This document shows, in pieces, positions 1-54,469 of a DNA stretch of 54,469 bases. The first letter of the stretch is position 1. Each line of letters starts with the position of its first letter. The stretch comes from Gammaproteobacteria bacterium. Lineage in GTDB: Bacteria; Pseudomonadota; Gammaproteobacteria; HK1. A program made the position numbers and the translations under genes. The stretch lies in assembly GCA_009937425.1 (NCBI GenBank), contig JAACFO010000014.1, positions 1 to 54,469 of the forward strand. The letters run 5' to 3'. A model generated the notes under the pieces. That model was not told the DNA's origin. It worked only from the letters and a program-made list of their open reading frames with translations, and made no database searches.

Positions 1-311
1 AATGACAAACAACGAGTTACACCCGGGTGAGTGCGGAAACAAACAAGAAATGTAAAAATTTCCGACAAATTTACGTGCGACACCGTTGATCTTGATCAAG
101 CCACAGTGCCGTCACTGGTCGCTTAAGTTCCCCACCCAGTCACCCAGGCGGGGCCTGTACTTCCGTCAGCTATTGTCAGACGGTTCCCGGTACGTGGATA
201 AACTTACCAATGGCTTCTGGGGCCGTCTGTAGGCCAGGGGCGTACCTGTTGTAGGCGCAGCGCCAATGTGCCGTCTTGCCAACCCTCAAACTGTCCTACG
301 TTTGGGGAAGG
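1..311. other. Intergenic, no gene seen; contains hairpin element copy 1
   Basis: No convincing reading frame is visible on either strand. The only recognisable structure is one copy of a hairpin element (129-195) that recurs twice more, plus a fragment, in the first 8 kb. Being at the window edge, this stretch may also hold the 5' or 3' region of a gene outside the window. Confidence 0.5.
129..195. repeat. Dispersed hairpin element, copy 1
   Basis: About 65 bases closely matching 6221-6286. It contains a CCCCACC ... GGCGGGG stem (one A-C mismatch) around the shared loop CAGTCACCCA, followed by a conserved tail ending in TTCCCGGTACG. Copies sit on the 3' side of minus-strand genes, so they may act as terminators or as a REP-like element. 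This copy lies about 115 bases beyond the stop of the gene at 312-734. Confidence 0.7.
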
Positions 312-734
312 TTACGGTCTCGCTGAGTTGCTATTGCAAATTCCATTTATGTTTCTCTCTCTTCCTTTGACTTGGCATATGTGATCGTTGCCATCTCCGT
401 CTCGCACTACCGTCATCGTAGCCGTGTCATCCGAATCAAAGCCCACATAGTACGTGAAGCTACCTTGACGCCAGAACAAATAGGATTCCGCTTGGTATGT
501 GACGGTATTTGTATAGCTGTCACGGGCATCCTGGGAGGGATTTAATGTGGGATTCTGCGCTTTTCCTTCCGGTTTACCGAGCACTCTGACAATGTCAGCC
601 GAGCGAGTCCCGAGCGTGACAGTGTCGAACTCATAGCGAAATTCATACTGTACCCGTCCGTAAAATAATAGCGCTCCAAGAGCTATCGAAACTACCAATA
701 GGATACCAACCACAATCGTTATAACTTCTTTCAT
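312..734 (-). CDS. Membrane-anchored hypothetical protein, 140 aa
   Basis: The protein starts with a hydrophobic helix (about residues 4-25), predicting a single N-terminal membrane anchor or uncleaved signal with the rest outside the cytoplasm. After it comes a segment of the kind G-T-R-S-A-D-I-V-R-V-L-G-K-P, which resembles the repeat in BamE/SmpA-type small envelope proteins, but the match is too short to assign that family. The body is polar, with two cysteines near the C-terminus that could pair. It is on the same strand as the PEP-CTERM genes but upstream-to-downstream order leaves a 250-base gap, so co-transcription is unlikely. Function unknown. Confidence 0.6.
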   Translation of the reverse strand: MKEVITIVVGILLVVSIALGALLFYGRVQYEFRYEFDTVTLGTRSADIVRVLGKPEGKAQNPTLNPSQDARDSYTNTVTYQAESYLFWRQGSFTYYVGFDSDDTATMTVVRDGDGNDHICQVKGRERNINGICNSNSARP

Positions 735-928
735 GCCGGGCCCACCACGAACAACTATTGCTTTCGGAAACTATAGTCTCTGGGAAATTTACAGATGGCT
801 ACATAGGGTCAATCCAAGCTACAGCCCTAATGCAAGCCTTCCGCGCTGTAGGAATGGCACGACAGCCGCGATAGGTAGGGGCCAGGCATCAGGTGAAGTG
901 AGCAGGCGAAAAACAACCTGTCCAACCT

Positions 929-960
929 CAAAAAAACAAAACCCCGGACTATGCCGGGGC
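929..960 (-). terminator. Rho-independent terminator of the first PEP-CTERM gene
   Basis: Read on the minus strand, CCCCGG (959-954), a six-base loop and CCGGGG (947-942) are followed by TTTTGTTTTTTT. It lies about 25 bases beyond the stop of the gene at 985-1557. Nearly the same terminator follows the second PEP-CTERM gene. Confidence 0.85.
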
Positions 961-984
961 TCTGTTCGCTCATTTGGTTGCCTG

Positions 985-1557
985 TTACTGCAGCCGGCTC
1001 CTCGCAAACCCAAGCCCCGCTAAGCCAAGGCCCAGGAGCAGGAGGGTGGTGGGTTCAGGGACGGCAGTAAAGGTTGGAGCGAACTGCGTCTCCTCAACGT
1101 TGTCGCCAATAATAGCCGCCGTCTGCAGGCAGCTGACCGTACAAACGACGAATGGATTCCCCGCTATTGTCACTAACCCCATGTTCTGACTATTTCCGTC
1201 TCCGAACACGTCAGAATTCAGTTCCAGGTTTAGATTGGCCAGACTGGCGGTGTTGTCAAAGAAGTCGGTAGCGAACTGAGCCGCTGTTATGACTCCAGAC
1301 GAGACGTTGAATTGGTTGCTAAAGTTGGGAAAGGGGACGAAGTCGACCCCAACCAATGAGTCGAATACTGAGCTTGTCGTGGACGTGAGAATGACAGAAG
1401 TGGCAGCCACACCGTTGCCCTCTGGAACGTGGAGGGTACCCGATACTGTCCCGGGAAATCCGCCGATGACGTTGGAAAAACTCCAATTGAAAACAAGCGA
1501 TGCTTGTGCAGTTACGCTCACTACCAACAAGATTGCACCTAGCCAAAGCCGCATCAT
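985..1557 (-). CDS. PEP-CTERM sorting domain protein, 190 aa
   Basis: A secreted protein with a Sec signal peptide (about residues 1-20, ending near A-Q-A) and a C-terminal PEP-CTERM anchor: the signature V-P-E-P-T-T, a hydrophobic helix rich in L and G, then a short basic end (R-S-R). By established knowledge of the family, such tails are recognised by an exosortase (EpsH/XrtA type), which processes proteins for export in exopolysaccharide-producing gram-negatives; no exosortase gene is in this window. The middle is a low-complexity beta-rich domain of unknown function with two close cysteines (V-C-T-V-S-C). The start is taken at the first of two adjacent ATGs because AGGGG lies about seven bases upstream. 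Tandem with a second PEP-CTERM gene. Confidence 0.85.
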   Translation of the reverse strand: MMRLWLGAILLVVSVTAQASLVFNWSFSNVIGGFPGTVSGTLHVPEGNGVAATSVILTSTTSSVFDSLVGVDFVPFPNFSNQFNVSSGVITAAQFATDFFDNTASLANLNLELNSDVFGDGNSQNMGLVTIAGNPFVVCTVSCLQTAAIIGDNVEETQFAPTFTAVPEPTTLLLLGLGLAGLGFARSRLQ

Positions 1558-1733
1558 CGTGATTCCCCTAAAGTCCGATTGGCGGCACGGCAGTGATGCA
1601 CAATGGCGCCAAGTGAGTGAAATTGCATTTCGTAGAAGAATTAGGCAAGAAACGTGCCGCATGAAGGAATTCCCCTTCCGAACAGAACCTTAGGCGATAG
1701 CCCAATAAGAGGCGGTCACGCTTGCTTGGGAAG

Positions 1734-1812
1734 TGTAAAGAACCCCGACAGAATTACGTGCACGGATCGTTCAATTTGGACGGGAGCCACCCCACAAAAA
1801 CAAAACCCCGGA
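1734..1812. repeat. Direct repeat A (matches 2567-2658)
   Basis: A block beginning TGTAAAGAACCCCGACAG and running into the terminator of the second PEP-CTERM gene. It is repeated with a few changes at 2567-2658 in the same orientation. Shared pieces include CGTGCACGGATCGTTCA and CCCCACAAAAACAAAACC. The repeat suggests that the PEP-CTERM gene unit was duplicated in tandem. Confidence 0.8.
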
Positions 1813-1825
1813 CGATGCCGGGGCT
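1794..1825 (-). terminator. Rho-independent terminator of the second PEP-CTERM gene
   Basis: On the minus strand a CCCCGG/CCGGGG stem (1823-1818 with 1811-1806) is followed by TTTTGTTTTTG. It lies 24 bases beyond the stop of the gene at 1849-2436. Stem, loop length and U-tract are almost identical to those of the terminator at 929-960. Confidence 0.85.
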
Positions 1826-1848
1826 CTGTTCGTAAGACTTGCCTACTG

Positions 1849-2436
1849 TCAGTGAAGCCGTCGCCTCGCAAACCCCAGCCCCGCTGAGCCAAGGCCCAGG
1901 AGTAAGAGCGTGGTGGGTTCAGGCACCGACACATCTGTTCGGATAATTGCGTCGTCGAGGAAGGTTCGCATGCAGTCGCTATCGCAACCCGCGGAGTTCC
2001 CGAAGACGCTAAACCCGACAAGGTTCTTGCCGGAAACTAGGTTTCCGGTGACGTCGATCTGTTTCCAACCTTCTGCCTCGGCAACATCGACGATGAAACC
2101 CGTGTCGCCGCCGTCGCTATAGAACAGATCGACGAATAGGGCGGTGCTGGCTCCAATGTGCTTCGCCCAGAACGAAATCTCGAGAATGTCATCCGTCAGG
2201 ACGGCGGCGAGATTCTGACGAATCTCCTTGTTGCCGGTATTGGTAGCGCTGAAACTGCCGCTTCTTGCATCCGTGTTGGTAACGTTCCAGTCTTCGCCCG
2301 CACTAAGGTCGCGGTCCTGAAACCAGGGGGCCAAGTTGCCCGTCTCGAATCCTCCGTTGACAAAATTCGCACTAGCTGTTCCCGCCGCCGCGAAAAGTGC
2401 CAATGCCACTATGTACTTGAGTTGCTGCATAATCAT
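1849..2436 (-). CDS. PEP-CTERM sorting domain protein with N-G-G-F-E carbohydrate-binding-like fold, 195 aa
   Basis: Signal peptide (about residues 1-23, ending T-A-S-A), then a mature region that begins with F-V-N-G-G-F-E-T-G, a motif typical of galactose-binding-like/CBM-type beta-sandwich domains in exported PEP-CTERM proteins. A cysteine pair (D-S-D-C preceded by A-G-C) sits before the anchor. The C-terminal tail V-P-E-P-T-T, L/G-rich helix and R-R-R is a clear PEP-CTERM sorting signal and is nearly identical to that of the neighbouring gene, while the mature domains differ. This points to an exported, possibly surface- or matrix-associated binding protein. The start is the ATG preceded by GGGG. 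Confidence 0.85.
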   Translation of the reverse strand: MIMQQLKYIVALALFAAAGTASANFVNGGFETGNLAPWFQDRDLSAGEDWNVTNTDARSGSFSATNTGNKEIRQNLAAVLTDDILEISFWAKHIGASTALFVDLFYSDGGDTGFIVDVAEAEGWKQIDVTGNLVSGKNLVGFSVFGNSAGCDSDCMRTFLDDAIIRTDVSVPEPTTLLLLGLGSAGLGFARRRLH

Positions 2437-2812
2437 GATTGACCCCAGCGGCCCTGCAGAGTTATTCGCCGTTATCCAGATAAACAGTGCAACTTTTGTG
2501 CCCGACTTGCTTGCCCCCATAGAATCAATGCGTTATGTAGTTCAGGGCTTGGATCGCTAGGAGTTGTGTAAAGAATCCCGACAGAATTGCGTGCACGGAT
2601 CGTTCATTTTGGGCGGGTGACAGCAAGAATCAGCCCCACAAAAACAAAACCCCGGACATGGACCTCAATTTCGGTCACGGGGTGAGAGGTCCATTGCTTC
2701 AACTGATACTGTTTCATGAATAACGCCTCTACGCCTTTGTCTATCCGCTTCTGCATAAGGTCATTAGCGTCCGACCCAGCCCGTTCGTCTTTCCAGTTCC
2801 GCCGAAGGCGAG
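2437..2812. other. Intergenic region with decayed PEP-CTERM-type 3' flank
   Basis: It contains repeat B (2567-2658), which reproduces the downstream flank and half of the terminator of a PEP-CTERM gene, but no PEP-CTERM gene lies upstream of it. The right part (2659-2812) shows no gene, RNA or strong repeat. Confidence 0.5.
2567..2658. repeat. Direct repeat B, truncated terminator copy
   Basis: Second copy of the block at 1734-1812 with a roughly 12-base insertion. It ends inside the terminator: the CCCCGG arm is present (2650-2655) but the complementary arm is gone. It looks like the remnant of a third gene unit in the PEP-CTERM array. Confidence 0.75.
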
Positions 2813-3316
2813 TTACTCCTCGTCTTGGAGCTTGTCGCGGACAGTCTTGATCTCGTTGGAGAGTTTGTCGAGGCGCGTAACAAGGCCCTGGTCCGATTCG
2901 TTCTTGATGAGTTCCTTGAGCTCCTTCAGGACGCCGATGGAATCGTTGAGAGCCTTGACAGTTTTCAGGACTCCCTTGAACCGGAGCGCCTCGGCCGTGG
3001 CCTTGTTCTCCTCGGCCCGGACCCTGAACTCCTTATTGAGCATGGCGTACTCGGCTGTTCGCGCAATAATTGCGCCAACCCGATCGTCCAAATTCCTCTT
3101 CAGGAGGTTGCTGCTGGTCTTATCAGCGATCTTGTCGAGAATCAGGATCTCTTCCGTGTCGGGATTGGAGTGGAGCATGAACTCGGTCAGGCGCATCGCC
3201 ATACTGTTGCGGGTTCCTACGTCGCCGTTTGCCGCCGCGTCGGCAGCTTCGTCGAGCAGTTCCTTGAGTTTCTTGCGCCAGCCGTGGGCGTCGCGAATAC
3301 TGTCGAATTCATTCAT
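2813..3316 (-). CDS. Hypothetical helical protein, 167 aa, coupled to upstream lipoprotein
   Basis: A cytoplasmic-looking, highly charged and almost entirely alpha-helical protein with no signal peptide or membrane segment. The C-terminal third (from about residue 105) has heptad-like leucine/isoleucine spacing consistent with a coiled coil. Its ATG overlaps the TGA of the upstream lipoprotein gene (ATGA at 3313-3316), a sign of translational coupling. I do not recognise the family. The tight pairing suggests the two products act together, perhaps across the membrane, but nothing shows how. Confidence 0.65.
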   Translation of the reverse strand: MNEFDSIRDAHGWRKKLKELLDEAADAAANGDVGTRNSMAMRLTEFMLHSNPDTEEILILDKIADKTSSNLLKRNLDDRVGAIIARTAEYAMLNKEFRVRAEENKATAEALRFKGVLKTVKALNDSIGVLKELKELIKNESDQGLVTRLDKLSNEIKTVRDKLQDEE

Positions 3317-4401
3317 ATCGTTTTAAGCTTTTTCACAAGGTCTTCGATCTCGACCGCAGTCTTGATCAGTGAATGGAAACTGGGCACGCGGCTTTCGCGG
3401 ACGGCCACGATGAGACTTGCGTGGGCGGCCGCCCAGCGGCGGATGGCCGTTTGGCTCGCAGTGATGAGCTGTTGCGCCGCCATCAGTCGTTCAGCATCTT
3501 TCTTCAAGCCCGCCTCATAAGGATCCAGCCAGGACTTGTTGGAGGCGATTACGGCGTCGATCTGTTTAAGCTCGGCAATCATCTCCTCGAGTTCCGCCTT
3601 GGAAACGGGCGGCTGCGTGAGTGCGATTGACCCGGCGGGCTGGGCCCCAGTGCCTGTGCTAACGCGCTCAGCCATCGCGTCGATATGGTCGCTGTTCTTC
3701 TTGAGGGCGTCGAGGTATTTTTTCTGCCGCTTCTCTCGCTGCGCCCTCAGGCCCGTGAGCGTGCTGAACTTGCCCGCAACGGCCTTCTTCCGCTTTATCA
3801 TCGCCCCGGTGTTGGCCGTGGTGACAACGCCACCCATGTCTTCCAAGTCGGCGGCAAGGAGCTTGGAGAACTGCGTGACGCCCGGCTGGGCGGCCTCCAA
3901 GGCTTCCAGCAGGTCGCTGGTCGCCCTGATGCTGATCACGGTTTTCGTCAGGAAGGCCACGGCGTCCCCTATTGGAGCCAAAGCCTCGGCCCCGGGAATT
4001 AAGCCCCCCGCCTTTTTCGTGAGTCCCGTGAACGCCGCACCGAGTTTCTCTGCCGACTCGGACCCCTCGTTTCCTGCGTTGACGATCGCTGCCACGGAAT
4101 TCGAGTACTCGACCATGGCGTCTATTGCCAGGACCCGCGCGGCCCATGCTTTGTCGAGATCGTCGACCCAACCTTTGCTGTCCGGGATTTTGGCGACCTC
4201 TGCGGAGACCGCCGGACCGATCTGCTCGACGGCGCTGCCGAGCTCGCTCGTGGCGGCGGCGAAGGGCGAGACGTCGGGCAGCGAACCGCAGGCCGCCAAG
4301 GCGAAGAGGAGAACGCCCCCCAGCAGCGTCAGCTGGCGGAGCCGTGATAGTCGCTCACGCATGAGAGTTGCCGACCAGAGTGGCTTGAAAAGGTTTGTCA
4401 T
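3313..4401 (-). CDS. Hypothetical lipoprotein, helical, 362 aa
   Basis: The N-terminus carries a lipoprotein signal with lipobox L-A-A-C-G, so the mature protein should be lipidated at that cysteine. The rest is rich in Ala, Glu and Lys and mostly helical, with a hydrophobic glycine-rich patch around residues 120-150 and a strongly basic/coiled segment near residues 205-245 (R-A-Q-R-E-K-R-Q-K-K). An internal ATG at 4362 would give a more ordinary 24-residue signal peptide and may be the true start. No catalytic motif or known family is recognised. It is translationally coupled to the helical protein at 2813-3316. Confidence 0.65.
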   Translation of the reverse strand: MTNLFKPLWSATLMRERLSRLRQLTLLGGVLLFALAACGSLPDVSPFAAATSELGSAVEQIGPAVSAEVAKIPDSKGWVDDLDKAWAARVLAIDAMVEYSNSVAAIVNAGNEGSESAEKLGAAFTGLTKKAGGLIPGAEALAPIGDAVAFLTKTVISIRATSDLLEALEAAQPGVTQFSKLLAADLEDMGGVVTTANTGAMIKRKKAVAGKFSTLTGLRAQREKRQKKYLDALKKNSDHIDAMAERVSTGTGAQPAGSIALTQPPVSKAELEEMIAELKQIDAVIASNKSWLDPYEAGLKKDAERLMAAQQLITASQTAIRRWAAAHASLIVAVRESRVPSFHSLIKTAVEIEDLVKKLKTI

Positions 4402-4603
4402 TGGCCCCCGCCAAGGTGGGCGAACAGGGTTTTCAAATGCTACTTTTCGCCGAGAATCAATCTATCGATAAGCTGGCGGAGCGTCAATCGCCCTCCATGG
4501 CGGTGGTCACCTAGCCCAAGTGGCGGAACGCCGAAAAACATCCACCAAGACTACAAAGACTGGATAGAGGCACTCAGCTCGTTGAGATTCTCTGACAATT
4601 TTC

Positions 4604-4969
4604 TTACTGTACTTTCTGTACTTTCTTTATCACCTCAAGCGCCGCATTTACTGCCGAGTTTATAGCTTCCAGCTGTTCATCAATCAGTTCATTTTGGGCG
4701 TCAACGGACATCTGAACTCCTGAATAATGGTCTACCACTTTTACTGCCCAAGCCCTGGTGTGCATCGTGGAGTCTGTCGGAGGTTTTGACAAAATTCCGA
4801 CAGCAAGCTCGACATATCGTTGACCGATCTCATTTTGTTTGATCGCGCTCGTGTATTCGTTGCTTGCGTAGGCTATGACAAGCGGGATAAGCACCGTCCC
4901 CAGGACAGTAGAGGCGATCTTGAGCTTTCCCCAAGAACTCGGTAGTTGCTGCGATGCGTTCGCGTCCAT
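4604..4969 (-). CDS. Small single-membrane-segment protein, 121 aa
   Basis: One hydrophobic helix (about residues 17-36) follows a short polar N-terminus, then a helical tail of about 85 residues that ends in a Lys/Gln/Val-rich segment. A clear Shine-Dalgarno AGGAGA lies about seven bases before the ATG, which supports the start. Base composition here (4.6-6.1 kb) is visibly more AT-rich than the flanking core genes, consistent with acquired DNA. Function unknown. Confidence 0.6.
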   Translation of the reverse strand: MDANASQQLPSSWGKLKIASTVLGTVLIPLVIAYASNEYTSAIKQNEIGQRYVELAVGILSKPPTDSTMHTRAWAVKVVDHYSGVQMSVDAQNELIDEQLEAINSAVNAALEVIKKVQKVQ

Positions 4970-5052
4970 TTCGTTTCTCCTTTTAAAGGGGCGTCAGAAT
5001 TTAGTAGCTCTGTATCGTTGGACTATTCCCGAAACATCAGCGCAAATCTATT

Positions 5053-5370
5053 CTAATCTCTGGCCGCATTCACGCTGAACTCGTCGTCATACACCCGCCC
5101 CACAATCCGCCCACAACAGTCCACCGTCACTTCCACGACCCGGGCCTGCTTGCCAAAAGCCAGCTCAGATAACGCCTGCGCTGCCTTGGTGCCGAAGGGC
5201 TGTTTTCGTTCTGGGGTGTCTATATCGGACAGGCGGATTTTGAGCTGCTGCCTGTCGACGAGGATAGTGAGGGTGTCGCCATCGGCGATCTTGACGACTT
5301 TGCCTTGATAGACGGTCTCAGCTGATGCTGGGAATGTGACCAGCAGCAAAAGAAGGGGCAGACACCACAT
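5053..5370 (-). pseudogene. Truncated staphylococcal-nuclease-like (thermonuclease family) protein
   Basis: A signal peptide (about residues 1-17, ending A-S-A) is followed by the start of an SNase fold: V-V-K-I-A-D-G-D-T-L, then R-L-S-D-I-D-T-P-E-R with the expected catalytic Arg and Glu, then G-R-I-V-G-R-V-Y with the second catalytic Arg region. Family members normally continue for about 45 more residues (V-N-A-x-L-V-R-x-G and the C-terminal helix). Here the frame stops directly after V-N-A-A-R-D. It therefore lacks the C-terminal helix and is probably inactive. No matching remainder is seen downstream, so the 3' part was lost rather than frameshifted. Confidence 0.7.
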
Positions 5371-5402
5371 ATGCCAATTATGGCAATGAAAAGCTCCGCT
5401 TG

Positions 5403-5415
5403 GTCACCCAGGCGG
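5403..5415. repeat. Fragment of the dispersed hairpin element
   Basis: The 13 bases GTCACCCAGGCGG match the loop and right arm of the element seen at 129, 6221 and 7859. The fragment abuts the stop codon of the lipoprotein gene at 5418-5960, the same relative position as the full copy next to the gene at 6309-7694. Confidence 0.45.
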
Positions 5416-5417
5416 TC

Positions 5418-5960
5418 TCAGTAGAAATCAAATCCCCGTACGAATTTGTCCACATCTGCCGTGTTAAGCACCTCTGCGCAATACCATGCCCGTATTTCCG
5501 TGTGCCCCAACAGTTCTCTATAATTCTCAAACATGGGGGAGACGGGAGAAAACTGGCGCGTAAATAGACAATCGCTTTCTGGATTTCGCAGGTGGAGAAA
5601 CTCGATTTCTCCCAAACCGTTTTTCTTTATACCCTCATCGACAATATCGTATTGATTGAATCCCGCCGGCTCATCCGAAACCATCACTTCTGATAGTAGT
5701 GGTCTCAAATAGGATCTTCGGTGGAAAAATCCAGTATCACCATACTGGCCTTTCAGTTGCTCCACTCGCAACCATGCACGAAGCCCTGATTGATCACGCC
5801 ATCTTGTCTCTTTGGCAATCCACTCATCGTTCTCTTCTTCTGTTGTCGTGACGGATAAACCATCGAGCCCTGGGCTAGTCTGTTCTACATTCAGCAATGA
5901 TAGCGCACAGGCTTCCAATAGAAGAAAAAGCACAATAGACGCTTGAAGCCTTAACTTCAT
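5418..5960 (-). CDS. Lipoprotein, paralogue of the N-terminal half of the 461-aa neighbour
   Basis: A 180-residue protein with a lipoprotein-like signal (lipobox L-L-E-A-C). Its C-terminal part (L-G-E-I-E-F-L-H-L ... C-L-F-T-R-Q-F ... I-R-A-W-Y-C-A) aligns with L-G-E-V-E-Y-L-R-F ... C-V-F-M-R-Q-Y ... I-R-G-Y-Y-C-V in the gene at 6309-7694, including two cysteines that could form a disulfide. The two genes are therefore paralogues that diverged after duplication, one with and one without an additional C-terminal domain. Probably anchored in the outer membrane facing the periplasm. Function unknown. Confidence 0.65.
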   Translation of the reverse strand: MKLRLQASIVLFLLLEACALSLLNVEQTSPGLDGLSVTTTEEENDEWIAKETRWRDQSGLRAWLRVEQLKGQYGDTGFFHRRSYLRPLLSEVMVSDEPAGFNQYDIVDEGIKKNGLGEIEFLHLRNPESDCLFTRQFSPVSPMFENYRELLGHTEIRAWYCAEVLNTADVDKFVRGFDFY

Positions 5961-6308
5961 TCTTATCTCTTGTTAATCTGCTTCCCCCACAGCATCAGTT
6001 TGTTGCCTCTTTAACAGCGCCAATTCGTTGTTCTCAGTTTTGATCGCCCGCCTCAACGACTCTGATTATGTAGAGCCTAGTCGACGGATCTAGATATACT
6101 TGCAGGTCACACATTCCCTACAAGTTAACCGAATATCAGTTTTCGGAAGGAAGGCTCTTGACTTGAGTCATCCGCGATTGACGAATGTGGTACTCAAAGT
6201 TGCTCGCGATGCGGCAGAAAGCCCCGCCCAGTCACCCAGGCGGGGCCTGTACCTCGGTCAGCTATTGCCAGAGGGTTCCCGGTACGGTGCAAAACCTACT
6301 GAAGGCGG
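5961..6308. other. Intergenic, contains hairpin element copy 2
   Basis: Apart from the hairpin element at 6221-6286 I see no supported gene. A plus-strand frame at 6100-6387 runs through the repeat and into the antisense of the neighbouring lipoprotein gene, and has no recognisable content. Confidence 0.5.
6221..6286. repeat. Dispersed hairpin element, copy 2
   Basis: Perfect 8-bp stem GCCCCGCC (6221-6228) / GGCGGGGC (6239-6246) with loop CAGTCACCCA, followed by a conserved tail to 6286. On the minus strand the stem is followed by TTTCTG, and it lies some 60 bases beyond the stop of the gene at 6309-7694, so it could act as a weak terminator. Confidence 0.75.
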
Positions 6309-7694
6309 CTACTCCTTGTACGCTCTGATGACGTCCTTTCGCTCTTTCTCGGACATGTCCCAGACGACGTCGTCTCCTGCGGCGTAGACGCGACACTCTC
6401 CCGGTTGCCCGTCCGCCTTGGATCGTTTGTGGCAGGCCTGCAACGCTTCTCCCTGGGCGCTGTAGAATGCTTCCCGTACCCGCCACGCCCACGCCCCGTC
6501 CCCGTTTCGAACAAAAACCTTGTACTTGAACGCCTCGTCGTACACCTGATAGACGCGAAACGCGGCGTCGCGGGATGTTTCGTTAATGCCGGACCTCGCC
6601 GATCCGTACGCGGAGGGCGTGACGATCAGCGACCTCTCGACGAGTGTTTCGCCGTCCAGGTCCATCTCGAATCGCCACCTGCCCGGTTGATCCACATCTG
6701 AGTCGATGTAGTAGTTCAACCAGGTGTACCAGCGCGTCGAGTTCGGCGTGAATTCGTAGCTGGATGTCCCCGCCTGCTTGCCCGCACCGTCGAACACGCG
6801 TAGTTGAGCGAGGTGACTCTCCTTCGTCAGCCCGCGCCAGCTCACGTACACGTACACGCGCCCGTGATCGAGCGATACTTCGTCAAACTCGTCGGCGAGC
6901 TCGTGTCCCTCGGAGGTCTTGAACACCATGGAGGTAAACTTGACTGCATATGGGAATGCGCCGCTGGAGGCGGACTGGCGCTGACCGTTCGCCACCGCGG
7001 CGGCAGCGATCGGCGCGGCGGCAAGGGTCAGGTCCACTGGCTTCTCCAGCACACCGAAGCCCTTGAGGCCGATGCCGTACAGGAATCGCTCTAGGGTTCT
7101 CTGCGAAAGCTCATGGAAGGGGGCGACGCAGTAGTAGCCGCGGATCATGATGTTGCCGAGGGAGGTGGCATCACGCTGGTCCGAGAACGTGTCGCCGTAC
7201 TGGCGCATGAACACGCACTCGGTGGCGCCGTCGCGGGTGAAGCGCAGGTACTCCACCTCGCCGAGCACGTTCTCGTAATTGCCGCCGGCACCCAGTTCGA
7301 TGTTCCCGGAACCCAGTTCGATGTCGGACCCGAACCACTGCCCGATCCGCTCCTTGAGCGGCGGTTCGCGAACGAAGGTCCTGCTTGAGGGCACGAATGG
7401 CTTGAAGCGGAACAGGATCATCCACGCCTCCGGGGAGGTGCCGACGGCGGGGCGCCAGTGGCCTAACTCGTAAACCTTGAGGTCCTTGTGTTTGCGCTTG
7501 AAGTTCACCCTTGGATCGTCGAGCCCCGGTGCGTACAGCAGCAGACTGGCTTCGCCTGTCGGCATCGGCTCCCAGTCCGACGATGTTGAGGTACCAGGGG
7601 CGGTGCACCCCGATAGCCCTATTGTTATCGCTCCCACCACGGCGAAGCATCGGAATGCCCGAAGGAAGATGGATTCACGGGTAATGGATACCAC
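6309..7694 (-). CDS. Two-domain lipoprotein, 461 aa, unknown function
   Basis: Starts with a GTG. The signal ends in lipobox L-S-G-C (Cys30), predicting a lipoprotein. Residues about 40-215 form the domain shared with the gene at 5418-5960. After an Ala-rich linker (about 225-240) residues about 250-365 look like a beta-sandwich/Ig-like fold: F-D-E-V-S-L-D-H-G-R-V-Y-V-Y-V-S-W, R-W-Y-T-W-L-N-Y-Y and a G-R-W-R-F-E-M-D-L-D-G strand typical of DUF-type ligand-binding modules that report on exported sugar- or effector-binding proteins. The end (about 380-461) is polar with a Cys pair. No enzyme motif is visible. Its paralogue lies directly downstream. Confidence 0.65.
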   Translation of the reverse strand: MVSITRESIFLRAFRCFAVVGAITIGLSGCTAPGTSTSSDWEPMPTGEASLLLYAPGLDDPRVNFKRKHKDLKVYELGHWRPAVGTSPEAWMILFRFKPFVPSSRTFVREPPLKERIGQWFGSDIELGSGNIELGAGGNYENVLGEVEYLRFTRDGATECVFMRQYGDTFSDQRDATSLGNIMIRGYYCVAPFHELSQRTLERFLYGIGLKGFGVLEKPVDLTLAAAPIAAAAVANGQRQSASSGAFPYAVKFTSMVFKTSEGHELADEFDEVSLDHGRVYVYVSWRGLTKESHLAQLRVFDGAGKQAGTSSYEFTPNSTRWYTWLNYYIDSDVDQPGRWRFEMDLDGETLVERSLIVTPSAYGSARSGINETSRDAAFRVYQVYDEAFKYKVFVRNGDGAWAWRVREAFYSAQGEALQACHKRSKADGQPGECRVYAAGDDVVWDMSEKERKDVIRAYKE

Positions 7695-7858
7695 AAGAAA
7701 CCGCCACAGTGTGGAGCGGCGCGGTTCGTCACTGAGGCGTCACCGTTAGCGAAGGTACTGCCAGCATCCCTTGAGCTGCAGGCCAGTATCAATATCCTAA
7801 CTCAAGCCCCTAAGGGCATGGCTTACAAGTAGCGTACATAAGGCATTAAGAACGAAGA

Positions 7859-7905
7859 AGCCCCGCCCAGTCACCCAAGCGGGGCCTGTACCTCGGTCGG
7901 TCACT
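7859..7905. repeat. Dispersed hairpin element, copy 3
   Basis: AGCCCCGCCCAGTCACCCAA then GCGGGGCCTGTACCTCGGTC: the stem and first part of the tail match copy 2, and the remainder has diverged. Orientation is the same as in the other copies. Confidence 0.7.
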
Positions 7906-8072
7906 ACCACACAGTTCGCTGAACTATCGTCCACCAGCACCAGAAACGCTGGTGCCATTCGAGGAGTTACCCATTCAAATCAAAGCTGCGCAAACTAACT
8001 CTAAACCTGGCAGTCATTGCGGGCACGTCACTTGCGGCTGAGTGTCCCGTGAGTGTCCCACGAGGCATAAAC

Positions 8073-8099
8073 AAGGGCTTACCGTGTTGGTAAGCCCTT
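8073..8099 (-). terminator. Stem-loop beyond tRNA-Gln, probable terminator of the rplM-rpsI-tRNA unit
   Basis: A perfect 11-bp inverted repeat AAGGGCTTACC (8073-8083) / GGTAAGCCCTT (8089-8099) with a 5-base loop. On the minus strand it follows the tRNA 3' end by about nine bases and is followed by GTTTATG, a short U-rich run. It is symmetrical, so it could also stop transcripts from the plus strand. Confidence 0.65.
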
Positions 8100-8108
8100 C
8101 GTTTAGAT

Positions 8109-8182
8109 TGGCTGGGGGAGAGGGATTTGAACCCCCGCTGGCGGAGTCAGAGTCCGCAGTCCTACCACTAGACGATCCCCCA
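8109..8182 (-). tRNA. tRNA-Gln (anticodon CTG)
   Basis: Read on the minus strand the 74 bases fold as a full cloverleaf: acceptor TGGGGGA/TCCCCCA, D-arm GTCT-AGTGGTA-GGAC, anticodon arm GCGGA-CTCTGAC-TCCGC with anticodon CTG, T-loop TTCAAAT with one G-T pair in the T stem, discriminator G and an encoded CCA. It reads CAG codons. It lies 41 bases downstream of rpsI and is likely processed from the ribosomal-protein transcript. Its 3' end borders the accessory stretch of the first 8 kb. Confidence 0.95.
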
Positions 8183-8223
8183 GTGGATCGGGGACGCGGG
8201 CCGGGGCCCGCTTGGAGTCAGGC

Positions 8224-8616
8224 TTAGCGCTTCGAGTATTGGGGGCGCTTGCGGGCCTTGTGCAGGCCGACTTTCTTGCGCTCCACCTCGCGGGCGTCCC
8301 GGGTCACGAAGCCTGCTTTGCGCAGCGGCGCGCGCAGGGACTCATCGTAGCGCATCAGGGCGCGGGTGATGCCGTGGCGGATGGCACCGGCCTGGCCGCT
8401 GTTGCCGCCGCCGCTCACCGACACGTCGATGTCTACCTTTTCCAGCAGGTCGGCTGTGCCCAGGGGCTGGCGGACGATCATGCGGGCGGTTTCACGTCCG
8501 AAGAACTCGTCCAGGGGCCTGCGGTTGACCGAAATTTTGCCGTTACCGGGGCGCAAATACACACGCGCCGCGGAGGTCTTGCGCCGGCCCGTACCGTAAT
8601 AAACCTGCTCTGCCAT
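8224..8616 (-). CDS. rpsI: 30S ribosomal protein S9 (uS9)
   Basis: 130 residues, the usual length. The N-terminal [14 protein letters not shown], the middle [19 protein letters not shown] and the basic C-terminal [11 protein letters not shown] that reaches into the P site are all present. It follows rplM with a 17-base gap, the conserved rplM-rpsI operon of bacteria. Confidence 0.98.
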
Positions 8617-8633
8617 GCCGATTCGTTCCTCTA

Positions 8634-9062
8634 TCAGAAGCTCAACGACTTCGGCTGCTGAGCCGTATGCCGGTGATTGGGGCCCGCGTACACTTTGAGC
8701 TTTTTGAACATTGCACGGCCCAAGGGGCCCTTCGGCAGCATGCCTTTAACCGCATGCTCGATGGCCCTGGCGGGGGTCTTGTCCAGGATCTGCCCCAGAG
8801 AGACGGACTTCAAGCCACCCGGGTACTGGGAATGGCGGTGATACATCTTGCCGGTGCGCTTCGCTCCCGTGACGCCGATTTTTTCGGCATTCACGACCAC
8901 GATGTAGTCACCGGTGTCCACGTGGGGCGTGTACACGACTTTATGCTTTCCGCGCAGCCGCAGGGCGATCTCGCTGGCAAGCCGTCCCAGGGGCACATTA
9001 GTGGCGTCCACCACGTACCAGTCGCGTTCAACAGTCTCGCCTTTGGCACTGAATGTGGGCAT
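8634..9062 (-). CDS. rplM: 50S ribosomal protein L13 (uL13)
   Basis: 142 residues from the ATG at 9062, the same length as the E. coli protein. It begins M-P-T-F-S-A-K and shows family motifs [30 protein letters not shown], and a C-terminal [10 protein letters not shown] longer in-frame extension to 9155 exists but has no family support. First gene of the rplM-rpsI unit, divergent from coq7. Confidence 0.98.
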
Positions 9063-9201
9063 CAACGGGCTCCGGGTCCTGCGGTCGTGAAAAAAGAGGG
9101 GAATCGTAGCGGTGGCCCGTTGCCCTGTCAATTCGGAGCTGTTTACCACGGCCACCTCCGGCCGCTGTTAGAATGCCTGTCAGCTTCACCAGGGGATCTC
9201 C

Positions 9202-9855
9202 ATGTACAAACACTCCACCAGGCGCATGAGTTTGCTGGACCGGGTCATCATCGACCTGGACCGCGGCCTGAGGGGCCTGGGGGGCGCGAGTGGCGCCCAG
9301 GGGCGGGAAAACCCAGCCGGGGAACTGTCGGAAGCGGAGCTCACACCGGCCCAGCGGCGCCACGCCGCCGGACTCATGCGCGTCGATCACACCGGCGAGG
9401 TGGCGGCCCAGGCGCTTTATCACGGCCAGGCGCTCACGGCGCGCACGCCGCGGCTGCGTGAGGCCATGGAGCAGGCCGCCAGGGAGGAGGGCGATCATCT
9501 GCGTTGGTGCAGTCAGCGTCTCGAGGAACTGGATGACCAACCGAGCCGCCTCGGCCCCCTGTGGTACGTGGGCTCGTTCCTCATCGGCGCTGCCGCCGGG
9601 CTCACCGGTGATCGCTGGAGTCTGGGATTCGTCGTCGAGACCGAGCGTCAGGTGGTGCGGCATCTGGACGGCCACTTGTCGTCACTTCCCCCTGGCGACG
9701 CCAGAAGTCGTGCGGTTCTGGAGCAAATGCGCGTCGACGAGGGCGTACATGCCACCACCGCTATCGAATCTGGCGCGGCCGAACTCCCGCAGCCGGTAAA
9801 GCGCTTGATGAAGGCCACGGCCCGAATCATGACCGAAACCGCGTACCGAATCTGA
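9202..9855 (+). CDS. coq7: 2-polyprenyl-3-methyl-6-methoxy-1,4-benzoquinol hydroxylase (Coq7 family)
   Basis: A 217-residue di-iron hydroxylase of ubiquinone biosynthesis that adds the last ring hydroxyl. The ferritin-like iron ligands are visible as M-R-V-D-H-T-G-E-V-A-A-Q, E-E-G-D-H, V-E-T-E-R-Q-V and D-E-G-V-H-A. The membrane-associated middle (S-F-L-I-G-A-A-A-G) is also present. An AGGGG precedes the ATG by about seven bases. It is transcribed divergently from rplM. Its presence implies aerobic ubiquinone use; bacteria without Coq7 use UbiF/UbiH-type flavin hydroxylases instead. Confidence 0.95.
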   Translation: MYKHSTRRMSLLDRVIIDLDRGLRGLGGASGAQGRENPAGELSEAELTPAQRRHAAGLMRVDHTGEVAAQALYHGQALTARTPRLREAMEQAAREEGDHLRWCSQRLEELDDQPSRLGPLWYVGSFLIGAAAGLTGDRWSLGFVVETERQVVRHLDGHLSSLPPGDARSRAVLEQMRVDEGVHATTAIESGAAELPQPVKRLMKATARIMTETAYRI

Positions 9856-9879
9856 GCCCGGACCCGCCGGCACGCACTT

Positions 9880-10713
9880 TCAGGGTTTTGCGATAGATGA
9901 CGCCTGGCTGCCACCGAGCCCGGCGATGAAGCGCGCCAGCCCCGCACGATAAGCATGCCCGCTCTGCATGAAGCCGGCGTTGTGGCTGCCGTTCATTTCG
10001 AGAAAGCTCTTCGGATCCCGGGCCAGGGCAAATAATTCGCGGCCGTGGCTGATGGGCACCAGTTCGTCGTCACGGCTGTGGGCGATGAGCACCGGGCAAT
10101 CGACGTCCGGCAGGCGGGCCGCATTGTCATAACGAATACGCACCAGCCAGCGCATCGGAAACATCGGGTAGTACTTGCGGGCCAAATCCGCCACCGAGGT
10201 GAACGAGGATTCCAGAATGAGTCCTGCCGGAGTCTTCCGGGTGGCCAGCCAGGTGGCCACTCCGCCGCCAAGGGATCGGCCGAAGACGACGATTCGCCCG
10301 GGCGCCACGCCACGGGTTTCGGTGAGGTATTGCCAGGCGAGGAGGGCATCGTCGTAGCTTTGCTGTTCTCCGGGCGTGCCGCTGCTCTGGCCAAAGCCGC
10401 TGTAGTCGATTATCAGGACGTTCAGGCCGAGCTGGTTGAACGTGCGCAGTGAGTCCAGGCGGTGGGAAATATTGCCGGCGTTACCGTGCAGGAATAGCAA
10501 GGTGTGCGCGTTCTCGCGTCCCGGCAGGTACCAGCCGTGCAGCGACGTGCCAATTCCGGATGTGAGGAGTACGTCTTCGTAGGAGAGCCCGATTGCGGCC
10601 GGTGTGGCAGCCATGGCCTTCATGGGGAAGTACACCAGGCGCGGCTGAAAAACGAACACCGCGAGGCACAGCATCGCGTAAATTGCCGTGCCCAGGAGAA
10701 GAAGTTTCAGCAT
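9880..10713 (-). CDS. Membrane-anchored alpha/beta hydrolase (BEM46-like)
   Basis: A 277-residue serine hydrolase with an N-terminal membrane helix (about residues 3-22), a strand H-T-L-L-F-L-H-G-N-A-G-N (oxyanion region), nucleophile elbow G-R-S-L-G-G-G (Ser about 145), acid in H-S-R-D-D-E-L-V-P and a histidine in G-S-H-N-A-G-F. This order matches the BEM46/YfhR group. The substrate is unknown. ATG at 10713 is preferred over an in-frame GTG nine bases upstream. Convergent with coq7. Confidence 0.9.
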   Translation of the reverse strand: MLKLLLLGTAIYAMLCLAVFVFQPRLVYFPMKAMAATPAAIGLSYEDVLLTSGIGTSLHGWYLPGRENAHTLLFLHGNAGNISHRLDSLRTFNQLGLNVLIIDYSGFGQSSGTPGEQQSYDDALLAWQYLTETRGVAPGRIVVFGRSLGGGVATWLATRKTPAGLILESSFTSVADLARKYYPMFPMRWLVRIRYDNAARLPDVDCPVLIAHSRDDELVPISHGRELFALARDPKSFLEMNGSHNAGFMQSGHAYRAGLARFIAGLGGSQASSIAKP

Positions 10714-10784
10714 GTTGCGCACGTTCTCAGTCGCCGGTGGGTGGGGGAGAACGCCCGCCGCCGCCCGGCCGAGCCGCAGCGAGG

Positions 10785-11129
10785 CTAGCTGCCGCCCTTG
10801 TCGCCTCCCGGCGTATATATTGGTACCGGAAAGGGGCTCACGTTGCTGCCGTTTTCGCCGACGGCGTGGATCTTGTTGGCACCCTCCTTGTCCACCTCGT
10901 CGATGCGCACCACCGCGTGGATGGGGACAAAGGTGCGCTTGACGCCGGCGAACTCCGATTTAAGGCGCTCCTCCGACGGGTCGACAATCATCTCGGTGCG
11001 CTCACCGAAGATAAGGTCACCCACCTCGACGAAACCGTACATATCGCTATGGCCGACATGCCGGGCATACAGCTCGTAGAGCTTGCCCTGGTTGTGGAAC
11101 ACGATGCGGTAGGTGTGCTTCTTGGCCAT
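10785..11129 (-). CDS. DUF1820 family protein
   Basis: A 114-residue cytoplasmic protein beginning M-A-K-K-H-T-Y-R-I-V-F-H-N-Q-G-K, with G-F-V-E-V-G-D-L-I-F-G and D-P-S-E-E-R-L-K-S-E-F, the pattern of the DUF1820 family found in gammaproteobacteria. Function is unknown; the compact beta-rich sequence could bind RNA or protein. A 55-codon upstream extension has no family match and is disregarded. Followed by the hydrolase gene, 71 bases on. Confidence 0.85.
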   Translation of the reverse strand: MAKKHTYRIVFHNQGKLYELYARHVGHSDMYGFVEVGDLIFGERTEMIVDPSEERLKSEFAGVKRTFVPIHAVVRIDEVDKEGANKIHAVGENGSNVSPFPVPIYTPGGDKGGS

Positions 11130-11237
11130 TTGTGTCTTTGGGCGGTCTGCCCGTAAGGCTCGGATCGGAGGCGGGGAAGTATACGCAAAGCGGCGATCGA
11201 CGCCTACCCGTACAGACCTGTTGGGAGGGGATTCTGG

Positions 11238-11267
11238 CCCTTGAAATTCACTCCGCGACCTCCATAT
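11238..11267 (+). promoter_or_regulatory. Heat-shock (sigma-32 type) promoter for hsp20
   Basis: CCCTTGAA (11238-11245), a 14-base spacer and CTCCATAT (11260-11267) match the sigma-32 consensus (CTTGAA, 13-17 bases, CCCCATNT) with one change in the -10 box. It lies 50 bases upstream of the hsp20 start. Confidence 0.8.
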
Positions 11268-11316
11268 CTTAGTTACATCGACCAACCCAGACAATTCGAA
11301 TTCCGGAGGTGGAGTT

Positions 11317-11766
11317 ATGAACGTAGTGCGTTATGAGCCCTGGGGCTTGCTGCGGCGGTTTAACGAGGACGTGAACCAGCTGTTCAGCGAATCCCGCAAT
11401 CTACCCGTCGGCGAGGATGATCGATCCAGTATCGTCACCAGCAACTGGTCGCCGGCTGTGGACATCAAGGAAGAGGACGAGCGGTTCGTGCTGAAGGCCG
11501 ATATTCCCGGCGTCGATCCGAAAGACATCGACGTGACCATGGCGGACGGTGTGCTCACCATCAAGGGCGAGCGTAAGCACGAGTCGGAAGAAGAGGCCGA
11601 AGGCTATAAGCGTGTCGAGCGGAGCTACGGAAGCTTTTACCGCCGCTTCAGCCTTCCCGATACCGCCGACGCCGAGCGCGTCACGGCAAAGGGCAAGGAC
11701 GGAGTCCTGGAGGTCTTCATTCCGAAGCAGGAAAAAGTACAACCGCGAAGAATCGCGGTCAGCTGA
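11317..11766 (+). CDS. Hsp20 family small heat-shock protein
   Basis: 149 residues with the alpha-crystallin domain (about residues 40-135): W-S-P-A-V-D-I-K-E-E-D, L-K-A-D-I-P-G-V-D-P-K-D-I-D-V, G-V-L-T-I-K-G-E-R, then R-R-F-S-L-P and G-V-L-E-V-F-I-P-K. The short C-terminal R-R-I-A-V-S holds an I-x-V-like anchor. It holds unfolding proteins in the cytoplasm until the DnaK system refolds them. Start has an excellent Shine-Dalgarno (GGAGGTGGAG). It is followed by its own terminator-like hairpin and then by dnaJ. Confidence 0.95.
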   Translation: MNVVRYEPWGLLRRFNEDVNQLFSESRNLPVGEDDRSSIVTSNWSPAVDIKEEDERFVLKADIPGVDPKDIDVTMADGVLTIKGERKHESEEEAEGYKRVERSYGSFYRRFSLPDTADAERVTAKGKDGVLEVFIPKQEKVQPRRIAVS

Positions 11767-11777
11767 TTACTGCCGGT

Positions 11778-11807
11778 GAGAGCGGGGCGCGATGCCCCGC
11801 TCTCTTT
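11778..11807 (+). terminator. Hairpin terminator after hsp20
   Basis: GAGAGCGGGGC (11778-11788) pairs perfectly with GCCCCGCTCTC (11794-11804) around a 5-base loop and is followed by TTTC. The short U-run suggests partial rather than complete termination, which would allow some read-through into dnaJ. Confidence 0.75.
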
Positions 11808-11831
11808 CGTGCGTGATTATCTGCGCTGCAG

Positions 11832-12746
11832 ATGAAGTACAAGGACTACTATGAAGTTCTGGGGGTCGCGCGTGACGCCGGCCCCGACGATATTAAGCGC
11901 GCCTACAAAAGGCTCGCGCGCAAGTTTCATCCCGACGTCAGCAAGGAGCAAGATGCGGAGGAGCGATTCAAAGAAGTAGGCGAAGCCTACGACGTGCTTC
12001 GCGACAAGGAAAAGCGCGCTACCTACGATAACCTCGGAAGCAGCTGGCACGCCGGGGACGAGTTCTCGCCGCCCCCCGGCTGGCAATTCACAGGGAATGT
12101 CGGTGGTGGCTTTTCCGGTGAGAAGTTCGATTTCAGCGATTTTCTCGATAGCATGTTCGGCGGCAGTGCACCTCACGGTGATCCGTTTGGCGTGCATTCT
12201 CAGCGTGCCCACAGGCGCGGTGGCGACGAGCGGGCGACTGTCGTGATCACGCTCGAGGAAGCATTTCACGGCGGTGAACGTTCGCTCAGTTTGAACAGCG
12301 GCCGCGGAGCCGCACGCAAGTTGAAGGTGAAGATCCCGGTTGGCGTTCGGGAAGGCCAGCAGATCCGTCTCGCGGGTCAGGGGCGGGCCGGACCCGGCAG
12401 TCAACCGGGCGATCTGTATCTAGCCGTGGAGTTTGCGAAGCATCCACTGTTCAGCGCGCAAGGCAGTGATATTCATATGAATCTGCCGATCGCCCCTTGG
12501 GAAGCGGCTCTCGGTGCAACGGTGAAAGTGCCTACACTCGGCGGAAAGGTCGATTTGAAAATTCCAGCCGGGTCACAATCCGGCCGCAAGCTACGTCTCA
12601 AGGCAAAGGGTCTTGGTGGCCCGAAAGCGGGCGATCAGTATATGACCCTGCAGATCGTGACGCCGGCCGCAGACAGCGAGGCCGCCAAGCGCATTTACCA
12701 ATCGATGGCGGAAGAGTTCGACTTCGATCCGCGTAAGAACATCTGA
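11832..12746 (+). CDS. DnaJ C-terminal domain co-chaperone (CbpA-like)
   Basis: 304 residues. J-domain at 1-70 with the H-P-D tripeptide (K-F-H-P-D-V) that activates DnaK; a Gly/Phe/Ser-rich linker (about 75-120); two C-terminal substrate-binding domains (A-T-V-V-I-T-L-E-E-A-F-H-G-G and V-P-T-L-G-G-K-V-D-L-K-I-P-A-G). The Cys-rich zinc finger of true DnaJ is absent, so it is type II, like CbpA. It sits 65 bases after hsp20, and its TGA overlaps the ATG of the next gene by one base. Confidence 0.95.
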   Translation: MKYKDYYEVLGVARDAGPDDIKRAYKRLARKFHPDVSKEQDAEERFKEVGEAYDVLRDKEKRATYDNLGSSWHAGDEFSPPPGWQFTGNVGGGFSGEKFDFSDFLDSMFGGSAPHGDPFGVHSQRAHRRGGDERATVVITLEEAFHGGERSLSLNSGRGAARKLKVKIPVGVREGQQIRLAGQGRAGPGSQPGDLYLAVEFAKHPLFSAQGSDIHMNLPIAPWEAALGATVKVPTLGGKVDLKIPAGSQSGRKLRLKAKGLGGPKAGDQYMTLQIVTPAADSEAAKRIYQSMAEEFDFDPRKNI

Positions 12747-13585
12747 TGGTGGCCAAGGACTACCCCATCAAGACCTCCAAGCAGGAGGTGGCAAGACTGC
12801 GCATGCAGTCCGACCTGTTCCGTGTGGATGCGGCGTCAATGCTCGACCGCATCGGTGTCGGGCTAGGATGGCGTTGCCTTGATCTTTGCTGTGGCGTGGG
12901 AGGCATCACCGACCTGCTGAGCCGCCGGGTCGGAACCGAAGGCACAGTGACCGGGGCCGATGTCGATTCGGCCAAACTCGCCGTGGCCCGTGATTGGGCG
13001 GCCGCCAACGGATTGGATAACGTCCGATTCGAGCAGACAGATGCCTTCGCGACCGGGTTTCCCGAGACTTCGTTCGACCTGGTTCACTCTCGGTTCGCGT
13101 TGAGCGTCATTCCTAATGGTACGGAAATCCTCGATCACATGGTGACGCTGGTCCGCCCGGGCGGGATCGTTTTCGTCGAAGAAGCCAACGTCCAGACCAT
13201 GGAATGCGTGCCCCCTGATCCGGTCTGGGATCGCGCGCTGGCGTTGATGGTGGACACGTTCGCCAAGATTGGAGCCGATGTCCATCTCGGCCCGAAGCTG
13301 TACGGAATGTTCCGCGCCAAAGGCTTGACGGAATTGCGCGTCCGCCCGTGCCTGCACGCTCTCAGGGCAGGCGATCCGATGATGATGCATCTGCCGAGCA
13401 CCGTCGAGGGCATGCGCGAGGCCATTTTGTCCATGGACATGCTGACCGCCGTTGAACTGGAGCATATGGTCGAGCGCTTGCGCAAGCACCTGTCGAAACC
13501 CGACACCGTGACGATCTCTTACTCCATGGTCCAGGTTGTGGGGAGAGTGCCCGAAGATGGCCTGCCGCAATCGTCCGTCTGCTGA
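12746..13585 (+). CDS. Class I SAM-dependent methyltransferase
   Basis: 279 residues with a Rossmann-type methyltransferase fold: motif I L-D-L-C-C-G-V-G-G, an acidic residue after strand 2 (G-A-D-V-D), motif II D-A-F-A-T-G-F and motif III L-V-R-P-G-G. The start overlaps the stop of the dnaJ gene (TGATG), so it is translationally coupled. The substrate cannot be told from sequence; the C-terminal part with M-M-M-H-L-P is variable among Ubie-like methyltransferases. Its link to a chaperone operon is unusual. Confidence 0.85.
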   Translation: MVAKDYPIKTSKQEVARLRMQSDLFRVDAASMLDRIGVGLGWRCLDLCCGVGGITDLLSRRVGTEGTVTGADVDSAKLAVARDWAAANGLDNVRFEQTDAFATGFPETSFDLVHSRFALSVIPNGTEILDHMVTLVRPGGIVFVEEANVQTMECVPPDPVWDRALALMVDTFAKIGADVHLGPKLYGMFRAKGLTELRVRPCLHALRAGDPMMMHLPSTVEGMREAILSMDMLTAVELEHMVERLRKHLSKPDTVTISYSMVQVVGRVPEDGLPQSSVC

Positions 13586-13824
13586 TCAAGTCATCTGGCC
13601 TGACTGACTGGTTGAATCCGCAACTGAAAGCGGTCATCCAGAGGCCATTTGGCGATCGGCAGGCACCAACCCGAAGCAAACCATTCCACGCAAGAAGCTC
13701 CATCACGGTAAATATCGAATGGCTCCGTACGGGGGGTTACTGACAATTCGCGCCTGCACGGCTGCACGATGTTTCGGCGCGAAGCATGGCCTCCTGGCGG
13801 GAAGCCACGTTGCCCTGCCGGTCG

Positions 13825-14238
13825 TCAGACATCCAGCGCCCCGGCGGCGCGCTCGTACTCTTCGGGACGGACGTAGATGATGTACCCGTAGCCGCCTCTC
13901 CCATCCGCCACTCCCGTGGAGGCGAACACGTGCACGTTGGCGTCGAGCAACTTCTCGTGGATACGGGCCAGCGCGCCGACCTCGTCGTCTCCCTGCACGA
14001 CCAGCGCTGGGTGCGGGCCGTCGAGGGGAATGTTCGCCTGCTCTGCGGCGTGCTGCATCTTGGCGGTATCATCGGGGAACACGGTGAGCTGCGTGCGCGC
14101 GGGCCCGAAGGGAACCGCCGTGATGGCGACGAGATTCACACTCAGGTCTGCCAGTCCGGAAAGCACCTCGTACCCGAGTCCGGGAGAGTCCTTGACCGTG
14201 ATGTAGAAGTAGTCGATACGCCGAACCGTGAACGCCAT
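13825..14238 (-). CDS. ACT domain-containing protein
   Basis: A 137-residue protein made of two ACT-like modules, about residues 6-70 (Y-F-Y-I-T-V-K-D-S-P-G-L-G-Y-E-V-L) and 75-135 (A-L-V-V-Q-G-D-D-E-V-G-A-L-A-R-I-H). ACT domains bind amino acids or related ligands. No catalytic partner domain is attached. Likely a small ligand-binding regulator; which ligand is unknown. It stands alone, with gaps of over 200 bases on both sides. Confidence 0.85.
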   Translation of the reverse strand: MAFTVRRIDYFYITVKDSPGLGYEVLSGLADLSVNLVAITAVPFGPARTQLTVFPDDTAKMQHAAEQANIPLDGPHPALVVQGDDEVGALARIHEKLLDANVHVFASTGVADGRGGYGYIIYVRPEEYERAAGALDV

Positions 14239-14578
14239 GATTTGTCTTTCCTAAAGTCTCGCATGGAGCCGGTTGACTACACCCTAGCCCCTGCGCCGCA
14301 TCGTCCACTTGATCTCGATCAATCCCTGGGGTGTGTGCCGAGACGTGCCCGAGGGAAGGCCCCGGAAGACTCTACGAGCGATCGCATATGCAACCTGCTC
14401 CCATAGACCGAGCCTCGGACAAGGAACTGGTTACCGCTCTTCACGAAGAATAGGCCAGCATGAATTCACCGTGTCGAGCGCAAGCAGATCGGGTGCGCTA
14501 CACGCGAGCCGGCCGGGAGCGTATGATGAAATTACACTCGCCACAAATAGCCGATAAGCCACAGGCAGGAGGCCGGCG
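14239..14578. other. Intergenic, 340 bases, no gene seen
   Basis: It separates the divergent ACT gene and CBS gene. I see no RNA gene or strong repeat. It presumably holds both promoters, but no convincing box pair stands out. Confidence 0.4.
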
Positions 14579-15007
14579 ATGGACACTCTGCTGCAATTAC
14601 TCAACAGCAAGGGCAACGAGGTCTGGACCATCCATCCTGATGAGACCGTGCTCGATGCCATCCAAAAGATGGCCGCCAAAGATGTAGGCTCGCTTGTCGT
14701 GATCGAGGATGGCAAGCCGGTCGGAATCTTCACAGAGCGGCATTATGCCCGGAAAGTGTTTCTCAAGGGTAGGCACTCGCCGACCACGGCGATTCGGGAA
14801 ATAATGAGTACGCATATTGTCTGTGTATCACCCGAGCAGACGATAGAGGAATGCATGGCCGTGATGACCGATAAACGCATACGCCATCTCCCTGTCCTCG
14901 ATCATGGTGAACTGGTTGGCATCGTGTCGATCGGTGATCTGGTCAAGAGCAGGCTCGCTGATCAGGAGTTCATCATCGAACAGCTCGCGCATTACATCCA
15001 TGGGTGA
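14579..15007 (+). CDS. CBS domain pair protein
   Basis: 142 residues composed of two CBS motifs: about 10-60 (E-T-V-L-D-A-I-Q-K-M ... G-S-L-V-V-I-E-D-G-K-P-V-G-I-F-T-E-R) and 78-130 (T-I-E-E-C-M-A-V-M-T ... R-H-L-P-V-L-D-H-G-E-L-V-G-I-V-S-I-G-D-L). Such tandem pairs bind adenosine nucleotides and sense energy state. No effector domain is attached. The AGGAGG sequence nine bases before the ATG supports the start. It lies just upstream of dodecin. Confidence 0.93.
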   Translation: MDTLLQLLNSKGNEVWTIHPDETVLDAIQKMAAKDVGSLVVIEDGKPVGIFTERHYARKVFLKGRHSPTTAIREIMSTHIVCVSPEQTIEECMAVMTDKRIRHLPVLDHGELVGIVSIGDLVKSRLADQEFIIEQLAHYIHG

Positions 15008-15104
15008 GTGCACCGACGGGACGCCACCTTCAGAGAAAAAGGCTCGGAGCCGCTAACTTCACGATGGAACTCGCTGTCACAATGACGACCTGGGAGTTGG
15101 AGCT

Positions 15105-15314
15105 ATGGAGAATCACGTCTATAAGCAAATTGAGATTACGGGCTCATCCACGGAGAGTTCGGATGACGCCATTCGGAAAGCCATCGCGAAGACGGGCCAA
15201 AGCGTGAAGCACATGGATTGGTTCGATGTCGTTGAAACGCGCGGCTACATAGAACAATCGGCCGTGAAGTACTGGCAGGTTACGATCAAGCTAGGATTCA
15301 GAATCGAAGACTAG
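15105..15314 (+). CDS. Dodecin (flavin-binding)
   Basis: 69 residues with the dodecin pattern: V-Y-K-Q-I-E-I-T-G-S-S at the start, D-D-A-I-R-K-A-I, then H-M-D-W-F-D-V-V-E-T-R-G-Y-I and Y-W-Q-V-T-I-K-L-G-F. The tryptophan in D-W-F is the residue that stacks on flavins. Dodecins form dodecamers that store FMN, riboflavin or CoA. The Shine-Dalgarno GGGAG lies about ten bases before the ATG. Same strand as the CBS gene, 98 bases apart. Confidence 0.95.
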   Translation: MENHVYKQIEITGSSTESSDDAIRKAIAKTGQSVKHMDWFDVVETRGYIEQSAVKYWQVTIKLGFRIED

Positions 15315-15388
15315 AAGAGTACATCGCCAGTCGTCGAACTCGAGCATTTCCGACAGTGCCTGTCGAGCTGAGTTGCAATCATCGCACC

Positions 15389-16876
15389 TCAGTCACTGGC
15401 TTCCTTGTCATGCGCGATGGCAGGGGTGTCCGGCTCTAATTCCACGCTTTCAATTCGCTCGAATCGCCTCGTGATCTTGGTCGCGGATATATGCACCTTG
15501 TCGACGTCATCCTTGGCTTGATTGATATGAGTTGAAAGTTTGTCCATACGATCCTGAAAACGCAGGAAGTCTTTCGCGAGTTCGCCAAGATGTGCCTGGA
15601 TGATGTGCACTTGCTCGCGGGTCGCCTCGTCCTTGATGACCGCTCTGGCGGTATTCAGGATCGCCATGAAGGTAGTGGGCGATACCATCCAAACCCGTAG
15701 TTGGTGGGCCTCCTGAACGAGATCCATGTGGTGTGCCTGAATCTCGGCGAACACTGCCTCCGCCGGAATGAACATTACCGCGCCCTCGGCCGTTTCGCCG
15801 GGAATAATGTATTTTTCCGAGATATCCTGCATGTGCTTCCGAATGTCCGCTTTAAACTGGCGAGTGGCGGCCTTGCGCTCGGCGTCGCTGGAGGTCAAGT
15901 CCGTCAGTCGTTGATATGCTTCCAGTGGAAACTTGGCATCCACGGCGACATTTCCGGTTGGTTGGGGGAGAAACAGCATGCAGTCGACGATTTTCTCGTT
16001 GGACAATTTGAACTGAAGCGCGAAGTGCGCCTCCGGCAGTATATTTCGCACCAGTGAGTTGAGTTGCACCTCGCCGAATGCGCCTCGGGAGCGTTTGTCG
16101 GAAAGGATTTCCTGCAAGCCGACGACATTCTCAGAAAGTTCGGTGATCTTCTTCTGCGCTTGATCGATAAGCGCCAGGCGTTTTACCACGTCGGCGAAGG
16201 TCGCCGTGGTCTTCTCGAAACCTTCCGTTAGCCGTTTATCCACTTGCCCGCTGATCTCCTTGAGGCGATCGTCGGTATTCTTAGTCAGGGTGTCGATACG
16301 TTTGCCGAAGTCGTCGGAACTGCGGGAAAGGGATTCCGTCACCTGCTTCTGTGTCGCCTGCATGCCGCTTTGCAAGGTCTCCTGCAAAGCCTTGATGGCG
16401 TCGCCCTGGCGCTGCTCGAAGCGTGTTTGATGGTTCGCGAGTGCCGCGTTCAGTTGCTCGCGAAGTTCGCCGGTCGCCCGCACCATCTGCGTACGGCCAT
16501 CGGCAAGGTGATCGCCAACGGTTTTTTGCAGGGCGTCAAAGCGCTCGACCAATTCGGTTCGAAGCTTTCCACTGATCTCACTTTGCTGGGTCTGGGCTTC
16601 GCCGAGGCGCCGCTCGAGCAGGGCGCGGGTATTGGCGTGGCCCTCGTTGTGCCCCTTGTCGAGGTTGCGGAGCTGTTCCTCCAGCGCTCTGCTGCGGCTC
16701 TCCTCCAACCTGTGCTGTTCCTCGTCGCGGGTGTGTGCGCGAACACGATCTTCGCGCAGGTGCCGGACAAGGGACGATTGCCCCCACATCATCCAGGCAA
16801 TCAGTGCTACGACAACGCCCAGTGTGCCGAGGACCAGGGGGCCGAAGGCAGCTATGAATTCGGGACTGAATGTCAT
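15389..16876 (-). CDS. rmuC: DNA recombination protein RmuC
   Basis: 495 residues: an N-terminal membrane helix (about 10-32), a long coiled coil (about 35-240), then a RmuC nuclease-like domain (about 245-465) with S-R-G-A-F-G-E-V-Q-L, C-M-L-F-L-P, V-A-V-D-A-K-F-P-L-E-A-Y, and V-M-F-I-P-A-E-A-V-F-A-E. RmuC family proteins limit inversion at inverted repeats, and the domain resembles restriction-endonuclease folds (established for the family, not seen here). Length and order are typical. Monocistronic by its surroundings. Confidence 0.95.
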   Translation of the reverse strand: MTFSPEFIAAFGPLVLGTLGVVVALIAWMMWGQSSLVRHLREDRVRAHTRDEEQHRLEESRSRALEEQLRNLDKGHNEGHANTRALLERRLGEAQTQQSEISGKLRTELVERFDALQKTVGDHLADGRTQMVRATGELREQLNAALANHQTRFEQRQGDAIKALQETLQSGMQATQKQVTESLSRSSDDFGKRIDTLTKNTDDRLKEISGQVDKRLTEGFEKTTATFADVVKRLALIDQAQKKITELSENVVGLQEILSDKRSRGAFGEVQLNSLVRNILPEAHFALQFKLSNEKIVDCMLFLPQPTGNVAVDAKFPLEAYQRLTDLTSSDAERKAATRQFKADIRKHMQDISEKYIIPGETAEGAVMFIPAEAVFAEIQAHHMDLVQEAHQLRVWMVSPTTFMAILNTARAVIKDEATREQVHIIQAHLGELAKDFLRFQDRMDKLSTHINQAKDDVDKVHISATKITRRFERIESVELEPDTPAIAHDKEASD

Positions 16877-16961
16877 GTCCGATTGTGGACAGATCCGCCA
16901 TGGAACTCAATTCGCGGCCCTCATCGGTGATGAGTTCAACGCCGCGAGCGTTTTGCCGGCC

Positions 16962-18191
16962 TTATTCGACCAGGGGCTGAATCGCGCGCACTCCCGCCGC
17001 GGCTTGCGCATCTCCCTGCCGGGCGGCGCTTTCGTACCAGCGCAGTGCCTTCGCGTAGTCCTGTTCGACGCCATCGCCGGTCTGGTAGACATAGCCGAGA
17101 CTGGTCTGAGCCGCGGCCAAGCCCTGTTCGGCCGCCGCTCTGAACCAGGTGATGGCCATAGCCTTGTCCGAGGTATCGGCATTTGTGGAAAACAGCAGGT
17201 GGCCCAGGTTGTTTTGGGCCGGCGCATAACCGTTGTCGGCGGCTTTTCGATACCACTCCCTGGCCCTGGCGCGATCCTGCGCCACACCTTCGCCCTTCTG
17301 ATACATGACGCCCAGGTTCGTCTGTGCCAGTGGTTGGCCCTTGGCAGCGGCCTTCTCGTACCAGCGCCGTGCTTCGGAGTAATTCTGCCCGGCCCCCTGA
17401 CCGGACTGGAATTGATAACCCACTACGGCCTGGGCATCCGTGTGCCCCTGTTCGGCCGCTTTGAGGTACCAGAAGTGGGAGCGGGCCGGATCCCGGGTCA
17501 AACCCTGTCCGGTGGCATAGATATAGCCGAGCTGGGCCTGGGCATTGGCGTCCCCGGCGGCGGCGGCCTTCTCGAACCACGCCTGGGCCCTGGCACGCGC
17601 CGTCGGGTTGGTGCCATTGAAGTAGATGTCCGTCAGCCGGTCACGGGCAACGACGTTTCCGCTATCGGCGGCTGCCTCCAGCAGTGACATGCCGCGCTGG
17701 GTGTCTCGTGTCACCCCTTGGCCGTCGAGATAGATGCCCGCCAATTGGTAGATCGCGCCGCTGTCTCCCTGCTCTGCGGCGCCGCGCATCAAGCGCAGTC
17801 CTTCTTCCTGGTCGCGGGCTACGCCGGTACCGTTCAAAACCATGCGTCCCAGGTTCGCCTGGGCCTCGGCACTGCCGCGCGCGGCCCCTTCCCGGTAGTA
17901 GCGCAGGGCCTCGTCGAGATTCCTTTTCGTCCCCTGCCCGAGTTCATACATGCGTCCAGCCCTGGCCAGTGCCGTGGGATCACCGTCGAGGGCCAGGTCG
18001 TCGAAAATTTCAAAGGCGCGTGGATAATCGCCGCGAGTGTATGCTGCAATGCCTTCGCCGAGGGTGCCGACATCGCCGGCGGCGATGGATAGATTGAGCA
18101 TCAGCAAGGCGAACACGCAGAGCACCGGCAGCGGCCCTGCCGCTCGCCTTCGAGCGTACTGTTTAAGAGGCGCAACTCCGGTGTCACCCAT
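16962..18191 (-). CDS. Sel1-like repeat (SLR) protein, exported
   Basis: 409 residues. After a basic N-terminus and a hydrophobic segment (about residues 20-38), nine Sel1-like repeats of about 36 residues run from about 75 to 400, each with the pattern A-x-x-x-L-G-x-x-Y-x-x-G-x-G-V-x-x-D and W-(Y/F)-x-K-A-A. The fold is an alpha-solenoid used as a protein-binding scaffold, often in envelope stress or exopolysaccharide regulation. An in-frame TTG at 18221 also exists, but the ATG at 18191 is more likely. Divergent from the gene at 18337. Confidence 0.88.
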   Translation of the reverse strand: MGDTGVAPLKQYARRRAAGPLPVLCVFALLMLNLSIAAGDVGTLGEGIAAYTRGDYPRAFEIFDDLALDGDPTALARAGRMYELGQGTKRNLDEALRYYREGAARGSAEAQANLGRMVLNGTGVARDQEEGLRLMRGAAEQGDSGAIYQLAGIYLDGQGVTRDTQRGMSLLEAAADSGNVVARDRLTDIYFNGTNPTARARAQAWFEKAAAAGDANAQAQLGYIYATGQGLTRDPARSHFWYLKAAEQGHTDAQAVVGYQFQSGQGAGQNYSEARRWYEKAAAKGQPLAQTNLGVMYQKGEGVAQDRARAREWYRKAADNGYAPAQNNLGHLLFSTNADTSDKAMAITWFRAAAEQGLAAAQTSLGYVYQTGDGVEQDYAKALRWYESAARQGDAQAAAGVRAIQPLVE

Positions 18192-18336
18192 AGTGGCCCG
18201 TGATCTCGAGATGACTTTCAATCTGCTTCAAACATAGCACGGGCCACGCTACTGTAACGGTGACAATTGACAGGAAAGTCTATCCTATGATCCGAGTACC
18301 CAAACCACATCACGTGGCCTGAACAGGAGAATAGTC

Positions 18337-18906
18337 GTGCTATCGCCGAGTAAATTTGTCGCTCTTGCAATCTTGCTGACCGTGTTGCCAATCGCACCGG
18401 TACTGTCTCTGCATGAGACGGATCACCGCTACGATGTTATGGGCTACATACTCGGAGCCGACGGACAGGCCATTCCCGGAGTTACCGTCGTGGGGCACGT
18501 GGGTGATGAAAACATGGGTAGCGGCCGCAGCGATTCCAATGGATATTACCGATTCAGGGCGCATCTCCATGACTCTGATGTGGGCCGCGAACTGCGACTC
18601 AGCACGGCACAATACGAGGGTACCGTACGCGTTTCTCTAACTCCGGGAGACAAGACGACGGCGCGAAAGCACTTCGTGAACTTCGTGGACGGGAAATTAG
18701 TGGAGGGTGAGCTCCAGGGCCAGGGCGGGATGTCGACAGCCATGGTGGTTGGCGGTGCGGGAGCCGCACTGTTGCTGGTAGGCGTTTTTTCGGTCAGGCA
18801 CCTTCAACGAACGCGCCGGCGGCGGCAACGAGCCGAGCAAAAGGCGGTGAGGGCGCAGAACCGGAGCTCGTCGAAACGCCGTAAGCGCAAAAATCGAGGC
18901 CGTTAG
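18337..18906 (+). CDS. Exported carboxypeptidase-regulatory-like domain protein with C-terminal membrane helix
   Basis: 189 residues starting at GTG. A signal peptide (about 1-25) precedes a beta-sandwich module (about 30-110) of carboxypeptidase-regulatory type: V-M-G-Y-I-L-G-A-D-G-Q-A-I-P-G-V-T-V and S-D-S-N-G-Y-Y-R-F. A second hydrophobic helix (about 132-152, A-M-V-V-G-G-A-G-A-A-L-L-L-V-G-V) is followed by a very basic tail (R-T-R-R-R-R-Q-R and K-R-R-K-R-K-N-R-G-R). Topology would put the domain in the periplasm and the tail in the cytoplasm. Function unknown. Confidence 0.75.
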   Translation: MLSPSKFVALAILLTVLPIAPVLSLHETDHRYDVMGYILGADGQAIPGVTVVGHVGDENMGSGRSDSNGYYRFRAHLHDSDVGRELRLSTAQYEGTVRVSLTPGDKTTARKHFVNFVDGKLVEGELQGQGGMSTAMVVGGAGAALLLVGVFSVRHLQRTRRRRQRAEQKAVRAQNRSSSKRRKRKNRGR

Positions 18907-18918
18907 TCTCCCGGCCGC

Positions 18919-21900
18919 CTAGTGCAACGTGCCGGGGAGTTCCCCGGACTCCAAGCGCTCGGTGACGTTGCTCATGACACGATCGACCAAAGGCTCGCCT
19001 TCGATAACTTTGACGTTGCCACGCTGGAGTTCCAGTGCAAGGCTGTGGTGCGTAGCATCCACGACCTTGGCGCCTGCCAGATCGGTGAACAGGAAGCGAC
19101 CGCTGTCGGGACTGATCCAGGCAAGGCGTCCGCGGGTTTTGGTGCCATCGGCGTTGGCGAACTCGAGCCAGTGTCCGACATCGAGTCCGTCGACGAAGCC
19201 GAGGAATTCCTCGGTAATAGTTTCTACACTCTGCTCGCTCAAGGTGTCTTCCAGATCCACGTCCTCGGCTCCGGACAACCAGTCGAGCTCGTCGTCGCCG
19301 TCGGCCTGAGCGCCAGCCGCGGCGCTCTCCAGTTCTTCGCGCAGCGCACGCATGATTATCTGTACGGCCATTGCGCTGGCTACCTCGCCCGCGTTGCAGC
19401 CACCCATACCGTCGGCAACCATGGCGATGCCGGCGTCGTTATCGATGGCAATGCCGTCTTCGTTGTGCGACCTTCTGCGACCGACGTCGGTTTTTCCAGT
19501 GAACTCGATTTTCTTTTCCAGTTCGCTAACGGGTTGGATCTCGTCGCTGGCGGGAAAGGGTTGCACGACTCGCGCGAGTACCACGGATATGTTGTCCCGC
19601 CCGCCATTCTTGTTGGCCAGCGCGACGAGGCTCTCGCTGGCCGTGGCTAGATCGTCCTCGTGTTTCTGCAGGCGGATTTCGATTTCGTTGTCTTCGACCA
19701 TGTCGGTCAATCCATCCGAGCACAGCAGAAAAAGATCGCCAGGTTCCGCGTGGATTTCCTGCACGTCCGGGGCTACTGATTCCTCGACTCCCACCGCGCG
19801 GGTGATGACATTACTCTTGACGTTTTTCTTGGCTTCCTCGGGTGTGTAAAAACCCTTGTTCACCAGGTCCTGCATCAACGAATGGTCCAGGGTAAGCTGC
19901 TGGAGCGCTCCGTCCTTCAGCCTGTAGAGTCGCGAGTCGCCGACATGGGCGACGGTCACGCGGTTGTCATGGAATCGCGCGGCTACAAGGGTTGTCCCCA
20001 TCCCTGCGCATTCCGGCTTGGATTCTGCCGCACGGTGAATGACGGCGTTGGCCCGATGCACGGCCTGCATGAGAACGGCTTCGACTCCGTTGGAGGTTTC
20101 CTCGGCCGGTTCCACGACGGCTTCCGGAGTGGGGGCCGGCGCCGCGTCGGACTCGCCACCACTGGCGCGCACTGCGGCCAGATGATGGTTGGCAAGTGCG
20201 GCGAGGAAGTTTTTGCGTTCATCCGCCGGCAAGGAGATCTGCTTCATACCGTCCTTGACCCGATTGAGGAGCCCGGGTAACAGCTGCACCAGCTTTTTTC
20301 TATCCTCCGGTGAACTGATTGGGCTCAGGCTCCAGATGACCTCTTCCATGGTCTCCACGGACTGGCGCCAGCCTTCGCTATCTTCACCTTCGTCGAAATA
20401 GCAAAAGACCAGCAGCTCCTTCCAACGGTTATGAAAAAACTTCTGAATGATGTCCGGAATCGGCTTGCCATGGAAGCTCTTTGCTATGGTCGCCTGGGCG
20501 CGAACTCTCGCCAGTTCCAGTCGTTCGCGACCCTCCAGGGCGTTGGCCGCTCCTTGTGTCGACTCTTCGGCCACTTCCTCTTGATTGGCGAGGAATTCCT
20601 TCAACTGCTCGAGCACGACGTTGAACACGTCGACGCTGTCCTCGAACTCCTCCAGTACCTTGTGTACGTATGAGTCCACCTGGTTGTAGTAGGCGCCACC
20701 TTCGTCGTGGCCCTGATTCCAGCCTATCGCCGCTTCGGCGAGGGTGTTCAGGAGTTTGCGGGCCGGATGCGATTTCTTCGAGAAAAAAGTCTTATCTATC
20801 AGCGCGACCTTGAGCAAGGGAATCTGCAGTCGACCAATGAGCGCTTTCATGGGGTCAGGAACGTTTTCGTCATCCAGGATAAAGTCGAACATCATGGAAA
20901 CTACGTCGAACATGACGACGTCGATCTGCCCCATACCGTCAGTGACGTTGGCGGCTTTCAGCTCGCGCAGAACGTTGGTGTTACCGGCGCCAACGAGCGC
21001 AGGGTCGATGACCGGCGCACCGCCGGCTCCCGCCGGTGCGTTGCCGTGCTGGAGCGCTGTCAGGTTGCCGAGAACCTCGGTCTGCCGGACCTTCGCCTGG
21101 GCTTCACCGACTGCGCCGGGTGCCCCGGCGGTCGCGTTCATGACCTGCTGCAATGCATTCATCAAACCGGCCGAGCTCGGGTCGTCCCCGATGGATGAAG
21201 ATTCACCTTGTGCCGGTGCGGCATCCGCCGGCGATTTTGCGGCATTACCCTTGGCGGCGCCGGCGCGCTTGACCACTTCTCGCTTGATGGTGGGCAACAC
21301 ACCCTTTTCGATGAGCAGGTCGTTGATGCTCTCGTAGAGTTCCTGGGTTTCGCCGATGACGTGTATGTCGAACAGCTTCAGGATAATGAGCTTGACCTCG
21401 ACACTGGTCTCCACGATTCCACAGGCATCGTGGAAGGCCCGACAGACGATTTGTGGCCCCAACGGATTGTCGTCTTCGGCGATTTCCTTTTGACCCAGGA
21501 TCAGCGCCATGCGCTTGTCCAGGGGAAACATCTCGTCGTGGCAGACGTTACGAATCTTGGAGACCATGTTGGTCAATGCAAGGGATTCTTCCAGCGCCGT
21601 CTCGTCGAGCATCTCGAGCTTGAGCTCGCCGCCCTCATCGGAATCGCCCTTGTCGTCGCTGTCGTTGGATAGTGCGCGGACCCGCTTGACGACTTCTTCC
21701 GACAGCTCTCCGAAGCGCTTCTTGAATTCTGCGTTGATATCCGGGCGCTTGAGCCGCATCTCGCGCATGGTGTCGAAGTACACGCTGTGATCGGCGGCGT
21801 TCTCGGATTGGTTGACGCGGTCGAACAGGGCATCGTCGACCTTGTCCAACATGGCGGGAAACGCGCGCACCAAGTGCTCGACGGCGAGTTTCTGGCACTG

Positions 21901-21990
21901 GTCCAATATCCCACGCGAGTCGCGCTTGCGCCGGTTTTGGAGTGACGCCTCGTGATCTGCCATCTTGACGACTTTGTCTTGTTTCATCAT
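18919..21990 (-). CDS. DUF1631 protein with inserted, circularly permuted PP2C phosphatase domain, 1023 aa
   Basis: Residues about 30-610 and about 925-1015 are DUF1631: N-terminal R-G-I-L-D-Q-C-Q-K-L-A, middle D-V-V-S-M-M-F-D-F-I-L-D-D, and the C-terminal barrel G-H-W-L-E-F ... R-L-A-W-I-S-P ... F-L-F-T-D. Between them lies a full set of PP2C (Stp1-like) motifs in swapped order. Residues 632-808 hold the C-terminal half (G-M-G-T-T-L-V-A, H-V-G-D-S-R, D-H-S-L, C-S-D-G-L-T-D, G-G-R-D-N). Residues 826-888 hold the N-terminal half (K-T-D-V-G-R-R-R-S-H-N-E-D, A-D-G-M-G-G). The halves sum to about 240 residues, one domain. All metal-binding aspartates are present. It likely dephosphorylates Ser/Thr proteins. 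The role of DUF1631 is unknown. Confidence 0.9.
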   Translation of the reverse strand: MMKQDKVVKMADHEASLQNRRKRDSRGILDQCQKLAVEHLVRAFPAMLDKVDDALFDRVNQSENAADHSVYFDTMREMRLKRPDINAEFKKRFGELSEEVVKRVRALSNDSDDKGDSDEGGELKLEMLDETALEESLALTNMVSKIRNVCHDEMFPLDKRMALILGQKEIAEDDNPLGPQIVCRAFHDACGIVETSVEVKLIILKLFDIHVIGETQELYESINDLLIEKGVLPTIKREVVKRAGAAKGNAAKSPADAAPAQGESSSIGDDPSSAGLMNALQQVMNATAGAPGAVGEAQAKVRQTEVLGNLTALQHGNAPAGAGGAPVIDPALVGAGNTNVLRELKAANVTDGMGQIDVVMFDVVSMMFDFILDDENVPDPMKALIGRLQIPLLKVALIDKTFFSKKSHPARKLLNTLAEAAIGWNQGHDEGGAYYNQVDSYVHKVLEEFEDSVDVFNVVLEQLKEFLANQEEVAEESTQGAANALEGRERLELARVRAQATIAKSFHGKPIPDIIQKFFHNRWKELLVFCYFDEGEDSEGWRQSVETMEEVIWSLSPISSPEDRKKLVQLLPGLLNRVKDGMKQISLPADERKNFLAALANHHLAAVRASGGESDAAPAPTPEAVVEPAEETSNGVEAVLMQAVHRANAVIHRAAESKPECAGMGTTLVAARFHDNRVTVAHVGDSRLYRLKDGALQQLTLDHSLMQDLVNKGFYTPEEAKKNVKSNVITRAVGVEESVAPDVQEIHAEPGDLFLLCSDGLTDMVEDNEIEIRLQKHEDDLATASESLVALANKNGGRDNISVVLARVVQPFPASDEIQPVSELEKKIEFTGKTDVGRRRSHNEDGIAIDNDAGIAMVADGMGGCNAGEVASAMAVQIIMRALREELESAAAGAQADGDDELDWLSGAEDVDLEDTLSEQSVETITEEFLGFVDGLDVGHWLEFANADGTKTRGRLAWISPDSGRFLFTDLAGAKVVDATHHSLALELQRGNVKVIEGEPLVDRVMSNVTERLESGELPGTLH

Positions 21991-22490
21991 CTGCCCAACG
22001 ACGGTATTGGTGAACTCAAGCTGACGGTGTCCATTTTGGATACCAGGATACGGTCCCGGGGGGAGTCATGCTGCATGCTGTGCCGGCCGTTGGCGTCAGG
22101 CATGTGCGCTGCCCGGAGTACTTAGGTATCTATCGGCCGAGCCCCCCCCTTTCTTGAGAATTCTCATGTACTTAGTGGTCTGGAGCGGCGACTGTATGCG
22201 ACCCGATTCACACTCCGGAATGCTTATCGATTGCTGGTAGATGAAAAGTGCGAATTCGGTGCCCGTCACAGGGTCGAAAATCCTCGCCGTGGGGTGCTGG
22301 AAAAGTAGCCACGAATGTGACTTGACTCACAGGTTTCCTCTCCCGACCCTGTCAAAAGTAGGCTATATATCCCCTATATATGAAAAACGGCTGAGCTTTG
22401 AGGCCGCCAAATTTCCGCGCTTCGGCATGGGAGTGAAGTCCAACACCGAGATCGAGTGTCACCGAATTGGGTGCACCAAAGGAGGTCGGA
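21991..22490. other. Intergenic, 500 bases; promoter region of two divergent genes
   Basis: No supported gene. It separates the DUF1631-PP2C gene (minus) from the 46-codon ORF (plus). Features of note are a perfect 12-bp palindrome (22155-22166) and an AT-rich run CTATATATCCCCTATATATG near 22362-22381 that could be the -10 region of a promoter for the small ORF. Neither is proven. Confidence 0.45.
22155..22166. promoter_or_regulatory. Perfect palindrome, possible operator
   Basis: TGAGAATTCTCA reads the same on both strands and lies in the divergent promoter region 165 bases upstream of the DUF1631-PP2C start. A 12-bp palindrome may be chance, and no regulator is linked to it. Confidence 0.3.
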
Positions 22491-22631
22491 ATGGACGCAA
22501 AGAAGAAGCAGGTGGATAGCGAAGAGATTCGCGAAGAGCAAAGAGATCCGCCGGAGTTCGAGATTCCAGAAGAGATGGAATCCTGGGCTTTGGATGATTT
22601 ATCGGATCTGGTGCCCACCACCTTCGACTGA
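22491..22631 (+). CDS. 46-residue acidic peptide gene, unknown
   Basis: ATG at 22491 follows a near-perfect Shine-Dalgarno (AAAGGAGGT, seven bases spacing). The peptide runs M-D-A-K-K-K-Q-V-D, then a Glu-rich stretch (E-E-I-R-E-E and P-E-F-E-I-P-E-E), and ends in L-V-P-T-T-F-D, stopping at TGA 22629-22631. It has no signal peptide, membrane segment or cysteine. The high acidity, lack of cysteine and defined C-terminal tail make a precursor or regulatory peptide plausible, but I recognise no family. It is convergent with the Nudix gene, 17 bases apart. Confidence 0.5.
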   Translation: MDAKKKQVDSEEIREEQRDPPEFEIPEEMESWALDDLSDLVPTTFD

Positions 22632-22648
22632 AAACTGCTTGACCGGGA

Positions 22649-23530
22649 TTACCATCCCGTCGGCAGTTGGGGCTTGCCCATAAGTCCTTCGATGATGTCG
22701 GAGTAGTCCGGATCGTCAGCGGCGATATAGCCGTGCCTCACCAGAAAATCGATAATCACCAGCGCGCAGTTAAATTTGAATGCATCGCTGTCGCGTACAG
22801 TTTCCATAACCTGCTCCATCGGCCATAGACAAAATGCGTCGACTTCACCGTCGGTATTCACCGGCGAAAAGTCCGCGGGTAGCTCCAGATCAAAGTTGAA
22901 TATCAGGTCGGGGCGAAATCCGACGCTGGTTTCAAGTGCATAGGTGATGGCTCCAACGGCCCGCACGTGGTGGGCAATGTCACGCGGGATCCCCGCTTCC
23001 TCCGCGCACTCCTTCAACATATTGTCGTAAACACCGATATCGGCTGGCTGACCGCCCGCGACCATTTGGTCGAGCTTGCCGGGCCCCGTGGGTTTGCTCA
23101 GCGAGCGGCGCGCAATCCACATCTTTAACCCGTCTGCCCCGCGCACAAAACCGTTCATGTGCACGCCATATGCACGCACACCCAGCAACGGTACCGCGGC
23201 CCGCTCGATCAGCAGATAAGGGGACTCCGACCACGCCCGGTTAACCGGGTACAGCTCGTCGCGCCAACCATCGATGTGGCCTTCGTCGCGCAAGCGTTGC
23301 ATCACTTCGCTGACAGCCAGCGTGCGTTCCGCTGCCGGCATGTCCCCGGAATCGAGACTTGCCGCCAACGTGACACCTCTCTCGTCGACCCGCAGTACCT
23401 CCGGCCAGCGGGCAAGAATTTCTGCAAACGCGTGCTTAACGCAGCCGACACGGATGCCGCTGACGGAGAAGGGCAGGAAGCTGGCCAGATCGTGCGTGTT
23501 AGCCGCACGAATTTTGTCCAGATAGCTCAT
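22649..23530 (-). CDS. DUF4743/Nudix hydrolase family protein
   Basis: 293 residues. N-terminal domain (about 1-110) of DUF4743 type; residues about 115-260 form a Nudix domain. The Nudix box (about 159-181) reads G-G-Q-P-A-D-I ... K-E-C-A-E-E-A-G-I: the metal-binding E-x-x-E-E core is conserved, but the first glutamate and the arginine of the consensus are I and K. Relatives hydrolyse nucleoside diphosphate derivatives such as thiamine pyrophosphate. The substrate here is unknown. Confidence 0.88.
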   Translation of the reverse strand: MSYLDKIRAANTHDLASFLPFSVSGIRVGCVKHAFAEILARWPEVLRVDERGVTLAASLDSGDMPAAERTLAVSEVMQRLRDEGHIDGWRDELYPVNRAWSESPYLLIERAAVPLLGVRAYGVHMNGFVRGADGLKMWIARRSLSKPTGPGKLDQMVAGGQPADIGVYDNMLKECAEEAGIPRDIAHHVRAVGAITYALETSVGFRPDLIFNFDLELPADFSPVNTDGEVDAFCLWPMEQVMETVRDSDAFKFNCALVIIDFLVRHGYIAADDPDYSDIIEGLMGKPQLPTGW

Positions 23531-23554
23531 GGCGGGGGCATCGCCGAAGAAAAA

Positions 23555-24133
23555 TCAACCCGGCGGAAAGTTCTCGAGCATCTTGAGCACAGCCTCGTTG
23601 AGCTGCGTCTCGTCCTTCTCGGGGGTGGATTTGAAGTGCACTTCGTCCCGGGCCGAGCCGCGCCACATGAGCGCTTTGTCTTTTGGATTCACGATATCCA
23701 GGAGCAAAGTGCCTTCCTCGTACTCGTACACATAGGTCTCGGGCGCTCCGGCCCAGTAACCCGGCCGGTAGGAAGCGCCATAGCCATAGCCCCAGCCGGG
23801 GCCATAGCCATAGTAGCTGTTCAGCGTCTGGACACTGCGCTGCTTGTCGAGGGACACGTGGTAGGCGACCAGAAAATCCGGATCGCTGGTGACTTTTCGG
23901 AATCCGCGGGCCGCGAGCCCGGTGTCCACCGCCTCATGTACGCGATTCTCGAGAATGGTATTGCCGTCGATGCGCGGATCACCAGTGGGCTTTTGTGGCT
24001 CATCTAACCACTTGTAGGTTTTCAGGCCGGCAAAGTTTGCCTTCGGATCGTAGTCGTGTTTGATCTCCACGCTGGAGCAGCCGACCAGGACCGCGGCCAG
24101 CAGCACAATGAGTGCGCGCATTGCCATTTTCAT
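23555..24133 (-). CDS. DUF4136 lipoprotein
   Basis: 192 residues from the ATG at 24133 (GGAAG at about eight bases). Lipobox V-G-C-S (Cys about 19) makes it a lipoprotein, probably in the outer membrane. The body matches the DUF4136 pattern: D-Y-D-P-K-A-N-F-A-G-L-K-T-Y-K-W, then P-D-F-L-V-A-Y-H-V, and near the middle a Tyr/Gly-rich insert (Y-Y-G-Y-G-P-G-W-G-Y-G-Y-G). A single mature domain with no enzymatic motif. It follows the secreted gene at 24157-24519 by 23 bases. Confidence 0.85.
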   Translation of the reverse strand: MKMAMRALIVLLAAVLVGCSSVEIKHDYDPKANFAGLKTYKWLDEPQKPTGDPRIDGNTILENRVHEAVDTGLAARGFRKVTSDPDFLVAYHVSLDKQRSVQTLNSYYGYGPGWGYGYGASYRPGYWAGAPETYVYEYEEGTLLLDIVNPKDKALMWRGSARDEVHFKSTPEKDETQLNEAVLKMLENFPPG

Positions 24134-24156
24134 GTCGTGGACTTCCGTGAAGCCAT

Positions 24157-24519
24157 CTAGTTGAGAATTTTCCACACGCCTTCCTTGTTCCTGCACATGT
24201 TCACTATCCGGGTTGCACTCACCTCGAGGGCGTCACTGAATACCTTCATGCGCCGGCAGGTGGTGCCGAACTCCGCGTAAGTGTTCAACACCGTGAGTTT
24301 GCCATTGAAGCCACTCTCTTCGTTTTTCCAGGACAGGCTTTCACCATCTTTGTGGTTGTCCAGCAAATCCTGGGCGACTCCCCTCAGCAGTTCCCAGTCC
24401 TTTTCGGTGAAGAACGCGCTGGGTGAAAACTCCAGGAAGCGCATATTGGAGGCGTGGACCGTTAATGGCGGCGCGATGATCGCAATCACCAGTACCAATG
24501 CCGACAAACGTGGGTGCAT
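24157..24519 (-). CDS. Secreted RT0821/Lpp0805-like surface protein, 120 aa
   Basis: Signal peptide (about 1-26, ending V-H-A). The C-terminal half resembles the RT0821/Lpp0805 surface protein pattern: W-K-N-E-E-S-G-F-N-G-K-L-T-V, Y-A-E-F-G-T-T-C-R-R and a final C-R-N-K-E-G-V-W-K-I-L. The two cysteines could form a disulfide. The start at 24519 is chosen because the upstream 22 codons overlap the neighbouring radical SAM stop and lack signal-peptide features. Probably co-transcribed with the DUF4136 gene. Confidence 0.75.
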   Translation of the reverse strand: MHPRLSALVLVIAIIAPPLTVHASNMRFLEFSPSAFFTEKDWELLRGVAQDLLDNHKDGESLSWKNEESGFNGKLTVLNTYAEFGTTCRRMKVFSDALEVSATRIVNMCRNKEGVWKILN

Positions 24520-24559
24520 TAACGTGACTCCCAGGATGGCATGACAGACGCAAAGAATA

Positions 24560-25477
24560 TCAATAATCGGCCGGGGAGGCAGCACCCGGGATTGCCTCCC
24601 GGGGAACGGGTGGGCCGCTCAGCAGGCGGCCGGCGAATCCATCGATGCCCACGCCCACGCGCCCCGGCATCTGCTCCAGGGCCCTCTCCAGTATGGCATC
24701 GCGGTAGGAGATATCGAGACATGCCGGATCGACAGCCGCCATCGCCGCAGGCAGCGGCGTGCGCAGGGTGCGTGCGCCAGTGGCGGTGCCATCCCCGCCG
24801 ATGAAGTGATCGACGACGACGGCATCCGCGCAGGCAGCGACGCGCTGAAAAAATCTATCCGGATCCGCAATTGGCAGGAGCGGCGCCACGGTGATGACCA
24901 TATGAATGCCGGCGTCGCGCAACTGCTGCGCCGCTTCGAAGCGCCGTGCGATGGGGCTCGCCGGCGGCGGCAGACCCGGCAGGCGATCGCGGTCGCTTTC
25001 TATGGAGATATGCACCCGCAAGCCGCAGCGCTGGGACAGGGTTCGAAAAATTGCCAGGTAGCGTGTGACCAGATGAGAATGAGTCTGAATGATCAGTTCG
25101 TCGGGTGGATTCTCGAGCATGGCGTGGAGAACGTCCCGGGTTATTCCGTAGCGTTGTTCGTGGGGCACGAACGGATCGGTTGCACTGGACATGAATACGC
25201 TGAACCGTCCACGGTTGGCACGTGCCCATCGGCGTTCTCGATCGCATTGGCGACAATATGCGGCGGCGGCGTTCTCCCGGACCTCCAGAAAGCTGCCCCA
25301 CTCGGCGCCGCGATTGACGAAGGGGTTGTGCCTCACGTAACAGCCGACGCCGCAGAGGCTGTTACCGAAAGAGCAGCCGCGGTATGGCTGCAGCGAATGG
25401 GAGCAAACCGTTTTGAGATAACCGGAGCTACGCGTGAGTATGCTTGCGACCGTTGCCTCTGTCAGCGTGATTGACAT
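24560..25477 (-). CDS. Radical SAM protein, SPL-like, with atypical cysteine spacing
   Basis: 305 residues. The cluster-binding motif near the N-terminus reads R-G-C-S-F-G-N-S-L-C-G-V-G-C-Y: Cys35, Cys42 and Cys46, spacing C-x6-C-x3-C rather than the classic C-x3-C-x2-C. The downstream part (S-S-A-T-D-P-F-V-P-H-E, I-I-Q-T-H-S-H-L-V-T-R, and V-T-V-A-P-L-L-P) is like the spore-photoproduct-lyase/Rv2578c group of radical SAM enzymes. The reaction is unknown. It begins 11 bases after the creatininase-like gene, so the two probably share a transcript. Confidence 0.85.
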   Translation of the reverse strand: MSITLTEATVASILTRSSGYLKTVCSHSLQPYRGCSFGNSLCGVGCYVRHNPFVNRGAEWGSFLEVRENAAAAYCRQCDRERRWARANRGRFSVFMSSATDPFVPHEQRYGITRDVLHAMLENPPDELIIQTHSHLVTRYLAIFRTLSQRCGLRVHISIESDRDRLPGLPPPASPIARRFEAAQQLRDAGIHMVITVAPLLPIADPDRFFQRVAACADAVVVDHFIGGDGTATGARTLRTPLPAAMAAVDPACLDISYRDAILERALEQMPGRVGVGIDGFAGRLLSGPPVPREAIPGAASPADY

Positions 25478-25488
25478 GATTTATTAAA

Positions 25489-26235
25489 TTAAGCATTTAT
25501 GAAATTTTCGTAGTCCCTGGCTATGTCGATGACCGCCGCATCGTAGAGTTTCTTACCGTCCTCGATGCTGGCGAGAGAGGAGTCGGCGCCGATGCGGCCG
25601 TCGGGAAAGCGCCGCCGGTAGTCGTCGGCGTCCAGGATGGGTCCGGTGGGAGCGATCTTCGGATCCTGGTCTGCCGACTTTACGCAATCAGGATAAGCGA
25701 AGTAGGTCAAAGACACTTCCGAAGGGGTTGCGTGGCTGCCCTCTGAGTTTCCGTACAGCTTCGCGGCAAGATTCTTGACCGCCGGCGCGGCGTACCAATT
25801 ACTCAGTTTGCAGCGTACGCCGGGCTGATTGCTACCGCCACGCGCGAAACTCGCATCCGCGTAGATCTCCGAAAACGCGGCGTTTATGGTGGCGACGTTG
25901 CCGCCGTGGCCATTGAGAAAATAACAGCGCTCGAAGCCGTGGCGGGCGAGGGACTGAACGACGTCCCTTATCACCGCCATCAGGGTGCTGGGACGCAGGC
26001 TGATCGAGCCCGCGAAGCCGAGATGATGCTGCGCCATGCCGATGCTGATGGTCGGGGCGACTAACGCATCGATGCGCTCGGCGACGCCACGGGCAATGAC
26101 CTCGGGGCAGATTGCATCGGTACCAATGAAACCAAGAGGCCCGTGTTGTTCGGTGGACCCGATGGGAATGATGACGCCCCGGGACCGCTCGAGATACGTG
26201 TCCACTTCCTGCCAGGTGGCTAGTTGCAGTTGCAT
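25489..26235 (-). CDS. Creatininase family protein
   Basis: 248 residues. Family motifs are clear: I-P-I-G-S-T-E-Q-H-G-P-L with the metal-binding Glu and His, then G-T-D-A, G-M-A-Q-H-H-L-G-F, N-G-H-G-G-N, and H-A-T-P-S-E. These build the two-metal amidohydrolase site. Members include creatininases, MftE-type peptidases and riboflavin-related enzymes, so the substrate is not fixed. The neighbouring radical SAM gene is reminiscent of peptide-maturation pairs such as MftC/MftE, but no precursor peptide is visible next to them. Confidence 0.9.
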   Translation of the reverse strand: MQLQLATWQEVDTYLERSRGVIIPIGSTEQHGPLGFIGTDAICPEVIARGVAERIDALVAPTISIGMAQHHLGFAGSISLRPSTLMAVIRDVVQSLARHGFERCYFLNGHGGNVATINAAFSEIYADASFARGGSNQPGVRCKLSNWYAAPAVKNLAAKLYGNSEGSHATPSEVSLTYFAYPDCVKSADQDPKIAPTGPILDADDYRRRFPDGRIGADSSLASIEDGKKLYDAAVIDIARDYENFINA

Positions 26236-26359
26236 ATTGGCTTCTCCGAGTTGCGGTGGTCAAAATCGCATAGTCGCCCTGGCTTGGCAACCGGGCTGGC
26301 GGCGGGACGCGATGGATGCCGTTTCGTTATCATGACCGGCATTCGAGTCGATATAGCGT

Positions 26360-26929
26360 ATGCTCGCAATGCAATCGAGTACTTTCCCACCATTGCCGCT
26401 GTTGCCCGCCGGCGACATGTGGGTATTTGCCTACGGCTCGTTGATGTGGAACCCCGGTTTTTCCCATCAGCAGGCGCAGGTCGCGCATATACACGGCTAT
26501 CATCGTGCGCTGTGCGTATGGTCCTGGGTGCACCGCGGTACGCAAGCCCACCCCGGTTTGGTGATGGGACTCGATCGCGGTGGGTCCTGTGTGGGAGTCG
26601 CCCACCGGGTGGCAGCAGCAGATCGCGACGCCACTACGACCTACCTCTATGAGCGCGAGCTGGTGACCCACGTGTACATACCCGTGGTCAGTCGCATTCG
26701 CGTCGACGCAGTCGGTATTGTTCCCGCGCTGACTTTCGTGGTGGACCGCCGCCACGCGCAATACGCTGGAAAGTTGTCAGCTGCCGAGGCGGCTAAGACT
26801 ATCCGCGGCGCCCACGGACGCAGCGGTGCAAACTGCGACTACTTCGCCAATACCATTGCGCATTTGCAAGAGCTCGGCATTCAGTGTCCACGCCTGCGCG
26901 GAATTGAGCACGCACTAGCCTGCGAATAA
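26360..26929 (+). CDS. Gamma-glutamylcyclotransferase (ChaC-like)
   Basis: 189 residues. It shows W-V-F-A-Y-G-S-L-M-W-N-P-G-F (substrate loop), then W-V-H-R-G-T, G-L-V-M-G-L-D and Y-L-Y-E-R-E-L with the catalytic glutamate. ChaC proteins degrade glutathione to 5-oxoproline and Cys-Gly. No clear Shine-Dalgarno precedes the first ATG; an in-frame ATG at 26417 (M-W-V-F-A-Y) is possible. Convergent with the MATE gene, 16 bases apart. Confidence 0.92.
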   Translation: MLAMQSSTFPPLPLLPAGDMWVFAYGSLMWNPGFSHQQAQVAHIHGYHRALCVWSWVHRGTQAHPGLVMGLDRGGSCVGVAHRVAAADRDATTTYLYERELVTHVYIPVVSRIRVDAVGIVPALTFVVDRRHAQYAGKLSAAEAAKTIRGAHGRSGANCDYFANTIAHLQELGIQCPRLRGIEHALACE

Positions 26930-26945
26930 CCGTTTTAGATCCGGG

Positions 26946-28322
26946 TCAGGCTCTGCCCACGTGGTGTTTGGACACGGCGTAAAAGCGCCATCCCAGCAAT
27001 AGTGACGCCAGCACGCAGCCGATGAGGATGGCCTGCATGAGTGCCGGCGCGCCGCCGTTGCGTGTTATGCCCAGGTAGTAACCGCAAGGCACCATCACGA
27101 GCCAAAAGCTGATGAAGTAAAGTGCGGTGGCCGGCCACACGTCGGCGCTGCCTCGCAGGGCGCCCATCAGCACGGCCTGGACGCCATCCGGTAACAGCGC
27201 GAAGGCGGCCACCAGCAGCGTCGGCACCGCCACAGCGGTGATCCGCGGGTCGCTGGCGTAGATGGCGCTGAGCAGGTCCGGAATGGTGAAAAAGATGATC
27301 CCCAGAAAAACCATGATGGCGCCCGCCGATCCCACCGCAACCCATCCGGCGGTGCGGGCGCCGTGGGCATCCTGCCGGCCCACCGCATTGGCGACACGCA
27401 CGCTGGCGGCGGTGGCAAAGCCGATGGCGGCCATGAATACCGTCGCCACCAGATTCATCGCAATCAGGTAGCCGGAAACTTCCACGGCGCCGAAAAGCCC
27501 CGCGAACAGCGTCATGCTCGAAAATGCAGAGGCTTCCATGCCGTGGGCAAGCCCCATGGGATAGCCGATGCGGCGCAGCCGTTTTCCCAGATGATCTTCG
27601 CGCGCCGGTCCCAGAGCCAGTCCGTACTTGACTCGGTCCAGGCGCGTCCATATGTATGCGGCGATGGCGGCGAACATGCACCATCGCACGATGGTGGTGC
27701 CCAGGGCCGCGCCCTCGGCGCCCAGGGCCGGCGCGCCCAGGTTTCCGTCGATGAAAATCCAATTCAACGCGGCGTTGAGAATGTTTGCCGCCAGCATCAC
27801 AAACATTCCGGGCAGCGGGCGGCTGATGCCTTCGAGAAAAAACGTGCTGGCGGAGAACAACAGCAATCCCGGCAGTCCCCAGCCCAGCATGATCAGCACT
27901 TGTCCGCCGCCATGGGTGAGCTCCGGCGATTGGCCGGTCAGGGCGAGAAAAGCTTCACCGCCTTGACACAACACCATAAACAGCAAGCCAAGAACGCCTG
28001 CGTGTATCAACGCAACGCGCCAGATTCGGCCACAGGTTCGGGTGTCTCCGGCGCCGTCGGCTTGCGCCGTCAGCACAACGGTGCCCAGCAACAAACCGAT
28101 GCCCACAAGGAGCATGGGTATTTGGGGTGCCAGGGCCAGTGCGTAGTAGGCAAGCTCTACCGGACCTTGATGCCCGGTCATGGCCGTGTCCACCGCCACC
28201 ATGACCAGAATACCGATACGCCCCAGCATCACCGGCAAGGCGAGCTGCAGTGTGCGCCTCAGATGTTCGCGTATCGAACGCGCTGCGGGGCGCGGCGGCA
28301 GGCCTGGTGATGCGGAGGTCAT
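26946..28322 (-). CDS. MATE family multidrug efflux transporter
   Basis: 458 residues with about twelve hydrophobic helices in two six-helix halves, the NorM/MdtK pattern. Motifs include L-A-L-P-V-M-L-G-R at the start of helix 1, D-T-A-M-T-G-H, and in the second half E-A-S-A-F and A-A-S-V-R-V-A-N-A-V-G. It would export cationic compounds by Na+ or H+ antiport. Start at 28322 (M-T-S-A-S) avoids a charged upstream extension. Confidence 0.92.
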   Translation of the reverse strand: MTSASPGLPPRPAARSIREHLRRTLQLALPVMLGRIGILVMVAVDTAMTGHQGPVELAYYALALAPQIPMLLVGIGLLLGTVVLTAQADGAGDTRTCGRIWRVALIHAGVLGLLFMVLCQGGEAFLALTGQSPELTHGGGQVLIMLGWGLPGLLLFSASTFFLEGISRPLPGMFVMLAANILNAALNWIFIDGNLGAPALGAEGAALGTTIVRWCMFAAIAAYIWTRLDRVKYGLALGPAREDHLGKRLRRIGYPMGLAHGMEASAFSSMTLFAGLFGAVEVSGYLIAMNLVATVFMAAIGFATAASVRVANAVGRQDAHGARTAGWVAVGSAGAIMVFLGIIFFTIPDLLSAIYASDPRITAVAVPTLLVAAFALLPDGVQAVLMGALRGSADVWPATALYFISFWLVMVPCGYYLGITRNGGAPALMQAILIGCVLASLLLGWRFYAVSKHHVGRA

Positions 28323-28416
28323 TAACCGTCGCGATGCGCTGCCCGAGCAGTTTCGCCTGGGTGTTTGATACCCGCCGGACATTCGCGCGTGTCACGATTG
28401 CGCCAGGCCATCGCGG

Positions 28417-29157
28417 TTAAAGCCTGTTTTCGTTCAGTTCCAGAACGCGTCTGGCAAAGGCCGGATAGGTTTCACTGATGTCCGTGCCCACCGAGCCGCG
28501 GATCAGCGCCAGCTCCTCGGCAGTGGGCGCCGGGGTTTCGTCGACGCTTGCCGGCATGTCGAAATCGAAGCCTGTGTGCTCGCGGATATCATCCACCGAT
28601 TGGCCCGGGTGCACACTGTGAAGCACGAATCGGGCGCTCTCCTTTTGAAAGCGAAACACGCAACGGCTGGTCACCAGCGCGTGGGGGCCGCCAGGCCTGT
28701 ACACCTGCGCCGGGCTGGTGCCCGGGGCACTGACGAAGTCCACCCGCGGTACCAGTACGCGCCGCGAATGTTCGAGGCTGAACAAGATCACCCGCGGCAC
28801 GACGAAGTACATGAATGCAGAGCCAAAGGAACCTGGAAACCGCACCCGGCTGCTCGGGTAGCCGTCGATCCCCACCAGGTTGATGTTGGCGCTGCCGTCT
28901 ATCTGGCCGCCGCCCAGAAAGAATGCGTCCATGCGGCCCTGGGCTGCGCAGTCGAATATTTCCCTGGCGCCATCGGTGAAACATGTGTGGCGTTCACTGG
29001 CGAGCATGGACACCCGCAGGCGGTGTCCGGAACGGTGCCGCGCCAATAGAGCGGCGGCACCGGGGATCGGCGATGCTGCTCCCACCGCCACATGACCCAG
29101 CCCTTCGAGCATCGGGGCAATTGTGGTGATGAGCAGCTCTTCGGTGCGGTATTGCAC
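28417..29157 (-). CDS. CoA-transferase-fold protein, beta subunit (IpdB-like)
   Basis: 246 residues. The GTG start overlaps the alpha-subunit stop by one base (TAGTG), so the two are coupled. The sequence fits the small-subunit side of family I CoA-transferases: L-E-G-L-G-H-V-A-V-G-A-A-S-P, D-A-F-F-L-G-G-G-Q-I-D, and S-R-C-V-F-R-F. IpdAB, which opens the steroid C/D ring, is the nearest characterised type by general sequence features, but the substrate is not proven. A longer upstream start is not used. Confidence 0.85.
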   Translation of the reverse strand: MQYRTEELLITTIAPMLEGLGHVAVGAASPIPGAAALLARHRSGHRLRVSMLASERHTCFTDGAREIFDCAAQGRMDAFFLGGGQIDGSANINLVGIDGYPSSRVRFPGSFGSAFMYFVVPRVILFSLEHSRRVLVPRVDFVSAPGTSPAQVYRPGGPHALVTSRCVFRFQKESARFVLHSVHPGQSVDDIREHTGFDFDMPASVDETPAPTAEELALIRGSVGTDISETYPAFARRVLELNENRL

Positions 29158-29969
29158 TACGCGGCCGAGGCGCGGTTGCGGACGTGCTCGTCGAGGTACT
29201 GTTGGAAGCCGGCGGCGGTCTTGGCGAGCCGTGCGTACTCGGCGAGATGCGCCGCATCCGCCGGGTAGCGTCCGGCCAGCCCCACCGGCCACGCGCCGTT
29301 GGGCACCTCCGCAATAGCGCTCACGTACAGCGCAGGGATAGTGCCCGACGCATAGGCTTCGTCGGCGAGCAAATCATCGTCGACGACTTCCTCGACGGTG
29401 ACGAGGGTTTGCCTGGCCGCGTGGGCCATCAGCATGAGCTCGCGGCGCACGCCGATCCACACGTTGCCGTGGCGGTCGGCCCGGGACGCGTGAAACAGGG
29501 CGATGTCCGGACGGATGGCCGGCAGCACGACGATGGTGTCACCGTCGGAAAAAGGATTGTCCAGGGTAAGCCAGTCGTCGCGATGGGTCAGCAGATCGGA
29601 CCCGAGAATACCGCGCAGGGGCATGAACGGAATGCCTTTTTCCGCCGCTTGCAGGCCGGCGTGAATGGCGGGGCAGGTGGCGTCGCGAAGCACGATCCGG
29701 GCGTTTTTGACGGCATCGGAGAAGCGCGGTGCGAAGCCGTGCTCACCGAGGGTGATGGCGGCTGTCTCGACGCTCTTGACGTTGCCGGCACCTATCAGCA
29801 TGTCTGCCTGAAAACCCGCCTGGGGCACCGTCAGAAGATGCAGATCCCCCGTGCCGCGGCAAATCAACGCGCGCACGGCGGCCATGGCGCAGCCGGAATA
29901 GTCAGGCGCGACGGCGACGCTGGCGCCGTCCTGAATACGCTCCACGAGATTGTCGAGACTGGTAATCAT
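29157..29969 (-). CDS. CoA-transferase-fold protein, alpha subunit (IpdA-like)
   Basis: 270 residues. The N-terminal V-E-R-I-Q-D-G-A-S-V-A-V-A-P and the central G-A-G-N-V-K-S-V, G-E-H-G-F-A-P-R-F and A-I-R-P-D-I-A-L-F-H-A-S-R-A-D are typical of CoA-transferase family I alpha subunits. The catalytic E-x-G motif of true transferases is not obvious, which fits an IpdA-like hydrolase rather than a transferase, but this is inference. It is divergent from the SDR gene; the 95-base gap holds a 13-bp inverted repeat. Confidence 0.85.
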   Translation of the reverse strand: MITSLDNLVERIQDGASVAVAPDYSGCAMAAVRALICRGTGDLHLLTVPQAGFQADMLIGAGNVKSVETAAITLGEHGFAPRFSDAVKNARIVLRDATCPAIHAGLQAAEKGIPFMPLRGILGSDLLTHRDDWLTLDNPFSDGDTIVVLPAIRPDIALFHASRADRHGNVWIGVRRELMLMAHAARQTLVTVEEVVDDDLLADEAYASGTIPALYVSAIAEVPNGAWPVGLAGRYPADAAHLAEYARLAKTAAGFQQYLDEHVRNRASAA

Positions 29970-29993
29970 TGCGCATCCCTCATTGCGACAATT

Positions 29994-30033
29994 AAGTCTA
30001 CACATTTCCCCTACCCGGGTAATGTGTAGACTT
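29994..30033. promoter_or_regulatory. 13-bp perfect inverted repeat, likely operator for CoA-transferase and SDR genes
   Basis: AAGTCTACACATT (29994-30006) and AATGTGTAGACTT (30021-30033) are exact reverse complements separated by 14 bases, and the spacer contains a second palindrome TACCCGGGTA (30012-30021). It lies in the 95-base gap between the divergent gene starts at 29969 and 30065, so one regulator bound there could control both. Confidence 0.75.
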
Positions 30034-30064
30034 GGCATCCGCTTAGTGAAACCGGGAGTTTATC

Positions 30065-30802
30065 GTGAGTAATTCAGAAGTGGCGGTCATCGTCGGTGCC
30101 GGGCAGGGCTTGAGTGCTGCATTGGCACGCATGCTCGCCGGAAAGGGTACTCAGGTGGTGCTGGCAGCGCGCAATGTGAGCAAGCTTTCGGCACTGGTAG
30201 CCGATACCGGCTCTCGGGCCGTCACCTGCGATGCGACTAAGCCCGAGCAGGTGGAAGCGCTGTTCGCGGACGTGGAAGCCACCGAGGGTATTCCGAATCT
30301 GGTCGTGTTCAATCCCAGCCGGCGGATACCGGGTGCACTGGTAGACATCGATCCAGGCGAGGTGGCCGCGGCTCTCATGGTCACGGCCTTCGGCGGCTTT
30401 CTGGTGGGACAGGCGGCGGCGCGGCGCATGTTGGCGCGCGGCAGCGGCAGCATTTTGTTCACCGGCGCCTCGGCGAGTGTCAAGGGCTATCCGAAGTCCG
30501 CCGCCTTCGCCATGGGCAAGTTCGCTTTGCGCGGACTGGCACAGAGTATGGCCAGGGAGCTTGCTCCGCAAAACATCCACGTCGCGCACTTCGTCATCGA
30601 CGGCGGTATCCGCAAGCTCGGCGATACCCAGGACGATGCCCAGGATGATGCCCAGGATGATGCCCAGGATGATGCCCAGGATGATGCCGATAAGACGCTG
30701 CACCCGGACGCCATTGCCGAGTCCTATCTGGCCGTGCATCAGCAGCAGCGCAGCGCCTGGACCTGGGAAATGGAGCTGCGCCCCTGGGTCGAAAAATTCT
30801 AA
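30065..30802 (+). CDS. Short-chain dehydrogenase/reductase with D-D-A-Q repeat insert
   Basis: 245 residues. It has a nucleotide-binding start (V-I-V-G-A-G-Q-G-L), which is shorter than the usual T-G-x-x-x-G-x-G. It also has catalytic S (G-A-S-A-S-V), Y-x-x-x-K replaced by a short region F-A-M-G-K, and a C-terminal E-L-R-P-W-V-E-K-F. A low-complexity stretch D-T-Q-D then four D-A-Q-D units sits at about 187-206, before D-K-T-L-H-P-D-A-I-A-E. Partner of the divergent CoA-transferase genes. The unusual active-site segment makes the reaction uncertain. Confidence 0.88.
   Translation: MSNSEVAVIVGAGQGLSAALARMLAGKGTQVVLAARNVSKLSALVADTGSRAVTCDATKPEQVEALFADVEATEGIPNLVVFNPSRRIPGALVDIDPGEVAAALMVTAFGGFLVGQAAARRMLARGSGSILFTGASASVKGYPKSAAFAMGKFALRGLAQSMARELAPQNIHVAHFVIDGGIRKLGDTQDDAQDDAQDDAQDDAQDDADKTLHPDAIAESYLAVHQQQRSAWTWEMELRPWVEKF
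30623..30682 (+). repeat. 12-bp in-frame tandem repeat, five units
   Basis: One degenerate unit GATACCCAGGAC and four identical units GATGCCCAGGAT in tandem, each encoding D-A-Q-D, with a partial sixth. The exact identity of the units suggests recent expansion by replication slippage. It lies in a surface-exposed acidic loop of the SDR gene. Confidence 0.9.
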
Positions 30803-30972
30803 TTGAGTAGCTACCGGGGGCACTTCTAACCGCGGTGACTGTCGAAGCGCAAGGAGTGTTTCCCTCAGGCCGAGGGAGGTGGGTTGCCGTCCTGTGTAAT
30901 TGCGCGATTGCACGGGGGCAATAGGGGCGGCTCATCGAGTACCTGGAAACCGTCATCGAGGGAGATGATCGT

Positions 30973-31653
30973 ATGTATACGCGCACGCGTCTGGCCCGCG
31001 TCACCCGATGGGCCATGGCTTTGAGCTGCCTGTCAGTCGCCACTTGTTACGCTGTCGAGGAAGGGACGCACATCGCGCAGGCGGGCAGCGATGCCGAAAT
31101 GAGCACCATCAGCGGCGAAGCGTCCAATCCACGACGCCACTACCGGCTGCGCGACCCAAAAATTCTGGATCCGGAACGCGCTGCGGAGATTTACGCCATT
31201 GCACGGGAAGCCATGGGTGTCGGTTACCCCCTGTCCGGATCTGAGGTGGCGCGCGACTATCTAAGCTGGCGCCGTTTTAACAGCACACCCTATTTATCCG
31301 CCCGCCATGGAAATCACTATTTGAATAATTACGCCAACGAGCGCGCCCTGGCCTATGGCGAGTTCGAGGCGGCCGGGCGCTTGCCGGTGGGGGCGGTGAT
31401 CGCCAAGGACAGCTTTTCGGTAACGAATTCCGGCGGAATTCTGATCGGCCCACTGTTCATCATGGAGAAGATGCCCCAGGGGTTTAACTATGTCAGCGCT
31501 GACTGGAAGTACACTCTGGTGAGGGCTGACGGCACGCTTTTCGGGGAAACAAACGGCCCCGGCGCCAATCGTGTGGAATACTGTATCAGCTGTCACCTTG
31601 CGCAGGAGCGCTACGATCACCTTTACTTCATTCCCAAGGACTATCGTCATTAG
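30973..31653 (+). CDS. Cytochrome P460-family protein, single haem c
   Basis: 226 residues with a Sec signal peptide (about 1-27, C-Y-A then V-E-E). The haem-binding C-I-S-C-H is at residues 204-208 near the C-terminus, followed by D-H-L-Y-F-I-P-K-D-Y, and the middle has N-N-Y-A-N-E-R-A-L-A-Y-G-E-F. These features fit cytochrome P460/haem-c proteins of the periplasm, which act on hydroxylamine or related compounds in some bacteria. The natural substrate here is unknown. Directly upstream of dsbB. Confidence 0.8.
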   Translation: MYTRTRLARVTRWAMALSCLSVATCYAVEEGTHIAQAGSDAEMSTISGEASNPRRHYRLRDPKILDPERAAEIYAIAREAMGVGYPLSGSEVARDYLSWRRFNSTPYLSARHGNHYLNNYANERALAYGEFEAAGRLPVGAVIAKDSFSVTNSGGILIGPLFIMEKMPQGFNYVSADWKYTLVRADGTLFGETNGPGANRVEYCISCHLAQERYDHLYFIPKDYRH

Positions 31654-31669
31654 CTGAAGTTGGACTGAT

Positions 31670-32188
31670 ATGCATCTCGATTCTCTGTTCCGGCAGCGCC
31701 TGTTGTTCCTGGGCGCGTTCTTGATTTGTGCGGCGCTGATGGCCACCGCGTTGACCATGCAGTACGCCCTGAAGCTCGATCCCTGCCCGCTTTGCAGCCT
31801 GCAGCGATTGTTTGTTATCGCGTTGGGCGGGGTCTTTCTGATTGCTGCTCTGCACGACCCCGGGCTGGTGGGCAGGCGCGTGTATGGCGTCGTCGTTGTC
31901 GTGCTCGGCGTGCTTGGCATTATCGTCGCCGGCCGGCACGTGTGGCTGCAGAACCTTCCTGCCGATCAAGTGCCCGAGTGCGGTCCCGGGCTCGACTACC
32001 TGCTCGATGCCTTCCCGCTGACGGAGGCATTGAGCCTGGTGTTTCGCGGCTCTGGCGAATGCGCCGACGTGCAATGGGTATTCCTGGGACTGACGATCCC
32101 CGGATGGACGCTGGTGGTTTTCACCGCCTTCACGATTTCCGGTTTACTGCTCACTGCGACACGCATCGCCATGCCGGTGCGGGCATAA
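31670..32188 (+). CDS. dsbB: Disulfide bond formation protein B
   Basis: 172 residues with four membrane helices. The redox pairs are in place: C39-P-L-C42 in the first periplasmic loop and C104/C131 in the second. It reoxidises DsbA and passes electrons to quinones. It begins 16 bases after the P460 gene, so co-transcription is likely; disulfide chemistry may aid haem-c assembly. No dsbA is in the window. Confidence 0.95.
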   Translation: MHLDSLFRQRLLFLGAFLICAALMATALTMQYALKLDPCPLCSLQRLFVIALGGVFLIAALHDPGLVGRRVYGVVVVVLGVLGIIVAGRHVWLQNLPADQVPECGPGLDYLLDAFPLTEALSLVFRGSGECADVQWVFLGLTIPGWTLVVFTAFTISGLLLTATRIAMPVRA

Positions 32189-32204
32189 CAGGGCGAAGCG
32201 CCAA

Positions 32205-32579
32205 TTAGTTTGGATCTTTGAGGCTGTACTCGAAGCCCGTGAATTCGCCGTAGTCGAAGATCCGCACCTTCCGGTCGCGCACCTCGCCGGTGTAGCGTGT
32301 ACCGGTGGCGTAATCGAAACCTTCGAAGTCGTCCCCGTCGAGATTCAGATCCACGTACTGATTTGCATCGTAGTCGAACAGGCTGAAGCCGTCCTCGCTC
32401 TGTTCGCCGGATAGCCGGCAGCTCGAGCTGAAATCGAAGACGTCGATGGTGCTGCGGCTCACCAGTCCCTCGATGTGGACTACCACGGTGCGCGCATGGT
32501 CCTGAATTTCCTTGGCGCTGGTGTTCACGATGAGCCGTGCTGCCACGTACGCGATGCGAGCTCTGAGTTCGTCGCGCAT
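32205..32579 (-). CDS. Hypothetical protein, 124 aa, acidic beta-rich tail
   Basis: The first half is helical and basic (R-D-E-L-R-A-R-I-A-Y-V-A-A-R-L-I-V), the second half is acidic and beta-rich with repeated aromatic pairs (F-D-Y-D, F-D-Y-A-T-G, F-D-Y-G-E-F-T-G-F-E-Y). The repeats suggest a small beta-roll. No family recognised. Convergent with dsbB, 16 bases apart. Confidence 0.6.
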   Translation of the reverse strand: MRDELRARIAYVAARLIVNTSAKEIQDHARTVVVHIEGLVSRSTIDVFDFSSSCRLSGEQSEDGFSLFDYDANQYVDLNLDGDDFEGFDYATGTRYTGEVRDRKVRIFDYGEFTGFEYSLKDPN

Positions 32580-32763
32580 GGGCTCAGCCGGTTTGGGCGT
32601 CGTCTGGCGCCGTCGTTGACCCTTGCGATGTGTAGTGTGCGTGCACAACTCTCAGTATAGCCAAGGGCGTGCCCGGGCCGGTTCGGAGCGCCGGGGCAGT
32701 GGACGCGGCGACCGCGTTTCGGGGAGACTGTTCGGAATCGAGACGCTTAACCGGGGAGGGGGA

Positions 32764-33681
32764 ATGGCCAAGGGGACACACGAATATCAGGATGATCCTC
32801 GCAATGCCGAGATTCTGATTTACGTCAACGGGGAGCTGAAACCGCGCGCCGAGGCGTCGATCTCGGTATTCGATAGCGGCTTCGTCCTTGGTGACGGCGT
32901 CTGGGAGGGCTTACGCCTGCACCGGGGTAAAATTCTGTTTCTCGACGACCACCTGGGGCGCCTGTACGCGGGCGCGCAGGCACTCGACTTCGATATAGGG
33001 CTCGACCGGGAGGCACTCACGCAGGCGCTTTACACAACAGTCGAGGCCAACGGCATGCACGACAATGTGCACATCCGGCTGATGGTATCCCGTGGTCTCA
33101 AGTCCACTCCCTACCAGGATCCGCGCATGACCGTGGGTGTGGCTACCATCGTCATCATCCCGGAACACAAGCAACCCGACGCCGGGGTCATCGAGCACGG
33201 GGTGCGCCTGGCCACCGTGCATGTTCGGCGCGGGGCGCCGGATGTACAGGACCCGAAGATCAACAGCCACTCCAAGCTCAACTGCATCCTCGCCTGCATT
33301 CAGGCCACCAAGGCCGGCGCCGACGAGGCCCTGATGCTCGATCCCCATGGCTTCGTCGCCACCTGCAACTCGACCCATTTCTTCATCGTGCGCGGCGGTG
33401 AAGTGTGGACCTCGTCTGGAAACTATTGTCTGGCCGGTATTACGCGCGCCAATGTCATCGACATCTGCTGCCAGCAGGGGATCCCCGTGTACCAGCGGGA
33501 TTTCAGTCTGTTCGATGTCTACTCCGCGGACGAGGCTTTCGTCACCGGCACTTTCGCCGGTGTTGTCCCCGTCATCGATATAGACGGGCGGACCATCGGC
33601 GCCGGTACTCGCGGCACGATGACCGCGGGACTCCAGGAGCATTACCGCGCATTCATCGATGCTGAGTGCGCCGAGTCGTGA
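32764..33681 (+). CDS. Class IV aminotransferase (branched-chain or D-amino acid type)
   Basis: 305 residues, PLP-dependent fold type IV. Seen: Y-V-N-G-E-L, F-D-S-G-F-V-L-G-D-G-V-W-E-G-L-R (start of the large domain), D-D-H-L-G-R-L, the catalytic lysine in I-N-S-H-S-K-L-N, and a C-terminal D-E-A-F-V-T-G-T-F-A-G-V-V-P-V. Whether the substrate is a branched-chain amino acid cannot be read off. It starts at ATG 32764 (GGGGAGGGGGA about four bases away). The next gene overlaps its stop by four bases. Confidence 0.93.
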   Translation: MAKGTHEYQDDPRNAEILIYVNGELKPRAEASISVFDSGFVLGDGVWEGLRLHRGKILFLDDHLGRLYAGAQALDFDIGLDREALTQALYTTVEANGMHDNVHIRLMVSRGLKSTPYQDPRMTVGVATIVIIPEHKQPDAGVIEHGVRLATVHVRRGAPDVQDPKINSHSKLNCILACIQATKAGADEALMLDPHGFVATCNSTHFFIVRGGEVWTSSGNYCLAGITRANVIDICCQQGIPVYQRDFSLFDVYSADEAFVTGTFAGVVPVIDIDGRTIGAGTRGTMTAGLQEHYRAFIDAECAES

Positions 33682-34412
33682 GCGCCAGCGTTCGCGTCGC
33701 CATGTGGTCGGGTCCGCGGAACATCTCAACGGCAATGATGCGCGCCTGGGAGAATCGCGGCGACACGGTAGTGTGGGACGAACCCCTTTATGCGTTCTAC
33801 CTTCATCGCACCGGCATCGATCATCCCGGCGCCGACGAAGTGATCGCCGCCGGTGATACGGATTGGCGCAGCGTAGTGGCGGCTTTGACGGGTCCGGTGC
33901 CCGGTGGCAAGCCTGTTTTTTTTCACAAGCACATGACCCATCACATGCTCGAAGAGGTGGATCGAGACTGGCTCGCGCAAGTGCACAATTGTTTTCTGAT
34001 CCGCGATCCCCGCGAAGTCATCGCCTCCTATGCGCGTACCCGTCCCCATGTCACGGTGAGCGATGTGGGCGTATTGCAGCAAGCGGAAATCTTCGCGCAC
34101 GCGCGCCGAATGGCCGGGGCGACGCCATTGGTGCTGGACTCCAGGGATGTGCTGGAAGATCCCCGGGGCATGCTGATGGCGCTGTGCGCGGCGCTGGATG
34201 TTCCCTTCAGCGAAAAGATGTTGTCCTGGCCCCGGGGGGGGCGCAGCAGTGACGGCGTTTGGGCCAGATACTGGTACGATGCCGTGCGGGCGTCCGACGC
34301 ATTTTCGCCCTATGTTTCCAAAGTGCACACCCTGCCCCGGGCCCTGGAGCCTCTGGCCGAAGAGTGTGAGCCATGCTATCGCAACCTTTACGAGCACCGA
34401 CTACTCCCATGA
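33678..34412 (+). CDS. Sulfotransferase-like protein
   Basis: 244 residues. A P-loop-like 5'-phosphosulfate-binding start, V-A-M-W-S-G-P-R-N-I-S-T-A-M-M-R-A-W, followed by W-D-E-P-L-Y-A, and a second motif L-I-R-D-P-R-E-V-I-A-S-Y-A, which fit the PAPS-dependent sulfotransferase family. The real acceptor is unknown. GTG at 33678 overlaps the aminotransferase stop (GTGA); GTG at 33666 is possible. Members of this group are often mislabelled as aminotransferase-like from genomic association. Confidence 0.85.
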   Translation: MSASVRVAMWSGPRNISTAMMRAWENRGDTVVWDEPLYAFYLHRTGIDHPGADEVIAAGDTDWRSVVAALTGPVPGGKPVFFHKHMTHHMLEEVDRDWLAQVHNCFLIRDPREVIASYARTRPHVTVSDVGVLQQAEIFAHARRMAGATPLVLDSRDVLEDPRGMLMALCAALDVPFSEKMLSWPRGGRSSDGVWARYWYDAVRASDAFSPYVSKVHTLPRALEPLAEECEPCYRNLYEHRLLP

Positions 34413-36757
34413 ATGAAATACCCCTGGAACAATACGGTGTCGGACAGCCCATTCGACGCAAAGAAGATCAACGGTTTTTAACCGGCGCCGGCAAATATAT
34501 CGACGACGTATCCATGCCCGGCATGACGCATTTATTTATTTTGCGCTCGCCCTACGCCCACGCGCACATCGATTCCGTCGACACCCAAGCCGCGGCCGCC
34601 GCCCCTGGCGTGCTGGCGGTACTCACCGGTGCCGACTGGGTTGCCGACGGACTCGGCGGCATCCCCACCCGCACCGCGGCAAAGAACAGCGACGATTCTC
34701 CCGTGCCTACGCCCGAACGCCAGGGATTGGTCGCCACCCACGCACGTTTTGTCGGCGACGCGGTGGCAGCGGTGATCGCCGAGTCTGCACAAGCGGCCAG
34801 GGACGCCGCCGAGCTGATCGATGTCGACTACCGACCCCTGGCAGCAGTGGTCAGTGCCGAGCAGGCACTGGCCCCCGACGCACCGCTGGTGTGGGAGGAC
34901 GTTCCCGGCAACTTGTGCGTGCGCTTCGAAGTCGGCGATGCCGGGGCGGTGGACGACGCCATCGCCAGCGCAGCCCATGTGGTGTCCATGTTCGTCGACA
35001 ATCAACGGGTAACTGCGGCGCCCATCGAGACCCGTGGCGCCATCGCTCATTACGACCAGGCGCGCGATCGCTTTGTGCTCGCATTCGCCAGTCAGAATGT
35101 GCACGCCAATCGTAACCAACTCGCCGAGCAGGTATTGCACATACCGACGGACCGGCTTCGAGCACTGGCTTACGATGTGGGCGGCGGCTTCGGAGCGAAG
35201 AACCCTCTTTATCCCGAACACGCCCTGGTGCTGTGGGCCGCGCGCCGCACAGAGCGCCCGGTCAAGTGGATCAACGATCGCAGCGAGAGCTTTCTCTCCG
35301 ATGCCCACGGTCGCGACCAGCAGAGTCATGTGACCCTGGCCTTGAATGCGCAAGGCGATTTTCTGGCCCTGCGCGTGGATTCGGTGGGCAGCGTCGGTCC
35401 CTATTTATTGTCCGTCGGTCCGTTCACCTGCACCGCGGGCAGTGCGCGCACCCAGGGTGGCCCTTACCGCATTCCGGCGCTGCATTTCCATGCCCGCGCG
35501 GCATTCACCAACACCGCCCCCACCGATCCTTATCGCGGCGCCGGGCGCCCGGAAGCCAGCTATCACATCGAGCGCATCATCGACGTGGCGGCGTCCGAGC
35601 TCGGGATGGATCGCGTGGCTTTGCGCCGGCGCAATCTTCTCGCCAGTGACGAGTTGCCGTACACCACCGGCGCCGGCAGCCGCATCGATTGCGGTGATTT
35701 CGAGGCGATACTGGATCGCACTATCGCGCTTGCCGATTGGCAGGGATTCGAGGCGCGCGCAAGCGAAGCGCGGGCCAGGGGTCGCCGCCGTGGCATCGGT
35801 ATTTGCACGTACCTGGAGTGCAGCGGCGGCGGGCCCAAGGAGCATGCCGCCCTGCGCTTTTCCAGCGATGGCCGGGTGACGGTGGCGGTGGGTAGTCACT
35901 CCACGGGTATGAGCCACGAGACCGTCATGGCGCAAGTCCTGGCCGCGCGCCTGGGGTTGCCCCTGGACGCCATCGATTTTCTGCAGGGCGATACCGACGC
36001 CACGCCCATCGGGGGTGGTCACGGTGGGTCCCGGGGACTGGAGATGGGCGGATCCGCCGTGGTGCGCGTGGCCGACCGGGTGCTGGAAAAGGCCACCAGC
36101 ATCGCCGCGCATCTGCTCGAAGCCGCGGCCGTGGATGTGGAGTTCGACGCCGGCCGGTTTCGCGTCGCTGGGACCGACCACGCCGTCGGCATGCAGGAGG
36201 TTATCCGCGCGTCCTTCGATGGTAGCCGTCGGCCCGACGATATCGACGCTCTGGACGACGCGGTTGATTACGAGCGCAGCGGCATCACCTACCCCAACGG
36301 TTGCCACATTGCCGAAGTGGAGGTGGATCCCGAGACCGGGACCGTCGATCTGGTGAACTACAGCGTCGTCGACGATTTCGGCACTATCGTGAATCCCCTG
36401 ACCTGCGCCGGGCAGGTCATGGGCGGCACCGCCCAGGGGGTCGGGCAGGCACTGATGGAGAAAATCGTCTACGAGGATGACGGCGGTCAGCTTCTGTCGG
36501 GCACCTTCATGGACTACGCGGTGCCCAGGGCCTCGGACATGCCGGATATGCACATCGAGTTTTTCCAGGAGGCGCCCAGCACGGAAAATCCTCTTGGCGC
36601 CAAGGGGGCCGGGGAGGCCGGTTGTTGTGGCGCGCTGCCGGCGGTGGTCGGGGCCGTCGTGCACGCCCTGGAGGAGTACGGCGTTCGACACCTGGATATG
36701 CCGTTGACCCCGGAGAAGCTATGGCGGGCGGTATCGGCTGGTGATGGCAAAGGGTAG
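34409..36757 (+). CDS. Molybdenum hydroxylase large subunit (xanthine dehydrogenase/CO dehydrogenase form II-like)
   Basis: 782 residues. N-terminal Q-P-I-R-R-K-E-D-Q-R-F-L-T-G-A-G-K-Y and I-L-R-S-P-Y-A-H-A-H-I; MoCo-binding G-G-G-F-G-A-K; the active-site loop P-Y-R-G-A-G-R instead of the A-Y-x-C-S-F-R of form I CO dehydrogenase; and G-A-K-G-A-G-E-A-G with the catalytic glutamate. It therefore belongs to the large-subunit family, probably hydroxylating an aldehyde or heterocycle rather than oxidising CO. No FAD (CoxM) or 2Fe-2S (CoxS) subunit is in the window. Start overlaps the sulfotransferase stop (ATGA). Confidence 0.9.
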   Translation: MNEIPLEQYGVGQPIRRKEDQRFLTGAGKYIDDVSMPGMTHLFILRSPYAHAHIDSVDTQAAAAAPGVLAVLTGADWVADGLGGIPTRTAAKNSDDSPVPTPERQGLVATHARFVGDAVAAVIAESAQAARDAAELIDVDYRPLAAVVSAEQALAPDAPLVWEDVPGNLCVRFEVGDAGAVDDAIASAAHVVSMFVDNQRVTAAPIETRGAIAHYDQARDRFVLAFASQNVHANRNQLAEQVLHIPTDRLRALAYDVGGGFGAKNPLYPEHALVLWAARRTERPVKWINDRSESFLSDAHGRDQQSHVTLALNAQGDFLALRVDSVGSVGPYLLSVGPFTCTAGSARTQGGPYRIPALHFHARAAFTNTAPTDPYRGAGRPEASYHIERIIDVAASELGMDRVALRRRNLLASDELPYTTGAGSRIDCGDFEAILDRTIALADWQGFEARASEARARGRRRGIGICTYLECSGGGPKEHAALRFSSDGRVTVAVGSHSTGMSHETVMAQVLAARLGLPLDAIDFLQGDTDATPIGGGHGGSRGLEMGGSAVVRVADRVLEKATSIAAHLLEAAAVDVEFDAGRFRVAGTDHAVGMQEVIRASFDGSRRPDDIDALDDAVDYERSGITYPNGCHIAEVEVDPETGTVDLVNYSVVDDFGTIVNPLTCAGQVMGGTAQGVGQALMEKIVYEDDGGQLLSGTFMDYAVPRASDMPDMHIEFFQEAPSTENPLGAKGAGEAGCCGALPAVVGAVVHALEEYGVRHLDMPLTPEKLWRAVSAGDGKG

Positions 36758-36814
36758 GGCGGGAACCGGTCCGGGGTTCATGGCAGAAAGGACATTTTAA
36801 TTCAGGGGAAATCC

Positions 36815-36843
36815 TTGACGCACTGCACCATATGGGCTATATT
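36815..36843 (+). promoter_or_regulatory. Sigma-70-type promoter for the small RNA
   Basis: TTGACG (36815-36820) and TATATT (36838-36843) with an exact 17-base spacer. It is a near-consensus promoter with the expected start point around 36850, just before the stem-loops of the candidate small RNA. It is not close to any gene start on the plus strand. Confidence 0.85.
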
Positions 36844-36849
36844 GCACTG

Positions 36850-36934
36850 CAACATCAGTAATGATGTTTCTCCTCCAAACCCTCCTTTGGTGGTTATTTA
36901 ATGCCGAGACGTCCCCCGTCTCGGCTTTTTTTTT
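36850..36934 (+). ncRNA. Candidate small RNA (about 85 nt) with CCUCC anti-Shine-Dalgarno loop
   Basis: Order: near-consensus promoter, hairpin AACATCA/TGATGTT with a GTAA tetraloop (36851-36868), single-stranded TCTCCTCC, a 5-bp hairpin CCAAA/TTTGG whose loop is CCCTCC (36875-36890), then a 9-bp terminator stem GCCGAGACG/CGTCTCGGC and nine T. The exposed CCUCC sequences can pair with Shine-Dalgarno GGAGG, a recurrent design of trans-acting small RNAs. No gene follows, so it is not a leader. Presence of a homologue elsewhere is untested. Confidence 0.7.
36903..36934 (+). terminator. Strong intrinsic terminator of the small RNA
   Basis: Stem GCCGAGACG (36903-36911) and CGTCTCGGC (36917-36925), loop TCCCC, followed by nine T (36926-36934). 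It ends six bases before the stop codon of the convergent glycosyltransferase gene. Confidence 0.9.
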
Positions 36935-36940
36935 GCGCCC

Positions 36941-38074
36941 CTATTTATCCTGCGGGGACCATGGGCCGCTCGATGGCTCGTAGAACACGAAGTATTTGCG
37001 CCCGGCGAAGTTGAGTAGCAACCCGCACAAAATAGCCATGCTCTTCGCCGCGGCCGGGCCTGCGCCGGCGACCAGCAACCCCTTGGTGATCACCAGGTCG
37101 AGCACCGCGACGCCGAACACCAGCGCCAGATATACGGCCACTTCCTTCCATGTCGTCCACTGGGCGTTGTGCCGGAACAGCAGCAGGACGCAGAGGAAAT
37201 AGTTAATCGTCGCTGCAATCACGAAGGCCGCAGGCGCGGCGGCGTGCACCGCGTAGCCGGCGTGGAACAGCGCCATAAAAATCCCCAGATTGGCTGCTGC
37301 CGCGATGCCGCCAATGAACAAATAGAGCAGAAACTGCACTGGTAGCGGCGCCTTGTGGGCGTTGTATCTCAGAATGGCGTAGAGCGCGCGAAATCCGTCC
37401 CTGGCGCCGATCTTCTTGCCCTCGGCGTAGGTACGGCCGTGGTAGGAAATCCCCATCTCGTAGATTCGCACGCGCATCTGGGCAACCTTCGCCACCATCT
37501 CGGGTTCGACCCCGAAACGGTTTTCCTCGATCTCGAAGGATTGAATGATCTCGCGACGGAATACCTTGTAGCAGCTTTCCATGTCCGTCAGGTTCAAATC
37601 GGTAAAGATGTTGGAGATCAAGGTCAGGAAACTGTTACCCAATGAGTGCCAGAAGTAGAGAACCCGATGGGCGCCGTGGGACAGAAATCGGGAGCCGAAC
37701 ACCACATCGGCGACGCCGCCTCTCAGGGGCTCCAGCAGGCGCTTCAAATCCTGAGGGTCGTATTCCAGGTCGGCGTCTTGAACGGCGACAAAATCACCGG
37801 TTGCCTGTGCGAATCCCGTGCGCAGTGCCGCGCCTTTGCCCATGTTCTTTTCGTGCTCGAGCAGGCGCACTTCCTGATGCCTGGCGCACAGTGCCTGCGC
37901 CACGGCAATGCTGTCGTCGCGGGACCCGTCGTCGACGACGATGATCTCCAGGGTCAAATTGACGTCTTGAATTTCCAGTAGACCCTGGATACAGGAGCCG
38001 AGAGTGGCCTGCTCGTTGTAACAAGGTACGACGACGCTCAGGGTTGCGTGCTCGAGATGTCCGTAGCGGCTCAA
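36941..38074 (-). CDS. Family 2 glycosyltransferase fused to a GtrA-like membrane domain
   Basis: 377 residues. N-terminal GT2 (about 1-235): V-V-V-P-C-Y-N-E-Q-A-T-L, V-V-D-D-G-S-R-D-D-S, and D-A-D-L-E-Y-D-P (the D-x-D-like metal site), as in polyprenyl-phosphate mannose/glucose transferases. C-terminal part (about 245-370) has four hydrophobic helices of GtrA/DPMS type. The fusion suggests synthesis and flipping of an undecaprenyl-phosphate sugar for O-antigen or cell-envelope glycans. No neighbour gives its substrate. Confidence 0.92.
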   Translation of the reverse strand: MSRYGHLEHATLSVVVPCYNEQATLGSCIQGLLEIQDVNLTLEIIVVDDGSRDDSIAVAQALCARHQEVRLLEHEKNMGKGAALRTGFAQATGDFVAVQDADLEYDPQDLKRLLEPLRGGVADVVFGSRFLSHGAHRVLYFWHSLGNSFLTLISNIFTDLNLTDMESCYKVFRREIIQSFEIEENRFGVEPEMVAKVAQMRVRIYEMGISYHGRTYAEGKKIGARDGFRALYAILRYNAHKAPLPVQFLLYLFIGGIAAAANLGIFMALFHAGYAVHAAAPAAFVIAATINYFLCVLLLFRHNAQWTTWKEVAVYLALVFGVAVLDLVITKGLLVAGAGPAAAKSMAILCGLLLNFAGRKYFVFYEPSSGPWSPQDK

Positions 38075-38286
38075 CAGTTCGGGATTCCGTTAGATTGCGA
38101 CCTGGGCGCCCGGGGCAACGCCCGGGATCATCAGCTTCGAGTCACAGGAAGAATAGGCGATCCCGCGGCTTCCAGCCGGCGCCGCAGCTATCGCCGGATA
38201 TGCACGAGCCGCTGCCGTCGCTGACCATCAGCGGTGAACGGCGGTCAGCGGCATCGTGAACGCAGGGGCAGCGGGAAAGTGGCTTC

Positions 38287-38745
38287 TTAGAAAGGAATAT
38301 CGTCGTCGAAGTCTTCTACGGCTTCCGCTTTTTTGGGGCTTGCGCCCGCGGAGCCCGCATCTCCGGACCGACCGCTGTCGAAATCCGGCGGTGGCGACTG
38401 CGCGCCACCACGGCTGCCGAGCATCTGCATTTCATTGCCGACAATTTCCGTGGTCCAACGGTCCTGGCCGTCCTTGTCCTGCCATTTGCGAGTCTGAATG
38501 CGGCCTTCCACATAGATCTGAGAGCCCTTGCGCAGGTACTCGGCGGCGATTTCCGCGAGGCGGGCAAAGAAAACGATCCGGTGCCACTCCGTACGCTCCT
38601 GCTGGTCTCCGGATTGCTTGTCCCGCCAGGAATCGGTAGTCGCCAGGCGCACATTGGTGACGGCGCTGCCGCTGGCGGTATAACGGGTCTCGGGATCGGC
38701 TCCCAGGTTACCGACGAGAATGACTTTGTTGACGCCTCTAGCCAT
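38287..38745 (-). CDS. ssb: Single-stranded DNA-binding protein
   Basis: 152 residues. OB-fold start [26 protein letters not shown], and [11 protein letters not shown]. After a flexible Gly/Ser/Pro linker it ends in the acidic tip D-D-D-I-P-F that recruits repair and replication proteins. Next to an MFS gene and uvrA, a common gammaproteobacterial arrangement. Confidence 0.98.
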
Positions 38746-38988
38746 GATATTTGATCTCCTGGTCTGTTGTTTTCACCGCAGCGTCGGCGACCTTCTGCCA
38801 GGAAGGAATGACGATGATCGGTCCCATATTCGCTCGCAGTGAATCCACCGCGACCGGCCACGATTTCCATCCTGGAAGGCGTGTTACGCCTGGCGGCAGT
38901 CCGTGTTTGCCTCTCGGGCCGGGGGCTCCAACCGGATCCGCGTGCCCAGTGGGAAACCGCGAAGTACCGCAATTTCCCGCCAGGAATG

Positions 38989-40380
38989 TTACGCCCGGGT
39001 TGCGGAAAATGCACGCAGGGCCTCCTGGTCGAGGCGCTTGCGGTCCACCTTGAGATAGGCGATGCCATCATCGGCGACCACTACCGCTTCGGCAACACCG
39101 GCGATTTCCAGCAGGCGTGCGGTCAATTCGTCGCACATCTGCTCGTTAACCACACCCAGATTCAGCAGATGCGTACTCAGCGGTAGCGGATTGCGCATGC
39201 TGGCGGAGACCAATAGCCACAGCACGCAGAGGCCTGCACAGACGGCGAACACGGACGTTATACCGAAATTTCCGTAAAGCCAGCCGCCGGCGATGCCGCC
39301 GAGAAAGGCACCAAGGTATTGGGCGGTGGAATAAACGCCCAGGGCCGTTCCCTTGAGTTCCGAGGGCGCCAGGCGCGAGACCAGGGAGGGCAGGCTGGCC
39401 TCGAGCACCGTAAAGCCGGTGAAATACAAGACCATGCAAAGCACCACCAGCCACCAGGAATCGAGAAATGCGTACAACCCGACCTGAGACAGAACAAGCA
39501 GGAAGACCGACAGCAGAAACACCTGCTTGATGCGGTTGTGGCGGTCCGCGTACATGACAAACGGCGCCATGAACACGAGAGCGAAGCTGAGTACGAACAA
39601 ATAGACCTTCCAGTGCTCGTCGGCCGCGAAACCCGCGTGATCGCGCAGCGCCAGGGGTAGCACCACGAAAGTGGCGGTCATCATCAGATGCAGGATGAGG
39701 ATACCCAGGTCCAGGCGCAGCAGTTGGCTATCACGCAGTATGCGCGCGAACTGCGCCGGGATCGCCTCGGTGTCTCGGTGAAAGCGCACCTGGGCCGGGG
39801 TCGGTACGTAATAGAGCAGTACACCGATGCCCAGAATCGCCATCACTCCGGTCATCCAGAAGAGTCCCGGCAGGCCCAGAAGGGGCTTTATCGCCGGGCC
39901 TGCGACCATGGCGAGCGCGAACGCCATACCGATGCTGATGCCGATGATGGCCATGGCCTTGGTGCGCTGCTCTTCGCGGGTCAAATCGGCGGTGAGCGCC
40001 AGCACTGCGGCGGCAATCGCGCCGAAGCCCTGCAGTCCGCGGCCGATTATGACCCCCCAGATAGTGTCGGCGCTGGCGGCCACGGCGCTGCCCGCGGCGA
40101 ATATCAGCAGCCCGGCGACGATCACCTTCTTGCGGCCGATTCGGTCCGAGAGTCTGCCGAAGGGAATCTGAAACAGCGCCTGGGTGAGGCCGTAAATGCC
40201 GATGGCCAGGCCCGTTAGCATGGCGGTATTTCCCGAGTAGAGGTGCGCGTCCAGGCTGAAAATCGGGAAAATCATGAACAAGCCGAGCATACGCAGTGTG
40301 AATATGCTGGCGAGCGCAATGGACGCGCGGCGCTCGGTGGGAGTCATGGCCGCGTTGGCATGGGGAGACGGTGAGTTCAC
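38989..40380 (-). CDS. MFS transporter, YajR-like
   Basis: 463 residues with twelve hydrophobic helices and the MFS loop motif [11 protein letters not shown] after helix 2. A C-terminal soluble extension of about 70 residues (from about 390: [10 protein letters not shown] ... [17 protein letters not shown]) resembles the YAM domain of YajR. Substrate unknown. Divergent from uvrA across 120 bases. Confidence 0.92.
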
Positions 40381-40500
40381 ATTGTGACCAGGTTGCTTTG
40401 CGTCGCAATGCGCAAGCCGCGTAATATAAACAGTTTACCGGCCGCCTCCAAACGATCATCCGTGGTCGCCGGGCGGCTCCCGGACAGGTCCCGGATAATT

Positions 40501-43410
40501 ATGGAATACATCCGTATCCGCGGCGCGCGCACCCACAATCTGCAGAGCATCGATCTCGATCTGCCGCGGGACAAGCTGATCGTGATTACCGGGCTTTCCG
40601 GATCCGGTAAGTCATCCCTGGCATTCGATACGATCTACGCCGAGGGTCAGCGGCGCTACGTGGAATCCCTGTCGGCATACGCCCGGCAGTTCCTGTCGAT
40701 GATGGAAAAGCCCGATGTGGATCACATCGAGGGTTTGTCACCGGCCATCTCCATCGAGCAGAAATCCACCTCCCATAATCCGCGCTCGACGGTGGGCACC
40801 ATCACCGAAATCTACGACTACCTGCGGTTATTGTTCGCCCGCGCCGGCGAGCCCCGCTGCCCCGACCACGGAATCACCCTGGAGGCACAAACGGTCAGCC
40901 AGATGGTGGATCATGTGCTCGCATTGCCCGAAGACTCGCGGCTGATGCTGCTGGCTCCGGTGGTCGAGGGCCGCAAAGGCGAACATCTGCAGGTCTTCGA
41001 GAGCCTGCGCTCCCAAGGCTACGTGCGTGCCCGGGTCGACGGCGAGGTCGTTGAGCTGGATCAGGTCGGAGAACTCGAGCGGCGCAAGAAGCACAGCATC
41101 GAGGCGGTGGTGGATCGCTTCAAGGTGCGTGCTGACCAGGGTCTTCGTCTCGCCGAGTCCTTCGAGACGGCGTTGGCGCTGGGCGACGGGCGCGCGAGAA
41201 TCGTGTGGATGGATGACTCTGGCCATGACTCTGGCCATAATCCTGGCCGCGAAGAGCTGGTGTTCTCATCGCGCTTTGCCTGCTCCCAGTGCGGTTACAG
41301 TCTGCCGGAACTCGAGCCGCGGATCTTTTCATTCAACAATCCCGCCGGTGCCTGCGGTGCTTGCGATGGCCTCGGTGTAAGTTCGTTTTTCGATCCCGCG
41401 CGGGTAGTTCACCATGCGGAGCTGAGTCTCCCCGGCGGCGCCATCCGCGGTTGGGATCGCCGAAACGCTTACTATTTCCAACTGATTCAAGGCCTGGCGA
41501 GCCACTACGAGTTCGACCTCGATGTGCCATTCCAGGATCTGCCCGAGAACGTGCAGCAGGTGGTTCTCTACGGAAGCGGTAAAGTGCCCATCCGCTTCAC
41601 CTATCTGCGCGACGGTCGCAGTAACTACGAACGTGAGCATCCTTTCGAGGGTGTCATCCCGAACATGGAGCGCCGCTACCGGGAAACCGAATCCAGTGTC
41701 GTGCGCGAGGAGCTTGCCAAGTATCTGGGTAACAAAGCTTGCGAGGCTTGCGGCGGAGCGCGTTTGAACGAACATGCGCGAAACGTTTTCCTTGGCGATC
41801 ATGCTCTACCGTCGGTTACAGCGAAGCCGGTAGGGGAGGCTGGGGATTTTCTGGCGCGGCTCGAACTGCCGGGATATCGTGGCCAGATTGCCGAGAGAAT
41901 TCTAAAAGAAATCAATCAGCGGCTTCAGTTCCTGATAGATGTTGGTCTCGACTATCTGACCCTTGATCGGTCCGCCGAGACGCTCTCCGGCGGCGAAGCC
42001 CAGCGCATTCGCCTGGCAAGCCAGATCGGCGCCGGACTCGTGGGTGTGATGTACGTGCTCGACGAACCCTCCATCGGGCTGCACCAACGGGACAACCGCC
42101 GGCTGTTGGATACGCTGCTCAATTTGCGGGATATGGGCAATACGGTCATCGTCGTCGAGCATGACGAGGAAGCGATATACACAGCGGACCACGTGGTCGA
42201 TATGGGTCCGGGCGCAGGTGTCCATGGTGGGCGCGTCGTTGCCGAGGGAACGCCAGCGGTGGTCGCCTCCGATTCGGCATCACTTACGGGTCAGTACATC
42301 AGCGGACGACGGCAGATAAGCATCCCAGAATTGCGCACGCCATACGATGAGAACCGGGTATTGAGGCTTCGCGGCGCCAGTGGTAACAATCTGAAACAGA
42401 TCGATCTCGAGTTGCCGATTGGACTCATGACTTGCGTTACCGGTGTTTCCGGATCGGGGAAGTCGACGTTGGTCAACGATACCCTTTACCGGATTGCTGC
42501 GCGCGAGCTCAACGACGCAAATACCGACCCGGCGCCCTACGATAGCGTCGAGGGCCTGAAGAACCTGGACAAAGTCGTCGACATCGATCAGAGCCCCATC
42601 GGGCGCACGCCCCGATCCAACCCTGCCACCTACACGGGGCTGTTCACGCCGGTGCGGGAGCTTTTCGCCGGCACCCAGGAAGCGCGCTCCCGGGGATACG
42701 GTCCCGGGCGTTTCAGCTTCAATGTGCGCGGTGGTCGTTGCGAGGCCTGCAGCGGTGACGGCGTCATCAAAGTGGAAATGCACTTTCTCCCGGATATCTA
42801 CGTGCCCTGCGATCTGTGCAAAGGCAAGCGCTACAACCGCGAGACTCTCGACATACGATACAAGGGCAAAAACATTCACGAAGTGTTGAGCATGAATGTG
42901 GAGCAGGCCCACGAATTTTTCCACGCCGTGCCCGCCTTGGCGCGAAAGCTGCGCACGCTCATCGATGTGGGACTTTCCTACATACGCCTTGGACAACGTG
43001 CCACCACCTTATCCGGTGGGGAGGCGCAGCGGGTAAAGCTCGCGCGGGAGCTTTCCAAGCGGGATACGGGCAAGACGCTCTATATTCTCGACGAGCCTAC
43101 CACTGGTTTGCACTTTCACGATATCGAGCAGCTTCTGCGTGTGCTGCATCGCTTGCGCGATCATGGCAACGCAGTGGTAGTCGTCGAGCACAATCTGGAT
43201 GTCGTCAAGACAGCAGATTGGGTCGTGGATCTGGGTCCCGAGGGCGGTGATGGTGGTGGTCAGATTGTCGTGACCGGTACTCCCGAAGATATTGCCCAGC
43301 ACCCGAGTTCACACACGGGCCGGTTTCTTGCCAAGGCCCTGGCACGCGGCAAAAAACCCGCCGATCGCGTCGACGAATCTCCAGAACGTGGAGACGAGGC
43401 GGCGATTTAA
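40501..43410 (+). CDS. uvrA: UvrABC excinuclease subunit A
   Basis: 969 residues. Two ABC modules: Walker [10 protein letters not shown] near residue 35 and G-V-S-G-S-G-K-S-T in the second half, each with signature L-S-G-G-E-A-Q-R. Zinc modules are seen at [15 protein letters not shown] and C-E-A-C-S-G-D-G. Damage recognition in nucleotide excision repair. A variable loop around residues 237-248 carries two and a half copies of a 12-bp repeat (D-S-G-H). ATG at 40501; an upstream in-frame extension is not used. Confidence 0.97.
41215..41248 (+). repeat. 12-bp tandem repeat in uvrA
   Basis: GACTCTGGCCAT twice, then AATCCTGGCC, encoding [11 protein letters not shown] in a loop that varies among UvrA proteins, so the reading frame is intact. 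Unit length equals that of the SDR repeat at 30623-30682. Confidence 0.8.
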
Positions 43411-43464
43411 ATTGACCGTGCAGCGGAATTTCTGCACACCTATGACAATGACGGAGCGATCTCC

Positions 43465-44397
43465 ATGACAGCTTTAATTTGCGGTTCGATTGCCTATGAC
43501 AACATCATGGTGTTTCACGATCGCTTTAAGAATCACATCCTGCCGGACAAGGTGCATGTGTTGAGCGTTTCCTTCCTGGTGCCGGAAATGCGCAAGGAGT
43601 TTGGCGGGTGCGCCGGCAACATCGCCTACAATCTCAAGCTGCTGGGTGGTGATCCGCTTCCCATGGCAACCGTGGGCAAGGATTTCCCTCGCTACGGTGC
43701 GTGGATGGACGAATGCGATATTAATAGACGGCACGTGTCGATAATCGACAGCGAGTTCACCGCACAGGCGTTCATCACCACGGATCTCGATGCCAATCAG
43801 ATCACGGCCTTTCACCCCGGCGCCATGAATATGTCGCATCTCAACGACGTTACCGAGACGGAAGGCATTACCATCGGCATGGTATCCCCCGATGGTCGCG
43901 AAGGCATGATCCAGCACGCCAGTCAGTTCGCCGATGCGGGCATTCCGTTCATTTTCGACCCGAGCCAGGGACTTCCCATGTTCGACGGCGACGATCTTCG
44001 CCGTTTCATCGATCAGGCGACCTGGCTGGCAGTCAACGATTACGAGTGGGAACTCATCCGGGATCGCACGGGGCTCAGCGAGAGCGAAACCCAGGAGATG
44101 TTGAGCGCTCTCATAATCACCCGTGGCGCGAAGGGTTCCGAGATTCACACCGGCGGTAAGTGCATTGAAATCCCGGCGGCGAAGCCGGCTGAAACAGCCG
44201 ATCCCACGGGCTGTGGCGACGCCTACCGGGCGGGGCTGCTCTACGGTTTGATGAATGAACTCGACTGGGAGACCACCGGTCGAGTCGCATCGTTGATGGG
44301 CGCCATCAAGATCGAATGCCACGGCACCCAGAACCATCGCTTCCAATGGTCGGACTTCGAAGCGCGCTTCGAGGAAAGCTTCGGTCGTTCGATCTAG
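43465..44397 (+). CDS. PfkB-family carbohydrate/nucleoside kinase (adenosine-kinase-like)
   Basis: 310 residues. PfkB signatures: N-terminal G-G-C-A-G-N-I-A-Y-N-L-K-L-L-G (substrate loop) and C-terminal D-P-T-G-C-G-D-A-Y-R-A-G (anion hole, catalytic Asp). The N-terminal C-G-S-I-A-Y-D resembles bacterial adenosine/ribokinases. The sugar or nucleoside is not determined. GGAG before the ATG is 8 bases away. Confidence 0.9.
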   Translation: MTALICGSIAYDNIMVFHDRFKNHILPDKVHVLSVSFLVPEMRKEFGGCAGNIAYNLKLLGGDPLPMATVGKDFPRYGAWMDECDINRRHVSIIDSEFTAQAFITTDLDANQITAFHPGAMNMSHLNDVTETEGITIGMVSPDGREGMIQHASQFADAGIPFIFDPSQGLPMFDGDDLRRFIDQATWLAVNDYEWELIRDRTGLSESETQEMLSALIITRGAKGSEIHTGGKCIEIPAAKPAETADPTGCGDAYRAGLLYGLMNELDWETTGRVASLMGAIKIECHGTQNHRFQWSDFEARFEESFGRSI

Positions 44398-44459
44398 TGA
44401 AGAAAACGCTAATCGATGAGAACAGGGTTCTTATTACTCCCGGGTCGGGGAGCTGAGCA

Positions 44460-45338
44460 GTGAGCGACATATCGGTACTCGGACTCGGATCGATGGGTGC
44501 CGCCCTGGCGCGTGCATTTCAGACAGCTAATCACCGGATCACGGTTTGGAACCGGACGCCGGAGAAAATGCAAGCCTTTGTCACCAATGGCGCGGTTGCT
44601 GCGTCTTCGGTTGAATCAGCGGTAGGCGACAGTCCAGCGACCGTAATCTGTGTCGATGATTACACCGTTACGCGGAGAATCCTGGATACAGCTGGAGTAA
44701 TTGATCGCCTGTCCGGTCGGACGGTGATACAGCTCACCACGGGGACACCTCAGGAGGCCAGGGAATTCGAAGCCTGGCTACAGGGGCGCGGCGTCGACTA
44801 TATCGACGGTGCCATAATGGGCGGCCCCTCGGACGTCGACGCAGGAAATGCACAAGTTCTGTTGACGGGCTCAGGGGTGGCTTATGGCCGATGTGAACAA
44901 ATGCTCCAATGTCTAGGCAGCGATGTTCGCTATCTGGGTGAGAATATCGGCGCGGCGGCTACTCTTGACCTGGCCTGGCTTTCGCAACGCTATGGTTTGT
45001 TTCTTGGCGTGGCCCATGGCGCGAGACTTTGTGAGTCAGAGAATGTCGACCTGGACCTTTATGCCGCGATGTTTCCCGAAGGAGATAGAGCTCACAATAT
45101 GGCGCGCGTCATCTACGCAGATGACTATGAAAATCCTGGCGCCACGTTGAGCGTTTGGGCGGGTGCGTTAAAGCGTGTACTGAGCCAGGCTCACGACGCC
45201 GGCATCAATTGTGAAATCCCCGACTTCGTTACGGATCTATTCGAGCGCGCAATCGCTGCCGGTCACGGCGAGGAAGATGTTGCCGCGTTGGTAAAGGTTC
45301 TCCGCGGCGAGCGGGCGAAGAGATTGACGATCTCATAG
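44460..45338 (+). CDS. NAD(P)-dependent imine reductase/3-hydroxyacid dehydrogenase-like protein
   Basis: 292 residues starting at GTG. N-terminal Rossmann G-L-G-S-M-G-A-A-L-A, NADP-type loop W-N-R-T-P-E-K, then I-D-G-A-I-M-G-G-P. The typical catalytic lysine of 3-hydroxyisobutyrate dehydrogenases (G-x-x-x-x-K) is not visible (the region reads G-A-A-A-T-L-D-L-A), which fits imine reductases. The substrate is unknown. Its last 76 bases overlap the agmatinase gene on the other strand. Confidence 0.85.
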   Translation: MSDISVLGLGSMGAALARAFQTANHRITVWNRTPEKMQAFVTNGAVAASSVESAVGDSPATVICVDDYTVTRRILDTAGVIDRLSGRTVIQLTTGTPQEAREFEAWLQGRGVDYIDGAIMGGPSDVDAGNAQVLLTGSGVAYGRCEQMLQCLGSDVRYLGENIGAAATLDLAWLSQRYGLFLGVAHGARLCESENVDLDLYAAMFPEGDRAHNMARVIYADDYENPGATLSVWAGALKRVLSQAHDAGINCEIPDFVTDLFERAIAAGHGEEDVAALVKVLRGERAKRLTIS

Positions 45339-46258
45339 ATTACGGTGGCCGCCGCCAGAGACGTGAGTTCGGCATGATCGTAAGCCGGGGCGACCTCGAC
45401 GACATCCGCCGAGGCAATCTTCAGACCGGCCAGCCCGCGCAGCACGTTTACCAGCTCGCGGGTGGTCATTCCCGCAATCTCCGGCGTGCCGGTGCCAGGC
45501 GCATGGGCAGGATCAAGAACGTCGATGTCTATGGACAAGTAAAGCGGATGGTCGCCTACGCGGTCACGAATGCGTTTCACGACCTTGTCGATACCCTCAG
45601 ATTCGAACTCATCGCAGTGCACGATCTTGAAACCCAGATCCTCGTCGCGCGCGAGGTCGTCGCGACCGTACAGCGGTCCTCTGATCCCCACATGCATCGA
45701 TGCATGATCGAGGAATAATTTTTCTTCGCCCGCCCGCCGAAAAACGGTCCCGTGGGTGTGGGGCGCACCGAAATAAGTATCCCATGTGTCGAGGTGGGCA
45801 TCGAAGTGTACGAGCGCGACGGGGCCGGTGTGATGGTTTACGGCGCGCAGTAACGGAAGCGCGATTGTGTGATCGCCGCCCATGCTGACGAGACCGCCGA
45901 CTTTGCCGAGAAGATCGGTGGCCGCTGTCTGGATCTGCTCGACGGCCTCGGCGATGTTGAACGGATTGCAGGCGATGTCGCCCGCGTCGGCGACCTGCTG
46001 TTCCATGAAGGGCTCGGTTCCGTAGGCCGGATGAAACTGCGTTCTCAGGTGACGGGACGCCTGACGGATGGCCTGGGGTCCGAAACGGGCTCCGGGCCGG
46101 TAGCTGGTGCCGGCATCGAAGGGTACGCCGATGATGGCTACGTCGCAGCGCGCAACGTCGCGCAGCTCCGGAAGCCGGGCGAAGGTGGACGGGCCGGCGT
46201 AGCGCGGCACGCTGGTCCCGCTCACCGGTTGCACGGGCTTGTCTTGATCGCCTGCCAT
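45263..46258 (-). CDS. speB: Agmatinase (arginase/ureohydrolase family)
   Basis: 331 residues. Metal-binding motifs M-G-G-D-H-T, D-A-H-L-D-T-W-D and S-I-D-I-D-V-L-D-P-A-H-A-P-G-T-G-T-P-E are complete, with G-V-P-F-D-A-G-T-S-Y-R-P-G typical of agmatinases. It would hydrolyse agmatine to putrescine and urea. The family usually ends near A-A-T-x-x-Y-E-x-x-N-L; here an 18-residue extension (R-S-P-R-R-T-F ...) continues into the antisense of the dehydrogenase gene. Confidence 0.93.
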   Translation of the reverse strand: MAGDQDKPVQPVSGTSVPRYAGPSTFARLPELRDVARCDVAIIGVPFDAGTSYRPGARFGPQAIRQASRHLRTQFHPAYGTEPFMEQQVADAGDIACNPFNIAEAVEQIQTAATDLLGKVGGLVSMGGDHTIALPLLRAVNHHTGPVALVHFDAHLDTWDTYFGAPHTHGTVFRRAGEEKLFLDHASMHVGIRGPLYGRDDLARDEDLGFKIVHCDEFESEGIDKVVKRIRDRVGDHPLYLSIDIDVLDPAHAPGTGTPEIAGMTTRELVNVLRGLAGLKIASADVVEVAPAYDHAELTSLAAATVIYEIVNLFARSPRRTFTNAATSSSP

Positions 46259-46366
46259 GATCTTCTCCGCTGATTTGGGGGCAGTTTACCTGATCTAAAT
46301 AGCTGCGCAGAAATCCGCTACACACGTGGCTACGCTACACGCTCCTTGTCTACACCCCCTCCCTAT

Positions 46367-46393
46367 CCCTCCCCCTCGAGACGAGGGGGAGGG
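46367..46393. repeat. Long GC-rich hairpin, interspersed-repeat-like
   Basis: CCCTCCCCCTCG (46367-46378) pairs fully with CGAGGGGGAGGG (46382-46393) over a 3-base loop. It lies in the intergenic region upstream of agmatinase and downstream of the GlcG-like gene. No T-run follows on either strand, so it is not a clear terminator; such C/G-rich palindromes occur as interspersed repeats in many proteobacteria. A plus-strand frame through it (46326-46544) is not a gene. Confidence 0.7.
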
Positions 46394-46524
46394 GACTTCG
46401 ACTGACACGCAGGTGCAGTACATTTATGCGCAGCCATTTAGCATTGGCTCATCGTCGGCGCAGGAGGAATTCGTGGACATGGGCCGCGACTCGCTCCGGC
46501 GTCTCGAGCAGGGGAGTAAGTCGG

Positions 46525-47013
46525 CTACTCGACGAAGTCCATGATGTCGGATACTGCTTCGATCCCGGCCCGGGCGCACTTCTCGTCTATCTCGGGGGTC
46601 GCTCCGGCGACTGCGACGCCGCCGTAGAAGTGCCCGTTGAAACTGATGGGTACGCCGCCGACGATCAGGAGCATATCCGGGGCGAAGCTCAGGTCCGGCC
46701 GTGAGGACAGCTGGGCAGTCGACATCTGCGACGTCGCGGAGGTGAATGCCTTTTGTTGACTGACCTTGACGGTGTGCGGCCCCGACAGCGGGTCGCGCAG
46801 AAAGGCGGCCAGGTTACCGTTACGGTCGACGACCGAGGCCGAGACCTTGTAGCCCCGCTTGGCGCAATCCTGCACCGCCGCGAGGACGATACTGTGCGCC
46901 ACACTGGAAGACAGCACCCTCAGCTCGACGATCGCCGGCTCTTGGGCCGCGAACAGGCCGGCGGGCGAAGCGCACAGTAGTGCCAACGCGAGGCATCGGG
47001 ATCGAATTCTCAT
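46525..47013 (-). CDS. GlcG/HbpS-family protein, secreted
   Basis: 162 residues with a signal peptide (about 1-19, ending F-A-A) and a heme-binding HbpS/GlcG fold (about 30-160): A-V-Q-D-C-A-K-R-G-Y-K-V-S-A-S-V-V-D-R-N-G, K-A-F-T-S-A-T-S and a final G-V-A-V-A-G-A-T-P-E-I-D-E-K-C-A. Starts at ATG 47013. Last gene of the fumarate operon by position (62 bases after the fumarase beta stop). Role there is unclear. Confidence 0.85.
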   Translation of the reverse strand: MRIRSRCLALALLCASPAGLFAAQEPAIVELRVLSSSVAHSIVLAAVQDCAKRGYKVSASVVDRNGNLAAFLRDPLSGPHTVKVSQQKAFTSATSQMSTAQLSSRPDLSFAPDMLLIVGGVPISFNGHFYGGVAVAGATPEIDEKCARAGIEAVSDIMDFVE

Positions 47014-47075
47014 GGGCCTGTTTTTCCTCGCATGGAAAGTCGCAGGGTAAGGTAAGGATAACCGCGAATCGGCCG

Positions 47076-47756
47076 TCAAACGAGTTCGTCGCTGCGGTCA
47101 TCGGTTTCCCCGAAGCGGCCGAGGGCAGGGGGTTTGAGGCCCGCGTAGACTTCGCCGAGACCAGCATTGATCTGGCGGGTGTGTTGCTCGAAAAGGCTGT
47201 TACCCGCGAGGTCGCTGTCCACCAGGAAGGGACCGAAGTTCTCGACCTGGAATACCCACATGGCCTGGGCGATGCCGAGCTCGTCGAGCCAGAAGACATC
47301 GATCACCCTTTTGATACCGCGTCCCAGAAGTGCGCCGGTACCGTAGCCCACGGTGGTCAAATAGACGGCGCCGGCGGGTACGAAGACATCTTTGTAGTCC
47401 GTCGCCGACATGCCGCCCTTGCCGATAATGATTTTTGCACCGGAGGTCTCGAACCACTTCGGCATCCACTTGGAGAAACGGAAACTTGCGGTCGCCGTGA
47501 CACCGCCGACGTTAAAGCTGCCGTCGGGCTCCTGCGCGGCCGCCGGTGAACAGTGAAAGTTCGCGTTGCTGATTGCCGGGAGATCCAGGGGCAGCGGCTC
47601 GCCCTCGTCTATGACCTTTTTATAGACGCCTTCGCGTCCCGTGTAGATGACACCATCGAGATACACGACGGTACCTGGCTCCAGGCCCTTCAGATCCTCG
47701 GCGCTTGCCGGGATCGTTAGACGGATTTGCTGAGGTTGCTGTTGCTTGTCGGCCAC
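47076..47756 (-). CDS. Class I fumarate hydratase, beta (C-terminal) subunit
   Basis: 226 residues from a GTG start at 47756, which has GGGAG eight bases upstream and overlaps the alpha gene by 40 bases. It contains the catalytic swivelling-domain pattern: L-K-G-L-E-P-G-T-V-V-Y-L-D-G-V-I-Y-T-G-R-E-G, G-K-G-G-M and V-D-V-F-W-L-D-E. Partner of the alpha subunit; both are needed to hydrate fumarate to malate. An upstream ATG at 47792 is possible but has no better Shine-Dalgarno. Confidence 0.92.
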   Translation of the reverse strand: MADKQQQPQQIRLTIPASAEDLKGLEPGTVVYLDGVIYTGREGVYKKVIDEGEPLPLDLPAISNANFHCSPAAAQEPDGSFNVGGVTATASFRFSKWMPKWFETSGAKIIIGKGGMSATDYKDVFVPAGAVYLTTVGYGTGALLGRGIKRVIDVFWLDELGIAQAMWVFQVENFGPFLVDSDLAGNSLFEQHTRQINAGLGEVYAGLKPPALGRFGETDDRSDELV

Positions 47757-48682
47757 TCGATTGACTCCCGTCGCATGTAGGGCGTGAACCATTGCGGATC
47801 GGTTCGTATTGCCACCGTTCCATCGCTATGGATGCGGGCGGTGGCGCGCCTGGAGGAAAGACAGAATGTGTGCACGCTCATGGGCATGCCGCCGGTGTGG
47901 GTGTAGCCCACCTCGATGTGACAGTCCACCACCATGGACGAGCCCACGAAACCCATGGGGCCCATGCCGATGTTGTTGCCGATGTCTTTGAGCTCGAGCT
48001 CGAGCGCCGCGATTTTCTCATCGGGATTGCGATCACCGACGGTACGCAGACATGCAGCCTGTTTGCCGAGCACCATGGAAGTATCCTTCGAGCCCCCCAG
48101 GCCGACGCCCACGATGGCCGGCTGACAGGCGAGACCGCGCTTGCCAAATGCCACCAGGGTATCGAGAAAGAACCGCTTGATGCCGTCGATGCCATCGCCG
48201 GGAAACAGCATGCGGTAGTCGCTGCCGAAAAGTCCCCCTTTGTGCACCGTCGTGATGTCGATCCAGTCCACATCCGGTTCGAAGCTCCATTCGATTTCCG
48301 GTGCGTTGATGCCGACGTTGTTGTTGTTATCGGTTCGCCACAGGGGATGCACGCGGTTCGGGCGCAGGGGGATATCGTGGGTGGCGCGGGCGGTTGCCGA
48401 TCGCAGCGCGCGCTCGATGCCGACGAAGCCGCCGTCGATGCGTGCATCGTTGCCGACCTTGACGTAGTAACGCGGTAGCCCCGTGTCGGCACACATGGGC
48501 CGCCGGTCTTCCGTGGCCGCCTCCCAGTTTTCCACCATGGACTGCAGCACGAAGCACGATAGTTGCACTTTCTCCGTGCCGATCATTTTCTTGATGCCGC
48601 CGAGATAATCGTCGGGAATGTCGATGGCGGCTTTGGCCGTGATGTCGTAGGCTGCCTGTTCGACCGCCTGGTTGCTGATCAT
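47717..48682 (-). CDS. Class I fumarate hydratase, alpha (N-terminal) subunit
   Basis: About 321 residues. Three cysteines for the [4Fe-4S] cluster are visible as M-C-A-D-T-G-L, L-A-C-Q-P-A-I-V-G-V-G-L-G-G and V-D-C-H-I-E-V. The iron-sulfur type makes it oxygen-sensitive, unlike class II FumC. ATG 48682 is preferred since GGAGGA lies eight bases upstream; ATG 48688 overlaps the flavoprotein stop (ATGA) but sits only two bases from that site. Tail overlaps the beta subunit. Confidence 0.92.
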   Translation of the reverse strand: MISNQAVEQAAYDITAKAAIDIPDDYLGGIKKMIGTEKVQLSCFVLQSMVENWEAATEDRRPMCADTGLPRYYVKVGNDARIDGGFVGIERALRSATARATHDIPLRPNRVHPLWRTDNNNNVGINAPEIEWSFEPDVDWIDITTVHKGGLFGSDYRMLFPGDGIDGIKRFFLDTLVAFGKRGLACQPAIVGVGLGGSKDTSMVLGKQAACLRTVGDRNPDEKIAALELELKDIGNNIGMGPMGFVGSSMVVDCHIEVGYTHTGGMPMSVHTFCLSSRRATARIHSDGTVAIRTDPQWFTPYMRRESIEWPTSNSNLSKSV

Positions 48683-48684
48683 CG

Positions 48685-50439
48685 TCATAGTCCTCCGGTT
48701 TCGACGGCGGGCGCGCCTGCTTCGCCATCGATGAGGGATTCCCCGGGCGAGACGATGGAAAACTCTACCGGCACCGTATCGAGAATCAGTTGTTCGCCTT
48801 CGAGGGAGATACGCACGTAGCGAGTGGTATTCATGTCGCCGGCTTGCGGATAGTCTTCGCGAAAATGTGCGCCGCGGGAGTCTTCCCTGGCCAGGGCAGA
48901 TGTGGCGATTACCCGGCTGGTCTCGATGAGGCTCTCCAGATTCAACCAATCGTGCCAGGTGAGATTGAACGCCCGGTCGCCATCGGCGAGTCCAACAGCG
49001 CGCAGTTCCCCGGCGTGTTCGTCCAGGGCCGCGAGTCCGCGTTTCAGCGCCGCTCGCGATCGCACTACGCCCACATCATCCCACATGGTACGCCAGATCT
49101 TTTCCCGCAGCGCGCCGAGGTCGCCGGGCTTCAGACCAAAAGGATATTCGGCGCGCTCGATGGCGCTGGCGATGACGGTATCATCGCAATCGGACCAGGC
49201 GCCCTGTCTTGCCACCCACTTCGCCATGCTTTCACCGGCGATGCCGCCGTATACCGTGGAGTTGGCGACGCCGTTGCCACCCAGACGATTCGCTCCGTGC
49301 ACGCCGCCGCAGTCCTCACCGGCGGCGAACAGGCCGGGTATTGCGGTGCTGCAATCGATTTCGAACTCGACGCCGCCCATCAGATAGTGGGCCGTGGGTA
49401 CAACTTCGACCCGGCCGCCGGCGAGATCGAAGCCGCTGTCGGCACAGCGTTTGACCATCCCGGGGAAACGCGCGGCGACATTCTCCGGGCCAAGGTGATC
49501 CATTTGTATGTAAACGCCACCCATGGGTGTCGTATGCCCGGCGCGCATCTCCGTATCGATGGCGCGGCTGACCACGTCCCGGGTGGCGCGCTCACCGGCC
49601 GGATCGTATTTGTGCATGAAACGTTCGCCGTCGCCGTTCACCAGCCATCCCCCGACACCGCGCAATCCCTCTTCGAGTACCGTACCGGTCATGCGTGTAT
49701 CGGGCCCGGCGAGCAAACCGGTGGGATGGAACTGCACCATTTCCATGTCCCGCAACTTCAGGCCGGCGCGCAACGCCATGGCCAGTCCGTCGCAGGTCTT
49801 GTCCCCCGAAGGGGTGTGATAAAGGTACATGGTGGGTCCACCGCCGGTCGCCAGCAGCACAGCTTTCGCTTGCACTAAATGGTACTCACCGCTGCGCATA
49901 TCGATGAGCAACACGCCGGCGATACCGGAACCGTCGCGGGCTGGAACCAGTTCGATGGCGCGATGCTCTTCCAGCCGTTGAATATCCAGCGCCCACACCT
50001 GCTCCATGAGCCGGTTGATGATCTCGATGCCCGTGAGATCACCCTTGTGCACGGTGCGGTCGAAGCTTTGCCCGGCGAAGGCTTTCTGGTGCAAGCTGCC
50101 GTCGTCGTTGCGATCGAAGAAGCAGCCGATTTCGTTTTCAAGTTCGGTGATACGTTCGATTGCGCCCTCGCACAGGCGCCAGGCCAGGTCCTGGCGCGGC
50201 AGCCATTTGCCGCCGACGATGGTGTCCATGAAATGCCGTTCCAGGGAATCCCCCGGCGCGAGGGCCACGTTGTAGCCGCCCTGCACCATGCGTGTGCAAC
50301 CGCACTTTCCCATGAGGCCCTTTACGGCAACCGTGACGTCCAGATTCGGTGCCGCCTGTTTGGCATGCAAAGCGGCCAGCAGGCCCGCACCGCCGGAGCC
50401 CAGTATCAGCACATCGGTACGATCTTTTTGCAGGTTCAT
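48685..50439 (-). CDS. Fumarate reductase/succinate dehydrogenase flavoprotein subunit
   Basis: 584 residues from ATG 50439, one base after the preceding stop. FAD-binding G-S-G-G-A-G-L, active-site F-H-P-T-G, H-Y-L-M-G-G and G-A-N-R-L-G-G-N are intact, and the C-terminal R-E-D-S-R-G-A-H-F-R-E-D-Y-P is typical. The position of the covalently bound histidine (S-H-T in E. coli FrdA) holds G-C-T (Cys48) here, so FAD is likely non-covalent. Direction of catalysis cannot be deduced. Order in the operon is iron-sulfur, two membrane subunits, flavoprotein. Confidence 0.9.
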   Translation of the reverse strand: MNLQKDRTDVLILGSGGAGLLAALHAKQAAPNLDVTVAVKGLMGKCGCTRMVQGGYNVALAPGDSLERHFMDTIVGGKWLPRQDLAWRLCEGAIERITELENEIGCFFDRNDDGSLHQKAFAGQSFDRTVHKGDLTGIEIINRLMEQVWALDIQRLEEHRAIELVPARDGSGIAGVLLIDMRSGEYHLVQAKAVLLATGGGPTMYLYHTPSGDKTCDGLAMALRAGLKLRDMEMVQFHPTGLLAGPDTRMTGTVLEEGLRGVGGWLVNGDGERFMHKYDPAGERATRDVVSRAIDTEMRAGHTTPMGGVYIQMDHLGPENVAARFPGMVKRCADSGFDLAGGRVEVVPTAHYLMGGVEFEIDCSTAIPGLFAAGEDCGGVHGANRLGGNGVANSTVYGGIAGESMAKWVARQGAWSDCDDTVIASAIERAEYPFGLKPGDLGALREKIWRTMWDDVGVVRSRAALKRGLAALDEHAGELRAVGLADGDRAFNLTWHDWLNLESLIETSRVIATSALAREDSRGAHFREDYPQAGDMNTTRYVRISLEGEQLILDTVPVEFSIVSPGESLIDGEAGAPAVETGGL

Positions 50440-50440
50440 A

Positions 50441-50788
50441 TCAGCGCACCGCGACAACGAACAACAAACCTGCCGCCGCCGCGAAACCCGCGCCCCAGCC
50501 GATCCAACTCTTGCGTGCGCTCTGCCAGGGTAGAAATTCCAGTGCAAGGATGCGAAGCCCGAATGTCAGATGCACGCTCAGCAGCACCACCAGACCCCAC
50601 TCCGATACCTTGACCCAGGGCAGTTCGGCGAAGGCGAGGAAGCCGTCCAACGTGCCTGCTCCCTCCAGGGCGAGCCCCAGGGCGAGAAAGTGCATGGGCA
50701 AGAACAGGGCCAACAGCACGCCGGACAGGCGATGAATGATGAACGCCGCGAATCCCGCGTGACGGTGACTGCCGCGCACCCCGTTCAC
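50441..50788 (-). CDS. Membrane-anchor subunit of succinate dehydrogenase/fumarate reductase (second anchor)
   Basis: 115 residues starting at GTG 50788, whose first bases overlap the preceding stop (GTGA). Three hydrophobic segments (about 12-35, 55-75, 92-112) include I-H-R-L-S-G-V-L-L-A-L-F-L-P-M-H-F, where the His may ligate haem b, and L-S-V-H-L-T-F-G-L-R. Fits a SdhC-like membrane anchor that carries electrons to quinone. Confidence 0.8.
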   Translation of the reverse strand: MNGVRGSHRHAGFAAFIIHRLSGVLLALFLPMHFLALGLALEGAGTLDGFLAFAELPWVKVSEWGLVVLLSVHLTFGLRILALEFLPWQSARKSWIGWGAGFAAAAGLLFVVAVR

Positions 50789-51111
50789 ACGATCACCGCC
50801 CACACCGCGCGCAAGCCCATGGCCAGCAAGGCCGCCGCCACAATCAGCATCGCCACATCCAGGCTGCGGTTGCGCCAGGGTGTCCATTCTTTGAGCACGT
50901 TGCGCACACCGATGGGGGCATGCACGGACGCGGCGAGCACGAAAACACCATAGAAGATCGCCCAGCCGACGTTGCCCTGGGTTCGCGCGAGGATCTCGTC
51001 TGCCGTCAGACCGCCGCCGACTGCGTAGAGGATCAAACCCAGGTGCACCATCACCAATGGCCCGAGGACCATGGCGCTCACGCGTTGCAGAGCGAACAGC
51101 CGGACCTCCAC
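50785..51111 (-). CDS. Membrane-anchor subunit of succinate dehydrogenase/fumarate reductase (first anchor)
   Basis: 108 residues beginning at GTG 51111, one base overlapping the iron-sulfur gene stop (TAGTG). Three hydrophobic segments; the first includes R-V-S-A-M-V-L-G-P-L-V-M-V-H-L-G, matching the SdhD/FrdC pattern of R-x-x-x-x-x-x-x-x-H before a long helix, and the second contains A-S-V-H-A-P-I-G. Possible haem ligands are the two histidines. Partner of the anchor at 50441-50788. Confidence 0.8.
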   Translation of the reverse strand: MEVRLFALQRVSAMVLGPLVMVHLGLILYAVGGGLTADEILARTQGNVGWAIFYGVFVLAASVHAPIGVRNVLKEWTPWRNRSLDVAMLIVAAALLAMGLRAVWAVIV

Positions 51112-51845
51112 TAGCTATCTCCGGATGCAAATAACCGGCGCAGCGTATGACGCTTCAATCCAGCAATGCTTGCCGTGGGATTGATCTCCACCGGGCAATA
51201 CTCGACGCAGCTTCCATGGGTGTGGCAGGCATGGCAGCCGCCGTCCCGGGCGACGACACTGAGGATACGGTCCTGCTCCGCGTGCCGCACGTCGTTGATC
51301 AGTGTCCATGCACGGTTGAGCGCCGCGGGGCCGAGATACTCGGGATTCCAGGCGACCGTGTCGCAGGCGCTGTAGCAGACGGCACAGTTGATGCATTCGA
51401 TGGCGGCGTCGGCGGCGCGCCGCTGGGGGCTCGAGCGCTCCAGGCGCGGGATGGGATCGCCGCGTCTTGCCGCTCCCTTGAATCGCCCCCCGGCCCGCTG
51501 CCATTTGTCGAAAAATGGCGTCATGTCACAGGCCAGATCCTTGATGCGCGGAAGATTGCGTAACGGCTCGATGCTGAGGCGGCCGTCCCGCGCCACCTTG
51601 CGCACATGGGTGCGGCAGGTCCAGCGGGGCCGGCCGTTGACGGTCATGGCGCAGGAGCCGCACACGCCCACGCGGCAGGCGAAGCGATAGGCCAGTGACG
51701 GCTCCCGGTGCCGTTGCACCCAGGTGACCACGTCGAGAACGGTCTGGTTGTCCCGGGCCGGCACCCGGTAGGTCACGAAGCGGCCTTCGCTCTTACCGCG
51801 CCAGATGGAGACTTGCAGGTGCTTGTTGTCGTCACTCATGGCCAT
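51111..51845 (-). CDS. Fumarate reductase/succinate dehydrogenase iron-sulfur subunit
   Basis: 244 residues. Plant-type 2Fe-2S: C57-R-V-G-V-C62-G-S-C65 and C77. 4Fe-4S: C151-I-N-C154-A-V-C157 and later cysteines. 3Fe-4S: C161 region and C207-x5-C213-x3-C217-P. An extra C204 makes a C-H-A-C-H string, a chance match to haem c, irrelevant for a cytoplasmic protein. Electrons pass from FAD to quinone. First gene of a six-gene operon with overlaps; ATG at 51839 is an alternative start. Confidence 0.93.
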   Translation of the reverse strand: MAMSDDNKHLQVSIWRGKSEGRFVTYRVPARDNQTVLDVVTWVQRHREPSLAYRFACRVGVCGSCAMTVNGRPRWTCRTHVRKVARDGRLSIEPLRNLPRIKDLACDMTPFFDKWQRAGGRFKGAARRGDPIPRLERSSPQRRAADAAIECINCAVCYSACDTVAWNPEYLGPAALNRAWTLINDVRHAEQDRILSVVARDGGCHACHTHGSCVEYCPVEINPTASIAGLKRHTLRRLFASGDS

Positions 51846-51892
51846 GTCCGCCCAGCCTAACGTCGATGCAGCGGGGGCAAAAGAGTTAGATG

Positions 51893-51913
51893 TTGAAAAT
51901 TACGGAATTTCAA
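51893..51913. promoter_or_regulatory. Inverted repeat in the frd/cti divergent region
   Basis: TTGAAA (51893-51898) and TTTCAA (51908-51913), perfect half-sites 21 bases end to end, in the 147-base gap between the iron-sulfur subunit and cti. It is not the FNR consensus (TTGAT-N4-ATCAA). It could serve as an operator for either gene. Confidence 0.4.
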
Positions 51914-51992
51914 TGAATACACCTTATGATATCGAGTTCGCCAGCGCACCCTGGTACCCTGCGCGCGGCAAATAACATTAGCTGGGGCGACC

Positions 51993-54341
51993 ATGCAGCC
52001 TGCACATATCGTACTGACGGCACTACTCATCAGCGGCTGCGCCGGCATGCGCGGTGTGGAGTTGGACGAGTCCTACGGCGAGGCACAGCCGAGAAATCGG
52101 TTGACGGTGGATGCCGCCTCCCAGCGGGTGGATTACTGGCGTGACGTGAAGCCGGTGCTGGACAGCCGTTGCGTGGTCTGCCATGGATGTTACGATGCTC
52201 CCTGCCAGCTGAAGCTCACGGCCTTCGAGGGGATCGACCGGGGCGCCAGCAAGAGTCTGGTCTACAATGCCGGACGTCTGCTATCTGCCGATCTCACCCG
52301 CCTGTTCGAAGATGCCCACTCGGTACAGGAGTGGCGGCAGAAGGGCTTCTATCCGGTTCTCAACGAGCGCGACCAAACACCGGACGCCAACCGTAACGCC
52401 GGGGTCATGGCCAGGATGTTGACGCAAAAGCGTAATCACCCGTTACCAGCGACCCCCATTCTCCCGGAGAGCTTCGATCTTTCCCTGAGCCGCGATCAGC
52501 AGTGCCCGATCATCGAAGAGTTTGCTGCCTTCGAGGAGAAGTTTCCTTTGTGGGGGATGCCCTACGCCTTGCCGGGTCTCAGCGACGACGACGATCGCGT
52601 GCTGATGGACTGGATCGAAGACGGCGCTCCCTATTACCCACCGCCACGTCCGGGGCACGTGTACGAGGATCGCATCCGCCGGTGGGAAGAATTCTTGAAC
52701 GGGGGGTCGAACAAGCAGCGGCTCATGAGCCGTTACATCTACGAACATTTATTTCTGGGGCATATTTACTTCGACGACGTGCAAGAGCGGAAATTTTTTC
52801 GCCTGGTGCGTTCCCGAACGGCACCCGGCATACCCATCAACGAAATTGCCACCCGCCGCCCCTACGATGACCCTGGTGTCGAGCGCGTCTACTATCGTCT
52901 GCAACCGGTTCGCACCACCATCGTTGCCAAGACTCACATGCCTTATGCCTTCGGTGAGGCGCGCATGGCACGTTACGAGGAACTGTTCCTGCGTCCGCCC
53001 TACGAAGTGGCGGAGATGCCCGGCTACGAACCGAAAGTCGCTTCGAATCCCTTCATCGCCTTCAGCAGCATTCCGCCATCGAACCGATACCGCTTCCTGC
53101 TCGACGAGGCTGAGTTCACGATCATGGGCTTCATCAAAGGACCCGTGTGTCGTGGTCAGATCGCCTTGAACGTCATCGAAGATCATTTCTGGGTGGTGTT
53201 CACCGATCCGGGCAACATTGTCATGAACGAGGGCGCCCACTTCCTGAACCGGGAGAGCGACAATTTGCGCTTGCCGAGCAGCGAGGGCAGCCAGGCTACG
53301 GCGCTGATCCCATGGCTACGTTATTCCGAGCTGGAAAACAGGTACCTGACCGCCAAGGGCGAGTTCATGAAAGAGACGTTCACCGATCCGGCCGACATAA
53401 CCCTCGACATCGTTTGGGACGGCGATCGCGAGAACACCAACGCCGCGCTAACGATCTTTCGCCACTTCGACAACGCCACGGTCGTCAAAGGCTTCGTCGG
53501 TGATGCCCCGAAGACCGCCTGGTTGATCGAGTATCCTCTGCTCGAGCGCATTCATTACCTGCTTGTCGCGGGATTCGATGTGTACGGCAACGCGGGACAT
53601 CAGCTGAACTCGCGTCTGTACATGGATTTTTTGCGTATGGAGGGGGAGTTCAATTTTCTCACCCTGTTGCCGAAGGACGTGCGCATCCCGGAGCGGGATT
53701 ACTGGTACCGTGGCGCGAGTCAACGAGTGAAAGAATATATCTACGGTGAGCGCATCAGCTTCGACGTGGACTCCGGAATTCCTTTCAAGAGCGATGATCC
53801 AAAAGCCGAGCTGTTCGATCTGCTGCGCCGGCACCTGGGTCCCGCGCTGGATCAGTCCCGCAACATCGATCTCGGCAAGGATGCCTTCGTTGCCGAGGAG
53901 CTGGGCCGCCTGGCCGCCGTTCAAGGCGAGAGCCTCAACTGGCTGCCGGAAGCCGGACTGCTGACCATTACCGGAATGCCCGGTGGTTCGGACGCCCGAT
54001 ACACGCTTTTTCGCAACACCGGCCACAGCAACGTGTCGCATCTGTTGTCGGAAAAACAGCAAATACTGCCGGAAGAAGATACCTTGACGGTGGTTGCCGG
54101 ATTGATCGGCGCCTATCCAAACGCCTTTTACCGGGTCGACAGAAAGCAACTGTCCCATCTGGTCACGGCCATCAGCACGCTGGAGAACGAGGCGGACTAC
54201 GCGGCGTTTATGGATCGCTTTGGCGTACGGCGCAGCGACCCGGCATTCTGGGAACACAGTGACGATCTGTTCGCTGCCTTCCAGAGCTTGTCACCGGTGG
54301 CGGCGGGCAGGTTCGATTACAATCGCCTGGAAAATCGATAG
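51993..54341 (+). CDS. cti: Fatty acid cis/trans isomerase (Cti), haem c
   Basis: 782 residues. Signal ending in lipobox-like L-I-S-G-C (Cys16), then the haem-binding C60-V-V-C63-H, and the large Cti domain (for example D-E-A-E-F-T-I-M-G-F-I-K-G-P-V-C-R-G-Q and R-G-A-S-Q-R-V-K-E-Y-I-Y-G). Cti converts cis-unsaturated membrane fatty acids to trans in the periplasm, which stiffens the membrane under solvent or heat stress. Length matches the family. Divergent from the fumarate reductase operon. Confidence 0.93.
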   Translation: MQPAHIVLTALLISGCAGMRGVELDESYGEAQPRNRLTVDAASQRVDYWRDVKPVLDSRCVVCHGCYDAPCQLKLTAFEGIDRGASKSLVYNAGRLLSADLTRLFEDAHSVQEWRQKGFYPVLNERDQTPDANRNAGVMARMLTQKRNHPLPATPILPESFDLSLSRDQQCPIIEEFAAFEEKFPLWGMPYALPGLSDDDDRVLMDWIEDGAPYYPPPRPGHVYEDRIRRWEEFLNGGSNKQRLMSRYIYEHLFLGHIYFDDVQERKFFRLVRSRTAPGIPINEIATRRPYDDPGVERVYYRLQPVRTTIVAKTHMPYAFGEARMARYEELFLRPPYEVAEMPGYEPKVASNPFIAFSSIPPSNRYRFLLDEAEFTIMGFIKGPVCRGQIALNVIEDHFWVVFTDPGNIVMNEGAHFLNRESDNLRLPSSEGSQATALIPWLRYSELENRYLTAKGEFMKETFTDPADITLDIVWDGDRENTNAALTIFRHFDNATVVKGFVGDAPKTAWLIEYPLLERIHYLLVAGFDVYGNAGHQLNSRLYMDFLRMEGEFNFLTLLPKDVRIPERDYWYRGASQRVKEYIYGERISFDVDSGIPFKSDDPKAELFDLLRRHLGPALDQSRNIDLGKDAFVAEELGRLAAVQGESLNWLPEAGLLTITGMPGGSDARYTLFRNTGHSNVSHLLSEKQQILPEEDTLTVVAGLIGAYPNAFYRVDRKQLSHLVTAISTLENEADYAAFMDRFGVRRSDPAFWEHSDDLFAAFQSLSPVAAGRFDYNRLENR

Positions 54342-54469
54342 GCGACCGGGTGCACCGCCCGGAATTCAAGGGATCCGCCCCTCTTGATCCCATTGCTTTC
54401 ATGTTAAACTGGCGCAGATGATATTCGTCATCCGAGTTCGAGAGACGCTGCCGTAGAGCGGCGTTCCCC

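What the first reader, a model, noticed from the sequence alone, without database searches (positions are those of the whole stretch)
18919..21990. Circularly permuted PP2C phosphatase inserted in a DUF1631 protein
Seen: residues 632-808 carry the C-terminal half of a PP2C (G-T-T-L, H-V-G-D-S-R, S-D-G-L-T-D, G-G-R-D-N), followed at 826-888 by the N-terminal half (H-N-E-D, A-D-G-M-G-G). DUF1631 flanks them on both sides. Together they make about 240 residues with all metal aspartates, so a single complete domain with order swapped. In PP2C folds the N- and C-terminal strands lie close together (family knowledge), so joining them by an 18-residue linker and opening the chain between helices 1 and 2 is structurally reasonable. 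I infer that the phosphatase is active and could be controlled by DUF1631. I know of no description of this architecture.
Basis: partly seen in the sequence, partly recalled or inferred. Interest (0 to 1): 0.85.

Follow-up and report, generated by a model that had tools for sequence, protein, structure and literature searches.

The report
Circularly permuted phosphatase inside DUF1631 protein
A bacterial protein of unknown role carries a protein phosphatase (PP2C) whose two halves are encoded in swapped order; it is predicted to fold into one compact, likely active enzyme, and its chain appears to be cut open between two helices that serve as an on/off switch in at least some relatives.

Summary
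The minus-strand ORF 18919-21990 (1023 aa) reads DUF1631 helical part, PP2C C-half (635-808), PP2C N-half (828-892), DUF1631 C-terminal part. It is no assembly error: a 46%-identical paralogue with the same order lies elsewhere in the genome, the sister species has both copies in conserved gene order, and 119 of 120 listed relatives of the region are permuted. R840, E844, D845, D860, G861, D685, D759, D799 and N800 are invariant in 110 of 110 aligned full-length members; both halves are under strong purifying selection (dN/dS 0.08, 0.02). AlphaFold2 predicts 628-895 as one domain (pLDDT 90.7, pTM 0.89). The cut maps between alpha1 and alpha2, the 'switch helices' that control metal M2 in SpoIIE (PMC5468089). 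I infer an active, DUF1631-controlled phosphatase; neither is tested. It is rare: 2 of 369 sampled genomes of the class, DUF1631 itself in 124. All four non-PP2C DUF1631 proteins examined carry GGDEF-EAL (three also PilZ) and three lie beside Ser/Thr kinases, pointing to kinase/c-di-GMP signalling. Searches of an open-licence paper library found no description. New variant of a known kind.

The parts
18919..21990 (-). whole gene: DUF1631 protein with permuted PP2C, 1023 aa
20167..21924 (-). DUF1631 helical region, residues 23-608
   Evidence: Pfam PF07793 4e-193; helical in the model
20089..20166 (-). linker 1, residues 609-634, predicted disordered, length 17-88 over 110 members
19567..20088 (-). 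PP2C C-terminal half, residues 635-808 (alpha2 to last strand)
20020..20088 (-). helix 635-657, first element of the permuted domain, taken as switch helix alpha2
   Evidence: secondary structure of models; named alpha2 from the alignment to PstP from residue 62 on
19936..19938 (-). D685 of HVGDSR, metal ligand by homology
   Evidence: invariant 110 of 110
19714..19716 (-). D759 of SDGLTD, metal ligand by homology
   Evidence: invariant 110 of 110
19591..19596 (-). D799-N800 of GGRDN, metal ligand by homology
   Evidence: invariant 110 of 110
19510..19566 (-). linker 2, residues 809-827, joins the old C and N termini; length median 19, sd 2.5
19315..19509 (-). PP2C N-terminal half, residues 828-892 (three strands, then alpha1)
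   Evidence: PDB stretch 828-879 on PstP N-terminus; dN/dS 0.018 over 827-890
19456..19473 (-). R840-D845 (RSHNED), phosphate-binding Arg and acidic residues by homology
   Evidence: R840, E844, D845 invariant 110 of 110
19408..19413 (-). D860-G861, M2-site Asp and the switch glycine (equivalent of SpoIIE D628/G629 by motif)
   Evidence: invariant 110 of 110; SpoIIE role from PMC5468089
19315..19398 (-). helix 865-892, last element of the permuted domain, taken as switch helix alpha1
   Evidence: 867-894 in the domain model
19216..19314 (-). linker 3, residues 893-925, mostly predicted disordered, length varies
18946..19215 (-). DUF1631 C-terminal domain, residues 926-1015, strands and helices in the model
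   Evidence: PF07793 positions 654-741, E 1.3e-24

Best explanation
This is a DUF1631 protein, likely a signalling protein, that carries a circularly permuted PP2C (PPM) Ser/Thr phosphatase, which is predicted to fold within one chain into a PP2C core, is likely catalytically active, and would be controlled by the DUF1631 parts attached to its two switch helices. Shown: the order C-half then N-half, the 19-residue linker joining the old termini, the invariant catalytic residues, the selection on both halves, and the conservation of the order. Predicted: one compact domain (AlphaFold2). Inferred: the new chain ends lie in the alpha1-alpha2 loop, so the helical DUF1631 region runs (over a flexible linker) into alpha2 and the C-terminal DUF1631 domain follows alpha1. 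In SpoIIE a rigid rotation of alpha1/alpha2 moves the glycine equivalent to G861 to complete metal site M2. DUF1631 conformational change or partner binding would move these helices and so switch the phosphatase, which would remove phosphate placed by the cell's Hanks-type kinases, possibly in answer to c-di-GMP.
Against: No activity data. Order-bound aligners do not place the N-half on known PP2Cs, so its PP2C-like position rests on sequence plus pTM. Linkers 1 and 3 are predicted disordered and vary in length, which speaks against a rigid lever and for docking. Full-length pTM is only 0.36: the placing of DUF1631 relative to PP2C is unknown. The C-terminal DUF1631 domain showed no profile similarity to PilZ, and no ligand is known. 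No kinase was seen among the 20 neighbour proteins of permuted genes that were scanned, and none of the four scanned neighbours of the window's own copy is a c-di-GMP gene.
Confidence: 0.6

Rival explanations
1. Swapped assembly: the N-half of one chain would complete the C-half of another, so the phosphatase exists only in a DUF1631-driven dimer or oligomer.
For: SpoIIE's PP2C domain crystallised as a dimer with strands beta1-3 swapped at the beta3-alpha1 joint (PMC3517971, passages). The data on conserved residues and selection fit equally.
Against: Linker 2 keeps its length (median 19 residues) and a single chain is predicted to fold alone with pTM 0.89; the SpoIIE domain is mainly monomeric in solution.
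Confidence: 0.15
2. Active permuted PP2C joined to DUF1631 only for localisation or substrate delivery, with no control through the switch helices.
For: Both connecting linkers are predicted disordered and vary from 15 to 103 residues.
Against: [quoted passage not shown] the order is the same in the classified DUF1631 members.
Confidence: 0.15
3. Pseudo-phosphatase: the permuted domain no longer hydrolyses phosphate and acts as a switchable adaptor, as RssB does.
For: PMC5468089 describes RssB as such a case (section 15); permutation could have cost activity.
Against: The catalytic residues are invariant in 110 of 110 members, and the N-half with the M2 site is the most constrained of the segments measured.
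Confidence: 0.09
4. Assembly chimera or misread permutation.
For: The source is a draft assembly with 320 contigs and 5% estimated contamination.
Against: Two paralogues, two orthologues with matching neighbours in G001, further copies in G005 and G356, and 119 of 120 listed relatives.
Confidence: 0.01

Closest known systems
PPM/PP2C Ser/Thr phosphatases of the PstP/Stp1/PrpC type
   Same: Motifs and metal residues; 34-43% identity of the C-half to solved PstP, Stp1, tPphA and PppA; NCBIfam Stp1/IreP score above cut-off for the window protein
   Different: Order of the halves is swapped, the chain opens between alpha1 and alpha2, and the domain sits inside DUF1631; the paralogue falls just below the NCBIfam cut-off
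Stand-alone PP2C in the same genome (G000 C276, downstream of a Ser/Thr kinase)
   Same: 52% identical over query 630-815; 47% over a stretch that includes the N-half (788-894)
   Different: Normal order, 273 aa, no DUF1631
SpoIIE, RsbP, RssB (PP2C domains controlled through the switch helices)
   Same: Expected control point: alpha1/alpha2 and the glycine of the DG motif (PMC5468089)
   Different: There the regulatory domain docks on the helices of a normal-order PP2C; here the helices are the chain ends of the domain
DUF1631 proteins without PP2C, incl. NCBIfam PacR family NF058594
   Same: Helical region and C-terminal domain; PacR model matched at E 3e-86
   Different: No phosphatase; PacR score 290 bits against a cut-off of 1200; the four examined in G000 and G007 carry GGDEF-EAL instead
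Proteasomal proteases, proposed relatives of PP2C by circular permutation among other changes
   Same: A change of chain order of a fold with the same switch helices is what PMC5468089 postulates (section 22)
   Different: The cut here is inside the switch pair and the catalytic residues are those of a phosphatase; no evidence of descent

Membership tests
PPM/PP2C phosphatase | Conserved Arg, acidic residues, DG, and three Asp motifs for metals | tested here: met
   R840, E844, D845, D860, G861, D685, D759, D799, N800 invariant in 110 of 110
PPM/PP2C phosphatase | Profile score above the curated cut-off | tested here: met
   PF13672 64.5 bits against 24; PF00481 37.5 against 20.3
PPM/PP2C phosphatase | Alpha-beta-beta-alpha fold formed by one domain | tested here: inconclusive
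   One confident domain predicted; C-half matches PP2C structures; position of the N-half not superposed
PPM/PP2C phosphatase | Canonical N-to-C order of motifs | tested here: not met
   C-half precedes N-half; so it is a permuted variant, not a canonical member
PPM/PP2C phosphatase | Metal-dependent phosphatase activity | not testable with these tools
   needs an assay
NCBIfam Stp1/IreP equivalog NF033484 | Score over cut-off 230 | tested here: met
   247.2 for the window protein, in two stretches; the paralogue L002 scores 224.2, below cut-off
DUF1631 (PF07793) | Score over cut-off, helical and C-terminal parts present | tested here: met
   644 bits against 33.7; C-terminal part alone 87 bits
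PacR family NF058594 | Score over cut-off 1200 | tested here: not met
   290.5 bits
PilZ domain (for the C-terminal part) | Profile similarity to PilZ | tested here: inconclusive
   no Pfam PilZ hit in 21 members; hhalign probability 1%; fold not compared
Switch-regulated PP2C (SpoIIE/RsbP type) | Regulatory domain acting on alpha1/alpha2 | not tested
   only the location of the cut supports it

The most novel reading that the evidence does not exclude
The first natural circular permutant of the PP2C fold: a family of active phosphatases whose chain was cut inside the allosteric switch so that one signalling scaffold (DUF1631) holds both switch helices directly, wiring kinase and c-di-GMP signalling to Ser/Thr dephosphorylation. 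It would also show that the change of chain order postulated between PP2Cs and proteasome proteases can happen without losing the active site.
Probability: 0.45. Interest if true: 0.85.

Novelty: new variant of a known kind. Interest (0 to 1): 0.76.

Why it matters
PP2C enzymes occur in all kingdoms of life (PMC5468089, abstract), and as far as I know all characterised ones share one chain order. A conserved permuted family with an intact set of catalytic residues is a natural experiment on fold topology, and the place of the cut gives a direct test of the switch-helix model of PP2C control. Bradshaw et al. [quoted passage not shown] this family bears on that claim. It would also give a first enzymatic handle on DUF1631, which the paper library mentions in three papers, once each (listing only).

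Tried and rejected
Assembly error: rejected (second copy, synteny, relatives; raw reads were not available). Two-gene or frameshift reading: one open frame, no stops. Stand-alone permuted PP2Cs: among the best 120 of 7998 scored proteins of about 147-469 aa, 4 were permuted by motif, 112 normal and 4 unclassified (two, P0124 and P0159, have the N-half motif but no complete C-half motif pair; two, P0130 and P0211, have the C-half motifs and a missed N motif); P0122, printed, keeps a DUF1631 tail, and P0123, P0125 and P0175 begin inside the C-half, so the permuted ones look like fragments of this family. Normal-order PP2C inside DUF1631: none seen among the 120-row lists; their normal-order rows are kinase-PP2C fusions by the Pfam lists. 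C-terminal domain as PilZ: no support; its best PDB matches (BmrR, E about 0.08) I take as noise. Single or multiple origin: open. The permuted rows are not one side of a branch in the tree, and 0% of 200 bootstrap trees make them so, but holding them together is not rejected (p-AU 0.31). Two earlier trees were discarded: motif picking, and gapped alignment rows read as sequences, corrupted domain extraction; one search gave p-AU 0.35. Linker 1 by regular expression failed (10 of 120) and was replaced by alignment. Searches for PacR in the paper library gave nothing relevant by their listings. The fold searches aligned only the C-half (the Foldseek lists give no ranges).

Full report
OBSERVATION. 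The gene lies on the minus strand at 18919-21990 and encodes 1023 aa without stops. Pfam gives DUF1631 with best stretch 23-639 (E 4e-193, two stretches) and PP2C over the middle. The PP2C motifs come in the order GMGTTL 663, HVGDSR 682, SDGLTD 758, GGRDN 796, RRRSHNED 838, ADGMGG 859, so the C-terminal part precedes the N-terminal part. A search of solved structures matches 635-809 to the larger, C-terminal part of PstP and 828-879 near its beginning. The last 100 residues are again DUF1631.

NOT AN ARTEFACT. The same genome (G000, 4.87 Mb, 320 contigs) has a second full-length copy on another contig, 46% identical, with the same permuted order. The sister species G001, whose contig C3 has the length of JAABYT010000053.1 of MAG CS4-K024, has both copies. 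Copy A is flanked in both genomes by homologous genes, which in the window are RmuC and Sel1 on one side and DUF4743-NUDIX on the other; copy B by an IF-2B-type gene and a PreP-type peptidase gene. G005 of the same family and G356 of another family carry further copies. In the protein collection 119 of 120 listed relatives of residues 620-900 are permuted; the exception is a kinase-PP2C fusion (stricter motifs: 116 permuted, 3 unclassified, 1 normal). A second search, from the distant member P0116, listed 120 rows with 37 new ids: 6 permuted, 30 normal, 1 unclassified.

HOW RARE. Of 369 genomes drawn evenly from the class (G000 among them), 124 have DUF1631 and 2, G000 and G356, have the permuted domain (up to four candidates per genome were scored). 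Of 398 genomes drawn from the phylum only G000 had a match at E 1e-70. Of 17 genomes of the order, 3 have it.

EVIDENCE FOR A WORKING ENZYME. In 110 full-length members (at least 940 aa, of 121 sequences in hand, the rest left out as shorter) R840, E844, D845, D860, G861, D685, D702, H703, D759, D799 and N800 never vary. Mean column conservation is 0.72 and 0.73 in the two halves, 0.70 in the DUF1631 core, about 0.4 in the linkers. Between G000 and G001, dN/dS is 0.084 (C-half) and 0.018 (N-half) for copy A and 0.090 and 0.059 for copy B, lower than in the DUF1631 helical part (0.114 and 0.154); synonymous change is near saturation, so these are rough. The linker that joins the old termini keeps its length (median 19, sd 2.5, range 7-28); the linkers to DUF1631 do not (sd 15).

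WHERE THE CHAIN IS CUT. The domain begins with alpha2 and ends with alpha1. In SpoIIE these two helices rotate together by about 45 degrees, and the authors propose that this moves G629, next to D628, to complete metal site M2; they argue that many regulators act on this switch (PMC5468089; passages found by word search, abstract, sections 15 and 22 seen). The equivalent pair here by motif is D860-G861, shortly before alpha1. The natural termini of PP2C lie together, so a plain insertion would also have been possible (family knowledge); instead the DUF1631 parts are joined to the switch itself. The mechanism proposed from this is inference. The flexible linkers favour docking of DUF1631 on the helices over a stiff lever.

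PATHWAY. Four DUF1631 proteins without PP2C (G000 C28, C81, C5; G007 C37) were scanned: all carry GGDEF-EAL after DUF1631, three have an N-terminal PilZ (not C81), and three (not C5, where no kinase motif was seen within 14 kb) are divergent from a Ser/Thr kinase with a cyclic-nucleotide-binding domain. G000 has 24 kinase matches at E 1e-10. Near permuted genes, a GGDEF-EAL gene follows after 13 bp in G356, a PilZ gene after 66 bp in G005, and a response regulator-GGDEF-EAL gene lies about 3.3 kb off in G000 copy B; nothing of the kind is among the four scanned neighbours of the window's own copy. No kinase is among the 20 scanned neighbour proteins of permuted genes (G001's neighbours were not scanned). 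So DUF1631 appears with both phosphorylation and c-di-GMP modules, and the permuted form adds the opposing phosphatase; that these act together is inference.

ORIGIN. The closest non-permuted relatives seen are stand-alone PP2Cs, 45-60% identical over the C-half; the one in G000 lies downstream of a kinase (the next gene looks FHA-like by eye, not scanned). In a tree of 51 permuted and 24 normal domains the permuted rows are not one side of a branch, in the best tree or in any of 200 bootstrap trees, but a single clade is not rejected (log-likelihood difference 2.6, p-AU 0.31). One permutation event followed by duplication and spread is the simplest reading, not a shown one.

KNOWN OR NEW. Searches of the paper library for circular permutation or circularly permuted with PP2C, with protein phosphatase 2C, with phosphatase and PPM family, and with serine threonine phosphatase gave 16 rows in all; by title and start of abstract none describes a permuted PP2C. 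Two of these papers were opened: one uses the words for another protein, CpgA (PMC3517971, passages), the other for the PP2C-proteasome comparison (PMC5468089). DUF1631 occurs in three papers, once each (listing only). The library lacks most subscription papers. Some database entries name the protein 'serine/threonine protein phosphatase PrpC' or 'DUF1631 family protein', so the fusion is in databases; I saw no remark on the order.

Noticed in passing
L166:3560-8689, L167:3699-8852, L169:6657-12026 (G000 C28, C81; G007 C37): DUF1631-GGDEF-EAL proteins (two of the three with N-terminal PilZ) are divergently transcribed from a Ser/Thr kinase with a C-terminal cyclic-nucleotide-binding domain: an apparent recurring kinase / c-di-GMP pair.
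   Followed up: partly
L168:6130-8952 (G000 C5): PilZ-DUF1631(part)-GGDEF-EAL protein; no kinase motif seen in the 14 kb fetched.
   Followed up: partly
L131:3416-9518 (G356 C8): PAS-GAF-GGDEF-EAL gene 13 bp downstream of a permuted DUF1631-PP2C gene, same strand.
   Followed up: partly
G000, whole genome: 24 Hanks-type kinase matches at E 1e-10 in a 4.9 Mb genome, which seems many to me (recalled expectation).
   Followed up: no
L003 (G000 C276): Kinase gene followed by a normal-order PP2C and an FHA-like gene (FHA by eye), the likely ordinary counterpart of the permuted enzyme.
   Followed up: partly
window 22649-23530: DUF4743-NUDIX gene beside the permuted gene, with a 76%-identical homologue beside it in G001.
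   Followed up: no
window 18919-21990, NCBIfam NF058594: DUF1631 proteins match a 'PacR family' model well below its cut-off; I found no paper on this PacR in the library.
   Followed up: partly
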